A DNA stretch of 64,000 nt, taken from Fragilaria crotonensis. Lineage: Eukaryota; Bacillariophyta; Fragilariophyceae; Fragilariales; Fragilariaceae. A program made the translations under genes and the position numbers. The stretch's first letter is position 1; each line of letters begins with the position of its first letter. The notes beneath the pieces are model-generated. The model searched no databases and had not been told where the DNA came from. It saw only the letters and a program-made list of their open reading frames with translations. This document shows, in pieces, positions 1 to 64,000 of this stretch. The DNA lies in contig JAKSYS010000208.1 of assembly GCA_022925895.1 (NCBI GenBank), positions 25,093 through 89,092 on the forward strand, in the 5' to 3' direction.

Positions 1-1
1 C

Positions 2-169
2 CCTCGGGGAAGTCCAAATCGACAAATCATGTTGGAAGAGAAGGGCCGATTCCAAGTCCCCTATTTGGAAGATCCAAATACTGGGGTCAAACTATGGGAA
101 TCGGAGGCTATTGTCGAGTATTTGCAGAAGGTGTACGGGGTGGAGGATAGTCCCGTCAAGTACATGTAA
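2..169 (+). CDS. C-terminal end of a glutaredoxin/GST-N-domain protein (5' partial)
   Basis: The reading frame is open from the window edge to a TAA at 167-169 and gives 55 residues. It contains PRGSPNR near the start, then VPYLEDPNTGVKLWESEAIV and EYLQKVYG. This is the second half of a thioredoxin-fold GST N-terminal (glutaredoxin-like) domain: the cis-proline in VPYL, the DPNTG turn and the ESEAIV helix that contacts glutathione are all visible. Plant and algal chloroplast proteins with one or two such domains end in the same way. The catalytic CPxC-type motif would lie upstream, outside the window, so enzymatic activity cannot be judged. Confidence 0.75.
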   Translation, partial: PRGSPNRQIMLEEKGRFQVPYLEDPNTGVKLWESEAIVEYLQKVYGVEDSPVKYM

Positions 170-449
170 CAGAGATGTTGTAGAATACGAAGAATAGACA
201 CTCAGCGGAACTACTCCAATCATTACAAGGACGCTATATTTTGGATGTCAAAAGTATTTCTGTTCGCACACCAGAATCTTATTCATGTGCGGTGTGGTCG
301 TCGTATGAAGTCCGCTTTCCGGGTCCCACGGTTCGACATGCTAAAATCTAAAATCTGTTGACATGTTGGCTTGTCACAATATATCCTACTGCAAGATCGA
401 CTCGAGACTCGACAATCATTAGGAAACTGGAGTATTTCTGCAGACGAGG

Positions 450-2279
450 ATGACTTCAATCGACTATTGCTATGTTGTGCTTACGATTCTGGTGTATTCC
501 TGTTCCACCTATGTCCATGGACTTTCTTCGCCCACTACTACTACTACCCCGACGAAAACAATAAGAAACAAGCCGATTCGAAACGTTGCCATCGTGGGAA
601 GCGGCATAGCGGGACTCTCACTTGCGCATGCCTTCGAGAATTCTCCCGACCTTTTCGCTTGCGGTGATGGTACACAAATTCAAGTGACTGTCTACGATTC
701 ACGATCATCTCTCAATTACGAAGCTGGGGCTGGTGTTCAACTCAATGGAGGTAAGCCTGTAGGTATCCCACACTCATACGAACTACATCGTCACTGGCGC
801 AAGTAATCGATACTTATCCTTACCTTCCCTACTTTCGCTATTCTGTTCCAAGGGGTGAGTGTGCTCCGGAAAATCAATCCCACAGTGCAAAGGGCCGTCG
901 CCGATGCGTCACTACCGCTAAAATTGATTCAGTCGAGAACCAAGCCTTGGTTCGGTGGCGACACCAAGGAATACGATACGCTGCTTACTATACCCATCGA
1001 GAAAACCTTTCGAGAGGCTGGAGGTAGAGTCACGGAAGAATTGGTGGTGGACGATGAGGTTATGGCGTATGCCATTATGCGTGGCGCTTTGCAGGTAGGT
1101 GCAGTGTTTTTGTTCATGTTGTCCATTGACTCGATGCCACGTCTCACACACAGGCACACCGTGAATTGCATGCAATTATCGCTTCTTTATGATTCCAAAT
1201 GTTAGGAAGTTCTGATGGATACACTGCCGGACCAGACATTGAATCGTATCAAATTTAACAAATCGCTCGTCCAAATATCTGGAAGCAACGACAAACATGG
1301 TGTATCCCTCGGCTTCGAAGATGGGTCAACTGAAGGTCCCTTTGACCTTGTGGTCGGATGCGATGGTGTCAATAGTGCCGTCAAAGACTATCTAGCCAAC
1401 GACTCAATACCAAGGAGGGGTGAAAAAGGCAAACAAGCATTGTATTCTGGCATCCGTATCCGGTATGCCGTTCAAGATACCAACGTTGCCAATCCTGTCG
1501 ACAGCGAAGGAGCTACTCTAACTCAGCACTTTGGAAATGGTGCATACGGTCTGACAGGCATCTACGGCGCTGGGAGGGGCCGAAGTCCGATCAAGTGTGC
1601 ATTTACCATTTATCTAGATGATGACTACATTGGACCCTTCCGTAAGAATCTTGCATCGGACCAATCATCCACAGGAACATCGGACGACGAAAATGCCGAC
1701 TGGTCGCAGGACAATCGCAAGGGCACATGTGAATTAATGTTGGACCAGATTGAGGAATGCGGCGTGCCCGGAAAAAGGATGATGCGCCCCATTATTGAAG
1801 AATCCAGCCGATTCTTCGAGCTTGGAGTCTACTTTCACAGTCCGTTCGCAAGGAACGGTTGGAGGAAGGAGGTACCAAATTCGAGAGGGAGTTTCTGTAC
1901 GTTGGCAGGCGATGCAGCGCATGCCATGCCTCCGTTCTTGGGACAAGGGTCCAACCAGGCAATCCAAGATGCATACTGCCTGGCCAAGTTGATTTTTGAG
2001 TACAACAAGGCACAGTCGAACGGCAGCGAGGACATCGACTTTGGAGAGGTGTTAAAAACCTATGAAAAGGTTCGATGGGGACCAACCGCGAGTATTTCCG
2101 CTAAAGCATTTCTTCTTGGGTACCTCGAAGCCAGTGTGGGTCTTTTGCCAAATTTCGCGATGTCTTTTTCTTCACTTTGGGCAGCCTTGGTGTGGCCAAA
2201 AGGTCTATCTTGGAGCAGCCGTTCCCGAAGTTGGAGACGAAGTGAACTGACTGTGCCGCCAGCATCGCCTTGTGGCTAA
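450..2279 (+). CDS. FAD-dependent monooxygenase (zeaxanthin epoxidase / salicylate hydroxylase-like), 3 exons, frameshifted near the 3' end
   Basis: Proposed exons are 450-750, 853-1094 and 1206-2279; both introns are GT-AG (102 and 111 nt) and splicing keeps the frame. The start gives a hydrophobic signal-like N-terminus and then VAIVGSGIAGLSLAHAFE, the Rossmann FAD-binding GxGxxG. Exon 3 has DLVVGCDGVNSAVKDYL (the DG motif) and LAGDAAHAMPPFLGQGSNQA, the GD motif that binds FAD ribityl. Class A flavin monooxygenases use NAD(P)H and O2 to hydroxylate or epoxidise; the substrate is unknown. At about 2156 the homologous C-terminus (FRDVFFFTLGSLGVAKR) continues in another frame and stops at 2245. 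One C appears to be missing there, so the printed tail to 2279 is probably an artefact. The protein may be secreted or plastid-targeted. Confidence 0.8.
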
Positions 2280-2680
2280 TCTGAAAATTCGAATGGGCGT
2301 CGCCTGCGAGGCATCGTATATTGTACCGATCCATTCAGACCCGATCGTCGAGTCGCCGTCGATCGTTCGTATTCAGAAAGGTGCGGAGAACTTGTGTTTG
2401 TCTATCTATGGTTTTTCCCATTACGTTTAATTGCGAATTGAAAATATAGCAACCAATATAGATCGGAGCGGTTCGCGTCCAAACATTCTTTTGCCTACGG
2501 TGTTAATCCATTATCGTTTGCTGGAAATGGATGCTTGCTAGCATTACTGGCCAGGCGAACAAGGAACAAGATGGCGAAATTGGGGTTTATTCGTGTCAAT
2601 TCATTCTGTTCTTTCATACAGCCCTTGCGTGAAAGAGGTGAAAACGACACTTATCAGATGGCAGCGTCTGGCCTTGCAGT
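2280..2680. other. Intergenic region between convergent 3' ends
   Basis: About 400 bases separate the stop of the plus-strand monooxygenase from the stop of the minus-strand kinase. It should hold both 3' UTRs. I see no ORF with coding character, no repeat and no RNA gene. Confidence 0.6.
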
Positions 2681-4657
2681 CTAGAGGAACGGTTTTTGCC
2701 ATTCCAAAATTTGCTTTTCGACCTTCATAACCCACTTGCCCCACTCGTCTCTGAAATAGTTACCAACTCCCTTGATCTCGACAAGATATGGTGCCGAACT
2801 GGAGATGAAATCAAAGTCAGCATCTAATGTCTTTCCGACTCCATCCATTTGAGAGAGAGCACGCGCAACAAATGCGTATTCGGCTGGCAATTGAAAGAAC
2901 TCCATCACCTCTGAATCCTTGACATTGACAGTGTCATTAGTTGCATTGTTGGCGGGATCAGTAGGTGTTGTCTCTTTAAATTTGTAACCAGATTTTCTCA
3001 GTTTCTTCTGCTTGACTGATACCTTGCCTGTATTGAAATTATCCTGGACCTTTGCTCGGACCATATGCAGATCTGCGCCATCTTTCAGAACGCCCATCTT
3101 CGCAAACGCTTCCACACATCGATCAGAGTCGTAGTCGATGATAGCTTCGATGACATCGAGGATGCCTTCTGCTTGATCGCCGTTTAATTCACATGCTTGG
3201 CCAAAATCGTACATGACCAGTCGTGGCATACCATTATCGAGAATCTCAACACCTAGATTGCCGGGATGTGGGTCGGTTGAGAAGAAGCGATTGACGCAAA
3301 ATGAACGCAAATATGCCCGAGCCAACGAGTCGGCCAAATACTCTCGACCCTCCATAGTCACGTTCGCAGCATCTAACTTTGCCTTGTTGGTAATTTTGAT
3401 GGAAGGAACGTATTCCATGATGAGTGCTTGTTCGGACGATATGTTCTGAAATACGTACGGCGCTCGCAACCACGGAGCAGCACTCGGCAATGGTTTTTGA
3501 TCCAACGATTTCGCCGCAGCTGGAACTTCGACGCCGCCCTTGCCCAACCCAAAATCGGCATTGAATCGTACGCAATTCTCCGCTTCGTCTCGGTAGTCGA
3601 TTTCGCGATATAGAATAGTCTTGGCATCCTCAAAGATTTGGGTCCATGATTGCGAAACGCCACCCACCTTGCCCCTCTTTCCGCCAATTTTGTCCACAGC
3701 ACGGGCAATCTGAGTCAAAAGAGCCAGATCCTGATCGTATATTTCACGCAAGTGGGGGCGTTGTAGTTTTATGGCAACTATTTCATTGTCGGCTCCACGT
3801 AAGGTTGCTCGGTGGACCTGTCCGAGGCTTGCAGCGGCAAGGGGGACAGAGTCGAAGTCAGAAAACAGTTCCTCGAAACGTTCGGCAGATCCAAATGCGG
3901 AATGCGCCAAGTCGAGGGCATCGCGTCCACTTTTCGCAGGGACCTTGTCTTGCAGACGTTCCATGGCAGTGATCCATTCTGTAGGGAGTAAATTTTCGCG
4001 GCAGGATAGAATTTGACCCAGTTTAATGTAAAGCGGGCCAAGCCTGAGCAAAGAGTCGGCAAAAATGGTCCCGCTCTTGGTTTTGAGAATTGTTTTTCGT
4101 TCTTCATTCGCAAATCGTTGTCGAACCCAAAAGGGTAATAATCGTAAGAAAATCACCATGACGGCACGACCCCGAGCGGCTGGATACTTGGCATAGCGAC
4201 CCCATTCTGAAGTCGCATCCATGGCCTGTCGCTTCCGAGTTTGCATTGTGCTCACAAGTGATGAGAGGGACATGAATGCTATCAATAGCAGGAGAGCGGG
4301 TCGTATAAGCTTCTTGGATCGGCTTGCAATGCTGACTGCCGCTACAGCGCGACGTGGTATCACAAGCAGTAACGCGGCGAAACTGAGGGCTCGTCGGCGT
4401 TTCTTGAGCGAGGATTCAAGGCGTTTCGGAGTGCAGACCCTTGTCTGAGTACCAAAAACGAAAAGTTCGGAATAGCTCGCCGACCGACATGATGCTGACC
4501 GATGAACATCTTGTAGAAGCAGGCTTGTCTCGGGACCCCATGATCGATTGACATTAGACCTTCTTAAACACCAGCTGTTGGAAGTGAAGGCTAGCGTCAC
4601 AGAATGCGATGCCACCATGAGGATAAAAACATACAGAGCCTTCATTGTTTTGATCAT
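2681..4657 (-). CDS. ABC1/UbiB (ADCK)-family atypical kinase, probably plastid
   Basis: The single-exon frame is open from 4822, but the start at 4657 (MIKTM...; a second ATG lies at 4645) is preferred. It places a hydrophobic signal peptide first, followed by VTLAFTS, which resembles the AF cleavage motif of diatom plastid presequences. The protein has about 658 residues. The ABC1 signatures are in order: YIKLGQILSCR (the KxGQ helix), PLAAASLGQVHRA (the Ala-rich loop that replaces the P-loop), EIVAIKLQRP (the VAIK lysine), TDPHPGNLG and MYDFGQA (catalytic and DFG-like metal site). The C-terminal DFDFISSSAPYL matches the plant ABC1K extension. These proteins act in quinone and prenyl-lipid metabolism of plastids and mitochondria. 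The gene is divergent from the FKBP gene. Confidence 0.88.
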   Translation of the reverse strand: MIKTMKALYVFILMVASHSVTLAFTSNSWCLRRSNVNRSWGPETSLLLQDVHRSASCRSASYSELFVFGTQTRVCTPKRLESSLKKRRRALSFAALLLVIPRRAVAAVSIASRSKKLIRPALLLLIAFMSLSSLVSTMQTRKRQAMDATSEWGRYAKYPAARGRAVMVIFLRLLPFWVRQRFANEERKTILKTKSGTIFADSLLRLGPLYIKLGQILSCRENLLPTEWITAMERLQDKVPAKSGRDALDLAHSAFGSAERFEELFSDFDSVPLAAASLGQVHRATLRGADNEIVAIKLQRPHLREIYDQDLALLTQIARAVDKIGGKRGKVGGVSQSWTQIFEDAKTILYREIDYRDEAENCVRFNADFGLGKGGVEVPAAAKSLDQKPLPSAAPWLRAPYVFQNISSEQALIMEYVPSIKITNKAKLDAANVTMEGREYLADSLARAYLRSFCVNRFFSTDPHPGNLGVEILDNGMPRLVMYDFGQACELNGDQAEGILDVIEAIIDYDSDRCVEAFAKMGVLKDGADLHMVRAKVQDNFNTGKVSVKQKKLRKSGYKFKETTPTDPANNATNDTVNVKDSEVMEFFQLPAEYAFVARALSQMDGVGKTLDADFDFISSSAPYLVEIKGVGNYFRDEWGKWVMKVEKQILEWQKPFL

Positions 4658-5280
4658 GATACCCTTCACTGAACTCGGGTCGAAAGACAACGCGATTGCC
4701 TTCGCTTCAACCACACAACAATCAAGGGATTGACTCAGGCGAAAGAGAAGAGTTAGCAAAACGACAGATTTATGTGCGGGATGAAGTGTTGTCCTACTCC
4801 TCCAGTGCAAGGTATGCGTCAACTCGGAATGTCGTACCAGGTACTCCAGACTCCAGTACGATGTATGAATTATGAATACGATATAACAAGACTATCGTCG
4901 TATCATTTGGGAATACAGATGATTACTGGAATATTGTTTTTGTTCATCTACTGTAATATGAAATGAACTGAGGGAGTACACTAGTCAATAACCGTAGCAG
5001 TACAGTACAGTATGATGTTCATGATATTTGATATTTGCAGAACGAATGCCGACCTCGATCCTCGATCAAATTGAAGTCAACTGTTCGAGATCAGATCTGA
5101 ACAAGATTTGCGGTCCGTCCGTTACACCGAACTACGGAAATGTCAACATCGTTCAGCATGACTCACGGAGATCAGTGATCACGTCATCACTGATCTCATA
5201 TCAACCTCACCCCTCATTCTGAATAGCAGGGAGCTAACGGAGCCAATAACGAAGGAACTCCTTCACGGAAAGCTCTGTCC
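4658..5280. promoter_or_regulatory. Shared divergent promoter region (kinase gene / FKBP gene)
   Basis: This stretch lies between two divergently transcribed genes whose products both look plastid-directed, so it should hold both promoters. No convincing ORF is present. The one clear element is the perfect inverted repeat at 5168-5197, annotated separately. No TATA box was assigned. Confidence 0.55.
5168..5197. promoter_or_regulatory. 12-bp perfect inverted repeat with a CACGTC centre, upstream of the FKBP gene
   Basis: GAGATCAGTGAT (5168-5179) and ATCACTGATCTC (5186-5197) are exact reverse complements around CACGTC. The centre contains ACGTCA, the core of CRE/bZIP sites. In diatoms such CRE-like sites are bound by bZIP/aureochrome factors in light- and CO2-responsive promoters. 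It ends 83 bp upstream of the FKBP start. A role as protein-binding site or RNA hairpin is inferred. Confidence 0.5.
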
Positions 5281-6011
5281 ATGATGCGAACATTCTTGCC
5301 ATTGACTGAGGCCATCGTGTTGTTATGTATGGTCCTCCTGGTCTCGACCAATTCACTTCACAATACTCCCAACACCCGACGAAACTTTATTGCTCAGTCG
5401 GTGGCAGGTGTCGTCATCACAAACTCAATTGTGCTCCAGAAAGCATTCGCCGAAGATTCCTCAGATGGTTCATCTTCTGACGGAGTGACTGTGTTTAAAT
5501 TGAAATCAGGTCTTCAATTCATTGATCTAGTCCAAGGTTCCGGACCCTCACCCAAGTACGGTCAATTGTGCAGCATCAAATACACGGCATACCTCCAATT
5601 ACCCAGCAAGTTGTCTGAGAGACAAAAGTTTGATTCCGACCAATATTTGCTCAAACATGGCAACGGCCGCCTGATTGCCGGACTCGATGAGGGACTCCAC
5701 ACAATGAAGGTCGGTGGTCAGCGACGTATCCTCATTCCCCCGAAATTGGGATTCGTCGCCGACGGACTGGGACCCGTCCCCCAGTCCCCTTTGCACGATT
5801 ACGCTTGAATCAATTGTTGAAGGAAATGGTAGAACAACGAGGTGGGAAGCTTATTTATGATGTGGAATTGCTGCGAGTCTTGGACGATGAGGCAGATCAG
5901 GGGTATTACGATGATTTAAGTTTGACAGATGAACAGTTTGAAACCCTGCGTGATAATATTCAAAACAAGGCCAGGTCGAATCGCGGCATACCGACGGTCG
6001 GAGAGTCTTGA
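5281..6011 (+). CDS. FKBP-type peptidyl-prolyl isomerase, thylakoid lumen type, one internal frameshift
   Basis: The ATG at 5281 begins a signal peptide (hydrophobic up to LLVSTNS). TRRNFIAQSVAGVV and KAFAED follow: a twin-arginine signal with an A-x-A cleavage site, as on thylakoid-lumen FKBPs. The FKBP domain shows GLQFIDLVQGSGPSPKYGQ, the tyrosine strand SIKYTAYL, FDSD, LIAGLDEGLHTMKVGGQRRI and IPPKLGF. Such proteins catalyse prolyl isomerisation and assist photosystem assembly. At about 5798 the frame breaks: the first ORF stops at 5808, while the conserved continuation LNQLLKEMVEQRGGKL runs in the -1 frame from about 5799 to a stop at 6011. One missing C after 5795 would explain it. The acidic tail (LDDEADQGYYDDLSL) has no assigned role. 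Confidence 0.8.
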
Positions 6012-6177
6012 ATTTACGCGATGATGATTACTACTGTTAGGATAATACATACAGGAACGTCGGCAGTACTCTCTCATGAGAAGCCTGCAAAATTCCGTCA
6101 GAATAAATCGTGCTACGTTGTTGACCTTTTCTCATCCTTACCACTTCGAATGTATTGATACATAACACCATAAACCT

Positions 6178-7237
6178 CTACGATTCCTTGCGCCCAAATC
6201 CGTTGCCACCATTCCCAAAGGAATGGCGAACCTGATTCTGCAAGTTCGCGACTGTCTGAGGATCGTGCTCCAAGATGAGAGTTGGCTCCGACGACAGCCA
6301 GGGTGTCAAAGTACTGGGATAGAAGCCTGAGGAAAGTGGACGTTATTACATGCGAGCAGGATTATGTGAGTTGCACGGGATTGAGCTCTCTGAAATGGCA
6401 ACAACGAGACAACTTACAAGATATCCATAACATCCTTTGGAGTCGCTCCAGGCACCTCGTCAGAGAATTCTGCAACAGATTCCTGCAATCCATGTACGAT
6501 CGCCTTGCGCTGTCGGGCAACACCCAAACCGCTCAAATAGCGAGCTTCGGCCTCAGCCTCGGCCGCCTTGACTTGCTTGACCTTGTCCGCTTCGGCCTTG
6601 TGACTTGCAGCTTCCTTGAGACGACGAGACGCGTTAATCTCGTTCATACTGGCCTTGACTTTGGAATCAGGAGCAAGGTCGGTAACGAGAGTAGTCAAGA
6701 TCTCATAGCCGTAGTCCTGGTAATCAGGTGGTGGAGATGAGTAAGAAAGAGTGGAATTGGTACGAGTAAGGTGAGACGTGGATCGATAGAATTTGCGATG
6801 TCAGAGGCGTTTTCAGTGTTTTCACTCACATTCATGACATCCTTGAGCTGTTCAAGAGTTGCAGAGGCGATTTCCGCCTTCGATGCGAAGGCTTCATCGA
6901 GTTCCATTTTCGGAACTGTCGAACGCACAACGTCAAAGACATATGCTTGAATCTGACCCCTAGGGTCTGACAATCTATAGAACGCATCATAAGCCTTCTC
7001 CAAAAGTACACGGAACTGAACCGCGACGGCAACCTGCACGAAAACATTGTCCTTGGTTTTCGTTTCACAGACGACGTCGAGCTGCTGGATGCGAAGCGAG
7101 AGAGTTCCAGCGATTTGAGCGATAGGCCAGCAGGTGATAGTCAATCCTGGCTTGAGCAAGTTCTTGAATTGACCGAGATCTTCAAGAATGGCCACCTCTT
7201 GAGTGCGAACGCACTGGAAACAGCAACATCCAGACAT
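6178..7237 (-). CDS. SPFH/prohibitin-domain protein of the hypersensitive-induced-reaction (HIR) type, 3 exons
   Basis: Exons on the minus strand are 7237-6830, 6716-6418 and 6326-6178; the introns of 113 and 91 nt begin GTGAGT and GTAAGT and end AG. Exon 1 starts with a cysteine cluster (MSGCCCFQC, probably S-acylated) and has [20 protein letters not shown] and [20 protein letters not shown], very close to plant HIR and diatom homologues. Exon 2 has [10 protein letters not shown] and [19 protein letters not shown]; exon 3 has [19 protein letters not shown] proteins are peripheral membrane-raft proteins that oligomerise; in plants they act in immunity and ion-channel control. In exon 3 near 6275 the frame shifts by +1, after which [20 protein letters not shown] and a stop at 6178 match the family. 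Unshifted, the frame runs into unrelated sequence to about 6116. Confidence 0.82.
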
Positions 7238-10200
7238 GATTCAAAGAGTTACAGGTGAACAGTGAGTACTAGAGGATCAATTGATAATGATGTGTAGTCC
7301 TGGAAGCTGATGTACGGGCACTCGCAACGTAGAACGTAGAATGCGATGATCAGCCTGAATCTTGAGAATTGTCTTCAGTTCCTGCTGAGTGAGTGCTCAC
7401 ATCTGTGATGCGACAAGCGAGGGATGCTACGTATTCTACTACCGTACAAACGTACCTGGTAACAACGAACCGGACGATCCTAGTAGAGATTCGTACATGT
7501 ACTGGTACTAGTACCGAGAAAACTACGTAAACTACAGTAGGCTACTAAAACTTCGTGTGGGGTTGAGTCGTAGGAGCTCTACTATATTACTACTGTAGGT
7601 CGGCAGCTATGCATACTCGAATAGGAGTTCTACGAAGTACTGTACGTATACCAGGTAACAGAAATTAGAGTAGTACAGGCAGGTAGTCTACAGGTAGTTT
7701 CATACAGCGAATCACTAAACGTATCGAATCCTTCGACTCACAGTCTCACAGTCTCACAGTCTCACAGTCTCACAGTCTCAAACAGCAGTGCATGACAGCA
7801 TGACCACATGACCACAATGAGCAACTACTGGGCATTGGGTTGCGCACGCACAGGCGAAGAGGCGCTGTTCAATGCTTGATTCTTGATTCTTGACTCATCA
7901 AATCCAAACATGGCTGCACTGTTTGATATGTATCTTGCATCGAGCACAACATATGATATACCGTAGTCCGTACAGTACAAGTCTACCGGTAGTTGTACGC
8001 TACGAGTACTGCAGCGAGTACTTGGTAGTAGTACTTGGTACTTGCTACTACTATTCGTACCGTCGTTCAGGGTTCGGTTTCGTGTTCGTACCGGTACCAT
8101 TCTAACGGTAGTAGTACCAGGGAGCAGAGTTTGAAGTACAGTCGACCTACTACTGTACCTGGTAGTGGAGAATGCGTGCGTCCGACCCTTTCCTACTGTA
8201 CACTGTACACTACTTGTAGACTTGTACTGGTCCAAGTACCAGTACAAAAGTTACGAACAATTGCTACCAGTATGCATACAGATCCGATTAGATTTCACCA
8301 GTTTGACGTCAGCGCGTACCAATCAGGACCTGAGCGGAGTATACACTGCAGTACAAGGATTTTCCCGAGAGTCATACAATTAAAGTATACTTTCCGACCT
8401 GCCCTAAGGTCCAGTTGTGCGTACGTTCTGGTACAAACGACACGTAGGAACAAGGGCAAACGTCGAAAATCATACACTTAGTTGTATGACTTTCCGCGCG
8501 GCCCTAATCCAATTCACGTCCGTGTTTTGACGAGCGTTGACAGTTAAAGAATGGTTATTCCCCTGTACTTACTACAACATTTTGAATTTCGCGCACTAAT
8601 CGAGATTGTACGACAATACTCGAAGTACAGTACATAAGAAAAATGAACGACAATAGAGCAGTACTACAGTAGTACAGTACCTATGTATCCAGCGTCGTGT
8701 CGTGGCAGTTTGTGTTGAACTAAGACGACAACTATGCATGCTGAGAAAAATTAAATAATAGCAAGTCTATTTTACCTGCTACCACTGTGCCTAAGATGAA
8801 GGTATTTGACTCACATGGATAGGCACAACACTCCTGTGGGATCTGCAATCATTTTTCATTAGGTGACATCATGACAATGGCAAATTAAAGTATTGCTACT
8901 TTGATGAGTCGATAACTTTTCCAAAAGAAAGACACATGAATCGCCAGCAGTTTTGGTGACTCCTACTAGGGGATGTTGGTCATGATCAGAAACGTCTTGA
9001 TGTGACAGCTTCTGTACTTTCACCTCGTACTGCATTCTTGTATGAGGACGTCAGTAGTACTACTAGACCTCCGTTAATTACTGGCGCATTTCGCATTTTG
9101 AGGCCTCTGCTTGGGTGTGATTGTAGTGCCCGTGTGTCCCTTGATTCTGATGTTTCCAAAGCTTGCACCATTGTTCCCAACATATGAGTTGGAATAAATT
9201 TGCCTGCCACGCCAAGCTAGTATATTGATTGAGGTCATCATTGCCATCTCATTGAGGGGATGAGTTGTGGCATTGCTGGTGTTGACTCCAGCCCATGCTA
9301 AATCTCCTCCAAAATAATGGAGCCCATCCAATCCTGTTTTGTTGTATGATTATGTGTTGCACTGTGGGGTGATAGTTCTCACATACCAGTTCAGGAGCAG
9401 AACCAGCACTGGCATAACCCATCCAACAATAGCAGAGCAGCAGCACAAAGCAGCAGAAAGGTGTTTGGCTGAAGAAAGAAATTGCAAGTTAAGTCCAGTC
9501 AAGAACTGATTGTGTCATTCTATGCAATTGCTAAGCTCAGCACATCATATAGTAGCTAGTACTAGTACTAGTACTAGTAGCCTAATGCTGAGGCTAGAAG
9601 TGATGCTTGTGCAGCTTGTGCATTCTTGAGTGGATGACCTGGACAAAAAGATCCACTTGTGATTTCTGCCATCACATTTGTTTGCTTGATCAGGAATTGA
9701 CCACATGAGTAGTACGGGCCACTAAAATCTGGTGAATTATTATACTAGAATGAGCCTCCCAGTTGATCAATTAAAGGGAAGATAGATTACATTCATTCTT
9801 TTGTCAAATGTTTTGGCAAATGCCCCATGAACAGAAGTTTGTGAATCCACCAGTGATGGTCCAATTGGGAGGAATTAATGGACTCTAGCTAAAGGAAACA
9901 TGAGAACAATCCCACAGAGTTGTGAATTGCTGGTAATACTCTGCTGAGAGTGTATCTGGACTCTGGGAGTACAAGTTGTAAGTACTGTACTGCTAGAGCC
10001 ACAAGCACTACTGTACTACGGAATGTATTACTGAATTAAATACGGAATGTACTTAGTACTATGAAATTGAGTACTACTGTACTGAATTTACTACGGAAAT
10101 CACGTGCGTACCGAATTACGTAGTGATGTACGTAATGTACTTGTACTGTACTCGGAGTACAATGTATTGCACTACGTAATGCAGTACTCGAGTATTAGTA

Positions 10201-11015
10201 CTATGTAATGTCCTACGTAATGCCCTATGTAAAGCGATACACACATTCCTGTCTTATTGATACTTCATGGTTGTGGTTTCAATATAACTAACATTGGATA
10301 ACAACATTTCCTGATACAATTCACGTACCTTTTCAGAGTCATACCTTAGGTGTATGATTTCCTCCACCGCTTATCAGGATGCTCTCAGTATGTTACTGTC
10401 TTACTGTAGTACTGTATGTCAGTACGTTGGACGTGAAGACATCAGTACTGTGACGTGGGCGCTGACGTCAAATTGGTGAAACCTAATCGGACCCGCGGTC
10501 TACCGGGAGTGGCGCGTTCTTGGTCTTGCCGTCCATCTGCCGTCCTGTTTCGAAGCCCGTCGTCCTTCGTGGCAGTGTCCTTGTTCTGGTTGTCTGGTTT
10601 TACCTGCTCCAGAGTCCAGAGGAAGCCCGAAGACCACACACGAGACACGAGTCGCTTTGCACCGCTGCAATAGCCGGGTCGCCTGTGCTTCAGACAGTAA
10701 AATAGCCAATAATTGCGCCGTCGAATTTGCCATATCACCTCGTTTCTCAGTTCTAATGACATATATATAGCACCAGGGCTTGTATGCGCACACGAAGTTG
10801 TTCCTCCAGCGTAGAGTGTCCTGTGTTGTTTGATTGATAGCCTGTTCTGCATCCTACCTGCCGGATTGTTTTTGTTGTAGGGAAACCTCATTTGTTGAAA
10901 GTTGAACGTTGAAACGTGCAGATTGAAAACACGTTTTCCCCTTTTGATCTTCAATCACTCACGATCCACCATCCATAATCCGATCATTCACATCGACCAA
11001 TCGATTAACAATATC
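7238..11015. other. 3.8 kb intergenic region, GTAC-rich, without a supportable gene
   Basis: Short ORFs occur on both strands, but none has family motifs, sensible composition or a good start. From about 7440 to 8700 and 9960 to 10450 the sequence is packed with GTAC, TACTAG and GTAGTAC words. The middle part (8800-9950) is a more ordinary AT-rich sequence. It contains an 8-bp tandem repeat (7741-7780), a GTACTA run near 9559-9580, three CATAC/GTATG hairpins, CRE-like TGACGTCA at 8304 and 10463, and a TATA-like ATATATATAG at 10761 about 250 bp before the next gene. Confidence 0.6.
7741..7780. repeat. 8-bp tandem repeat, 5 copies
   Basis: CAGTCTCA is repeated five times without error and flanked by a partial copy (GACTCA). 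It is a simple microsatellite in non-coding DNA. Confidence 0.9.
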
Positions 11016-14000
11016 ATGGAGAGACAGAAGAGAAATAATCGCAAGAAGGCGCCCACTGAACCTGCCATCGACGACCATCACAGCCATGAAACACCTCCAT
11101 GCAATCTAATTCTCCAAGTTGTCAAGGATGTCATACCATTGGCGGTCGACCAGGAAAATAACGTATCAGAGGCGTCGCTTCTTGGCTCTCTTGTGCTGCA
11201 ACATATGTGGGAAGAGCGTAGAAATCGACTTATAAACTCTATCAAAGCAAAGCCCAAGAAAAGAAGGAAAAAGAAAAACAAGAATAACAAATCTACGGAC
11301 GAAAGTGACAATGCCGCTGCCAATCATGCAGTACTACCGCAGCAACCGCAGTCACCAACACATCCACTTGACCCACATTCGGAAACTTCCTTTGCCGACC
11401 AGACATCACCCGTCGTAGTGCAATGGTTAGATCGGCTAGACCTTCAGAAACCACCGGAAACACCCAATCGTACACTCGCTGCCTTTTGCCAGGCCCTCAG
11501 GCGGAAACCCTGTCTCTTGACCAATGACATTTCAAAGACCCTCGCTCTCGCCACATGTGTGCCGTGTCGGGCGGCGGCCGAAAGTTTCTGGCAGTCGACA
11601 GGAATTCCTATGCAGGACCTCGGCTTAGTACCTGGCGATCATCACACGGAAAAGGTTGTCCTCGAGGCAAGCATGATTGACCTTGGTGTCTCCAAACGAA
11701 GTATTCCCATAATGGGTGGTTTGGATGATCATGATGACGATATTGATCCTGCATTTAATTATCAAGCCATGGAGGAGGGATTGATGACAGACCGAAAATC
11801 AGGGACTACAACGGAAGACGAGCATTCCGCAAAGGAGATTGTTGCTTTGGAACCTGTCGTCGATAAAGAGGAAGATTGAAGCGATTCAAGTGTCGTCACT
11901 ACTCGATGCTGCCTCGGTCGAAAGATTGATTCGTCAGATCGTCCTTCCTTGCGGTCTTGCCGAGCTTGAGCATCCAAATGCCGTCCCGATCACCGACAAA
12001 CAGCTCTCAGCGATTGAAGATTACCTTACGGACCATCAGCGACAAATGCATGCGCAGCTCACGGACCTGCGTGAGAAGAAATCTAGAGCGCAAGCCTTGT
12101 TTCGAGCCGCGTCCGTGAATACCTCACAGACAACGAATTATGGTGTCAAGGAGGCGACTGCCCTCACCGATTGTGACAAGGAGTGTGACCAACTATTGAG
12201 CTCGTTTGTTGCCATACTGGTTCAAATTACGACACTAACAGACGGGCTCCCGGACGCACAGTGGGCTCACCAGCGAACAAAGTGGCTCTGGGATTCCTAT
12301 CAACAGGGGATGCAGAAGATTTTCAACAAATCGTTGCAGCATGAGAACAAGCTACTACAGCTTGCGAATCGTCCTGGGGTTGTTCCTCAAATGTTCATGA
12401 ACGCAGCGCACCGGTCCAGCTTTTTCGAAGTGGTCAAGGAGAAGTATAATGTTCTGGATGCGTTTTATGTTGCCTTCTTCTCGACCCTACAAGATGAAAC
12501 AGAGAACCCCAGCGGCCCTACGTTTCTTCGTCGTCTCATGACCAATCAGCCTTTCGTCAATGGAACTATCCTTGAATTCAACTCCTGGTTTCATCTGACA
12601 GCACTTGACACTATGTGTGCTCGTTTGGTCGAAACTTATTGTGAACTAATTCAAATTGTACGGAGTGGACAACTTTCCGAGGTTCAGAAGGTGCAAGAAC
12701 AAAGGTGCGCTCGCCTCTTCGACGTTGTGGAGCAGACCGCGAACGTCTTGAGTGAGGAGTCTGAGAATATGGACTTTGACAACGTGGATCGTGGCCGATT
12801 AGATGAGTTGCTTATCGAGGGAAATCGACTGATCTTGCACTACAAGTCGTTCCTCCCCCGACCTGAACCACTGGATGATTCTCAATTCAACTCAGACTTC
12901 AACGCCGAGGGAACTATTGAACTGGCCGAGATGCGTCAACAACTCGTCCTATCGGTGGCCAACATGATTTCACAATGGCGATGCCTGCGTTGGATCAGAT
13001 CTCAGACAATTGAGGCCCCAGCCATGCCCTTGCGACTCTTGACGCTCATGAACAAGGGTGAAGTTGAACCCCATGCTCCCAGCGCTTGCCTTGGTGGCGG
13101 AGGGAAGCGTCGATTTGTTTGTGTATTGGCATCACTGCTCTACCAATCTTTGATTGTTCACTGTAACGAATGGCATGCTGAACTAACTCAGGCAGAGCTC
13201 TTGGAATCCATGGGCCTATTCGATGGAACTGTTGAAGTTAAGGGTTCAAACAAGAAGCGTAAGAAAAAGAAGGCGTCGTCAGCGGCTCTTCCCTCGTCGT
13301 CGGAGAAGTTGGACGACGCAAAATCAGTGGACTCCTCGGACTCAGATGCTTTCTTCGACATCGCGATTCCTGCTCCTTCAAAACCCGTTGTCGAAAGAAA
13401 ACCAATGGTTATCGAGTCTACCACTCAGCTTCCTCACAGAACAGTAAATGGCGTCGCAAAAGCCGGGGTCGAAGAGACGAAGGAAGGCTTTACCGACGAT
13501 GCGTTCGCGCCAGATCTTCTTGAAGAAAGAGAACCCGAACTTATAGTCAGCTCCAAGAGAGGTCGGCGGAGCGCGAAGGCAGATAACCGATCCATTGCAG
13601 GTATTGTCAGCAATGTAGTTCATCCAGACGCGGGTAGTGCGTCACAGGCCGATGCTACGACGAACCCACCAAAAGACATTCCGAGTTCGAAGAAGCCGCG
13701 AGATCGACGTAGGAAACCATCACCTCCGAAGGAAGGCCTTGATGAGGCCAAGCCACACCTTGTTAGTGATCCAATAGAGCTCAAGCTGCCGGTCGGAACG
13801 AGCAAGATGCCGCCTCCAGAGCCGGAAGTCGCTATTGGGAAGACTAAAGCATCCAAAGACTCGCCGAAGCAGCGTCGACCATCGTCGACAATTGGATCAT
13901 CGACATCACCCTCCACTGATGTCAACAGTCCCACCCCAAAGGGAACGACGAAACAGTCGAAGACGACCTTAGCGCATGAAAAAGACCCAACGAAGCAGAA

Positions 14001-14715
14001 GAGATTATCATCCTCGAAGGGGGAAGGTTCGCCAACTCAAAGTAAGGCTACGCCTCCGATTGAAGTCATCGATTCTAAAGGCATATCAAAGCAGAGGAAG
14101 GCCTCCCCCCCAAAGGAGGTAAGCGATGCCAAGACTCACCTGCACAAGGAGACCAGGAGGCAGCGGAAACCATCCCTTCAGAAGGTCACTGATGATAGCA
14201 GTCCAGACCTAAAGGAGCCAAACAGTCCTGCGACGCTTCCAAAAGAGAGCAGCGATGGAAAGCCAAAGGATGTTGGGAAGACAGGACAGAAGATAGCTAT
14301 GAAGGACAAGCAGTCAACAGTGCCAAGAGCGAGCACGATTGAGGGAAGCGATTCTGCAGTCGACGAAGTGCGGAAGACGGTGCATGAGTCTAAGGAACCA
14401 GTACTTACCGAGGGAGCGGCGAAAGTGACAACCACCGATGAGATCGACTCGAAGAAAGAAAACATTGTGACGAGAATCAACGAACAGAACGTCAATGAAA
14501 CCAAGGCTGCAAAGAAACCGAATGATTCTAAGAAATTATCTCCAGATTGGGAGGAGGGCGATTCGACTGCAACTGTTAAGAAAGTGTTTTCGATAGGTGT
14601 GGAAGATAGTTCTGGGGGGGTGGAACCTGTGGAAGACTTCCTCGTGTCCAGATTAAGCGCTATTCTCGACGCTGGATCCAAAGATGCAAATGGCAATCCA
14701 ATCGTCTTCCTTTAG
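11016..14715 (+). CDS. Unrecognised large protein with a charged, Lys/Ser/Pro-rich repetitive tail, one frameshift
   Basis: I do not recognise the family. The ATG at 11016 (MERQKRNNRKK) is preferred because the upstream frame only has a TTG. The first frame runs to 11879 and the second, open to 14715, has no credible start of its own (TTG at 11839). They join if the frame shifts by +1 near 11870 (DKEE then KIEAIQVSSLLDAAS). The whole protein would have about 1230 residues. It has a basic KPKKRRKKKNKNNK stretch, a CVPC motif, an acidic patch, a helical middle (about 11880-13200), then a long disordered tail with recurring K-Q-R/K and KPSPPKE-like motifs from 13680 to 14300. Basic clusters suggest a nuclear or nucleolar protein; this is inference only. 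Confidence 0.6.
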
Positions 14716-15103
14716 CCGGTTGTCGTACCCAGTCTATCGCAGCTTGTACTTTGCGGCCGTGCCGCCGTAAAACGCTCAACTTTTTGACTCATGTACATCC
14801 TGCGCTACGTAATCCTGCTTGGAAGCCTATAAGCTAAATATCGCCAGATTGTTTCAGCGCATGACTCATAAACGTAGGAAATCGCACCACGAAGCACACA
14901 ATTGTTTGGTAAGCAGACTTGCATGGGAAGGTTCCGCGAGCTTGTCTTCAAAGCTTCGAGTCCCTCCGCTCTCAAGGCTCATCCGTACTGCTGTGCACGG
15001 TACTCAATGTAATACTGTCGTACGGGCACCACGCATAGCATGTTGCCGCTCCAGCAACAATTTGATGACCTTAGCACTATATGCATATCACTTATTCTAT
15101 TCA
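14716..15103. other. Intergenic region upstream of the small secretory/plastid protein
   Basis: The frame of the next gene is open upstream to 14819 but begins with TTG and has no conserved look, so the stretch is treated as 3' UTR plus promoter. No repeat or RNA gene was seen. Confidence 0.5.
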
Positions 15104-15682
15104 ATGATTATGAAAGCCCAATGGCTGATCCTTTTCGCATGTTCCATCCTGATTTGCGAAGCCTTTGTCATCAGTACTCCTGCGGCCCATATTCTATCCC
15201 GGTATACTGATCGTAAAGCTCTCTTTCATCAATCACATGACGATGACAATCTCACGTTTGACGAAGCAACTCTACCGCCATGGGCTTCCAATCTCAAACC
15301 ACCAAGGAAAACCGACGACGAGCTTGCGATTCTTTTCCTCGATAACGATGACTTTGTATCTGTCGAGTTGGAGAATGAGAACGCGACACCCGAAACCTTT
15401 TGTGCAACGGTAGTATACGAGGAGCACGAGGAGGCCTCACAACCAAGGTACTATGTTGAACCGCGAATGGGGACGATCGAACCTAATGGTGGCCTCCAAG
15501 AAGTGACAGTCATGCCAATCTTTGACGAGGATTCCGGGGATGATTCTCAGTATGCGCACCAAGGGAACGCATGGCTAGTTGTTTCGACGGAGAAAGGTCA
15601 ATGGTACTATAAGCTCGAACCTTTTCCGAGGCGCAAAGGCAACCAGAGTGTAAGGTCAGATGCTACCAGCGCTGTTTATTGA
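15104..15682 (+). CDS. Small protein with signal/plastid presequence and beta-rich domain, unknown function
   Basis: Start choice is the ATG at 15104 (MIMKAQWLILF; a second ATG lies at 15110). It gives a clean hydrophobic signal peptide ending in CEAFVIS, similar to the AF motif of diatom plastid presequences. The 192-residue product is acidic. After TLPPWASNLKPP it has alternating hydrophobic strands: AILFLDNDDFVSVELENEN, then TFCATVVYEE, YYVEPRMGTIEPNGG and NAWLVVSTEKGQWYYKLEP. This suggests a small beta-sandwich. I do not recognise a family. It is convergent with the TPR gene, with 91 bp between the stops. Confidence 0.6.
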   Translation: MIMKAQWLILFACSILICEAFVISTPAAHILSRYTDRKALFHQSHDDDNLTFDEATLPPWASNLKPPRKTDDELAILFLDNDDFVSVELENENATPETFCATVVYEEHEEASQPRYYVEPRMGTIEPNGGLQEVTVMPIFDEDSGDDSQYAHQGNAWLVVSTEKGQWYYKLEPFPRRKGNQSVRSDATSAVY

Positions 15683-15773
15683 CACGTGTGAGCAGTAAAC
15701 CGCAATTATTATTAATGTAGAAAATGCAATGTGCGAAGCAACATGCGAAGCAGAAGCGGACATGCCGCTGAAA

Positions 15774-18700
15774 TTAGCTCTTTATACGGCCAGAGCCTTT
15801 TCGCAACGTGAACTTTCGCAACAACCCCGGTGGTGTTTTGGTGGCCTTGCCTTCGCTTGGTAGATCTTTGACATAATCTTCAGTCGCTTGCCCTTTCTCG
15901 TGCTCCTTCGCTTGCGATTTCGGGTTCTCCTTCCCTGGCTCCACCTTGCCATTCTCAGTGCTTGTTTGGACACCTCCAATCTTAAGCCTTAGTATTTCGC
16001 AACGTGGATCGTCTGCACCGTGGACCTGGGTCAGCGCTCTCAGCATACGTTCAAGCATGTTAACAGCCCTCTCATAGTTTCCGGCCAACTGATTTGATGC
16101 GGCAAGGTGGTCCATTGTACCGAGAAGCGTCTCGTGCGAATCATAGAGGAGCAATTGTTGGGAAACAAGAGCTCGTTCAAAGAAAACGATGGCGCCAGCA
16201 TAGTCCTTGCCACACAAACGCAAGAAGGCAATATTCGCCCGCACGATGGATATACTTATATGAGTAGAATGTCCAGCAAGAAGCGAGCCACTGTATAGAG
16301 AGTTACTCATGACCGACTGCTGCACCTTAAGAGTTTCCACAAACATTTCCATCGCAGCCTTTGGATCACCGCCCATAAAGGCAAGACAGCCCAAGTTGTT
16401 CATGATTTCAGCAATCTGTGCAAAGTCCATGAATGCCTTGATTTGTCCCTTGGCTGCTTTCAAACAAAGCTCAAGAGCTGCGTGCGCCTTTGAAAACTGA
16501 CCGAGAGCGAAACGACATAATGCAATCCTCACACGTGTTGTCAATTCATCAGGGTTCGATGAGTCATCGCGAGATTTCCGGCTTTCCAACGCCTGTTCGA
16601 AGCACGAAAGGGCCTCCGTGAAATCTTGTTTCAAAAAGTTCACAATGCCTTTGTTGTGGAGTACATTTCCTATGTAGGGCTGCACGCAAAAGTTGCCGTC
16701 CTCTGCGGCGTTCATGTTCCAGTTCCTGCGCTTGAATGTTTCCTTGTAAGAATACAGAATGTCGTCGTACAATTCCAAGGCGTCGTCAAATTCGTCATGG
16801 CGTAAGTGGTCGATGGCACTAGCCTCTAGGGCTCGCGTTTGCTCCAGTGCACCAACCACTCTCATATTGTCCACGTCGACAGGCAGCGATGAACGACTTC
16901 TCACAGGAAAAGGACAATTGCTTTTCCCAAAAACTCCATACGATGCTGGATTACCAGAAAGTTCCCCGGTTTCCCTCAAAGTTAAGCATCTTCTCATTAT
17001 CCTCATTCTCCAAACTGCGTTACGAATCTGCACACCTCCGTCGGACGAAGCAGAGCTCGCGTTTAAATCCTTTGCATGCACCAATGAAAGCAAAACGTCG
17101 CCTTTACAAATCCCAATCACATTGTCCAGAGTCCCAACCAACAATGGCGCTTTGTTCGACAGTATCTCTGTCTTCAGGCTAGCGATAGACATCGCTTCAC
17201 TGGTGCAAGCCGTCTTACCCGATTCCTCTCCACTGGCTGAGCTGGCTACCTGTACTTCATCAATGACATTGCCACCCACATCATGGTCCGCGAGATCGTT
17301 ATGCTCCACCACAATGTTTTCAACAGTGGCTGGGTTGAGCGTCCGCAGTTCGTCTTTGTCAGAGGATCCGCTAGCGCCGTGAAGTCTCACCTCAGACTCC
17401 GATTCCGTAGTTGAAAGGAGAGCTTGACCACTCCCAACCCCCTTTGGAATAGTAGTCAGAGAGCTGTTCTCTTGTTCAATTGCACTAGAATCCACATCCT
17501 TGGCATCGACAATCCTCCCGCCATCCCTCGCTTCCGACTCCTCCTCGCTTGAGGAAAAACCCATGTGGGCATCATCAGTTTCTTTATTCCCCTGACCAAC
17601 AGAATCAACGCTCAAATACGAAGTTTTATCGCATTCTTGATCATCTAAGACCTCCTCACTGCTCGACGAGACGACAAGGTCGACTTCCTCTTGGCTAGCA
17701 CGAGTCTTGAGATTCTCGTACTCAGATGGTTCGGCATATGAATCGGGGGCATGATCAGCACTAGCGTGAGCGTTTTCAACAGGGGCTACAGCACCATTTA
17801 CTTGATGACTCGTGTCGACATGCAGATCAATAGTACTCTCTGTTCCATTGTTACGATCCTTTCCACTTCCACCATCACAAGATTTCGAATCAATGACTGG
17901 TGGGTTCGATTCAATCTCCTGACCAGCTCCTCGGTCGATCGTATGCAGCTTGTCGTTAGCAGAATTACCAGCAATCCTTGAAGAACTGGATTCTACATAG
18001 CTGATGACAGGTTCCTTGTCCTCTTCTTTCTTCTCCTCTTCCACATCGGCGTCGCGCAATGGGCTTAACAAAACCCCATCGGTATTGAGAACACTTCTAT
18101 CTCCACCTGACTCATTTTCCTCGACAACAGCCGAAGCATCATCGTTAGAGAAGCCTTCTGATTGTTCGACCTCCTCTTCATGCGACGCCTCGCCAATTTT
18201 CGCCTGGCCTTTCATTGCAGCATCAGCCACAGCATTCTGCCCTTGCGACTCGGTCATAGGAACACCTGTTTCGTTCGGAACAAGGACGGGAACGATGCGA
18301 TTGACACAGTAGTTGAGTTTTCGCTTTTCTGGCGATGTTGACGACGCCGCCTTGAAAGGGCTCGATGATACAGTCCTCAATGTCTCAGTTTTCGAAGGAC
18401 TTGGTGCTAGAGATGACGGCACACTTTCCGAACGACTAAGTTCCTCACGATGAGCCTGAGACATTGCCTTCACTTTCTCTTCTCGCTCTTTCCGCTTTAG
18501 TTCCCTCTCCAACAGCAAGCCAGTGGCACTACGACTTGGCGACAACGTGCCATCTCGAGGTGGCGTAGGCGGCGGAGGAGGGGGGAGTTCTTCTTGAACT
18601 GAGTCGAGAGGCAGCGCCAGCGCGTTGGCGGAAAACGAACTCTTCTCATTCCTCTGAATCTGGCCGTTGGTCAGATTCGTCACAACGTCTGTCTTGTCAT

Positions 18701-20288
18701 CATCCTCATCGTCATGCATTGAAAAGGCCGCATCCGATAATCCTGAGTAAGGGCTTGTGACGTATACGCGTTTTGGACTCTTCGACACCGAAGTCGTTGA
18801 GTCTTTGTCATCGGCCGACTCGGGCGGTCCGAGCACCATGTGCTCTACAACTTCGCCAGCTGCTTCGACAGAGGCCATGCCAGCAGCAGCCAGCGAAGTG
18901 GCTGCAGCGGTTGAAAAATAAGCAGCGTCACGCAACATCGAACCAAAAGTCACTTCGCTCTTCATCTTGGTGGAGATGACAAGATCTTTTGAGACAACGT
19001 CTTGGATCTTTTCAATGTTGCTATCCATTTCGGTGGGTCCTTTCGTAGGACTGGTGGACGGAGAGGTCGAGCCACCAAAAGAAATGCATCCAAGGGTAAG
19101 TGGTTCCAAAAGCGAGTCCACAGAACGAAGAGCCAGTGGTGCGGTCGCACTATCTGCTTTTTCTTCCGGCGGAGTCGACGGATTTACAGGCACAGCAGCT
19201 TCGCCTCTGGTTTCGTTCGACTCCTCATTGCTCGTTCGAGCGTTGTCAAATAAAGGAGCTACTTCAACGCTTCCATCCAGCGCCTCGCTCGTCATGAGCC
19301 CGTCCCCGTCGCGGGGTTCAGAAACGACTGAATCCACATCTGAAGATGCTGCGACTGCGTCATAATCCTCTGAGCTTCTGAGCGTCGGAGAAGGTGATTT
19401 TGGGATCATCAGTTCGTCATGTTCATCGACAGGATCATCGACATCATCATCGATCAGTAAGGGTTTCTTAGAAGCCGAGCTACTCGCGGAACGATCCATT
19501 TCCTTTCTAAATTCAACCTTCTTATTTGTCGAATTGGCCTCGTCTACCTTGGAGCTGGTCTTGGGCGACTGGTAACTTCGAGAATCAAAGATCTTGACTT
19601 CCAGCTCATCCATTTCTACAAGGAAGTTCCTTTTCGCGACTGTGACAGTTTCTTCCATGTCATCCATCTCCGCCAGGATGTTACGCATTGAGAATGAGCT
19701 CATTCTTTCATCGTCAGGCGCTTCTTCGACAAAGTTAACCGATTTGGCGGCCGTCTTCGTCGCCGATCTGTATGGTGTTTTCCCCGAGTTATTGCGACGA
19801 GTGCTCGTGGACAGGGAATGTTCGTCATCTGGGGTGTCATCATAGCTGTAGAAATTTCGCTTGGAAGAACGTTTATCAGTCTCGCCCTTGAGAATACGAA
19901 GTGTCCTTTCAGTCGCGGAACATTCCAGTGGTGGGACGGACAGCGGGTTCTCGTCGAACGGAGCATCAGCCTTTTTCATGAAGGTTTTCTTCTTCTTCGT
20001 GCTGCTTTCAACGCCAACAGGTGGCATGACGGGACTTGGACTCGTGAGGTGAGCGGGCAGTCTTGAATATGCGGGGTTTCTCGTCGAAGGAGGAAGAAGC
20101 TTTCGCGATACTCTTGGTGGATTAACGATGCCTGGATCTTCATATTCGGTATCGGAGAAGGCATTCTTTGACTGCTTGTGGTCAGTTATTGGCGTATTCG
20201 GAGCTGACGAAAGAGGCGACGGGGGAGGGAGGTTATGTAGCATTTGGACCACCTCGGGAGGGTGGATAGAATAGTATTCATCTCCCAT
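15774..20288 (-). CDS. Large disordered acidic protein with C-terminal TPR (kinesin-light-chain-like) array
   Basis: A single exon of 1504 residues from the ATG at 20288 (MGDEYYSIHPPEVVQ). The frame is open a little further upstream but only with GTG. About the first 1100 residues are low-complexity, Ser/Glu/Asp-rich and presumably disordered, with a PPPPPPTPP run that could bind SH3, WW or profilin-like partners and a short EREL+KEREEK coiled coil after it. The C-terminal ~330 residues form about six helical repeats: DDALELYDDILYSY, HNKGIVNFLKQDFTEAL, MNNLGCLAFMGGDPKAAMEM, ANIAFLRLCGKDYAGAI and LAASNQLAGNYERAVNMLER have the TPR pattern. The last repeat resembles kinesin light chain (LTQVHGADDPRCE). 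TPRs mediate protein binding; the partner is unknown. No frameshift is evident, unusual for this window. Confidence 0.75.
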   Translation of the reverse strand: MGDEYYSIHPPEVVQMLHNLPPPSPLSSAPNTPITDHKQSKNAFSDTEYEDPGIVNPPRVSRKLLPPSTRNPAYSRLPAHLTSPSPVMPPVGVESSTKKKKTFMKKADAPFDENPLSVPPLECSATERTLRILKGETDKRSSKRNFYSYDDTPDDEHSLSTSTRRNNSGKTPYRSATKTAAKSVNFVEEAPDDERMSSFSMRNILAEMDDMEETVTVAKRNFLVEMDELEVKIFDSRSYQSPKTSSKVDEANSTNKKVEFRKEMDRSASSSASKKPLLIDDDVDDPVDEHDELMIPKSPSPTLRSSEDYDAVAASSDVDSVVSEPRDGDGLMTSEALDGSVEVAPLFDNARTSNEESNETRGEAAVPVNPSTPPEEKADSATAPLALRSVDSLLEPLTLGCISFGGSTSPSTSPTKGPTEMDSNIEKIQDVVSKDLVISTKMKSEVTFGSMLRDAAYFSTAAATSLAAAGMASVEAAGEVVEHMVLGPPESADDKDSTTSVSKSPKRVYVTSPYSGLSDAAFSMHDDEDDDKTDVVTNLTNGQIQRNEKSSFSANALALPLDSVQEELPPPPPPTPPRDGTLSPSRSATGLLLERELKRKEREEKVKAMSQAHREELSRSESVPSSLAPSPSKTETLRTVSSSPFKAASSTSPEKRKLNYCVNRIVPVLVPNETGVPMTESQGQNAVADAAMKGQAKIGEASHEEEVEQSEGFSNDDASAVVEENESGGDRSVLNTDGVLLSPLRDADVEEEKKEEDKEPVISYVESSSSRIAGNSANDKLHTIDRGAGQEIESNPPVIDSKSCDGGSGKDRNNGTESTIDLHVDTSHQVNGAVAPVENAHASADHAPDSYAEPSEYENLKTRASQEEVDLVVSSSSEEVLDDQECDKTSYLSVDSVGQGNKETDDAHMGFSSSEEESEARDGGRIVDAKDVDSSAIEQENSSLTTIPKGVGSGQALLSTTESESEVRLHGASGSSDKDELRTLNPATVENIVVEHNDLADHDVGGNVIDEVQVASSASGEESGKTACTSEAMSIASLKTEILSNKAPLLVGTLDNVIGICKGDVLLSLVHAKDLNASSASSDGGVQIRNAVWRMRIMRRCLTLRETGELSGNPASYGVFGKSNCPFPVRSRSSLPVDVDNMRVVGALEQTRALEASAIDHLRHDEFDDALELYDDILYSYKETFKRRNWNMNAAEDGNFCVQPYIGNVLHNKGIVNFLKQDFTEALSCFEQALESRKSRDDSSNPDELTTRVRIALCRFALGQFSKAHAALELCLKAAKGQIKAFMDFAQIAEIMNNLGCLAFMGGDPKAAMEMFVETLKVQQSVMSNSLYSGSLLAGHSTHISISIVRANIAFLRLCGKDYAGAIVFFERALVSQQLLLYDSHETLLGTMDHLAASNQLAGNYERAVNMLERMLRALTQVHGADDPRCEILRLKIGGVQTSTENGKVEPGKENPKSQAKEHEKGQATEDYVKDLPSEGKATKTPPGLLRKFTLRKGSGRIKS

Positions 20289-23200
20289 GGTTGTTTCCAA
20301 AATGATGATTTTCGTAGTAATGCGGTGTGCCACCTTTTCTGTCGTAGTGTTGGATTTCTACAATGATTTCTGGGTGTTCCGTCTATGGGCTGCGATCTGG
20401 GCGCAAGAAGGGGAATGACTTCCGTTGAGAGGTAGCCATCCTGACTCCAATGCAGATTCAAACTGCCTTACCTATTGAGTACTCCGAGTACATGTTGTAC
20501 TACAACTACAGTTTGTTTCACTAACGAGAGTACAACGTGAACAATGCACCAAAAATTTTAAGCCGATCACATGGTTTACATTCATGTAGCACATGGTGTC
20601 AATTTCGTTTCGTCAATACGAGCCGGAACGGCCTGCTTCACAGCCAATTTCTACCCTATGGATGTATGACATACAGAGAGCATATGCATGTAGACAGGAT
20701 ATCAACGAAGGCAGAAAATAATGGGAGCAACATATGATAAAAGATAAACTACTCGAGTACTTAGTAACATATAATGGAAAATTAGATGGTGATCCCTGAA
20801 AATGCCTGGAACAACGACTTACACATGGATCATGTAGTTGTATGTATCCTTATCCTACATATAGTAAAGTGCAATAAAAAAAGAGTATCATGTGTAATAA
20901 TGTTAAATACTCCCCATGTGCTCATACCAACCATTCTCCATACTGAAGTAGCTGTACAGTAGATCGATAACACCCGTGGAAAATGTGACAGTAGATAGGC
21001 CTAGTAAACACTATACTTACACCTCTACTTACTTGCTTTTTAGTATTGGTGTATTGTGAGCTTAGTTTGTGTGTTAAACTGAATTACATGTCATCATTCA
21101 ATATCAGTGATGAGAGCTATTAATCTCCAATCAGATATTAAAGCCTTCCTCAGTAGGTTCCACACAACAAACCCTAATCATACCCCACCAAGAATGCAGT
21201 CTTTCATTTCTCACACATTGGCTGATGCCTCCTCCCTGGGTCAAAGTGACCCCCCATCCTAGGAAGTCTTCCTAGTCTTCCAGTCTTGTTCCTCTTGATG
21301 ATGAGAGTCCAGCCATCATCATCCCCATGCCACCAGCAAGATATAAAACCATAAATGTGTTGCTGTGCTCCGGATGTAGCTATTGTTGATGAGAAGCTTT
21401 CAACTCACAAATGGTATAACACAGTCCGGTATTAGATTGCGCCGCACTACATCGGAACCCAGTAAATCAAGGGCACTTTCTAGGTCAGGGGGAAGGCTAA
21501 CCTGCACTGAAGTAAGTTTGGATAGATCATACTCCTTGCTGTGTAGTAGCTTGTTGGAGCGCGAAGGACCCTCGCTCGCCTGAAATACTGGCTGGGTCAT
21601 TGATGGTCAACCAATTTTTACCACCCATGTCGGTTGTTGGAAATGCGCGTGGATATGGTTACAGAGGAGAGATTGAAGCCTCGGCTCCATTTGGAAATGC
21701 TGATCATGAATCCGGAAAGGGCGTCGTTTGAGGACCTCCTTCGTCTCTGCCAGGGCAATCGTTGGCGTTGTGGTGATTTTGGTCTACTATGGTGAGGATG
21801 GATGTCTCCAGATCCTTACTTGTCTCTTTGAGCAAAACCGTCTTTAACATTGTGAGCAACTTCACGCTTTGCTTCTCGGAGTTGTATGGTAGTACATTTG
21901 GTAGTAAGACGAGTGGTCGGAAGCAGAAATTCAAATTGGTCAAACGATGAAGTGGCTTTTTCCCTGATTAATAGTTCCTCGTGGTCAATACTAGTATCTA
22001 CTGTAGCTATGGGCCTCAATCAGTTTTAACTGACCATGCAGGGCTTGCATACCATTTCAGCATGTGTTGTTAGTATGCATGGTGGAGACTTGCAGTGAGG
22101 ATCATATCATTGTCCCACCGTTCTGCATATGTGTGATGATTTCCTGGATGGAAGAGACATTCAATATGCTCAAAGATAGCATGCTCCATAAGGAAGTCAC
22201 ACTTTGCTAAAATGCATTGGGTAACTTGTGCAGCATTACTCGTTCTGACGGTCCAAGCTGCTGCGCTTCCAAGATATTGTGTTTCCCTGCCAAGTTAGTC
22301 TTTTGTCAAAGTCAAAATTACAAGACAATGGAACGCAGGAATGGAATCGGGAGTCGGAGCTTGAAGATGCATTGGTAGCAGATTGTTGGTGTCCGCTACC
22401 AGAAGGGGTGGTTCAGAATTTCCTCACTCATTTCATTGGTGAATGGGGCGTATCTATTGCCTCCAGTGGGGGGCTGACAAACACATCAGGTCCAAATTAT
22501 GGAGCATTTCTTCAGTGAACAACTATTTCCCTGGAGTGGAGCGCACATCTTGGCACTTCTCAATCTAGGTTTTGTCGTATTACTTGGAATTGAGTTACTT
22601 TTTCTTCGTTGGTCAGCTCTGTTACAACCAGCAGACTTAAATTGCTGCATCATGTCCTGCAAATTGCGTCGGAGTTCATGGATTTCAAGTAGCTTTGCAC
22701 TGCTAAACCGATGCTTTACCCTCGGCAGTTTTTATTTCTTGTGCCCTCTGAGCCAGATCATTAATATATTGCTCCTTGCTTATGTTGTTCAGCCAATTTC
22801 TAACCGTTGTGCTGAGATGATGTTATTTGCATAGACAGTTGCTTTTTGATGGGGGTGTCCATCAAAGTACTAGTCTCCAGATCATTTTTAACGTTTTTAT
22901 CTGCATACGTTTTTGTATCTGAGATTTCGGACATGAATGCTGTTTTGTTTGCATGGCCTTTCTGCTGGTGAGAAAGGCCTTGTGGTAGGTGAGTACTGTG
23001 GTTTGGGAATTACCACTTCAGCAAAAGGGGAGAATACTTTAGTAGCATTTACTCTGCTTGCATCGTTTTGAATCAAGCATGAGTTCTCGCCACTGGAGAA
23101 GCCATCATCACCAAGAGATTTTACTCTGGTTTCTGGTCCTAAGAATTGATCTTCCAGGGATTGCACGTCGCTGGGAATGTCATTCTTAACAACCCATTTT

Positions 23201-24445
23201 TCAAGGACTTCATCAGTGGTGCATAGCGAAGAACCGATTTGAATAAGTCTTGTTGTCCACGAGAATGCTTTATCAACCCACCACGTCATGGTTCCTGGGA
23301 GATGCATGGATATCTTGAACACCTGCGATTTGGAAGATACGATCTTGAAATAAGAACATCATACTGTCCAAGATGTTTTGCAAGACTATGAACATTGTCA
23401 ATGTCAACCACTGTTGCATTTGGTAGTACCTGACTGCATCATTTATCCATCTGGATACTTGCAACTAAGGAATACCGTGGAACAAACTCTGGTGTAGCAC
23501 ACACTTGAAGCATTTGTTGAAGGACTTGGAGCACGTGTGCTGTTGAATCTTCACTCAAAACAACTTCAACTGCAGACGCTTTAGTAGAAACTGAGTGCGT
23601 GGGATGGCAGACTTGTGGAGATGCAAACTCCAACTTTAATGTGGGCATCTTAATCGTCTCTGCAAGGAGCTTGGAATGCTGGAAAAGGGCATTAAACTTT
23701 GATGTATCTTGGCTTCAATTGAAGAAAGATGGGTTGTGGCATGTGACCAATCCAACTCGTGTTGTATGAACTGGGTCTCGTCCCGGTCGGCCACGAAACT
23801 CTGGAAATCTTTCATAAGTTTTTGGACTCCTGGGGTTGGTTTTATCTTAATAAGACTTTCATTGGTGAGGATGCGACGTAGGATGTTGTGTCGTCGATTG
23901 TCGTGACCAGTTGTTTCTGGAACTCCAGTACTACAGCAGGTGAAATTGTTTTTGATAGATGATCGTATGATCCGTCCACTTGAGAGGATCAATTTTCCCA
24001 TTTGTTGATTTTGTTGGTTGTTAAAGATGATGACATCTGTAGCTACTGTATGCATCCAGCAATGGGTATGGATGATGCTAGGTATTTTGTGTTGTGTGCC
24101 TGGTTCCGGAGTAAACAACAAAACTAACTTCAACACTTTAGAGGACCTCCGTTGCTCATCGTCCTTACTTAGTGCTGTTCCGTTATTGACAGTCACATCC
24201 GACTACGTATCATCGTGACCAGCTGGATTGGCATGGGATTTCCCTTGGTCGTGGTGATTTGCATGGGAAGTTTTTGACATGTTTGATATCATTGGATAGG
24301 AGGGCCTACACACGTAACCCGTAGAGATTTCACAATCACTTTTCAACTTCACAACTTCAACAGTATATTTAAAGTACCCGGTCTAGTATAGAACTGTAAA
24401 GAGTACCGGACGTAAGAGTCTGAAGAAGTCCCATCGGGCAAGACC
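20289..24445. other. Intergenic / degenerate region between the TPR gene and copia element 1
   Basis: 20289-21370 is AT-rich with no coding signal and contains the TPR gene promoter. From about 21380 to 24200 only broken ORFs occur, mostly on the minus strand (see the separate pseudogene entry). 24240-24445 leads into the first gag fragment and should include the retroelement leader. No 5' LTR matching the putative 3' LTR was found by eye. Confidence 0.5.
22897..24196 (-). pseudogene. Possible decayed minus-strand coding sequence, unknown
   Basis: Three partly overlapping minus-strand ORFs (24196-23636, 23648-23439, 23322-22897) could be pieces of one reading frame broken by frameshifts. Fragments such as KPTPGVQKLMKDFQSFVADR and FVPRYSLVASIQMDKW look protein-like in composition. 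No family was recognised. Their place beside a retroelement and the broken frame suggest an old transposon-derived or dead gene. Chance ORFs in AT-moderate DNA remain possible. Confidence 0.25.
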
Positions 24446-25290
24446 ATGAGTGGAAAAGGAAAGTTCGTCATCAAGAAGTGTCAGGGCAAAGGTGAACCCC
24501 AAGCCAAAGGAGGAAGCTCCAAAATGTCAAACGCAAACAGAAGGCAATATGTAACTGACTTCAACTATTACATTGGATCAGCAAAGCAAGCATCAGATAA
24601 CGAGACAACAACGGAGTTCTTTTTAACAACATCACAAAAAGTATGACTATGGAAACAACATTGGCAGTGCACTCGAGAACCTGCAGCCGCTACACACAAA
24701 GCCAAATGGAAACCCCAAATGCAGGTAAGCACTGAAGATAATGAAGCAGTTTGGGCCTCCGAGAATTGTCATTCAAAATACAGTTCAATAAGGTGGATTA
24801 CGATACATATAGTTTTTCTTTGAGTGCAGACCTACGAGAATATACAAGACGAGGCGTATGCCTCATTGTGGGGGCTATGTGCTAAGGCAATGAATAAAAT
24901 CAAAGCTCGATCGGATTATGACGAGATCAAGAACGAGCCGATCGCACTGCTTAAAGCAATCAAAGATGAATTAGGGGGCAGAGCAGGTATTCAAACGTCC
25001 ATTATTTTGGATGCAATGCATACGCTAATGAACCAATACAAAGCAAAAGGGAAGGTGAGAGTTTGCCAGACTACACCAAAAGGTTTTGCGCGGCACAAGA
25101 TGTTCTCAAGTCTTACATCGGTGGACTGATTATCCTCGCAATAGTTGAAGTGATGCCGAGTTACGAGGAAGCTGATGCTGAAAGGCGTAAGAAACTTCAG
25201 GAACAAGCGTACAAGAACCAATTCATTGCGTACTTGTATCTCGACAACTCGGACAAGGCGAAGTATGCTTCCATATATTATCTGGACTAA
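24446..25290 (+). pseudogene. Copia element 1 gag remnant
   Basis: Three fragments in changing frames (24446-24646, 24824-25129, 25063-25290) carry MSGKGKFVIKKCQGKGEP, YIGSAKQASDNETTTEFF, GGRAGIQTSIILDAMHTLMNQYKAKG and SYEEADAERRKKLQEQ. Position before integrase and diatom copia-like wording support gag (nucleocapsid/capsid). A stop and frame changes separate the pieces, so no full-length gag can be made. Confidence 0.55.
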
Positions 25291-26462
25291 GTACGGAGCA
25301 GTTGCTCGGAAACAACCAATACCCGAAGAGCATCACTCCGATACCAAATCACGTACGATTGAGAGAAAGACGACGCATTCATAGTGTATCTTCCAAATAA
25401 ATCTGCTCGATTCGAAAGAATTGGAAACACCCTCTACGTATACAAACCGTGTATCAAGACGATCCAGCAGCGAGTCCAAATGTTGAATACACCAGCAGTC
25501 GGGGAGAACAGGAGTTTTTATGCTCAGCGGCATTCAAACGAGCGAGGCGAGCTCGTGACCTGTATCATGCTCTTGGGACGCCGTCGATAAATGACTTCAA
25601 GGCAATGCTGCAAATGAACATTCTCACAAACAATCCTGTTACAACTGATGACATAAAGATTGCCAAGAAGATCTTTGGTCCAGACATTGGCGCATTCAAA
25701 GGAAAAGGTACTCAGCGTAAACTTGCACCCGTTGTGAACGACTATATTGAGATTCCGAAGGAACTCATAACTGCCCAGCTTGAACTGACGTTATTGTGTA
25801 TTCATCATGGAATGAAAGTAAATGGACTTGCGTTTCTTACGACCGTCTCTTGTCACATTCAGTATCGGATGACGGCACAGTACATTAAGGCCCAATCAGC
25901 AGCACCTACCGAGATGCTTTGGGACAGGTCTTATTCCGTATGTACGTACAACGCCGGCGGATTTAGAATCACAAAGATCCATTGCGACAACAACTTTTGG
26001 CCACTTGTGGCACCGTTGGAGACTCAATTTAATGTGGTCATGAACTTTGCGAATCCGCAAGAACACGTACCAGAAGCAGAACGGAACAATCGAGTAATCA
26101 AGGAGCGTGTCCGAGCTAGCTACCATCAACTTCCTACATCCACTTGACGAACTTCTTTCCAGCCAAAAATGGCGTGTCGTAGTATTACAGTCTGCGAATG
26201 ATTTTGCACCAACACAGCTTGGGACTACTCTCGTCACTGTCAGTATGCCATGGGTACATACTACGTGCAAGCTAACGATGAGCTTAACATTTCAAACACG
26301 AACACACCTCGCAGTTTTGACTGCATCTACCTGCGCTACAACGATAATGCGCCAGGAGGTCACGAACTCCTTCATCTGTTACTCCCATGCCCATTACCCC
26401 AGCAATCATGAAGCAAGTGCACACAAATTGGCCGAGCAAGAGAGGATGCCAGAAGCCTCAAC
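25291..26462 (+). pseudogene. Copia element 1 integrase (pre-integrase plus catalytic core), frameshifted
   Basis: The best frame is 25449-26147. It shows ARDLYHALGTPSINDFKAML, KKIFGPDIGAFKGKGTQRK (the GAG-pre-integrase region of diatom copia), ITKIHCDNNFWPL (second catalytic Asp region) and EHVPEAERNNRVIKERVRA (the catalytic Glu helix). The later part (26148-26462) continues in other frames. Integrase inserts retrotransposon cDNA; this copy is broken. No protease (DS/TGA-type) was seen between gag and here, so that part of pol appears deleted. Confidence 0.7.
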
Positions 26463-28020
26463 GTGGCAAATCTAACCGGTCAACTATTCCAAGGCAGTGC
26501 TTTGATTGCAGGAGCGGACTACAACGAGGAAGAATTCAACAACAAAAGTGATCGCGATGATGACGACGAATTACCCGAGGATCAATTCCAAGGGATCGAC
26601 CCGGATGAAATGACGAACGTCGAAGCCAAAGAATCAGAAGATGGCAACAACGACGACGACGATGGTGATGAAGATCCCGGTTGTTCGGACGGTGGAAACG
26701 TGAATGATCGAGTAGATGAAGCTGCAGACGACGTCGGCGATGAAGTCAAAGAACCAAATGAAAGTGTCACAGAAGAGGAAGAAAACCAATCCAAGCACGT
26801 AGAACGATGACAAACCAGCTGATCTGGAACAAGTGAGGGTTACAAGATCCAGTAGAGTATCAGGACCACCAGCAAACTTGACGCTATAGCAACACCATTT
26901 GCACACACAAGCGCATAAAGCTGAAGAGTATTCGACAGAAAGTGCAAGACTTATTGCAATGACTGTTTGTCAAATGAACGGCATGTTAATAATTCCGCAC
27001 ACCGAGAAAACAATGCAACTTGCACAATCATAAAGCCGGATGAAAGGTCTCAAGCAGGTTGGACAGAAGGGCAGAGACGCAGCATACAAGGAATGAAACA
27101 ACTACATGATGATCGAGGAGTTCAAGCCAATCAAGGTTGACGACCTAACGGAATTGGAAAAGAGGCGTGCTATGGAAAGTATAATCTTCTTGGTTGAGAC
27201 GGAACAGTGAAAGGTAGGACTTGTGCCAACAGACGTACTCAATGGGAGTACACGGATCGGGACGACGCGGCCAGTCCAACCGCGATGACGGAGTCTATCA
27301 TCATTACAGGAGTGATTGACGCCAAGCAACATTGTGACATCATGGCAGCAGACATTCCAAACGCATTCGTACAAACTGAAATTGACACAAAGGTCATCGG
27401 TCACAGAATCGGAATGAAGATTCTTGAACCCTTGGTTGACATGTTAGTCAAGCTAAGTCCTGAGACTTATGCAGCCTTTGCCGTATACGAGGGAAACAGT
27501 AAAGTTTTTACGTGATAATGAGAAAGGCTCTGTATGGAATGCTCCAATCATTGCTGCTTCATTACAAGAAGTTTCGGAAGGACATTGAGTCGATCGGCTT
27601 CAAAGTGAATCTATACAATCCGTGCGTGGCAAACCGAATCGTGAACAGTAAGCAGCACATTGTTACGTGGCACGTGCTGGACGATTTGATGTCAAGTCAC
27701 GTGGACCCCAAAGTGAATGACGAGTCTCTAAATTGGCTCAAGTCGAAGTATGCGTCCGATGAAATCGGAGAAGTTAAAGCTGTGCGTGGACATCGCCAGG
27801 ACTACTCGGCAATGGTCCTAGACTACTTGCGACCGGGAGTATTAAAAGTCGATATCACAAACTATGTTCAGCTGCGATCGAGGATTTTTCAGCAAAGCTT
27901 GAAGGTATGCATCGGCATGTTCCTATGGACCAACAAGGTGTTCACTGTCGACCCGAAGTCAAAGAAGTTAGCTAGATGATGAGAGAGCGAGAATTTTTCG
28001 TGCATTTGCAATGAAGGGTA
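26463..28020 (+). pseudogene. Copia element 1 acidic linker and reverse transcriptase, interrupted
   Basis: 26463-26810 encodes GADYNEEEFNN followed by a very acidic linker, as between integrase and RT in diatom copia. RT motifs follow in two frames: MAADIPNAFVQTEI (the catalytic Asp of motif A), RKALYGMLQSLLLHYKKF, and TWHVLDDLMSSHVDPKVNDE, equivalent to the YVDD box. The box has an extra Leu between V and DD compared with the usual WHVDDL of these elements. The frame ends at the TA target site of the DNA transposon. Confidence 0.72.
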
Positions 28021-28448
28021 CCAGTAAAAAATGGCTTTGAGCCACTAACTTTACCCCGTGTTGGACTAAAAATATCTCAGCTCAGACTGGACCCCTGACA
28101 ACATGCTCGTGTCATGCCGAATAGATAATACTTCTTAGTACCCCGAAGTTTAATCATTATTGTACTGGATAATGAATCCAGTTTGTTATCGATGTTCTCT
28201 GAAGGGTCGTTTTTGAGTTAGTGGCTCAAAGCCATACATAAATTTCTATCTATACCGTAATATATTTTTATACTCAAAATCAAGATGAAATTACCCTGTT
28301 CGTTTTTGTTTCAGCAAAGGAATGATAATACGGGTACGCCATTTTCTACGAAGTTTCTTTACTAGAAGCCAAGCCAAAGATCCTTTTGTTCTTTCACACC
28401 TAACTCGCTCGTCACAATTAATCACTTCATTTATAAAATTTGAGGATG

Positions 28449-31041
28449 TCAAACACCAACATCCTCCTCTCCTCCTGCTGTATCTGCTTGCTGCTCAAGA
28501 GCTGCTGCCACCGTTGGAAATGGTGCTTGTGGCTCTGGTCGCATACAGGTTTCTAACAGCCTTGTAAGTAGCAAGTCCCTTGTCGTTGGAATCGCAGAGT
28601 CGTTGCTTGTCTTGTACCAAGCAACTAGGGTTCGCAACTGCGCAACATTCAACTGTGCATTTTCTTTGTTCGGTGCCCTGATGGCTTGTACTCTGTTGCG
28701 TAATGCATAAAAATCCCGAAGTTTCTTTTCCTCTCGCTCACTTTGCTGATCTTGTTGTTCTCGCCTCTTTGCTCGTAGGAGGGCCAATACTTTAGGTCCA
28801 ATGCTAAAGCTGCCCGAAGCAGACAGGAGTCCTGCTGTGACACGTTTCTTGCTGTTCATAATATCTTGAGCAGTTTGCATTCTCCTGCGTTGGTTCTCCT
28901 CCAGATTGGTGCCATTCCTAGCATCATCACGCTTCCTGGTTTCCACAATCGAATCGACCAGAGTGCCTGCCATACCATGATGTAAGTTCAAATCGCCGGG
29001 TCTGACAGCTATATCACCAGACAAAGCTCCTTCAGTTGATTCCAAGGTTTGTTGTGTGCTGTTGTTGTTGTCATCGTTGTCGTCCACGTCCTTTTGTTGC
29101 TGTCTAGACCGTGTTGACGTTGCCACAATTTCAGGGTGCAAAAGGCAGTTGTAATTCAGTGGCGACCATCCTCTCTCTGCAATTGCCTTTTGGTTTGATT
29201 TGATTCTTGCAAACGAATCATCCCATGCCCGGGCAACAAGGTCAACAACATCGTCCTTCTCAATCGCAAATGCAGCTCGCCTTTGTTCTTTCTTTTTCAA
29301 CAGGTTGCGCTTGTGTCTCGTTAATGCCATCTTGAAGCATCCATTCTGCTCCGTACTGTCGCCAACTTGCCAATAGCTGGTGCCGTATGGCACCCCAATA
29401 CATACATTCCACCTTGTTGCTGGATCATTGATGTATTCGAGAAAAGTTAAATCGAACCTGCTGCCATGCCCATCAAGCAACAGGAAAGGAGGCACGCCAT
29501 CACTTCTATTGAACACACCGAGCCCATCAATTGTGGCAAGCATGGCAACCAAGAGCTCAGCTGTTATACTTCCATTTTCAGAGCAGCAACAGAACGAAGG
29601 AACCGTCACACCATTGTACACACACGTTGGCCCCATTGGATATCGTTTCCCTCGTCCTGCGTTCTCTTCGAGATTATCATCATCTCCAATCCATTCTGCT
29701 GTCGGGTCAAGGCCGAGTACCCAACTTGCATCAAGCTCTTTGGCTGCAAATATAATAGCACACATCATCAATGGTATGCCAGTTGCAGCAGTAAACCCGA
29801 GAACGGTGAAGTGTGAGTCCTTTGTTGCCGCTCGTGTGTGTGGACGTTGTAATGCTTCGCATAAAAATCTCTCACCGCCCACGTTTCCATCTTTAGTCTG
29901 CGACGTATTCGAACCAACCTCATCAACAAATAGCAGCCTATCTGGGCGTACCACCTTGTACCTGGTAGCAAGACCAAGTCTATTGACATCGTTCTCCTCA
30001 ACCGTTTCTCCTTCCTTGGTCATGTACACTTTGTCGTCGAGCCTCACTGCGATTCCTCCTTCGACCATTTCCTTGTAGACCTCGCAATACATCATCAAGA
30101 AATTTGCGTAAGTACACCAGTCTGCTCGTTTGTAATCGAACTTCACCGATTTCTTACTCTTCACGATGTGTCCATTTCTTCTCATGAAGCCCCTCCAGTA
30201 GCCCTGACCCAGTTGTTTGTGAGCAGCTTTTTCATTTTCTGAGACTCCGGCATGCCGACAATGAATGTTGTGTTTCATCTTCCATGCCTGAATTTCAGAC
30301 TCAATCGATGTTCCAGCAATGAGTGAGTTGGCGAGTTGGAGCCCTGTTGTCACATTGACTGGTGATCGCATTCTTGACAGTTGTATGATAAGATCAACAA
30401 TGTATGGTTCAATGGCGATCATTGGTGAGGCAGTTCCTTGAGGGACAAGTGGGTTAGTCCGCAAACGTTTTGCCCTTATTCGCACCGTGGAGTGGCTGAT
30501 CTTGACGTCATCCGACAACCCATACTTTTTTCTTTCCAAGTGCAATGATTCTTGTGAGTTGTCCACGCGGTGCTCTCGTATTGTTTTTCTTCGCAATCTT
30601 TCTAACAATATCGTATTCCAAACCAGCCCACGCAACTGCAAGCCTCAACCGTTCTTTCAATTCTCTTGAACGTGCTTGGGTGCTGCCCTTTGGGGCGACC
30701 GAACGCTCCAGCAATAATAACATCATTCCTGTGGCTGGTGTCGTCATCGTTCACATGTTGTGTTGCGACCACGCCAGCCACTACATCTTCACAGGTATGT
30801 GTTCCTGCTGCGTTGATGGTATTTAAAGCAATCATTGCTGTTGATCTGCTGTCACTTACCGGTGCATTGTTCCCAATTGTTGCTGATGATTCCTCTCGTA
30901 TGCCCTCCATGTTGTCTTCATGGTCGTTGGTCAACGTTGAGATGGTTGATGCGTCTACATGGGGCGAATTTGATGCGTTAGCAGTCGTTGTGGTGTTCGA
31001 AGGATAAAGCAAGTCCAATTGAGCATCAGCTGCACCTCCTA
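28449..31041 (-). pseudogene. Pogo-like transposase, main part (DNA-binding and DDE domains)
   Basis: The longest open frame is 30641-28449. It has RLLFVDEVGSN, FLLLDGHGSRF and YWQVGDSTEQNGCFK, which fit the three acidic positions of DDE_1/pogo transposases (frame residues 240, 390 and 428). Upstream in other frames lies a helix-turn-helix-like stretch (GRPKGSTQARSRELKERLRL, IVRKIAKKNNTRAPRGQL) that joins KKYGLSDDVKISHSTVRIRA. Two frameshifts, near 30686 and at the A/T run near 30530, separate them. The Gln/Arg-rich C-terminus ends at 28449. With the N-terminal fragment at 42705-42933, the original protein was about 940 residues. Tc1/pogo transposases bind the terminal repeats and cut at TA. 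Confidence 0.75.
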
Positions 31042-31415
31042 CATCAGAAGGTGGCGGGTTTTACACCTAGTATTTCGTAGTACATTATTTTACAAAAGTA
31101 GGCAATTTTGTTACAAATTCTACACACCTATATGTCACTGTAATATTTAAGTGTAAATACACCCCCATTTCCAGTTGGTGTGCCATTTTTGGTACACCAC
31201 CTGGTACGGTAGCACAAATCCAGATGTGCGCTGTACATTTCTATGTTACGTGTGCACTGTTTCTTTTGCACTCATCAAGACATCCGAGTCCCTACCCTCA
31301 AGTACTCTTCACATTTCATGTCCCGTGGACCCGCGATATCTTAATTTCATCGATTTGACAGCTCCTCTTTTTCACCATCTCAGCTCATCATTCTAATTTT
31401 GTTGTCTAAACAATC

Positions 31416-34400
31416 ATGAGTCTCCAAGCAAAACTTTCACGTAAGATTGAGAATGCACGCAAGAGAAATGCAAAAAAGGTTCTAATGTCATCACCAGAGA
31501 AAGAGCAATGCCTCTCCTGTGGTCGATATGTTGTTGCTGGTTCAATGGGACTCTCCCGTCATTTCTCGAGTCATCCCCAGTGTTCTTTGGATTACTCAGG
31601 GGGATCCAAGTTTGTTGGACGGCACAATGACGAACAAAGCACAGCAGAGTGGCGATCACCTTCCCGTTTCCACCTGTCAAACTGGTGTTTCTTATGCTCC
31701 TCCGTCCTTGAAGTCAAATAACTACGCACGTCTACCCGTCGATGATGATGATTTTGGTACTTCCACTTTTTCGGATCTGGACGATGACCGGGAGCAATTA
31801 TTTACCGATGCTGTGGATGCCACGTTGAACAACGAGGAATCGGAACATCCTGACAGCAATGTTGCACCATTTTCCGACCATCCTGACCGCAATGTTGCAC
31901 CATTTTCCGACAATTCTGAGTCACCACTCACTCTCCCCAATACATTTGGTGACGCTTGGTCCAAGAGAGATGATGATGACGGTCTCAACCTCCAAACGTT
32001 TTCTTTGGAAGAGGAGGTCCAGGTGGACCTACTTCAGACGTTGAAGAGGTTGAGATGTCCGATGATTGCGTTTGATGAGGTGATGAAGTGGGCCGTCAGA
32101 TCATGCTCTCGAGGACATTCCTTTCGTGACATCCCCATCTGTTCTCGAAAGACCGTCATGGGCAAGTTGCAAAATCGTGTTGACTTTGAAGGTTTGACCC
32201 CCATGTTGAAGCAGCTTTATCTCCCATACTCAAACTGTCAGGTTGATATCGTTTATTTCAGTGCCCATGCTGTTTTTAATTCTTTCCTTTCGTGTGCTGA
32301 GCTGAACCGGGATGAGAACTATATATTCCACGACCCTGACAATCCGGATGTTAACCCTTTTGCGCGACCATGTGGTTCGGTTTTGGGTGACATAAACACA
32401 GGCAAGTCCTACCTGAAAACATATGACTTGCTGATAAAGAAAGCTGAAGATATGTTACTTCCATGTGTGCTTGCAATTGATAAGACGACCTGCGACATCG
32501 GAGGTGGTGGAAAGCTAAGCCTTGAACCCATCGTCGTATCGTATGGACTGATGGCGCACGACATCCGCAAAACCCCCGCAGCAATGAGAGTTTTGGGTTT
32601 CATCAATACAACTCCAGTCAAGGAACGTGCTTTCCAACCTGGAGAAGTCAGACCGAATACACCACTCCCCATTGTGGGTCCTCCCCATGTTTCGGAAGCC
32701 TGCTACCGACTGAATGAGTATCACATTCAAATTGACTTCATTTTGCGCGAGTCTGGGTATCTCGATCTCCAGGAATCTGGTTTGAAATGGAACCTCCATT
32801 ACCGTGGAAAGTCTTTCCCTGTTCACCTCCACCTTTATGTTCCATTCATAGTTGGAGATACGGTTGGCCATGATGCTCTTTGTGGTCATTACCAATCTCG
32901 GACCTCAACTGTTGCTCAGCTTTGTCGTTCGTGTGTATGTCCGACCGATAAATCCGGTTATTCAAAGGCCAGGGCATATGCAAACGCACTCCCATTCAGT
33001 TAACCAAATGGTCACCAACAGACAGTTTTTGAGTTGAAGTCCAATTCACAACAGTATCTCATCAATGCATTCGATTCGGTCAGGTTTGGTGCGCACAACA
33101 ATCGTGGGATTTTTGGTGCATGTCCAGGAGATCCTTCACTTGATCCTCCTGGGTTGGTTCAAGAATGTTCTTGATTCCTTCTTCAAGCAAATTGGAAAGG
33201 CATCCGAGTCCGGCAAGAGGTATGATAATCTGCTGTTGGACATCAACCGGCGCGTAGGTCGTCAAAGTGATCGACTTGTTCCCAGGACAACGGTCACAAA
33301 GGTTTTACATCGGGTGCCAACATCCCCGGACATGAGTACGCCGGTTGCATATTCATCATGCTCATCTCGTTGCATACTACTCATTTTCGGAAATCTTCAA
33401 GTCATCAAAGATGTCGAAGCGAAGGAAGCATCATTCATCGAAGTCGACGTTGTCAAAGCCCACATCTCACACGCCAGAAGTTGAAGTGGACATGAGCCTC
33501 AGCAACCCTGATTTTGTCGAGGACTGGAAAATGTTTCTGAGTTCCCTGCTCGAGTGGCATGCATGGCTTAAGCAAAGTCGCATCTCGCGTCTATCTGTCT
33601 CCCGATCTGGGCTTGCAGTGTCGTCCCTAATGCGATCGCTGAAGTTTGTTGCCCCCCGACTTTCTGGCACCATGGGAAATACAACAATCAAGACACATCT
33701 CGTCTTGCACATGGATGAAGACATGCTCAACTTTGGCGTTCCTGAGGTTATGAACAGTAGTTATGCGGAGTCTGCCCATATAACCATCTCAAAGGATACA
33801 ACACGCAATACCCAGAAGCGTCAAGGAACGTTCACACTCCAGGCTGCCATGCGTTACATCGAAAATCTTGCAATCCGGAAGTGCGCATCAAGTATAACTG
33901 ACATGTTGCAAATCCCTACAATGATGCTTGACACTCATCGGCTCCAGGGCAAGAGATTCTCTTTGGAAGAAGATGTTGACGGTGTCATCGTCTGTAAGCG
34001 TAATGCATCAAAGAAGAAGAAGGCTGACGATCCCTCTCCAGAGGACTATCACTTGACATCTCACGTATCAACATGTCTTGCAAAACATGTACTTCCCCAT
34101 ACGACTCCACGTATTCTTCATTGTCATACAGAGTACAAGTCGGCGGATGGTCAGATCTATCGTGCTCATCCATGTTACCATGGTAAACCCTGGTATGATT
34201 ACGCTCTCGTTAAATGGCATGGATACGATGATCTCTTCCCTGCACGCATTCATGCATTCCTCAATCTTTGCAACGTAACGAATGGCTCCAAGATAAGACT
34301 TCCGCATTCTGGCCAAGAGGTTTCTGTCCCGAACCCTGGTTTCTATGCTGTCATTGAATCATACAACGAGGTACTCCCCGATGGTGACGACAGTGAAGAC

Positions 34401-34940
34401 GATGGTGATGACGAGGAGCCCGGGGGAATTGGCGATGACGAGGAGGAAGCAGATGAAGAGGGAGACCGATCTATATTCCGGAAGTTTCAACTAGATTTGA
34501 TCCCCAACAGCCTCCAACCGATTCTCTATCTTGTCCACGTTGACTCGATAAAAAGACCGACTGTCGCAGTTGCCGACAATTTCAGTGATTGTGTCCACAA
34601 AAATGATGGTCAGACCATCCCGAATGCAATGTACATCTTCATGATGCTTCCCCAAACAGAATGGTCGAAAACATGGGACTTGTTCATTCACCGAAAGTAC
34701 AAGGAAATTGTCATAACAAAGAAGAAAGCAGAGTCTGACGAAAGTGGAGATGAAGGTTTCCACAGACCGGACAGAATCATCCCCCCATCCCCAGCTTCCC
34801 GCCGCAGTCGCCGTAAGGGTTCCAGGAGCGCTGTCCGAAAGCCCACCGTTGGAAAGCGAAGAAAGGCAGCCACCATTGGAGACGGAGAATCGGGATCTGC
34901 CAGACATCGAGGAAGCACAGATAAGCGACAACGTACATAG
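31416..34940 (+). CDS. C2H2-finger DDE transposase, Plavaka/CACTA-like, fragmented by frameshifts
   Basis: The ATG at 31416 opens with a basic stretch and a C2H2 finger (CLSCGRYVVAGSMGLSRHFSSH). The frame passes to 31519-33003 near 31640 and, after several shifts at 33000-33350, to 33345-34940. Candidate catalytic residues are Asp in LAIDKTTCD (codon 32479), Asp in FIVGDTVGHDALCG (codon 32858) and Glu in SSYAESAHITISKDT (codon 33778). CRSCVCPTDKSGYS is a conserved zinc-binding-like knot. The layout of finger, D, D-G-H, CxxC and sE..H..K resembles Plavaka-type and other CACTA-related transposases and recurs in diatom genomes as hypothetical proteins. The C-terminus has an acidic then a basic tail. 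It would cut at the 24-bp terminal repeats. Confidence 0.68.
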
Positions 34941-35001
34941 TACATCAGAACAAGTCTTGTTTGGAATGTAAAACATGTAGTCCTCTAACATATAAAATGT
35001 A

Positions 35002-38000
35002 CTACCTTCCATTCCTGCGTCGCACCCCATGTCTTGGCAGTATCCTGGCAAACGTGTCCCGGATACCGAAAGCATCTCTATTGCTGAAGGGAAGAATGCG
35101 CACCATGTTCAGTGCCAATGACTCGAGTAGGAATGCATCATCGCAGGCGAAGGCATACCGTGGAACGACTTCTGGCACCCTTGTTATGATCATCGATGCG
35201 AATGCAGACAGAAGATCACCAACCTGTGGAGAAGCCAGGCACGGAATTGCTGTTTTCACACAAAGACACATCCTGTCGAACACCATCGCAAACCTCAATC
35301 CGAATGTCATCATTTCCCATAAGGCATCGATCAGCGTTTCGGTTGCCAAAGCTGCATGTCTATCCCCGTTGAGTCCAAGAATACCGGGGGGCTTTCGCAA
35401 AGTCAAGATCTGATGCATGGCTTTGGACAGGTTCTGAAGAGATTTCCATTGGAATGTTGGACCTACTTCCTTCGCCGCTTCAAACCTACTGAGTTCATAC
35501 CAACGGAAACGCCGGTCGTACAATTCAGAGTTGAGGTCATAACAGAAGAAGGCGTCGTCCTCATCATACCTCGTCAGCGCCCCACTGGTTACTTCGCGAG
35601 ACCACTGGGTATGGTGTCCTTTTGCCTCCCGCATCATCACATCAGAATCGTCATCGCACTTCCGAAGCACGCGACGGGCAACATCGCTGTCAGTCACCTT
35701 GACCATGAAGTAGTACATGATACTTTGATGGTCAATTCCATGAGGGCGGGAAGGGAGCCATCACTTTCCTCTTGGCCAGCATGAGTTCGAGCACCCTCAG
35801 GCAGAAAGGGTTCAAATTTCCTTGCGAAGACTTCTCGTAGGCGTATTGATGGGAAGTAGATGCATTTCCCACCAAGGTAAGTTCCGGGAGTGAGGGATTC
35901 GATGGCAACCATCCGTGCATCCGCCTCACCATCACCGGAAACGCCAACCATGACATTCTGAGAGGTTGCTTTTTTGAACTCAGCCCAATCGTAGTCGTTG
36001 ACATAAATCCATGTGTCAAAGGCCGGTGGAGTCGAGAGGATGTGCGGATACCTTGTCTTGCACCTGACCATCTGAATGTAATACCATGCCACCTCATCAA
36101 CCCACTCAATGCCAGTTCTCAGCGTCGTGAACTCTGGCAACAACAGTTTCCAAAACTCCTCGAAATGGAATTGGAGATGGGGACATGGAACCAACACACG
36201 AGATGCGCGAATCAAATGGAAGGCAGTGACCTTTCGTGGGTGGAAGACATCAAAGAGAGAGCCAACCTCCCCATTTTTGACACGGAAGTACGGGTAGTAC
36301 ACACGGATGATAACCCGATTACCATCCATCCAACCTCCAAGGAATGGACAGAAGGGTTGCAACCTCTGTCGATTCGTAAGGCGCATCTGATTCGGATGAC
36401 GTGTTTCCCTTGCATCCACAGTCCCACGGAAGGAGCCACCTGAGCTGACAAAGCGTAGGGCATCTCGACAAGAAGTTTCACCACCGTCGATGCACAGTGA
36501 GTGGCATGCCACACAACTCCAACATTCCGTACCTGGAGCCATCAAGTCGGGTAGATGCTTGTCAAAAGCGGATGCAATCACATGCGACTTTAGCAACTTT
36601 GCAGAGGATGCATCGCCGGATTTGGATGGTGATCCCAATCGTGACGATGAATGAGTCTCCTCGTCATCATCAACATCCAGCACCTCGGGTAACGATCGTC
36701 GAGGAATCCTCCAAGCAGCAATATCAGGCTCGTCCCAAATTCCACTATCGGAGACCTGATCGCCCTCAACGGCATCAGAGACAGGCACGCCATCATCAAC
36801 AGTGACAGTGCTGTCATCGTCGTCGTAGTGTACGTCATCACCGAGATGCAGGTCACTCCCCAACGCAGCAATCCATGAGTCATCGTCCGACTCCGCGGAA
36901 GATACGGAGCCATCCAAGCCAACTTCGTCGCTGTCCACTATGACTTTTGATTCAGGCGACGGAACTATATCAACAATAGGTTCACCATCATCGCAGTTCA
37001 CGACAGTTCTTCGCGCGATTGCGTATGCACGGCGTTGTCGCTCCGCAGCGATGGCACGTCGAACGCCATAATGCACAATTGCAGCCTTTGCACCAAAAAA
37101 AGGTACCATAAACATGACAACCAGGCTTCCTGTCCATTATTGATGTGGCGTGCCTGATCAGCCGGCCATCCCATGATATAAGTGTACCATGAGTCAACTT
37201 AATCGCAACACCGTTGTAGGTGCGACCAGTTCTAGTTTTCTTACCAAATACATTAGGAAGCACGAGATACCAATTGTTCGTGGTACCCGGCGAATCTTCC
37301 GTCCAGATGGCAAATGATGACGAGGCGTCGTTGACGTCATAGTGTGATGCATTCGACAAGTCCACACTAACATCCATCGTGTGCGCCACGCGAGCAAATG
37401 TTCCATCACCGGCCATGCCCCCAGAAGGCTTGAGGTCCGCATCATCCTCCATGTCCTGCATCACTCGGAGGACAGCAGGAACAGACGTCGATGCAAGCTG
37501 CGCGGCTGCACGAACACAGGCTGCAAGAGCCGGTTGTTCGCGCGGTGATGATGATGTCACATATCGAGTTCTCCAGGGGCCAGTGCGATCTTTCATTATT
37601 CGGGTCCCAACCGGATGCATGGAACCGTGGTCACCGTGATTACCCCTGACGCCTCTCGACCCTCGACGTTCACGAACAGAAGTGGCGTGCTGGTGTATGT
37701 CTCGCAGCAGAGCAACAGCTCTTTCACCAAGTGCAGGAAGGTGTCTGACCTGAACCATGGAATCACGAAAAAGGGCAACCGAATCATTCCCCTTACTAGG
37801 GTGGCGAATGTGTGTTGATACGTTCAGATCAACGTCACCCTCCATCTCTGCATCTACGACCCAAACTGATTCTGGGTCAACGTTGCGGTGGAGGAAACCC
37901 GCAACATAATGACGACAACCCCTTCGCGCCGATGGCGACCGGACGTACTTCATCAGGTACAATCGTCGAAGCTCTTTGCGACTCATTGTGGAAGAGCAAT

Positions 38001-39114
38001 CCTCTCCATCAATAAAGTCAGGCGGCAAACGTGGCGAATCTTCGTCAGCACATTGTTGAACGTGATACACAGTCTTGTTTCGACATTTGTTGAAGCGGAA
38101 GACAGCGGAAGACAAAGATGCAAACTGACTGCAAGGTATGTTGAACGCAGGCGACCCACGGTTGACCTTCCACTTCCAGATGCAGTTGCCATCACCTTCC
38201 CAGAGATGGGTGATGTATCCATTCTTAGCAAACCTCTTCAGAGAAGTGCCATTCCGTAGTGTGCGAAGCCAGTTCATGTCCAGTGGAACGAGACTGTTCA
38301 AGACTCCCACGCAAGCTTTCCTGCGTTCGCGGTGGCAGTAGAACACACCAGCTTCGGGAAGGACTACCACCATTGCCCTGAAACGGGCATCATGACATGG
38401 ATCGAGGAGAGCATCGTCATCGACATGCATCTTGACAGGCTTGTCGACAGTGGCACGTGTGTTACACAGTGGCTTCGGGTGTGTTCGGGACCGTGCCAAC
38501 ACCGCGTCTAGAACAACAACCTCAAGAGCATGAGGGACGACCACAACTCCTGTCTTGTATTGGATGCTACGCATGTGTTCACACCGCTCCACAGTAACGT
38601 TATCAATTCCGAACGTATCAAGGAACGCGAAGTGAATACTCGCAACAAATGTTGTCTTGCAGATTTTGGCACCAATTGGGACACCACCCCCGACAGACAG
38701 AGAAGCAGTATCCGGTGCCTTCTGGTAATGAAGAAAGCGCTCGGTGAAAAAAGCGGATACGTGCCTCGGCAGGCCCTTGGACAAAACGGCGGCGCTTTGT
38801 CCGCCACTGGGGACGAAGACCTTGCGTTTGCCCTTGGTTTGGCCGTCAGCTTTGGTTAATGGCACACCAGGAAAGACACGGGGATTCTCGTACCCAGCAA
38901 TGATGTAACGGGAGAGCTCACCGGGGAAAGTGCGGCCACCCACAACATCAGACACAGCGCGAGAAACGCGACGTCGTGACGCACCACCACGACCACGTTC
39001 GTAACCTTTGGCCTTGCGCTTGCGGTCGCCCGCACTGTCTCGCTGCACGCTCTTCTTCCGATGTGGTGAAGAGCGTTTTCTTCGTTGTTTGTTATCCGAA
39101 GGAGATGGGGACAT
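35002..39114 (-). CDS. Transposon-borne ~1370-residue protein with candidate 2OG-Fe(II) dioxygenase core, two frameshifts
   Basis: The ATG at 39114 (MSPSPSDNKQRRKR) starts a basic, Arg-rich N-terminus. The frame passes at about 37098 into 37115-35694 and at about 35695 into 35718-35002. The first break lies at an A7 run (37095-37101) where six would keep the frame. The candidate core is NASHYDVNDASSSFAIW (H-x-D, His codon 37342-37344) and GTLISWDGRLIRHATS (distal His), then HVYGTFFGAKAA across the frameshift. H-x-D...H is the iron site of 2-oxoglutarate oxygenases, and TET/JBP-type enzymes of this fold travel with some eukaryotic transposons. Substrate and activity are unknown. A mid-protein CxxC..C..C cluster (CWSCVACHSLC) and a long C-terminal domain are unassigned. 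It ends 61 bp from the convergent transposase gene. Confidence 0.62.
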
Positions 39115-40584
39115 GATCCCTGGTGACAAAATGTCGTTCAGTGCAGGTAAACATAGTTACTGGATGGCAACGAATGTCTTCTGAGGCAAGCAGACAAATG
39201 TCAACACATCTCAACATGATAACGAATGTGATTCGTGGCCAATCTCTTCCCTTGTGGTACACATCAACGTCACTGGATGGCAACGAATCAAAAGCACCCA
39301 GACACTGGCGAGATAAGCAAACGAACCGCGTGACAAGCTTGTTGAAATGCCACTACTTTGGAATCGAGCGAGTGTAGAACCAAAGATTGTTACTGGATGG
39401 TAACAAATCAACAGCAACACTTACGCAGGACAAATTCAAAAGGAGGAATCCTCGTCAGTACCTATCACCTCGTATTCAATCTCCTGTTACTGGATGGCAA
39501 CAAGGGACAAAACAAAGCACTTGTTACTATGGCAACAATAGATACAACAAAACAAGTGTTACTGGATGGTAACGATTGCTTTGAAGATCGACGAGCTTGA
39601 GTGATGATGTGAGAGCATTCGCAAACTTTGCGGGAAACGTGCGAGAAAACATTCACGGTGGGAATCAGTACGTGACATACCAAAGAAAACAAGATATGTA
39701 CAAGACAGCGATGTGGGACTTCATTCCGACAATGGATAAACATGAAATTGATTTACTACAATGCTACATGCAAGGCAACAAACTTTACAGACAGCAATGA
39801 ATTTTTATATATGGAATACATAGGACGGAACTAGAAAGATTCTATACATTGGAGTACGAGTACAGAATATATCATTGAACCACTTATTCTGAAACAGAAA
39901 ATTGGGTGCATCATTTGCATGTTAATATACATGACACATTTACTACAAGGGATTTAATTGCATGACATCCAAAATTTAGAGATACACATACTTAACGAAT
40001 GCGACATCACAGGATACACTTTGTTAACAAATTGTATTAATTATATACATCATTTTATATGTAGCAGCCAGTACAACAGATGAAATTATCATGTAGTGGG
40101 ACTATTAGGACATAAAAATTCGATTTCCTACATGGTACATACTGACATCCTTACCACGTTTATCGTACATATGTAACAATATAAGCGTGCTTAACGAACA
40201 ATGCCAATAAAAGAAATTATTTACATGCATGCATATGCAGGGAGTAGTTTATCTTTCATGCGCAGCAATTCAAAACACGAACATCCGTAAAACACAACAG
40301 TACATGCTACGTACAGCACTGTAGAAAACAATTTAAAAACCATGTTGCAAACACGACATACTACAGTTACTGTGTGCAGGTTACAGAAAGTAGAATAGTA
40401 TACATTATAAATACAATATTACACAAACAGACAAGAGGTCTTGTGTAACATGACTACGTACACTATCATTCAAAACCAGATACGTGCGCGGGAAGGCTCA
40501 TACATCAAACTCAAAACTGCATCGGCCATAAGGAAAAAATCCCCAAACGACAAGTACTGTCACAAAATCATTAGGTAAGCAGCC
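39115..40584. other. Divergent intergenic region inside the inner element
   Basis: The first 460 bases hold the five palindromic 18-mers (annotated separately). The rest (39600-40584) is AT-rich without a convincing gene; a short ORF at 39597-39800 has no family features. It should contain the promoters of the dioxygenase-like gene and of the repeat-protein gene. Confidence 0.55.
39156..39575. repeat. Five dispersed copies of an 18-bp palindromic motif upstream of the dioxygenase-like gene
   Basis: GTTACTGGATGGCAACGA or a close variant occurs at 39156, 39269, 39389, 39486 and 39558, all in the same orientation. A shorter relative (GTTACTATGGCAACA) is at 39523. Spacing is 113, 120, 97 and 72 bp. 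Two copies read GTTAC-TGGATG-GTAAC, a perfect 5-bp inverted repeat. They start 42 bp upstream of the ATG at 39114, so they look like operator-type binding sites for an element-encoded protein or a host factor. Confidence 0.75.
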
Positions 40585-42326
40585 ATGGCGCACAAACGGA
40601 CGCAGAATGAAGAAAACGAGGACCCAGAAACAGAGTGTGTGGGTCAGATTGGTGGTGTGCAGAAGAAGAGACGCGCAGGAAACAACGTGAACACGAGAGC
40701 AACAAGAAGTAGTAGAGCTGCAGAACTCGAAACGCCATCGCATGAGGGAGACAGCAACGTAAGTGACGAAGACGATGATGATGATCCTGTTGTACTTCAA
40801 AGGAACAATGGAGGGCGTCCATCCAGAGGACCTCAATTGTTGACAACAGAACCTGTGGCCAGATTGGAAATATGAACGTTGCACCCCAAACGTTGTTGAC
40901 AATGGACGGCCTCCATCCAGAGACTTTCCATTTGTTGGCGGCGGACGTGGTAGCCAGGTTGGAAACGGGAATGTTGGAACTGGTGCCAACGTTGTCAACA
41001 ATGGAGGTTTCCATCCAGAGACTATCCACTTGTTGACAGCAGGCGTGGCAGCCAGGTTGGAAACGGCAATGTTGCTGGAACTGGTGCGAACGTTGTCAAC
41101 AATGGAGGGCTTCCATCCAGAGACTATCCACTTGTTGACAGCAGGCATGGCGGCAAGGTTGGAGACGGCAATGTTGCTGGAACTGGTGCGAACGTTGTCA
41201 ACAATGGAGGGCTTCCATCCAGAGACTATACCTAGTTGGCGTCAGGCGTGAAGGCCAACAAAGAGCTGACAACAGGAGCTCCTCAAATCCATTCCAAGGC
41301 AGGCAAGTTGACGGACAACAACGACTCGTTGGAGATGGGAATGGTCTCCATGGCTTGCAGGAATGGACAGCGCAAGAAGTGCAGGAAGGTGGAGGTATTG
41401 AACAGCATGGAGTGACGTTGTTGCCACAACAACAAGAGAGACGCGCCATGTCATACAGAACTGCCAAGGGATTGACAAAGAAAAACATCAGGGATCGCAT
41501 ACAAGTTACGGTGAAAACAGTTATCTTTCGGGGGGTCAAGTTCATAACATGTAAAGAATACTTCGATATGGTGATGCAGGTGATTCTTGATCAAGAGAAG
41601 CCCGCCGATACACCACAGTTTGTGAGGATGTACAAGACCATCGTCATGGGTGCCCTCAATACAAAACGGAGCACATGCGAACAGTCGGCACAAGAAGCAG
41701 CGATGAAACTGCTGAAGATCAAGAATCATGTGGATGAGGTGGATCCCCCACCATATTCGATGGACACTCTTTGCAAACTTCGCCAGTCGCAGACGGTGGA
41801 GGAAAAGGAGGCTTTCCTGTGGTTCGCAGGTGAACTACTAGAATGTGTGTGTGGAAAGAGGGGATGGGGTAACAGGAAGAAGTACAAGGCTACCATATCT
41901 GACGCAAAATCGAATGATACGGGCGCACCCGTAGTCACAGTTTCAGATGAGGCATTTGCGTTGCTGCTTTACGATGCCTACATTGACAAGTGGATCAAAA
42001 GGTATCACGAAGACAGAAGGGGGGACCCGAGGTCTAAACGAATTGTGGGAAAATACACACATACAGATGGTGGTACGTCAAACGAATATGGGGGCTGGAC
42101 TGAAGAGGGGATTCTCCAATTCAATGTATTGTGTGAGATGGTGCAAGAGGACAGAGCGAGTCGAAATGCAAGGGACGCAGAGGAGTGGCTGATGAACAGT
42201 TTGAGGCAACAGGCTGGAGGTGCTGGAGCACGAATGGGCCAAGAGAGGGAGACAGATCACACTGCTTTACAGCGGAGTTTGGAGAGGACGAATCAACCGG
42301 TAGTCAATGCCTTCATTGAGTTATAA
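40585..42326 (+). CDS. Third gene of the inner element: acidic/Gly-Asn repeat N-terminus and conserved C-terminal domain
   Basis: The ATG at 40585 (MAHKRTQNEENEDPETE) opens a charged N-terminus with a basic patch (QKKRRAG) and an acidic run. The reading then crosses ~100-bp tandem repeats that encode GNGNVAGTGANVVNNGG-like units in one frame. The C-terminal part is open from 41355 to 42326: RRAMSYRTAKGLTKKNIRDR, SDEAFALLLYDAYIDKWIK, then SNEYGGWTEEGILQFNVLCE and an Arg-rich helix. Repeat units of 94 and 101 bp break the frame, so at least two shifts are needed for one protein. I associate the YGGW.eEGI..fN.L motif with transposon-linked diatom proteins; no function is known. It may be an accessory DNA-binding protein. 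Confidence 0.55.
40804..41230 (+). repeat. Approximately 100-bp tandem repeat, about 4.5 copies, within the third gene
   Basis: Copies begin near 40804, 40898, 40997, 41098 and 41200 (AACAATGG followed by CCATCCAGAG in each). Unit lengths are 94, 99, 101 and 102 bp. The last two are nearly identical and the first is most diverged, as expected if the array grows at its 3' side. Confidence 0.85.
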
Positions 42327-42704
42327 ATAGCACTGGTTGGAAGAAGCACACGTTGAATGTATTGCGAACTGCACTAGTGGAGCACTGTACTATTGAACTA
42401 CTGTCATACTGTATACAGGAGGAACCGTAAATGGATGTTACACCCGACCAAAAAGGGGTTTTACAGCCACAGCTAGATGTTACGACATCAACAGCAAAGG
42501 TACAGAAACAATTGGATGCTGGGTGTAGCATAAGAGGGTACACAGCTGTACTGGACTCGAAAAAAATTATTAAAGATACAAGAGATATTACATAAACCTT
42601 TTCATATTACAGTGGAAAAAAATATTACGCACTGTACTGGACTTAAAAAAAACGGTACAGTGTACCAAATTTGTTACATGTAAAACCCGCCACCTTCTGA
42701 TGTA

Positions 42705-42933
42705 GTAGTTGTTTTTCTGTCTTATTAAGTTTCCATAGATGATACTTGACCATGTCCTTCGTTAGGAATGGCGCTGTTGGTTTCATTCGAGCAACAATTG
42801 TGCTGATGGCACCGTAAGGTAGTTTACCGTTATTATTTGCCTTATCTCGTTCTAACTCCATAACAATGTGATTGAGGATAATCAAATCAGGTCTGACTTC
42901 TTCGAAGTAATATACTTCTTCTTTGGTTGACAT
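42705..42933 (-). pseudogene. Pogo-like transposase, N-terminal fragment separated by the inner insertion
   Basis: The ATG at 42933 begins MSTKEEVYYFEEVRPDL, followed by LNHIVMELERDKANNNGKLP and TKDMVKYHLWKLNKTEKQLL. The frame then enters the terminal repeat of the inner element. With that element and one TA removed, it continues without a break into GGAADAQLDLLYPSN at 31039 and downward. The short domain (erD.a.NNGk.. and a W/K helix) is one I associate with diatom pogo-like transposases; its function is not established. Confidence 0.7.
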
Positions 42934-43369
42934 TGTCTACTTCTATTCCTTGTTTTCTTCATGGCTGCAAAAATGTGAGATTGTTTTCGTGCCGAGAAAT
43001 CTGTGTAGAGATCACACTTTTTATGGCGCGACAAAAGGCGGTAAATGGTGGGGCCTATATTTCTCGCAAGCATTGAAGAATCTACAAACACCAAAGTGAA
43101 CATAAAAAGGAGGGCTGGCTCAACAGGGTAAAAAATTGAATTCTAAATTTTTTTGAGGTCGTTCTTACCAGTGCGATTATCAAGAGAGCCTTCTCATCTA
43201 AATTAACACTGCTCCGTACAATAACGATGCAGCACACGACGAGGAACAAGTTTGCCCTATTCGTCACCCTTCAAAGTGCGTTTTTGATCAAAGTCCACGT
43301 ACGCAGCACAAATATTACCCCGTTTAGTGGCTCATATTTGTTTAGTGGCTCAAAGCCATTTTTTACTGG

Positions 43370-43937
43370 TACCTTCCTTTGCTTGCGTCTGACAAGTGAG
43401 CCCAACGAAGGAGGTGATTGGGCAAAGTTGATCAAGATATGGATATTTTAAAAAGCGACACAAGACGAGGTCACTGCGATGAAAGCTGACGACACACAAT
43501 CCATCAAGTGGTACATCGACGCAGCATTCGCAGTGCACAAGGACTCAAGAGTCACACCGGAGCTACCATGACGGCCACTCGGAGAAGTTACATCATACTC
43601 AGTGTCGACTAAACAGAAGGTCATCATGTCGCGAAGTTCAACTGATGCGGAGCTCGTTGGTCTCGATGACGTTATATCGAAGGTTCTATGGTCCAAACTG
43701 TTCATTGAAGCGCAAGGTCACAGAACGAACACAACGGAGATTTCCAGGGACAACACGAGTTCAATGAAACTGGAACAAAATGGAAAAGCGAGTTCAGGCC
43801 AACAAACTCGACATTTCAATATCACGTATTTTTACATTACTGATATGATCCAACGCAACAAAGTGCAGATAGAATACTTTGTGACGGATGCCATGATCGC
43901 GGACTACATGACAAAGCATCCTTGTCCCGCAGGAGTG
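43370..43937 (+). pseudogene. Copia element 1 RNase H, right-hand fragment
   Basis: Across 43376-43935 the frames give FLCLRLTSEPNEGGDWAKL, ADDTQSIKWYIDAAFAVHKD (first Asp), STKQKVIMSRSSTDAELVGL (Glu), SRDNTSSMKLEQNGKAS (Asp), TRHFNITYFYITDMIQRN and DAMIADYMTKHP. This is the standard copia RNase H series and matches RT on the left side of the nested insert. A stop at 43569-43571 and a frame change break the domain. Confidence 0.78.
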
Positions 43938-44185
43938 TGTTGGAATATAACAAGCAAGTCATTCTATACTTCTGTTCAGTCATTTCATGTCAAACTACGA
44001 TTAAACAAGATCAGATTTGATCAACGAGAAACCGTAACAACTGCAACTCATACCTTAAATACACTCTTAGGAACAACTACATCTGAGAAGTGTTGCTCTA
44101 CAACCTATTTGACCTCATCTGACATATCCTCAAGGGATATAAGAAGGGTTCAATTAGACCTCGGGGGGGGGTATCAATTTCAACA
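43938..44185 (+). repeat. Candidate 3' LTR of copia element 1
   Basis: The sequence after RNase H begins TGTTGGAATATAAC and could end at ...TTTCAACA, giving TG...CA ends and a 248-bp LTR. No matching 5' copy was seen upstream of gag, so the call rests on position and ends only. Confidence 0.3.
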
Positions 44186-46978
44186 ATTGGGCATCATGCA
44201 TTAGGCATCACACATGACATGTGGTCATCATGTGATGGTGCTGTATACTTTGAGAAGGATTGTGTGCAGCACTATGATTCTCTTCTTGACTCCAACAAGG
44301 ATGTCAACTTTTCGTCAAAAAGTGTTCAAGTTGGGCAACCACTTTTACAGCAATTTTCTGATAAAAACCTAATCCTTGGAGCAACTTTTCATCGATGAGA
44401 CAGTAGAAGCTATGCAAACACAAATGAAAACTCAGATTGCTTGAAAAAGTAAGGAACATAGATAGGCACCTCTTTCTGGGATGTTCCAAACAGAATCCAG
44501 CAACATGCTTCACAAGTTATGCAACAAGCTTTGCACATAGTACTTGAGTCCAAATAACTGGCAATTCACACCTCCAGTTTTCATTCCTATCAACCATTTT
44601 TGTATTTCAAATTACCCAAATTGCTGGTACTATAAGAGTATCATGACAACAGTTGTGTGATGATTATTGTTCTGAAGAGGATGGCACCTTTTTCTTCAAC
44701 TGCTGCTGCGGCGGTGCTGTATTTTGAGGGGAAATTACAAAGGCACCATTTAAATTTGCATTATTTAACAACATAAAATGGCACAAGTAAATATTTTCAA
44801 TGTTACAAAAACACTGTTCAAGTTTTCACGTTTTATGATCATCATACACACCTGTAATGTTTTCAATCATTTACAATAACACCACGATTTATTGCCAGCC
44901 ATGATGCCAGCTCTTCACAGATACATTGGTACACCAATTCATACCCACCTTCAAAATAAGATTTTGTCCTGGCTGCCATGGCCATTATACAATTCCTTCC
45001 ATCATCAACAAATTTGGAACAAGGCAAGCATGTGGCTAATCTTGCATAAACAAGAAAGCTTAGCAGTGGCCATAATTCCTTGAAATATGACGTTTTTGTC
45101 CTTTTTATGTGCAATTCTGAGTCCTTCTGTTCATGTTTTGACATTCTCAGTGATGCCAGAAGTTTACACAATTCCTTGCACACAGTATTGTACATTGCTG
45201 CATGGTGTGCTTCATCTTCACAAGCAACTTCTGACGTATGCACCACAACTCTTCCATGCTGCTGTGGCCTCCATTTCATTTCTTGCTCTTCAAGAAGTAG
45301 AACACCAAAATGGAAAAGAAAGAAAGAGAACACATGTAACTTTCCTACCGATCCACATTATGGCGTGAGGATCTCTCCATCACCGAATGAATTTGCCAAT
45401 CTTCCAGCACAACTCAAAGGAAGAAGAAGATGAAGCCAGTCTTGAGTCCTTTGAAAACATACAGGAGGAAGACCAAACTCAAAGAGTTGTAGCTTAACCA
45501 AGGAAGGACTACCTGTAAACGCAGAAGTTACAAGCAGGAATTTTACATGATTTTCCTCCACGGCTGTACAAGATTCCGACTGAAAAGTTCATTAATGGTT
45601 CAAACTTATCAACAATGTTGATTATATACATTCATGCAAACTTCTCAGGAATTCTATCTTTCCAGTTCTTGACCTTGCATTTTGCTTTAATGCCAGATCT
45701 TTCCCTGTCAGTCAAAATTGATGAGTTGAGTTTTGTCGGACAGAGGATCAATTTAAGATTCTCTGTCTTTGGTGCTTTACATCTGGTACTAGCCCTTACC
45801 TTCCAGCTCATTGCAATCTCATGTTGAAATGGACCACCTCTCAAAAGCACATGCAATCCTAAAGAAATTCAACTGCTACTAGGTCACAACAAAGCTCCAC
45901 AAGAAGGATGACACTACCTTGAGTGAATTCAAGAGCTCTTTGATGATGCACTTCTTATTTTTCTGGAGCTCTGCATTCATCATGCTGATGATGTGGGCTT
46001 TGTGAAGATATATTTGAAGACGAGCAACGCCATTGTCAGGATCAGCAAAGAAGGTCTGAAGTTCACAGATGAGCGGTAAGCTGAAGGTGTCTGACTCCTG
46101 AGGTTAGAGTTAGAGTCAGATTTCTTGGAAACAATCATGCCTGACTGTCAGGAAAGCAGCAGTGAAGAGAGTGATACTAAAGGCATGACACCAAATCAAG
46201 AGCAGTACAGCAAAGAAGGTTCTCATGAAGATTGAAGTAATAGAAGACCTTGGCGACAGAGGCTCCAGACATCTAGTGCAACCTGGTGGATCCGTTACCT
46301 GGTACATTTTATGAAGTGCAAGAAAAAGATCAGTAGTCTTGCGAAACACATTCTCAGCACCAACACTCACAGCAGACATCAACACCTCCTCTGTTTGAAG
46401 CTCCGCTTTGACTGAACGTCAACAGACAAATGTGGGATGATCACTGTGTAGATAGGGCAATGGGGCATAGCATCAAGTTGCTACAGTGACAATGATGATG
46501 ATGACACTCGCTTTGACAACTACTTGTAGACTTGGAGTACTTGGACTAGTCATCCTCATTCCTTTTAGTCATACCGGTGGTGCTGATCAAAATTTTGAGT
46601 GCGACTACTACCTGGCTGGTGCTGCAACACACAGTTCGTAGAATAATTAGGATGTGGTTGGGCCGTTGTAATCGATGTCGTAGTGTGCATACAGAGTACA
46701 GATGAAGAATGGAAGAATAACAACAGCAAGAGCAACCACTGTCGACATCGACTGAAATGTCGTGGTTAACTCCGAGTATATCTTTTACTTTTTATGTTCT
46801 CGAGAGCGTATTGAATACTACTAGTAGTATATACGACAGTAGAATGTTGTGAATTGATGTGATACTCTGAGCTCTGAGAACCGGAAAATCACGATTGAAC
46901 TAAATTAATACTACTATGAATACCATATACCGTGAAAAAGGGGAGTGGAATAAATGAAATCTGACCGCAGGTTCCTTA
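44186..46978. other. 2.8 kb region without a supportable gene
   Basis: Several 60-150 residue ORFs occur on both strands (the longest is 44863-45333 minus), overlapping and without family motifs. Base composition resembles 8800-9950 and 21400-24200, so all three may be remains of old repeats. Nothing here can be named. Confidence 0.4.
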
Positions 46979-47962
46979 GCCCATTCCTTAACCAGACAAT
47001 TTCGTCGATACGTTAGACCATTTTGGCAGGGTTTCTCCGAGTGTGGTCATTCTCGTGAATTTTTCATTCCTTAACCAGGGCTTTTTGCGATACGTTGGAC
47101 ATATTGGCCAAAGTAATGACCCAAATCGCGTTCAGATTTCTCACCGATTACGTTCAAATCGGGTTTGAGTGTAATCGTTGGGAAATCTGAAATGATTCCT
47201 CGATCATTTCAGATCGATACGTTCAACTATTTGCTGACGTTGCTACGTATTCATTCGTAGCATGTTCCAGTATGAATGATATCGTGACGTCCGAAGTACA
47301 GTATTTCATTCGAATTCCTACTACAGTACAAATTTGCGGTCCCATGCATGCTTCATCTTGGCAAAACGTATTTTGCCATCATCAAAATTGATGTGAGGCT
47401 GATTGCGATTCCATGAACAAGTGGGATGCATCAACACCAGCACCGCTTGATTTTAACAATCATTAAGAAGATATTCTACAAAAGCTACACTTTGATCTGA
47501 TTTTATTGTTGGGAGAGAGAAAGTGATAGCGGGATGTGATTGCACCGACGATGGCATCTTTATCTTGTTGTCGTGTTGCGTCAAAGGCCACGGGGCGCGC
47601 CAAGGTTCCTGTGTACTCCAGTTGTAGTACTGGTACCATGTATTCCGTATGCATATTTCCGTACATGCATTGTCTCCGTTGTCCGTCCCTTGTAATCCAG
47701 TACACTACTCGTACAGTATCTAATAGAGTAACTCGTACCTATAGTCCGTTACGGGCTAATCATCAGTCGTCAGTACGAATATGTCAAGTACTTACTGGAA
47801 ATTTATCCGTCTTCACGTTAAGGAATGCGATGCGATCGAATTGAAATCAACTCAAAAACGAAATAACTGGCTTTGGCCGGCCAGCTCGGGCCGGCGCGGT
47901 GGTTTTTGATACTTTCCAAAATATCCAACGTACCGTCGAAATTGTCTGGTTAAGGAACGGCC
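46979..47962. mobile_element. 984-bp MITE, PIF/Harbinger-like
   Basis: The ends are imperfect inverted repeats of about 45 bp: the left reads TTCCTTAACCAGACAATTTC from 46984, and the reverse complement of the right end reads the same, followed by a closely similar GTACGTTGGATATTTTGG. The outermost bases are GCCC/GGCC. TTA flanks both ends (46976-46978, 47963-47965), fitting the 3-bp TWA duplication of Harbinger elements. A second copy of the terminal motif lies inside at 47065-47108. A perfect 12-bp inverted repeat sits at 47185-47214. No transposase is encoded, so it must have moved in trans. Confidence 0.75.
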
Positions 47963-48598
47963 TTACAAGATAAGGACATACTATATATCAAGAGAGTAAG
48001 TGAGTAAGAAAAACTGACTGAACACGTACCGCGATACCACGTATAACGGACGCTAAGTTTCAAATACAAGTACAGAATGGGTTGTGCGGTTGGCGGTTGG
48101 TATGAATTTCCCGATCACCGGTCGTACAGTTGGAAAAAAATCGTTCTTCTGTTATCAATCAGTGCAGCGAGTACCTGGTACCTGTCCTCTGTAGCGCGAC
48201 ACTACAAATTTGTACTCTACCCATCTGGTCGTGCTTACGGCACCACAACACGAATCCGAATGCACCCTCTTGGTGCAGCACTTGACCACTGACGAAGCTC
48301 TTTAGTAGGAAGCAGAAACCTAGAATCGGACTGAAGACAACTGCAAAGGCCACGAAAGAGAAACATCTTCACTTCTCTTCGATTGCTCGAATATAATCTT
48401 TATTTGCAGTTAGGCCTACGCTTATCAGCCTTCGTTTACCTCGTTTCTCTCAAGGTTCGCATTCTTCTGGTTCTGGCGAACCAAATTGACACGACGAAGT
48501 ATTCGCAAGGTGGAATTTCGCACTTCCGTAAATCCATTGCGCACAGCTTCATCTGAGGATTCTAGCAGATACATTCATACCGGTTGCGTGATCTCCTA
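47963..48598. other. Upstream region of the LRR-like gene
   Basis: This is 636 bp between the MITE and the start at 48599. A 71-residue ORF (48077-48292) has a hydrophobic segment but no other support. I see no repeat; it presumably holds the promoter and 5' UTR. Confidence 0.4.
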
Positions 48599-50996
48599 AT
48601 GGCTGCACGGGTGACTCAAATAGACGATGGAGAAATTACGGGGAACCATTCTGTTCCAAGAGGCAAGAGACCATGGGAACGAAGTCATCGTCGGGCAGAA
48701 CAAAACATTCAGAATCGTCGTCAAGATCTTATGAATGGTCGTCATCAACACCAAAGCCGACCTCAAGACCGTAGGCACGACGCAGCATGGCAAATGAGGA
48801 ATCACCAGCCGAGATTTCATCATGGAAGCCATTCTGGTGGGGCGCAGAATCAAAGTCGATTTGAGGATCGCTCAGCGCGTTCTTCTTCCATTCCTCGATA
48901 TCCACAAGGCAATCGCGGGCAGGCTTTGAACAATGGGGGGCCTCGCAGACCATCACAGGAACGAAATGGAGATTCATCGGCGGCAAGTTCTCATTCCGTG
49001 TCGTCGCTCCATTCACGCACAGGCGATCCCACACTCAAGAACAGATGGATTCCTCCCACAAAGAACAGGGAAATAGAATCAAGTTTAGATAATGACAACA
49101 AAAATGACAAAACAAGGGTCGGGGTCAGTGGAAGGGAATTTACGTCAGGGGAGAAGAACAGCGAATCCAGACGTGAATCCAATCTGGAATGTGAAAACGC
49201 AAGGGCAGAATTGAAGACAGTCATCAGGATGGGATTAAATGATGATGCCAAGAACGAAGCAACCAAGCACGTACCAGCGACGTCAATACGAGATACGCTG
49301 ACATTGGGACACAGCCAGAATGGGAAGAATTTTGTAAAGATCAAGTCAACAACAAAAGTCGACGACAAGATCAATAAATGGCTTAGCCAGCCGAAGGCGA
49401 GGACGAATCACAACCACCCCAACAAGCAGGACGGTCCTTTCTTAGTAACGAACGGGAATCACGAAAGAAAAGCTGTTCCAGATCAAAGCAAAAGCGCGTC
49501 GGTCGACAAACAAGTTCTGAAGGCGATCAAGCAAATCGATTGCATGGCGAAGGAGGTTCCTGCGAAGAACGATGACAAGGCAATACTATTTGATACCTCC
49601 AGTGCCGGTCTAAATAAGAATAGTCCATCTATGGTGTCCGACGACGGTCCATATGCGACAGAGGCGTCCTTCAGTTCGTACAAAAGCGACCAGTCGCTCG
49701 TCGTGCACAACTCGACTTTGAACAAGCGCCCTCGCCCTAGCCTAGTCAACGAAATCCCGGAGTGGTCACCGGTGCCTGCCATTTCGACGATTCACGTCGG
49801 AAACGTGACAAAGTCTGAGGTTTCTGGGGCTAGAATAGTTTGCCATGGAACCACCATGAACAAGAGTGAAGGGGCCGTCGACAATGACTCCAGTTCAGAC
49901 TCTGAAACCGACGAAGAAGAGGTGTTGTTGTGGGCGGAAAAGATGTTTGGTGTAACTCCCCCAGGACTACGCAAGATGCGGCAGCAACACACTGCTGAAT
50001 CTGACGACGAGAGCAGAGGTGTCGTAGACACGGATGACAAAGTGGATTCCATGGCTCCACGCACGAGCATGTCGAGCAAAAATCCCGGCACACATTGGCG
50101 GAAGCAGGACTGTGGTGTCAAACGAAAGTCATCGAGGGATCTCGAGGAAGAGGAACGAAAGGCCGCTGAAGAGGGAAAGCGAAAAAAGGAAGAAGCAAAA
50201 CCGCTGACAGCCGCTGAAATTCGAGCAATCATTGGTGAAGACTTCGAGGTTGCTCCGTCGTCCCACTGGGTTCGTCGCTCATCGCGGCAGCCGTGCAAAG
50301 CTGCATTGCAAACGCCAGGTGTCAGAGCTCTGCTTGACAAGCTTCGTCGAGACGATAGCGACATGGTAGTTTTAAAGATGAAGAAATACGTCAACGATCC
50401 AGATACCCCACAAGTGGTCATCGACGCGGTTCTCGATGCGCTCGAGGAAAACACAAACTGTGAAGCACTCTACATTCAGGTGAGCAGAACTTTCCTCGGT
50501 CTCTTGTCCTCGTTGAGTTCGTTTCTGATTCTTGATGCAACTACTTTTCTACATTTAGAATTTCAACAGGGGAATGCATGATGAACAAGTTCTTCACTTG
50601 TTGAAGGTCCTTAAGCTACGCACTTGTAAAATTTGGTGTCTCAATATCGGCGAAACTTACAACGTGAAGTCAAGTACATGGAAGAAATTTGCGCGTGGCC
50701 TGAGGGATACCAATGTAACTCACATGTACGCCAGTGAACACACAATCGATGGTGAGCTCAAGGATAAAATTCGTGAAATTATCCGTTTAAACAGGAAGAA
50801 GCACGACATGCACTGCAATCCTGAAAACTTGGACGTGATCGTCCACTGCACCCATTGCTGGTGGAATCCAATAAATGCAAGGGTTCTGCGTCCATACATA
50901 AGGAGCAAGGGATATGAACATATTTTAAAGGACAAGGAGGCCCAGGGATTGAGAGGGACCATGTCGGGGGCCACATTGGGCGTAGATGGTGCGTAG
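48599..50996 (+). CDS. Stramenopile LRR/RNI-like protein with disordered N-terminus, 2 exons
   Basis: The exons are 48599-50479 and 50559-50996, joined by a 79-nt GT-AG intron in phase 0. The upstream in-frame start is only TTG, so the ATG at 48599 (MAARVTQIDDGE) is used. About 500 residues are basic, Arg/Asn/Ser-rich and disordered, followed by a Lys/Glu coiled coil (EEEERKAAEEGKRKKEEA). The conserved part is at the end: DAVLDALEENTNCEALYIQN, FNRGMHDEQVLHLLKVLKL, WCLNIGETYNVKSSTWKKFA, LRDTNVTHMYASEH, RLNRKKHDMHC and HCTHCWWNPIN. The first of these looks like leucine-rich ribonuclease-inhibitor repeats. I know this module as a recurrent diatom family of unknown function. It is probably nuclear or cytosolic. 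Confidence 0.75.
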
Positions 50997-51976
50997 TGCT
51001 GCATTTAAGAACAGTAGGTACTGGTTTTGTTTTCCTGACTCCTCTGCCAAAATTTGTCTTTTTTCTCACGTGTGTATAAAACATGACATCAAAGTTTCGT
51101 TGCTAACAGTCAAAGTAAAGGGTGATTTTAGTAGATAAATGAAATCGTCTGTCAGCGAGGTCATTGCCAACGGGATCACTCATGTTTCGTGCGAAAGGTA
51201 TAGCCCGTTTGGGGACGTAAGGGACTTGAAGCGCAATGAACGATAAAAGTCAACCGCTGCACCAGCAACCAACCGTACCGTGGGCAGCCGCAGCCGGAAG
51301 AGAGGGTTATGCAAGGCATATCATAGCGACATGAAATGGATGTAGAAGAATGGGATTGGTAAGCCAGCGGCGTCGTAGCCTCACGATATGATCACATGAA
51401 AGTCAGGTCTCATCTCACGTTCGAGTCTCCATTGCACGCTCCCGCCCTTCCCTCTTGGACGAAAAACGTCATAATTCGAATCGTTTGGAAGTGACAAAAA
51501 GACGGTCCTGTCTTTTATGTCTGGGTGGCAGACATAGTTGAAGTGTACGTTATCCGTAATTCTCTACAGATTCCACCAGGAAGTCCCAGTAAAGTGATCG
51601 TGGAAATTCTTGACTAACTTGAGTACATTGGGATATTTGATTGTTTCCCCCATCTAAATGTGAAGCGTGTATACGTCGACGATCCGAGGACCATTCTAAA
51701 TAAATGCCATTACGGCTTTGTAAAATCCTGGAAGTTCAGATCGCTCCAATAAATCCGTTCCTTGTCTACATCGCAGCCTTCGTCACTTCGGTGTTTCTGC
51801 AAGCTCTCTAGAGTGTCAGTACTTACATGTGATCAAACGTGTGTCAACAAGTCCGTTCGTCAAGTAGACTCAGGGTAAGAAGGGAGTGTGGACCGTCGAT
51901 TTGATTGTTTTCCTCCGAGGGACTACGAGAGTGTTATTACGAAGGGACTTTTTAACATTAATCGAACGACGCATTC
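50997..51976. other. Intergenic region before the AAA ATPase gene
   Basis: About 980 bp between two plus-strand genes. No gene-like ORF, repeat or RNA gene was seen. The 3' UTR of the LRR-like gene and the promoter of the ATPase gene should lie here. Confidence 0.5.
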
Positions 51977-54900
51977 ATGCTATCCTTCACACTCGGTTCT
52001 CCGCGATCGCCCGGTACATCTCCTAGGCGCAGCTTGTATTCCTCGTGCACCCAGGAGTGCAACAATAATGAAGATGACCTTTGTTCTGTTGGATCATCCG
52101 TCCACACTGTTGCCTCGAGAATTGATATTGGCGCGTTTGAACAACGACTCCTGGATTTAATTGATGAAGGACACCCGACGAGACAACGGGAACTTGAGGA
52201 AGACGACGACACGGAAATTCTTGAAATCTTTCCCATTGCAACAACATCATCCCCTCAAACTAGAGTAAGCCTTTGTCTCAAACAGCCGGACATCATTTCC
52301 GCGATTCACTGCTGCGAAGGATCAAGTTCCGTGGTGGGCGATTCCAGCGTGGTTTCAACCGAGGAGGAGTCGGGGAATATTTTGGAGATGCAAAGCCGAT
52401 CTGTCATGCCTGAAACTGAACTGGACCCCATGAACATACAAAGTCGATCTTCGCCGCAGGAGTACAAATTAGACCGACACGAGCATCTCTCAAGTGCAAC
52501 TTGTTGCACCCACACTTGCGACGCTTCCAGCCACGAAGTAACAGAGAACACACCGATCAGCATTTTGATGGAACCAGCTCTCTCGACACACGACAACACA
52601 TCTGATCTGTGTGATCTCTCGTTGTCCCAGGGGTCGTGCGATGTCGATGGCAACGATTCGCACAGGCAAGAACATCGGTGCCCGAGTACAACGTCAACTA
52701 ATGCTGACCACACTCCCTTTGCACTATGCAACCCGCACGACTTTGACATGAAAATTCGCGGCGCACTTTTCGGTAGAGACAACGAAGTCAATCAACTGCG
52801 ACAAGCGTTCGGTAGAGTCTGCCGTGGGTCTTCCGAAGTTATTCACGTTCGTGGAAGCTCGGGGTCAGGAAAGACTCAACTAGTGACGAGAGCCCTGCTA
52901 GACTACGTTTCCTACCAATGCAAAGGGCATTTTGTTTCCGGGAAATTCGACCAGCTTCGGATGAATGAGCCCTTCAGTGCTGTTCTGAACGCCTTGGTCG
53001 AGTGGTGCAACTACATCGTCGATGGGGATTCAAATGAACGCCTGACAGTTTCATCGATTCTAAATGCAGATGACCCTGATGACCTTAGTGCCCTTATGAA
53101 ACTCGTCCCCCCGGTGAAAAATCTTTGCGGCAAGAACGATCCGTTAGGTGAAAGACCTTCTAGTGCCTCGAGCTTCTCCTTTTTCAAGTTAAGGATGCTT
53201 TGTTGCAAGCTGGCACAAGCACTCTCCGCGGCTAGACCTTCTGTTTTATGTGAGTTTCTCCTTCTTTGCTGGCTGTGTTTATTGCAATCCTCTCCTCACA
53301 CTTATCATTTCTTCAGTTCTGGACGATCTGCAATGGGCCGATCCGCCCTCAAGATCGCTTGTTCAGGCTTTGTGTTCGGACATGTCATCACAACATGTGC
53401 TATTTGTGGTGGCCTGTCGTGATAAAGAGTATCATACATTGCGCGTTGATCTCCTGAAAAACTGTGATCGGTCCTTGGCGACTTCTACCGTAGTGCTCAA
53501 AGGTTTCAATCGTGATAGAGTCACCGAGTTCTTGACATCAGTGCTGGGACTCGAAGTCGTCGCTGCTGACACCTTAGCCAATTTCTTGACAATTAAAACG
53601 AATGGGAACATTCACCATATCATTCAATACGTCAAGCGTTTTCGCGATGAGGGTCTGCTCTTCTCTTCGAGTGATTCGAGCAAGTGGCATTGGGACGCTT
53701 TGAAAGCTGAGGAACCAACCGCAAGTATCGATGATCTTTTTCAGGCGCAGGTACTTGCTTTGGACCCACCAATACAATACGTTGTCAGCCTTGCTGCTTG
53801 TATCGGTTATCGTTTCGACATCCGATTACTCATCGCGAGTGTCGAAACTCAATACGACAACAACGCAGAAGCACTAACGCGACAACACCTCACCATTGCA
53901 AGTCGAATGGGGTTAATCGCACAAGTGTCTCATTGGGACTACAGGTTTAGTCACGACAAAATACAGCAAGCGTTCTATTCGATCATCCGGTCTTTAGGGG
54001 AAGGAAGCTTTTCATTTGACGATTGGCAATGCGCTGAGCTCGATGATAGGAACGGCGGATACAGCAAGCGACGCACTGATCTTCCTTGCTGTCGATCATA
54101 TGAATCAGGGATCCCGATTTATTACCGGACCGGAACAGCGCCTGCAGTTGGCAAGACTCAATCTCTTGGCTGGACGAGTCTCGATGGACAAGGTTGCGTA
54201 TGATCGAGCTGCTCAATATTTCAGGAATGGGATTCAGCTACTGTCTTCCGCGTCGACGTGGACCGATAACTACAACGTGACCTATGAGCTGCATAAGAGC
54301 CTTGCTTTCGCTGCCCACTGTACCCGGGACTTTGAAGAGACGGACGCAATGGTCGCAGAAATAACTGAGAATGCTGCGTCAACTGAGGATGCGCTGGAGG
54401 CTACATTCATAAAAATGGAATCCCTGGCGGTTAGAGGAGAACATGAAGCTGGTATAAAATTTACCTTGAAGGTGTTGAGCATGATCCAATTCCCCTTGGA
54501 CGTTTCGCCCAACAGGGTGGTTATCGCGTTTGAAACGGCGCGGACACGGCGCATCGCAACGCAATACGACACTGAGGTCATCTTACGTGCAAGTACAGAT
54601 GCCCTGCCCAGTCAGAATGCTGTAATGAAAGCCCTTAACTTTCTCACTCTATTCGCATGCTATGCAAAACGCAAGAAGAAGCTATTCGCATTGGCGAGTT
54701 TGAAGATGATGCAGGTAACCTACAGGGATGGTCTGGGGCCGTATTCTGCTTGCGGATTCATCTGGTACGGAATTCTTCAAGAAAAACTCGGGAACAACGA
54801 CATCGCAGATAGATTCTACTCGCTGGGGTGCAGCCTCGCAAATAAGATGAGGGCCTCAGAAGTTGCGGCAACGGCATTGATCGTTGCAGAATTTGTGGTA

Positions 54901-55872
54901 AACCACCGTCAGAAACCGTTGGTTGAAACCTACAGCGGCCTCAAACAAGCATTCAACTCATCCCTCCGCTTTCATGATTCTCGTACGTCTGTCCTCGGTG
55001 CACTAGGGCAAATCAGCGCAGCCTTCTACTGTGGTGATGTTTGTCTTGCCCAGGTGGAGGAAGAATCACGCTTTGTTGTTCAATACATGCGTCAGATACA
55101 AAGCGGGGATCAATTGAGACTCGCACTGCCAATCGTGCAAGCGAGCGTCTGCTTGCAGGGGAACGCACAAGATCCAGGAAAGCTCTTTGGAAATGTTACC
55201 GATGGGGATAGAGCGACGGTAGAGGCTTTGAACGAAGGTGATGCTCCTTGTGTGGAACTTATCGTCGGATTGCGGCTGTTATTGGCCCTTGCGTTCGAGA
55301 AATGGAGTCTGATTCAGTCTCTCATTGGCATTCCCATCGATACCCAACAGTTTGACACTCCACATTGGACGTTCAGTTTCACTACCTTCATCAGAGGCAT
55401 TGCTTGCTTGAATCTGTACCGACGGACAAGAAAACGTAGGTGCCTTCGGGAGGGATTGAGGCTTAAACGTGTCTTACAGAGTCTCGCTGACCGGAATTGC
55501 CCCGGCTGCGAACGAAAGTTTCTTTTGTTGAAGGCGGAATCGATGTCCCTCAACTCACATTTAAGTACGGACAAACTCCAAAAAGCATATACAAATGCGA
55601 TTGAGGGTCCTGGCGGCTGCACAGTGTCGCTCTTGGATGCAGCGCTTGCCAACGAACGAGCAGCCCTTGTGATGATGGAACGAAACGACTTCACATTTGC
55701 TCGTCGGTTCGCCATCCAGGCTATCAACTGCTATTCGCAATGGGGAGCAACCGCTAAGGTCAGGTGGATGGGAACACAATTCGGTACCATTCTTCGTGGG
55801 GGCGATTACACTATCCTCGATTCGTCTGATCACACAGGTCAAAGTGTTACATTCGGTTCAGACAGTTGTTGA
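51977..55872 (+). CDS. STAND/AAA_16 ATPase with helical (TPR-like) C-terminal region, 2 exons, one frameshift
   Basis: The ATG at 51977 is used. Exon 1 is 51977-53249; a 66-nt GT-AG intron follows; exon 2 starts at 53316 and the join reads PSVLFLDDLQWADPPS. About 260 disordered residues precede the NTPase: IRGALFGRDNEVNQLRQAF, Walker A VRGSSGSGKTQL (residues ~291-302), Walker B LFLDDLQWAD, then YRFSHDKIQQAFYSI. Near 54005 the frame shifts by +1 to FHLTIGNALSSMIG and stays open to 55872 with repeated helical hairpins. Bacterial and diatom relatives join this ATPase to kinase or cyclase domains; none is visible here. STAND ATPases are signalling switches; the ligand is unknown. Confidence 0.78.
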
Positions 55873-56031
55873 GGTATTCACTTGTTGCTTCGCGGGGAGT
55901 GATCATGGTGTTAAAGCAAGACTACAGCTAAGCATTTGACTGCTGCCTTTCCTATTGGAGAAGGCGGTCAGCTATTATGGTAGTCGGATGGATAGTGGTT
56001 TGGAATCGACGTGCTACGTGAAATATGGGGT

Positions 56032-59000
56032 CTAGATTCGAGGGTTGATGACGAAGATAGATTCTTTGGGCAGACGTGTGACCCCTTTACTTGTGAACCT
56101 CTTGCATTGAGCCTTCTTGCGTTCTGTTGCCTCAGAGTCTCGTGTCTTGGCCCAATCAGTTGCATTGGAGACCGGCTTGCCAAATGAACTGCACTTCGCA
56201 GGTGGGATGCCAAGCTTTCCACAAATTGTATTGTAGTGGGATCCAAAAACGACTTCGTCCATTTCCTCTCGATCCGAGAGGGCAGCCGCGACTGCAATCA
56301 AACGGCCTAGCACATTTTGAGATTCCCACTCCTTGCTATCCATTCCCTTGGTATCAACAATAACGCCCATAGCTCCACTTTTGCGACTTAAGAGTGTTTG
56401 CCGGTAGATCTGCCAAGCATTATCGTCTTCCATGGACTCGATCGATACACCCGTTGATAGGAGAAAAGGACTTGTCACCGATCCATCATCGGGCGTTTTC
56501 TGGGTAAAATGCACCACCCCGCCAAGTAATTGATCAAAAGAAGATTCCCTGGTTACGATTCGACTCTTCTCCACCCCCATGCTTTGAAAGACACTCAAAA
56601 TAGTCTCCTCAAAAACATGGAAGGTCTTACGAACATCAATATCACCAAGAGGATAGGCCTCACGATAGCATGGTTCAGCCTGAACAGGGTCAACGCTGCC
56701 AAGATGGAGAAAGGGAGAAGTACTAAAGATCTGCAAAATCAAACCGCAAACGACGCTGACAGTCAACAAGGTCCCGCCATGGTTCACATCCATAGGAATA
56801 GGCCCACCGACGTCGCAAATGTAATTAGGGCAGTTCACCAAAGAGCCTGATTGTAGCCATCCGCCAGCGTTGCTCAGAAAGTTGATTTCAGGCATAAGTC
56901 TGACTCCTCGAAAAGCAGCATATTCCACAAGTTGCCTCAAAGCATCTTCGGTGTAATATCCCGTATACCGCTTCTGCTGCAGCGAAAGGTGGCCGTACTC
57001 CAACATCTGAATCGGAAAAGACTCGTTCTCAACTAGACGAACATGCAAAAGGTTGAATCCGAGCTTTGAAACAAAATCGATAATATGCCGCAACTCTTCA
57101 ATTGTGAAAAACTGGTGAGCCAGGTCAACCATGACACCCGTGTGGTTGGTGGCGAACTGATAAATGGGATCTTTTGCAATAGAAAATCTGCGGACTTCCT
57201 CCGTTTTGGCAATCTCTTTTCTGAGCTCCGTTGCTCTGGTATGGGCGATCTCAATGTCAGTGCTGCGGTGCACATGAGTCGCGGTATCCTTCCTCCGTAT
57301 CCGAAATGACATGGCAGGATATGTCATGCGTTCACAAATAGTTGCTGACCAGGCCTTTTGAAGAACACTGTGAGTTGGCTTCCAAAGATAGGTTGGCAAC
57401 TGCGGCCTGCCTTCGAGAACGCAAAAGTCATCGGCAAGGCCCATCTTGAGGCAAAGTGTTCGATAGTCTGCCAGGAATGCTTCTCTAGTTTTGGACATGT
57501 CCTTCCTCGACGCCATGGCAACCGCAATAAGTTTCCCCAATACATTGCGAACTTGGAATGAACATGGCCCCAATTCAAAGGTTGCTGCAATTACCGCCGT
57601 CGGATTAAGTGCATACCTCGCTGCTGCAATCGTTGCAATATCCCAAGCATCTTTGTCCTTCGACATGTCAAAATACAAGTTGGTCGACATGAAAAATGGT
57701 TGCTTCAAGTCCTCCTCCTTGATTGGCACATTATGCCACCAATGAGTAACTTCGCCAGCACGTTTTAGATGTTTTCCTTTGACACGAGCAATACTAGGAA
57801 AAGTGCTCAAATCGTCCTTTCCTGTCGTCTCCCAACGGACTACGTTTTTCGGGTTAACATTGAGCCGCCCCAGCATTTCTCTCAAGGCATCCTCAAACTT
57901 TTGAAAATTTGGCCAGATTTGCAGCTCCGTAAAACAAGGATCGCTCATGAATACCTCATCGCCTCCAAGGTGTAGGTAGGGTGATGTGTCAAAAATGTCC
58001 AAGATTTCCTTCAGCACATCTTCAATAACTTGCAGAACCATCGGCTGATCTATCCGCAACGGTATGGAGTATGATCTGTCGCATATGAAATTTGTACAGG
58101 GATAAAGCATTCCTGGAATGCCTGACCATGCACCGGCGTGACCTGGTATATTCAGTTCCGGCATAATTGACACACCGCGGTCCTTTGCAAAGCGAACCAA
58201 CTGCCGTAATTCCTGAGCGGTGTAGACCTCGCTAGTGCGATTGAAATGAGCTGAAGTTGCCAATTGAGGATGGCAATCAAGCTGTACCACAAAAGATTGG
58301 TCGTCAGTGAGTCGAAAGTGAATCAAATCGAAACCAAGGACGGCTATAAAGTCAATCAGTTCGTAGAGCCATGGTAAGGGAAAGAAATGGCGAGCGGCAT
58401 CAATTAAGATGCCTGTATGAGTGGTCCTGTTTCCTTCGCGCGCAACTTCAATTAACGGATGCTGAAGTTGAATCTTAGGGGGCGCCAACGCTTCGTCGTA
58501 GTCACATTGTACTGTATTCCAGTGCATGGCAAGCTGCTGTTTCAAACCATCTGGGTCGCTTCGGGTTGAGCGCACAAATTCTTCTCTCTCGTTAGGAAGA
58601 TTTGTTTTCGGAGTGATCTTCGCTAAGTCTTCCGGACTCAAGCCGTGAGCGCCTGCATGTTGTTCATGATTTATTCGGAAGGTTACATTGGATCCGAGGG
58701 GTTGTGATCCAGCGATTGCCACATTGCCTTCTTCTGGATACATAGGTTGCCATTTTTCTTTCATATTAGCGTCCACTTCTTTAGCAAGTTGTGTTGCTTC
58801 AACCACAAACGCTTCTCCTGCAACTTCCTCATTGCTTTGTTGCAAAGCTGTCGCTTGATTTCGTTCCCTTTCTTCCGATGCATTTACTTCTCCGTCCGTT
58901 TCGTCCTTTTGTGATGGATTTCGGAGCCTACCCAATTGCAGCAGAGGACTGGGCCGGCGTTGTCGAGAAGAACGTCGAGGTGAATTCATCTCGCAGTGCG

Positions 59001-59161
59001 CGTTGGGTGTGAAACCTGTCGATCGTGAGGCCACGAAAGGCAGCCAAAACTCTCAAATGAGACAGGGTCAAGATCAACACGGCTCCTGCTGCGACGCCGA
59101 GCACGAACCCGCGTTTCTTCGTTCCGCGTCGCTCCGGCGCAAAGAATGACGATGACGACAT
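56032..59161 (-). CDS. Membrane-anchored tandem GH20 beta-N-acetylhexosaminidase-like protein, second domain degenerate
   Basis: The ATG at 59161 (MSSSSFFAPERRG) gives a basic N-terminus and a signal anchor (KKRGFVLGVAAGAVLILTLS). The frame then shifts by +1 between about 58930 and 59034 into the 1000-codon frame ending at 56032 (its own start is only GTG). Two GH20 (TIM-barrel) domains follow. Domain 1 has THTGILIDAARHFFPL, FRLTDDQSF, MPELNIPGHAGAW and YLHLGGDEVF with the Asp-Glu catalytic pair (residues 359-360 of the long frame). Domain 2 repeats the pattern (HTGVMVDLAHQFF, LMPEINFLSNAGGW), but the pair is replaced by HLGSVDPV (777-783). GH20 enzymes remove terminal GlcNAc/GalNAc, for instance from chitin fragments or glycans. 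It is a predicted type II secretory-pathway protein. Confidence 0.82.
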
Positions 59162-60187
59162 GGGGAAATGCACGGAAATCCACAAACAACTATAACTCTC
59201 TTATACAACGCCGCTTATTCCGAATTCCGAGGATCAAAGTACGACTACCGATAGTAACTGCAATCAGCACTTCATGTACACTGTGTCGGTATTCTTCGTT
59301 GTTTTATGTTTTATGCATCTCATATCAACTTCTGATCATGCCCACCCTCGGATCAAAACCAGTCGTGTGCACCAGGATTTTGAATTTTGACCGTTAATAT
59401 CCCTAAATCTGGTTCTACCAGACTATCATGTACCGGTAGAGTACAAATCCTACTGGTTTCCACTGTACATTACTTGGTCAGCCGTCCAGAGTCCAGGGTC
59501 CAGAGCAGGTATGCGCACATGAGTAAAAGTGCATGTGCTAGGATGTTACGATGACGGTACACCCGTACGACGGTAGTTTGTATGGGACGATAACCCTTTA
59601 GTCGCTCACTAATTTCGATTAGCAATACGTTACGCCTTCGACTTCGTCCGATCATATTCAATCAGTTTATCAGACCCATCGCACCAATCACGACCATTGG
59701 AAGCGACGGGATTGCCATCGCGACGTCATTGTCGTGAGCCACGAAGAGGGCGGCTCGGGCCGACTTTCCACCCCATTCCTTCGCCTCACTCTGACACTAG
59801 ACACATGGTGCCGGCTTGGATTATGCCGCAAAATAGTATCCCTCATCAGTGACCCATAGTGTGATGATGGATCACATGGCCTCGGTGAGGCGTCCATTGT
59901 GTTTCATTCCATGGATGCAACCTGACACCTGGACATTAGTCACGGTCAAATTGGGAATCGACTACCCAACGAATCAACAGCCCGAAATTATCCATCGGGT
60001 TTTCCCCAACGCAAGATGGGACCGGTTCAACGGAACACAACGGAATATATAATTTCCAAGAGTACAATAACTGCACGTAGCACGGGTCAACGCATGCGCT
60101 CCGTTGAGATAAGAGCGACTCATGCGCCCCATCCACACAATCTTTCGATCTCGTCCGACCGGAAATCTTTAAAGGAAAACGAACACC
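59162..60187. other. Promoter of the GH20 gene and upstream part of copia element 2
   Basis: No gene is supported. The stretch must contain the GH20 promoter and, nearer 60187, the leader of the second copia element. A TATATAAT sequence about 140 bp before the gag ATG could be the LTR promoter. LTR borders cannot be set because the partner LTR lies outside the window. Confidence 0.45.
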
Positions 60188-61651
60188 ATGAACAACGCCG
60201 TTATGCGTGCGACTTTAACCCGTATCGGCTTCTCCGAGGCCGCGGCTCAAGCGATAGTCGAGGATCAGGGCATCGATTCTCTCGATGAGATCAAGTTGAT
60301 GACTGACATCGAGATAGAGAGCGTGCAACATTGTCCGGCGACCTGGAGGACCATTCCCGCCATCGGTGGAGCGCCAGGGGCCGCTGCTATACAGAACCCT
60401 GGTGTTTCGGTCAACCAACGCGCAGAGGGACACCTGAAGCTCTTGTCGTTCTATCTACGTCATCAAGCGCGTGTGAGCCGCACCGTCACTGCAGCCGACA
60501 TCACACTCGAACCATTCGCTCCGTTCGCGACCTGCGCGAATTCGAGTCGACGTACAAGGCTCCTACGGAAACACCCACGATCAACGCTAAGGATTGGCCT
60601 AAGACCATGGAGTCAATCGAGGAATACCTTCGTTCATACCTCGGGAACGAAAGATACCCTTGGCGTACGTGATTCGTAAGAATGACGCCGTACCTGAAGA
60701 CGACGTAGGGGAGCCGTATATCCCACGATACAGGATGAGATGATAGCGAGCCCCGCATTACACGTTGAATGCGGCCAATATGAGGATTTCGGATCCCACT
60801 TATCTCGTTAACCGGGAGAAAGTGTGGGATATCATCTCGAAGATCACGAGGAACACTCTTGCTGGACGTATGTTAAACCCGCTCAACGTACACGTGACGG
60901 CAGGATGGCTTTCCTCAGCCTTTACCAGCACTTCCTGGGGCCAAACAATGTCGACAACATGGCGACGCTTGCAGAGGACAAGCTCAAGAATACCGTTTAC
61001 AACGGCGAGCAGCGTCGTTGGGATTTTGAGCGCTACGTAAACGTTCATAAGCAGCAGCACTCCATAATGGAGGGTCTGATCGAACACGGTACACCGGAAT
61101 CGACCCACGCTCCAAGGTCCGATTCCTGTTGGACGGCATCAAGACCGACAAGTTTGACGCCGTCAAGACCCGAATCATGTCCGACGAGAGGCTTCGCAGT
61201 GACTTTGACGCCTGCGTTACCCTTTACCAGGACTACATCCGACAGACCTCGAAGTCGAAAGTAAGTGCGAACACGGTGAACATATCCGAGGTGAAGACGC
61301 ACGGCAACAAACGCAAGGCGGGGCGATTGAAGACCGTTATTACACCAAGGAGGAGTACAACGATTTAACCCCGACCAGAAGAAAGAACTCGCAGCCAAGC
61401 GTCTCAAGCGAGGTCACAAGCCAGGTGCAAAGGACAGCAAGGTTAAGGGGACTGGCGGCAGCGGTACAAAGCAGAGCAACAAGGATGTCATCAAGAACCT
61501 CAAGGCCGTGAACCGCCAGGTCTCTCAACTCGCAAAACAAATGGGCAAGACTGGCGTCAACGACGATGACACCGATAGCTCAACCAACTCTGGGTCGGCC
61601 TCTAACAATGAGAAAGAGAAGGGCACATCCAATCGCAAGAATCCTTCCTGA
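60188..61651 (+). pseudogene. Copia element 2 gag, several frameshifts
   Basis: The ATG at 60188 gives MNNAVMRATLTRIGFSEAAA and IDSLDEIKLMTDIEIES; HLKLLSFYLRHQARVSRTVT leads into IRSVRDLREFESTYKAP in another frame (break near 60520). Later frames give MAFLSLYQHFLGPNNVDNMA, HKQQHSIMEGLIEHG, FDACVTLYQDYIRQTSKSK and a basic GHKPGAKDSKVKG tail with a coiled coil (NLKAVNRQVSQLAKQMGK). This layout matches gag of diatom copia elements, the capsid precursor that packages the RNA. At least four one-base shifts are needed to read it as one protein. Confidence 0.72.
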
Positions 61652-61701
61652 CCCGTCAGAAACGAATTTCGACCCAGGAGTCCAAGTGACGATGCGTTGC
61701 A

Positions 61702-64000
61702 ATGAGCATCTTTCGCACGCTCGGATCCTTGGATGTGACTGTTGAAGAATCTCGAACGGATCTAGACTCACACGCTGACCAGTGTGCAGTCGGTCATAAT
61801 TCTTTAATAGTACATGACTACGATCGCCCGATAAACGTTTCTGGCTATGACCCAGCGGGCCCTATTGCCAAAGACATGCGTACGGTGTCTGCAGCACTAG
61901 CGTACGATGACCCGCTCAGCGGTGCAACTGTTATACTACTGGTCCATCAGGCGATCTACATACCGGAATTGAGTCACAACCTACTGTCACCTATGCAAGT
62001 TCGTATTAATGACGTGATTATAAACGAGACGCCTCGTTTCCTCACTGAAAACCCCGACGAATTCACGCATTCCATACTCATTCCGGAACCCGACATGGAT
62101 CGCCCTTACGTAATTCCCCTCGGACTTCATGGAGTCACCTCTACATTCCCAACCCGCAAACCGACAACGGAGGAATACGAAACCCTTCCTCACTTGTGTC
62201 TCACAAGCGCCGACCCACCGTACGATCCGCACGACCCAGCATTCGCTTCACAAGAACATGCGATCACCGCATCTGTGTGGAATCCAGGGGACCGTATTGG
62301 GGCCGCTCCGTCTCGACGGCTCTGTTCAGCATCCCACACCCATGCTGTGGCGAAGGCAAAGGCAATTGTCGATGGGATTGATGCGGCAACGTTGTCGCTC
62401 AAACAAATCTCTGTCACACATGATGACGCACTGTTAGCGCAATCGTTGTCTGTATTACAGAAACACGGGACAGGTGTTGGGAAGCAATATACACCAGAGC
62501 AACTTGCCTCAAATTGGGGTATTGACCTGACGACTGCGCGTCGGACCATTGACGTCACTACGCAACGAGGCGTGAGGACGGTACTTCATCCGACATTGTC
62601 CAGGCGTTTCAGGACAAATGACCGTCAATTGCGATATCGCAGACTAGCGATTGACTGTTTCACTGATACCCTTATCTCCAACACTGTTTCCCGCCGCAAC
62701 AACAAGTATGCGCAAATTTTTGCAACGTCCGACGGGTGGTGCCGTGCTTACCCAATGTCTAAAAGTCGATGGCTCATGAGGGGTTATCGCTCCTTTTCCA
62801 AAGAGAGGGTGTCCCCAACACCATCATCATGGACGGCGCACGCGAACAGACGATGGGCCTATTCCGGAAAAAGTGCCGCGAAGTGAGCGTTCACGTGAAG
62901 CAAACTGAACCACACACTCCTGGTCAAACGCAGCGGAAGCCGCAATCAGAGAACTGAAGAAAGGCGTGGGTAGACAGATGGTTAGGTCAAGGGCTCCGAA
63001 GCGGCTGTGGGATGACTGCTTGGAGCGTGAGGCGTACGTCAGGTCGTTTACCGCGCACGAGATCTTCAGATTGAGTGGGCAGGTGCCCGAAACAATTGTG
63101 AGTGGAGAAACAGCCGACATTTCACCTCTTGCCCAATTCAAATGGTATGAGTGGGTAATGTTTCGCGATACGTCCGTTACCTACCCTGACGATGCCTTGG
63201 TGCTCGGACGCGACCTGGGACCGGCCATTGACATCGGTCCGGCGATGACAAGGAAAATCCTCAAGGCGAACGGCCAAGTGGTATACAGATCGACAGTTAG
63301 GTCGTTGACGCCTGATGAGATGGCCGATACAACTGCAAAGGCAGCTCGCGACAAGTTCACCGAGTCCGTGAACGCAGCGTTGGGAGAGGCCTTCAAATAC
63401 GAAGACTTCGTTAACGATCCAGAACTCGAGGCGTTTGACACCCCTATATATGACGAGTACGACGACGATGTTGACGGGAAGGGCCCTGAGGTGCCCGACG
63501 AACTTGAGGATGACGTTGACACCTACGATCAATATGTGGGGGCCGAAGTAGCGTTACCGATTGGTGGCAACATGATGAATGCCAAGGTCAGGGGACGAAA
63601 GCGCTCTGCAGATGGCAGCGTCCGCGGTCGTGCGAATACGAACCCAATACTCGACACTCGTACATACGAGGTTGAATTTTCTGACGGTCAAACTGCTGAA
63701 GTGACGGCGAATGTCATTGCGCAGAATATGTACGCAATGTGCGACGAAGAGGAAATCAATTCCTTCTGCTGGCTGGCATTGTTGACCATCGGAAAGACGA
63801 GAGCGCGATCTCACGGGCCGACATGTATATTCGAAAAGGGTCAAACACACACATCCGGAAATCGACTCGAGGATGGCGTTTATGTGTTGAATGGAAGGAT
63901 GGTACTACCTCATGGGAGAGGCTAGCCGACTTGAAGGAGTCAAACCCAGTGGAGGTGGCCGACTATGCCATATCTAGAGGTATCGACCAAGAGCCTGCAT
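61702..64000 (+). CDS. Copia element 2 pol (protease, integrase region), 3' partial and frameshifted
   Basis: The frame 61702-62886 starts close after gag. It has TDLDSHADQCAVG, the active-site region of the retroviral-type aspartic protease, then LSHNLLSPMQVR (protease end) and, after a spacer, the pre-integrase HPTLSRRFRTNDRQLRYRRL and LAIDCFTDTL, where the integrase core begins. Breaks near 62770 and 62950 lead into 62966-63925. That frame holds the integrase C-terminal part (KRLWDDCLEREAYVRSFTAH, QFKWYEWVMFRD) and an acidic linker with RGRANTNPILDTRTYEVEFS. Reverse transcriptase should follow outside the window. Confidence 0.72.

Follow-up and report, generated by a model that had tools for sequence, protein, structure and literature searches.

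Transposons that carry a TET dioxygenase gene of their own have already been described in fungi. The TET+ PlavakaB elements found in Agaricus bisporus and Gymnopus confluens (Kojima 2025, PMC12730594) encode a Plavaka transposase, which has C(2)C and H(3-4)H motifs, together with their own dioxygenase of the TET/JBP fold; their ends read CATCA..TGATG and are flanked by target duplications of 2-3 bp. In the available portion of that paper, HxE is the motif of PE-type TETs, the type listed for fungal Plavaka, and the section on Plavaka makes no mention of a third gene; the paper nowhere uses the word “diatom.” The fungal KDZ (Kyakuja, Dileera, Zisupton) TET+ transposons likewise pair a transposase with a TET/JBP gene, but their transposase belongs to another superfamily and their duplications are 7-8 bp long. 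The PHISTA Harbinger elements of Puccinia resemble the element reported here in having a transposase, a TET/JBP gene, and an unexplained third protein, but their transposase is a different one.

Here, we analyzed a window of 64,000 nucleotides from the freshwater diatom Fragilaria crotonensis (GCA_022925895.1, contig JAKSYS010000208.1, positions 25,093 to 89,092, forward strand), in which an element with three genes occupies positions 31042 to 42702. We consider it probable that this is a diatom Plavaka transposon of fixed layout, comprising a transposase, a TET/JBP-type DNA-base dioxygenase, and a helical third protein, and that the dioxygenase relieves silencing or readies the DNA. Compared with the fungal cases, a Plavaka variant in a diatom with both a dioxygenase and a third gene is most likely what is new. 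The inverted ends (31033-31065 and 42679-42711) are 94% identical over 33 nt and contain a perfect 24-nt core, formed by a left terminal inverted repeat that starts with CATCA (31042-31065, forward strand) and a right one that ends in TGATG (42679-42702, reverse strand). The initial annotation had described 24-bp perfect inverted ends enclosing three genes; this is borne out, and a 2-bp TA target-site duplication (31040-31041 and 42703-42704), recognized from the sequence and from comparison of paired ends, can be added. A search for an empty site corresponding to the window insertion found none.

The transposase gene is represented on the forward strand by two ORFs, 31519-33003, with the catalytic Asp residues and C(2)C, and 33345-34940, with H(3)H and Glu; as assembled, the frame is broken between them. 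Near the N terminus, a CxxC...H...HxxxC segment that we take to be zinc-finger-like was read from the DNA (31509-31583, forward strand) in the frame from ATG 31416, which differs from that of the next ORF, and a similar segment is found at the start of several transposase relatives in alignment A3. Relatives elsewhere have open frames of up to 1187-1188 codons (C134 and C1). Because indels outnumber substitutions in the comparison of this region with a near-identical copy (L051; 14 gap openings and 6 mismatches in 3.46 kb), the frame breaks seem more likely to reflect indel errors in the long reads than decay. The order D-D-C(2)C-H(3)H-E is kept in A3 (D191, D330, C352/C355, H597/H601, and E621, the catalytic Asp residues being assigned by eye). 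The PF18759 cutoff of 26.3 bits is passed by two F. crotonensis sequences (L071, 32.0 bits; P0202, 29.9 bits) and by three from other sources (P0166, 31.6 bits; P0270, 45.2 bits; P0271, 44.7 bits), while two of the four F. crotonensis transposases scanned lie below it (L059, 22.5 bits; L062, no match), as does the window ORF (18.2 bits). PF18759 in relatives, the motif order, the CATCA..TGATG termini, and the 2-bp duplications together support assignment of the transposase to Plavaka, one of the two kinds (Plavaka or KDZ) guessed earlier for this zinc-finger DDE enzyme. Such a DDE enzyme would move the element by cut and paste.

In a search of all 62.1 Mb of the assembly, the 24-mer end has 65 matches at up to 3 mismatches, against 0 for the reversed control; 46 of them start with CATCA, 13 with CATCG, and 6 otherwise. 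Twenty-two inward-facing end pairs were readable among these matches. Flanks were compared for 20 of the pairs (C152 and C195 were left out), and 18 have an identical 2-bp flank (TA, TT, AG, AA, CG, TG, or GA), the exceptions being C122 and C285; as in the window, the duplications are exactly 2 bp. Because one site is common to C183, C265, and C466 and another apparently to C111 and C209, this amounts to 15 of 17 distinct sites, where 1 in 16 would be expected by chance. Gene matches were placed by hand inside the 22 end pairs. The association of the three genes, whose absence from copies had been named as evidence against the initial interpretation, holds, with one gene order, in at least 11 of the 22; among the matches listed, it fails in 5 that have transposase and gene 3 without the dioxygenase (C254, C371, C414, C571, and C832) and in 6 that have none of the three genes. 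C571 is a real shortened copy, with 3.0 kb between its ends.

The family is large. Of 102 transposase clusters in the genome, at least 54 are accompanied by both partner genes, in one fixed order; among the matches listed, 25 have neither partner, 15 lack the dioxygenase alone, and 8 lack gene 3 alone. Neither partner was in range, again among the matches listed, for 40 of 117 dioxygenase clusters and 28 of 112 gene-3 clusters. Some of these absences reflect limited sensitivity, because not every candidate is scored in the searches. The transposase, the dioxygenase, and gene 3 diverge jointly among elements, and the three-gene layout persists down to elements in which just a third to a half of the residues match those of the window element.

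The middle gene (ORFs between 35002 and 39114, reverse strand) is invisible to Pfam, and its predicted fold is that of a TET/JBP dioxygenase. As assembled, its frame breaks at about 37,100 and 35,700; the break at about 35,700 also occurs in a 99% identical copy (L010), which is open for 1137 codons, and relatives have long open frames of 1494 (C122) and 1291 (C829) codons. Pfam scans of 37 members gave no relevant family, a search of the whole genome with Tet_JBP (PF12851) gave no match at an E value of 1, and profile searches of PDB sequences gave no TET/JBP match. The AlphaFold2 model is of moderate confidence (mean pLDDT, 70.5). In Foldseek, its best five matches were all Chlamydomonas CMD1 (PDB 7cy4-7cy8; PMC7854593), with low TM-scores (0.16-0.23), and TET2, NgTET1, and CcTET were absent among the best 50 matches listed. 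In VIA-align, the best fifteen alignments were with TET2, CcTET, CMD1, or NgTET1, well above FTO/ALKBH, with best Z scores of 16.8-13.7 for TET2, NgTET1, and CcTET. Because of the low TM-scores and the place of these three outside the listed 50, the case for TET/JBP is built on the ranking, the VIA-align result, and the motifs; structure was also what led to recognition of the fungal PE-type TETs (HHpred E value, 1.4). The TET/JBP-type dioxygenase suspected in the initial annotation is thus backed by a predicted double-stranded beta-helix, the lack of which would have counted against it, and the first matches of the model are TET/JBP structures, while its 2-oxoglutarate (2OG) label has become less certain because, by residue spacing, the putative cosubstrate pocket resembles that of vitamin-C-using CMD1.

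In a census of up to 75 dioxygenase rows (L010 numbering; positions counted on the DNA), the iron triad common to TET2, NgTET1, and CcTET is conserved: H591 (75/75) and D593 (74/75) of the HxD motif at 37336-37344 and the distal H655 (71/71) at 37150-37152, both on the reverse strand. In place of the HxE of PE-type TETs, 74 of the 75 rows thus have HxD. Asp596, at H+5 from the first iron-binding His, is conserved in 73 of 75 rows. Our comparison at H+5 presumes first-His numbers for TET2 and NgTET1. According to the available literature text, the residue at this position of CMD1 (H345/D350), NgTET1, and TET2 is an Asp or Asn that makes a bond to cytosine N4 and for which N6-methyladenine (6mA) would be a clashing base, from which we infer that the dioxygenase acts on 5mC. 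It would thus likely oxidize methylated cytosines on the DNA of the element; oxidation may relieve host silencing, a putative anti-silencing purpose, or prepare the DNA for transposition.

Chance capture of host genes by two flanking copies of a short inverted-repeat element is extremely unlikely. The ends of the element do recur on short derivatives (C111 and C209, about 1.9 kb), but the recurrence of all three genes in one order in at least 11 of the 22 end-bounded copies disfavors such capture. Nor do we think it at all likely, though somewhat less implausible, that the element gains nothing from the dioxygenase and gene 3 and carries them as passive cargo: the broken window copy and the five end-bounded copies without a listed dioxygenase match would fit, whereas the catalytic residues are near-invariant in relatives down to 28% identity, the gene order is fixed, and diverged copies (L013, L016, L069, and L071) still retain long open frames.

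The chemistry leaves more room. A conserved Trp at the position of Trp358 in CMD1, which uses vitamin C, means that the dioxygenase may be CMD1-like, and it is possible, if unlikely, that it uses ascorbate instead of 2OG and places a glyceryl-type group on 5mC, yielding a protective or anti-silencing mark rather than plain oxidation. Trp604 (70/73 rows; Phe in the other 3) follows the first iron-binding His by 13 residues, and in the available text of PMC7854593, CMD1 Trp358 occupies the place that in TET2 belongs to the 2OG-binding Arg1896; the match is by equal spacing, however, and not by structural superposition. CcTET has Leu339 at this position (Val in a TET2-like mutant). Ser583 (75/75) stands at the place of CMD1 Thr337, whose Ala mutant is dead, and the HxD-xx-D spacing and a Thr at distal His +2 are also shared with CMD1 (PMC7854593, available text), at 12-14% identity over about 435 columns. 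By sequence, the stretch from H655 to K676, in which an Arg binding the 2OG C5-carboxylate would be expected, contains no conserved Arg (R662, 45/71); the dioxygenase would thus differ from TET2, NgTET1, and CcTET both there and in having Trp in place of Val/Leu in the pocket. CMD1 is the best Foldseek match, but VIA-align ranks TET2 slightly above it (16.8 versus 15.0), position 602 is Ser/Thr (70/73) where CMD1 has Ile356, and CMD1 Phe416 and Arg418 have no clear counterparts. The available text of PMC7854593 does not describe CMD1 as a transposon gene, whereas the predicted diatom enzyme is transposon-borne. A different target (thymine, 6mA, RNA, or protein), with a role in gene regulation or transposition instead of anti-silencing, appears slightly more doubtful: TET/JBP relatives use thymine (JBP), 6mA (CcTET), and possibly RNA, and FTO and ALKBH3 follow next among the structural matches, but 6mA-using CcTET has Gly where the diatom enzyme has Asp596.

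If the preferred reading, an enzyme acting on methylated cytosines of its own element, is correct, a TET-carrying transposon in a stramenopile with a layout kept over wide divergence would suggest that eukaryotic DNA transposons of more than one kingdom have long relied on carrying a silencing-mark eraser. In the available literature text, cytosine methylation of the diatom Phaeodactylum is confined to transposable elements and diatoms hold several methyltransferase families, which makes an arms race between element and host directly testable. Were the enzyme CMD1-like, it would be a candidate source of 5-glyceryl-methylcytosine (5gmC) outside Chlamydomonas, the available text of PMC12458080 noting no reports in other species, and the transposon would be making its own hypermodified DNA base.

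Gene 3 (ORF 41448-42326, forward strand) encodes a conserved domain, confidently predicted to be helical, without a match to a known protein or fold; the third conserved protein claimed earlier is thus present, and the gene may begin further upstream, around 40,585. Five copies of a dyad-symmetric repeat, GTTACTGGATGGYAAC, lie between this gene and the dioxygenase gene, just upstream of the latter (39156-39573, forward strand), and the gene 3 product or the transposase zinc finger may bind DNA at these sites. A tentative and rather improbable extension is that diatom Plavaka carries a CMD1-like, vitamin-C-dependent 5mC modifier that writes 5gmC, or a base like it, on the element and that gene 3 and the dyad sites steer it to the promoter of the element itself. 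The sequence GTTACTGGATGGTAAC was considered as a putative DNA target for the gene 3 product and the transposase zinc finger.

The element at 31042-42702 has defined ends, 2-bp duplications, a three-gene architecture and conserved catalytic residues, and its dioxygenase is predicted to adopt a TET fold. We found no description of this element among the open-access papers listed for Plavaka, TET/JBP dioxygenases and diatom or stramenopile transposons. Its terminal inverted repeats are perfect over 24 nt (31042-31065 and 42679-42702), and this end has 65 matches at up to three mismatches in the 62.1-Mb, 881-contig assembly, versus none for the reversed control. Flanks were compared for 20 of the 22 inward-facing pairs of ends; 18 have an identical 2-bp flank whose sequence varies between sites, the exceptions lying on contigs C122 and C285. 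After three contigs at one site, and two apparently at another, were merged, 15 of 17 distinct insertion sites carry a 2-bp duplication. The window copy is flanked by TA at both ends. Contigs C183, C265 and C466 hold near-identical elements in identical 20-bp flanks, at one site other than that of the window, and represent haplotypes, a duplicated region or redundant assembly. These near-identical copies of the window element at their other site indicate that the unit has occupied more than one place.

The motif order of the diatom transposases (D, D, C(2)C, H(3)H, E) is that described for fungal Plavaka, and the CATCA..TGATG ends and 2-bp duplications agree with those given for fungal PlavakaB (PMC12730594). 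Assignment of the element's transposase to Plavaka is well supported. The window transposase frame scored 18.2 bits against the transposase domain family PF18759, under the cut-off, which was passed by two of four other Fragilaria crotonensis transposases scanned and by all three homologues scanned from other sources; PF18759 is present in 60 of 107 transposase homologues.

When genome-search matches were placed inside the 22 end-bounded pairs, all three genes were matched in at least 11. Among the matches listed, five pairs (C254, C371, C414, C571, and C832) have the transposase and gene 3 with no dioxygenase match, and six (C111, C152, C195, C209, C669, and the second C383 pair) have none of the three. 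Two copies whose ends are just some 1.9 kb apart (C111:38045-39971 and C209:25079-27003) are short non-autonomous derivatives. Merging of matches genome-wide yielded at least 102 transposase, 117 dioxygenase and 112 gene 3 clusters, all lower bounds because each search scored part of its candidates. For at least 54 of the 102 transposase clusters both partners follow downstream: an opposite-strand dioxygenase no more than 8 kb away and, on the transposase's own strand, a gene 3 copy no more than 14 kb away. Among the matches listed, 15 of the remaining clusters had just gene 3 as a partner, 8 had just the dioxygenase, and 25 had neither. A single orientation was shared by 62 of 65 dioxygenase neighbors and 70 of 72 gene 3 neighbors; about 3.5 and 5.5 nearby neighbors, respectively, are expected by chance. 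On C30 and C8, where the dioxygenase match was missing at first, a diverged dioxygenase was in place when the DNA was read. Among the matches listed, 40 of the 117 dioxygenase clusters lacked both partners in range, as did 28 of the 112 gene 3 clusters. Partnerless dioxygenase copies include C183:62707, C490 and C754. Other transposons may carry the dioxygenase copies that lack a Plavaka transposase or gene 3, by analogy with fungi.

Pairwise distances correlate between transposase and dioxygenase (r = 0.86; 13 elements, 55 pairs), transposase and gene 3 (r = 0.85; 14 elements, 91 pairs), and dioxygenase and gene 3 (r = 0.95; 9 elements, 36 pairs), each with 0 of 5,000 permutations. When the four near-identical copies were reduced to one and fewer elements were compared, r was 0.88 (28 pairs, 12/5,000), 0.80 (55 pairs, 0/5,000) and 0.93 (15 pairs, 5/5,000), respectively. 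Thus, the three genes have largely diverged jointly, unlike the TET genes of rust fungi, which are described as having been exchanged between transposon superfamilies (PMC12730594). A candidate exception is C153:116704-128429 (loci L030 and L057), where similarity to the window's genes is about 82 to 87% for transposase and gene 3 but only 58 to 74% for the dioxygenase pieces, possibly reflecting exchange between elements.

In the vitamin C-using Chlamydomonas enzyme CMD1, Trp358, 13 residues past the first iron His, is described as filling the site taken in TET2 by Arg1896, which binds 2OG (PMC7854593). The corresponding position (H+13) is Trp in 70 of 73 rows of the diatom dioxygenase family and Phe in 3, whereas it is Leu339 in CcTET and Val in TET2. 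Among the aligned family rows, no conserved Arg lies between the distal His and K676 (numbering of copy L010), R662 being present in 45 of 71. Compared by spacing, the Trp and the lack of a conserved Arg point towards a CMD1-like pocket as a live alternative, but position 602 is Ser/Thr, versus Ile in CMD1.

Gene 3 has 101 homologues, and a Pfam scan gave no fitting family. Its predicted model is confident (pLDDT 87.7) and all-helical, and fold comparison gave no convincing match. Tight linkage to its partners favors a function of gene 3 within the element, for which DNA binding or regulation would be a guess. Tandem units of about 102 bp (40908-41209) lie near the gene 3 start, where its frame breaks in the window. 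Upstream of the window's dioxygenase, the dyad-symmetric GTTACTGGATGGYAAC occurs five times (39156-39573; 0.05 expected). The site is present in 11 of 112 loci examined, equal to nine elements; diverged elements on contigs C285, C609, C263 and C624 each carry 16 to 19 copies. The array looks like an iterated putative binding site in the region common to two divergent genes.

The DDE transposase would move the element by cut-and-paste, and the predicted TET-fold dioxygenase would act on 5mC and so may counter silencing of the element. Fragilaria crotonensis is a freshwater diatom, and proteins identical or near-identical to the element's bear its name. C5-cytosine methyltransferase matches occur on nine contigs of the host assembly, some of which could be contaminants; diatom methyltransferases are described in PMC9998398. 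In this species, 48 mobilome genes are reported, all upregulated at pH 9.2; these genes are not linked to this element (PMC9732472).

Directly left of the element, a 730-aa open frame (28449-30641, minus strand) was without a match in a Pfam scan and has at least 67 match pieces in the genome, with 61 of 85 candidates scored; it looks like another repeated gene, possibly a transposase. Adjoining open frames at 61702-63925 (plus strand), also without a Pfam match, resemble a Copia-type retrotransposon polyprotein. The 1,000-aa product of 56032-59034 (minus strand) contains two stretches of glycosyl hydrolase family 20.
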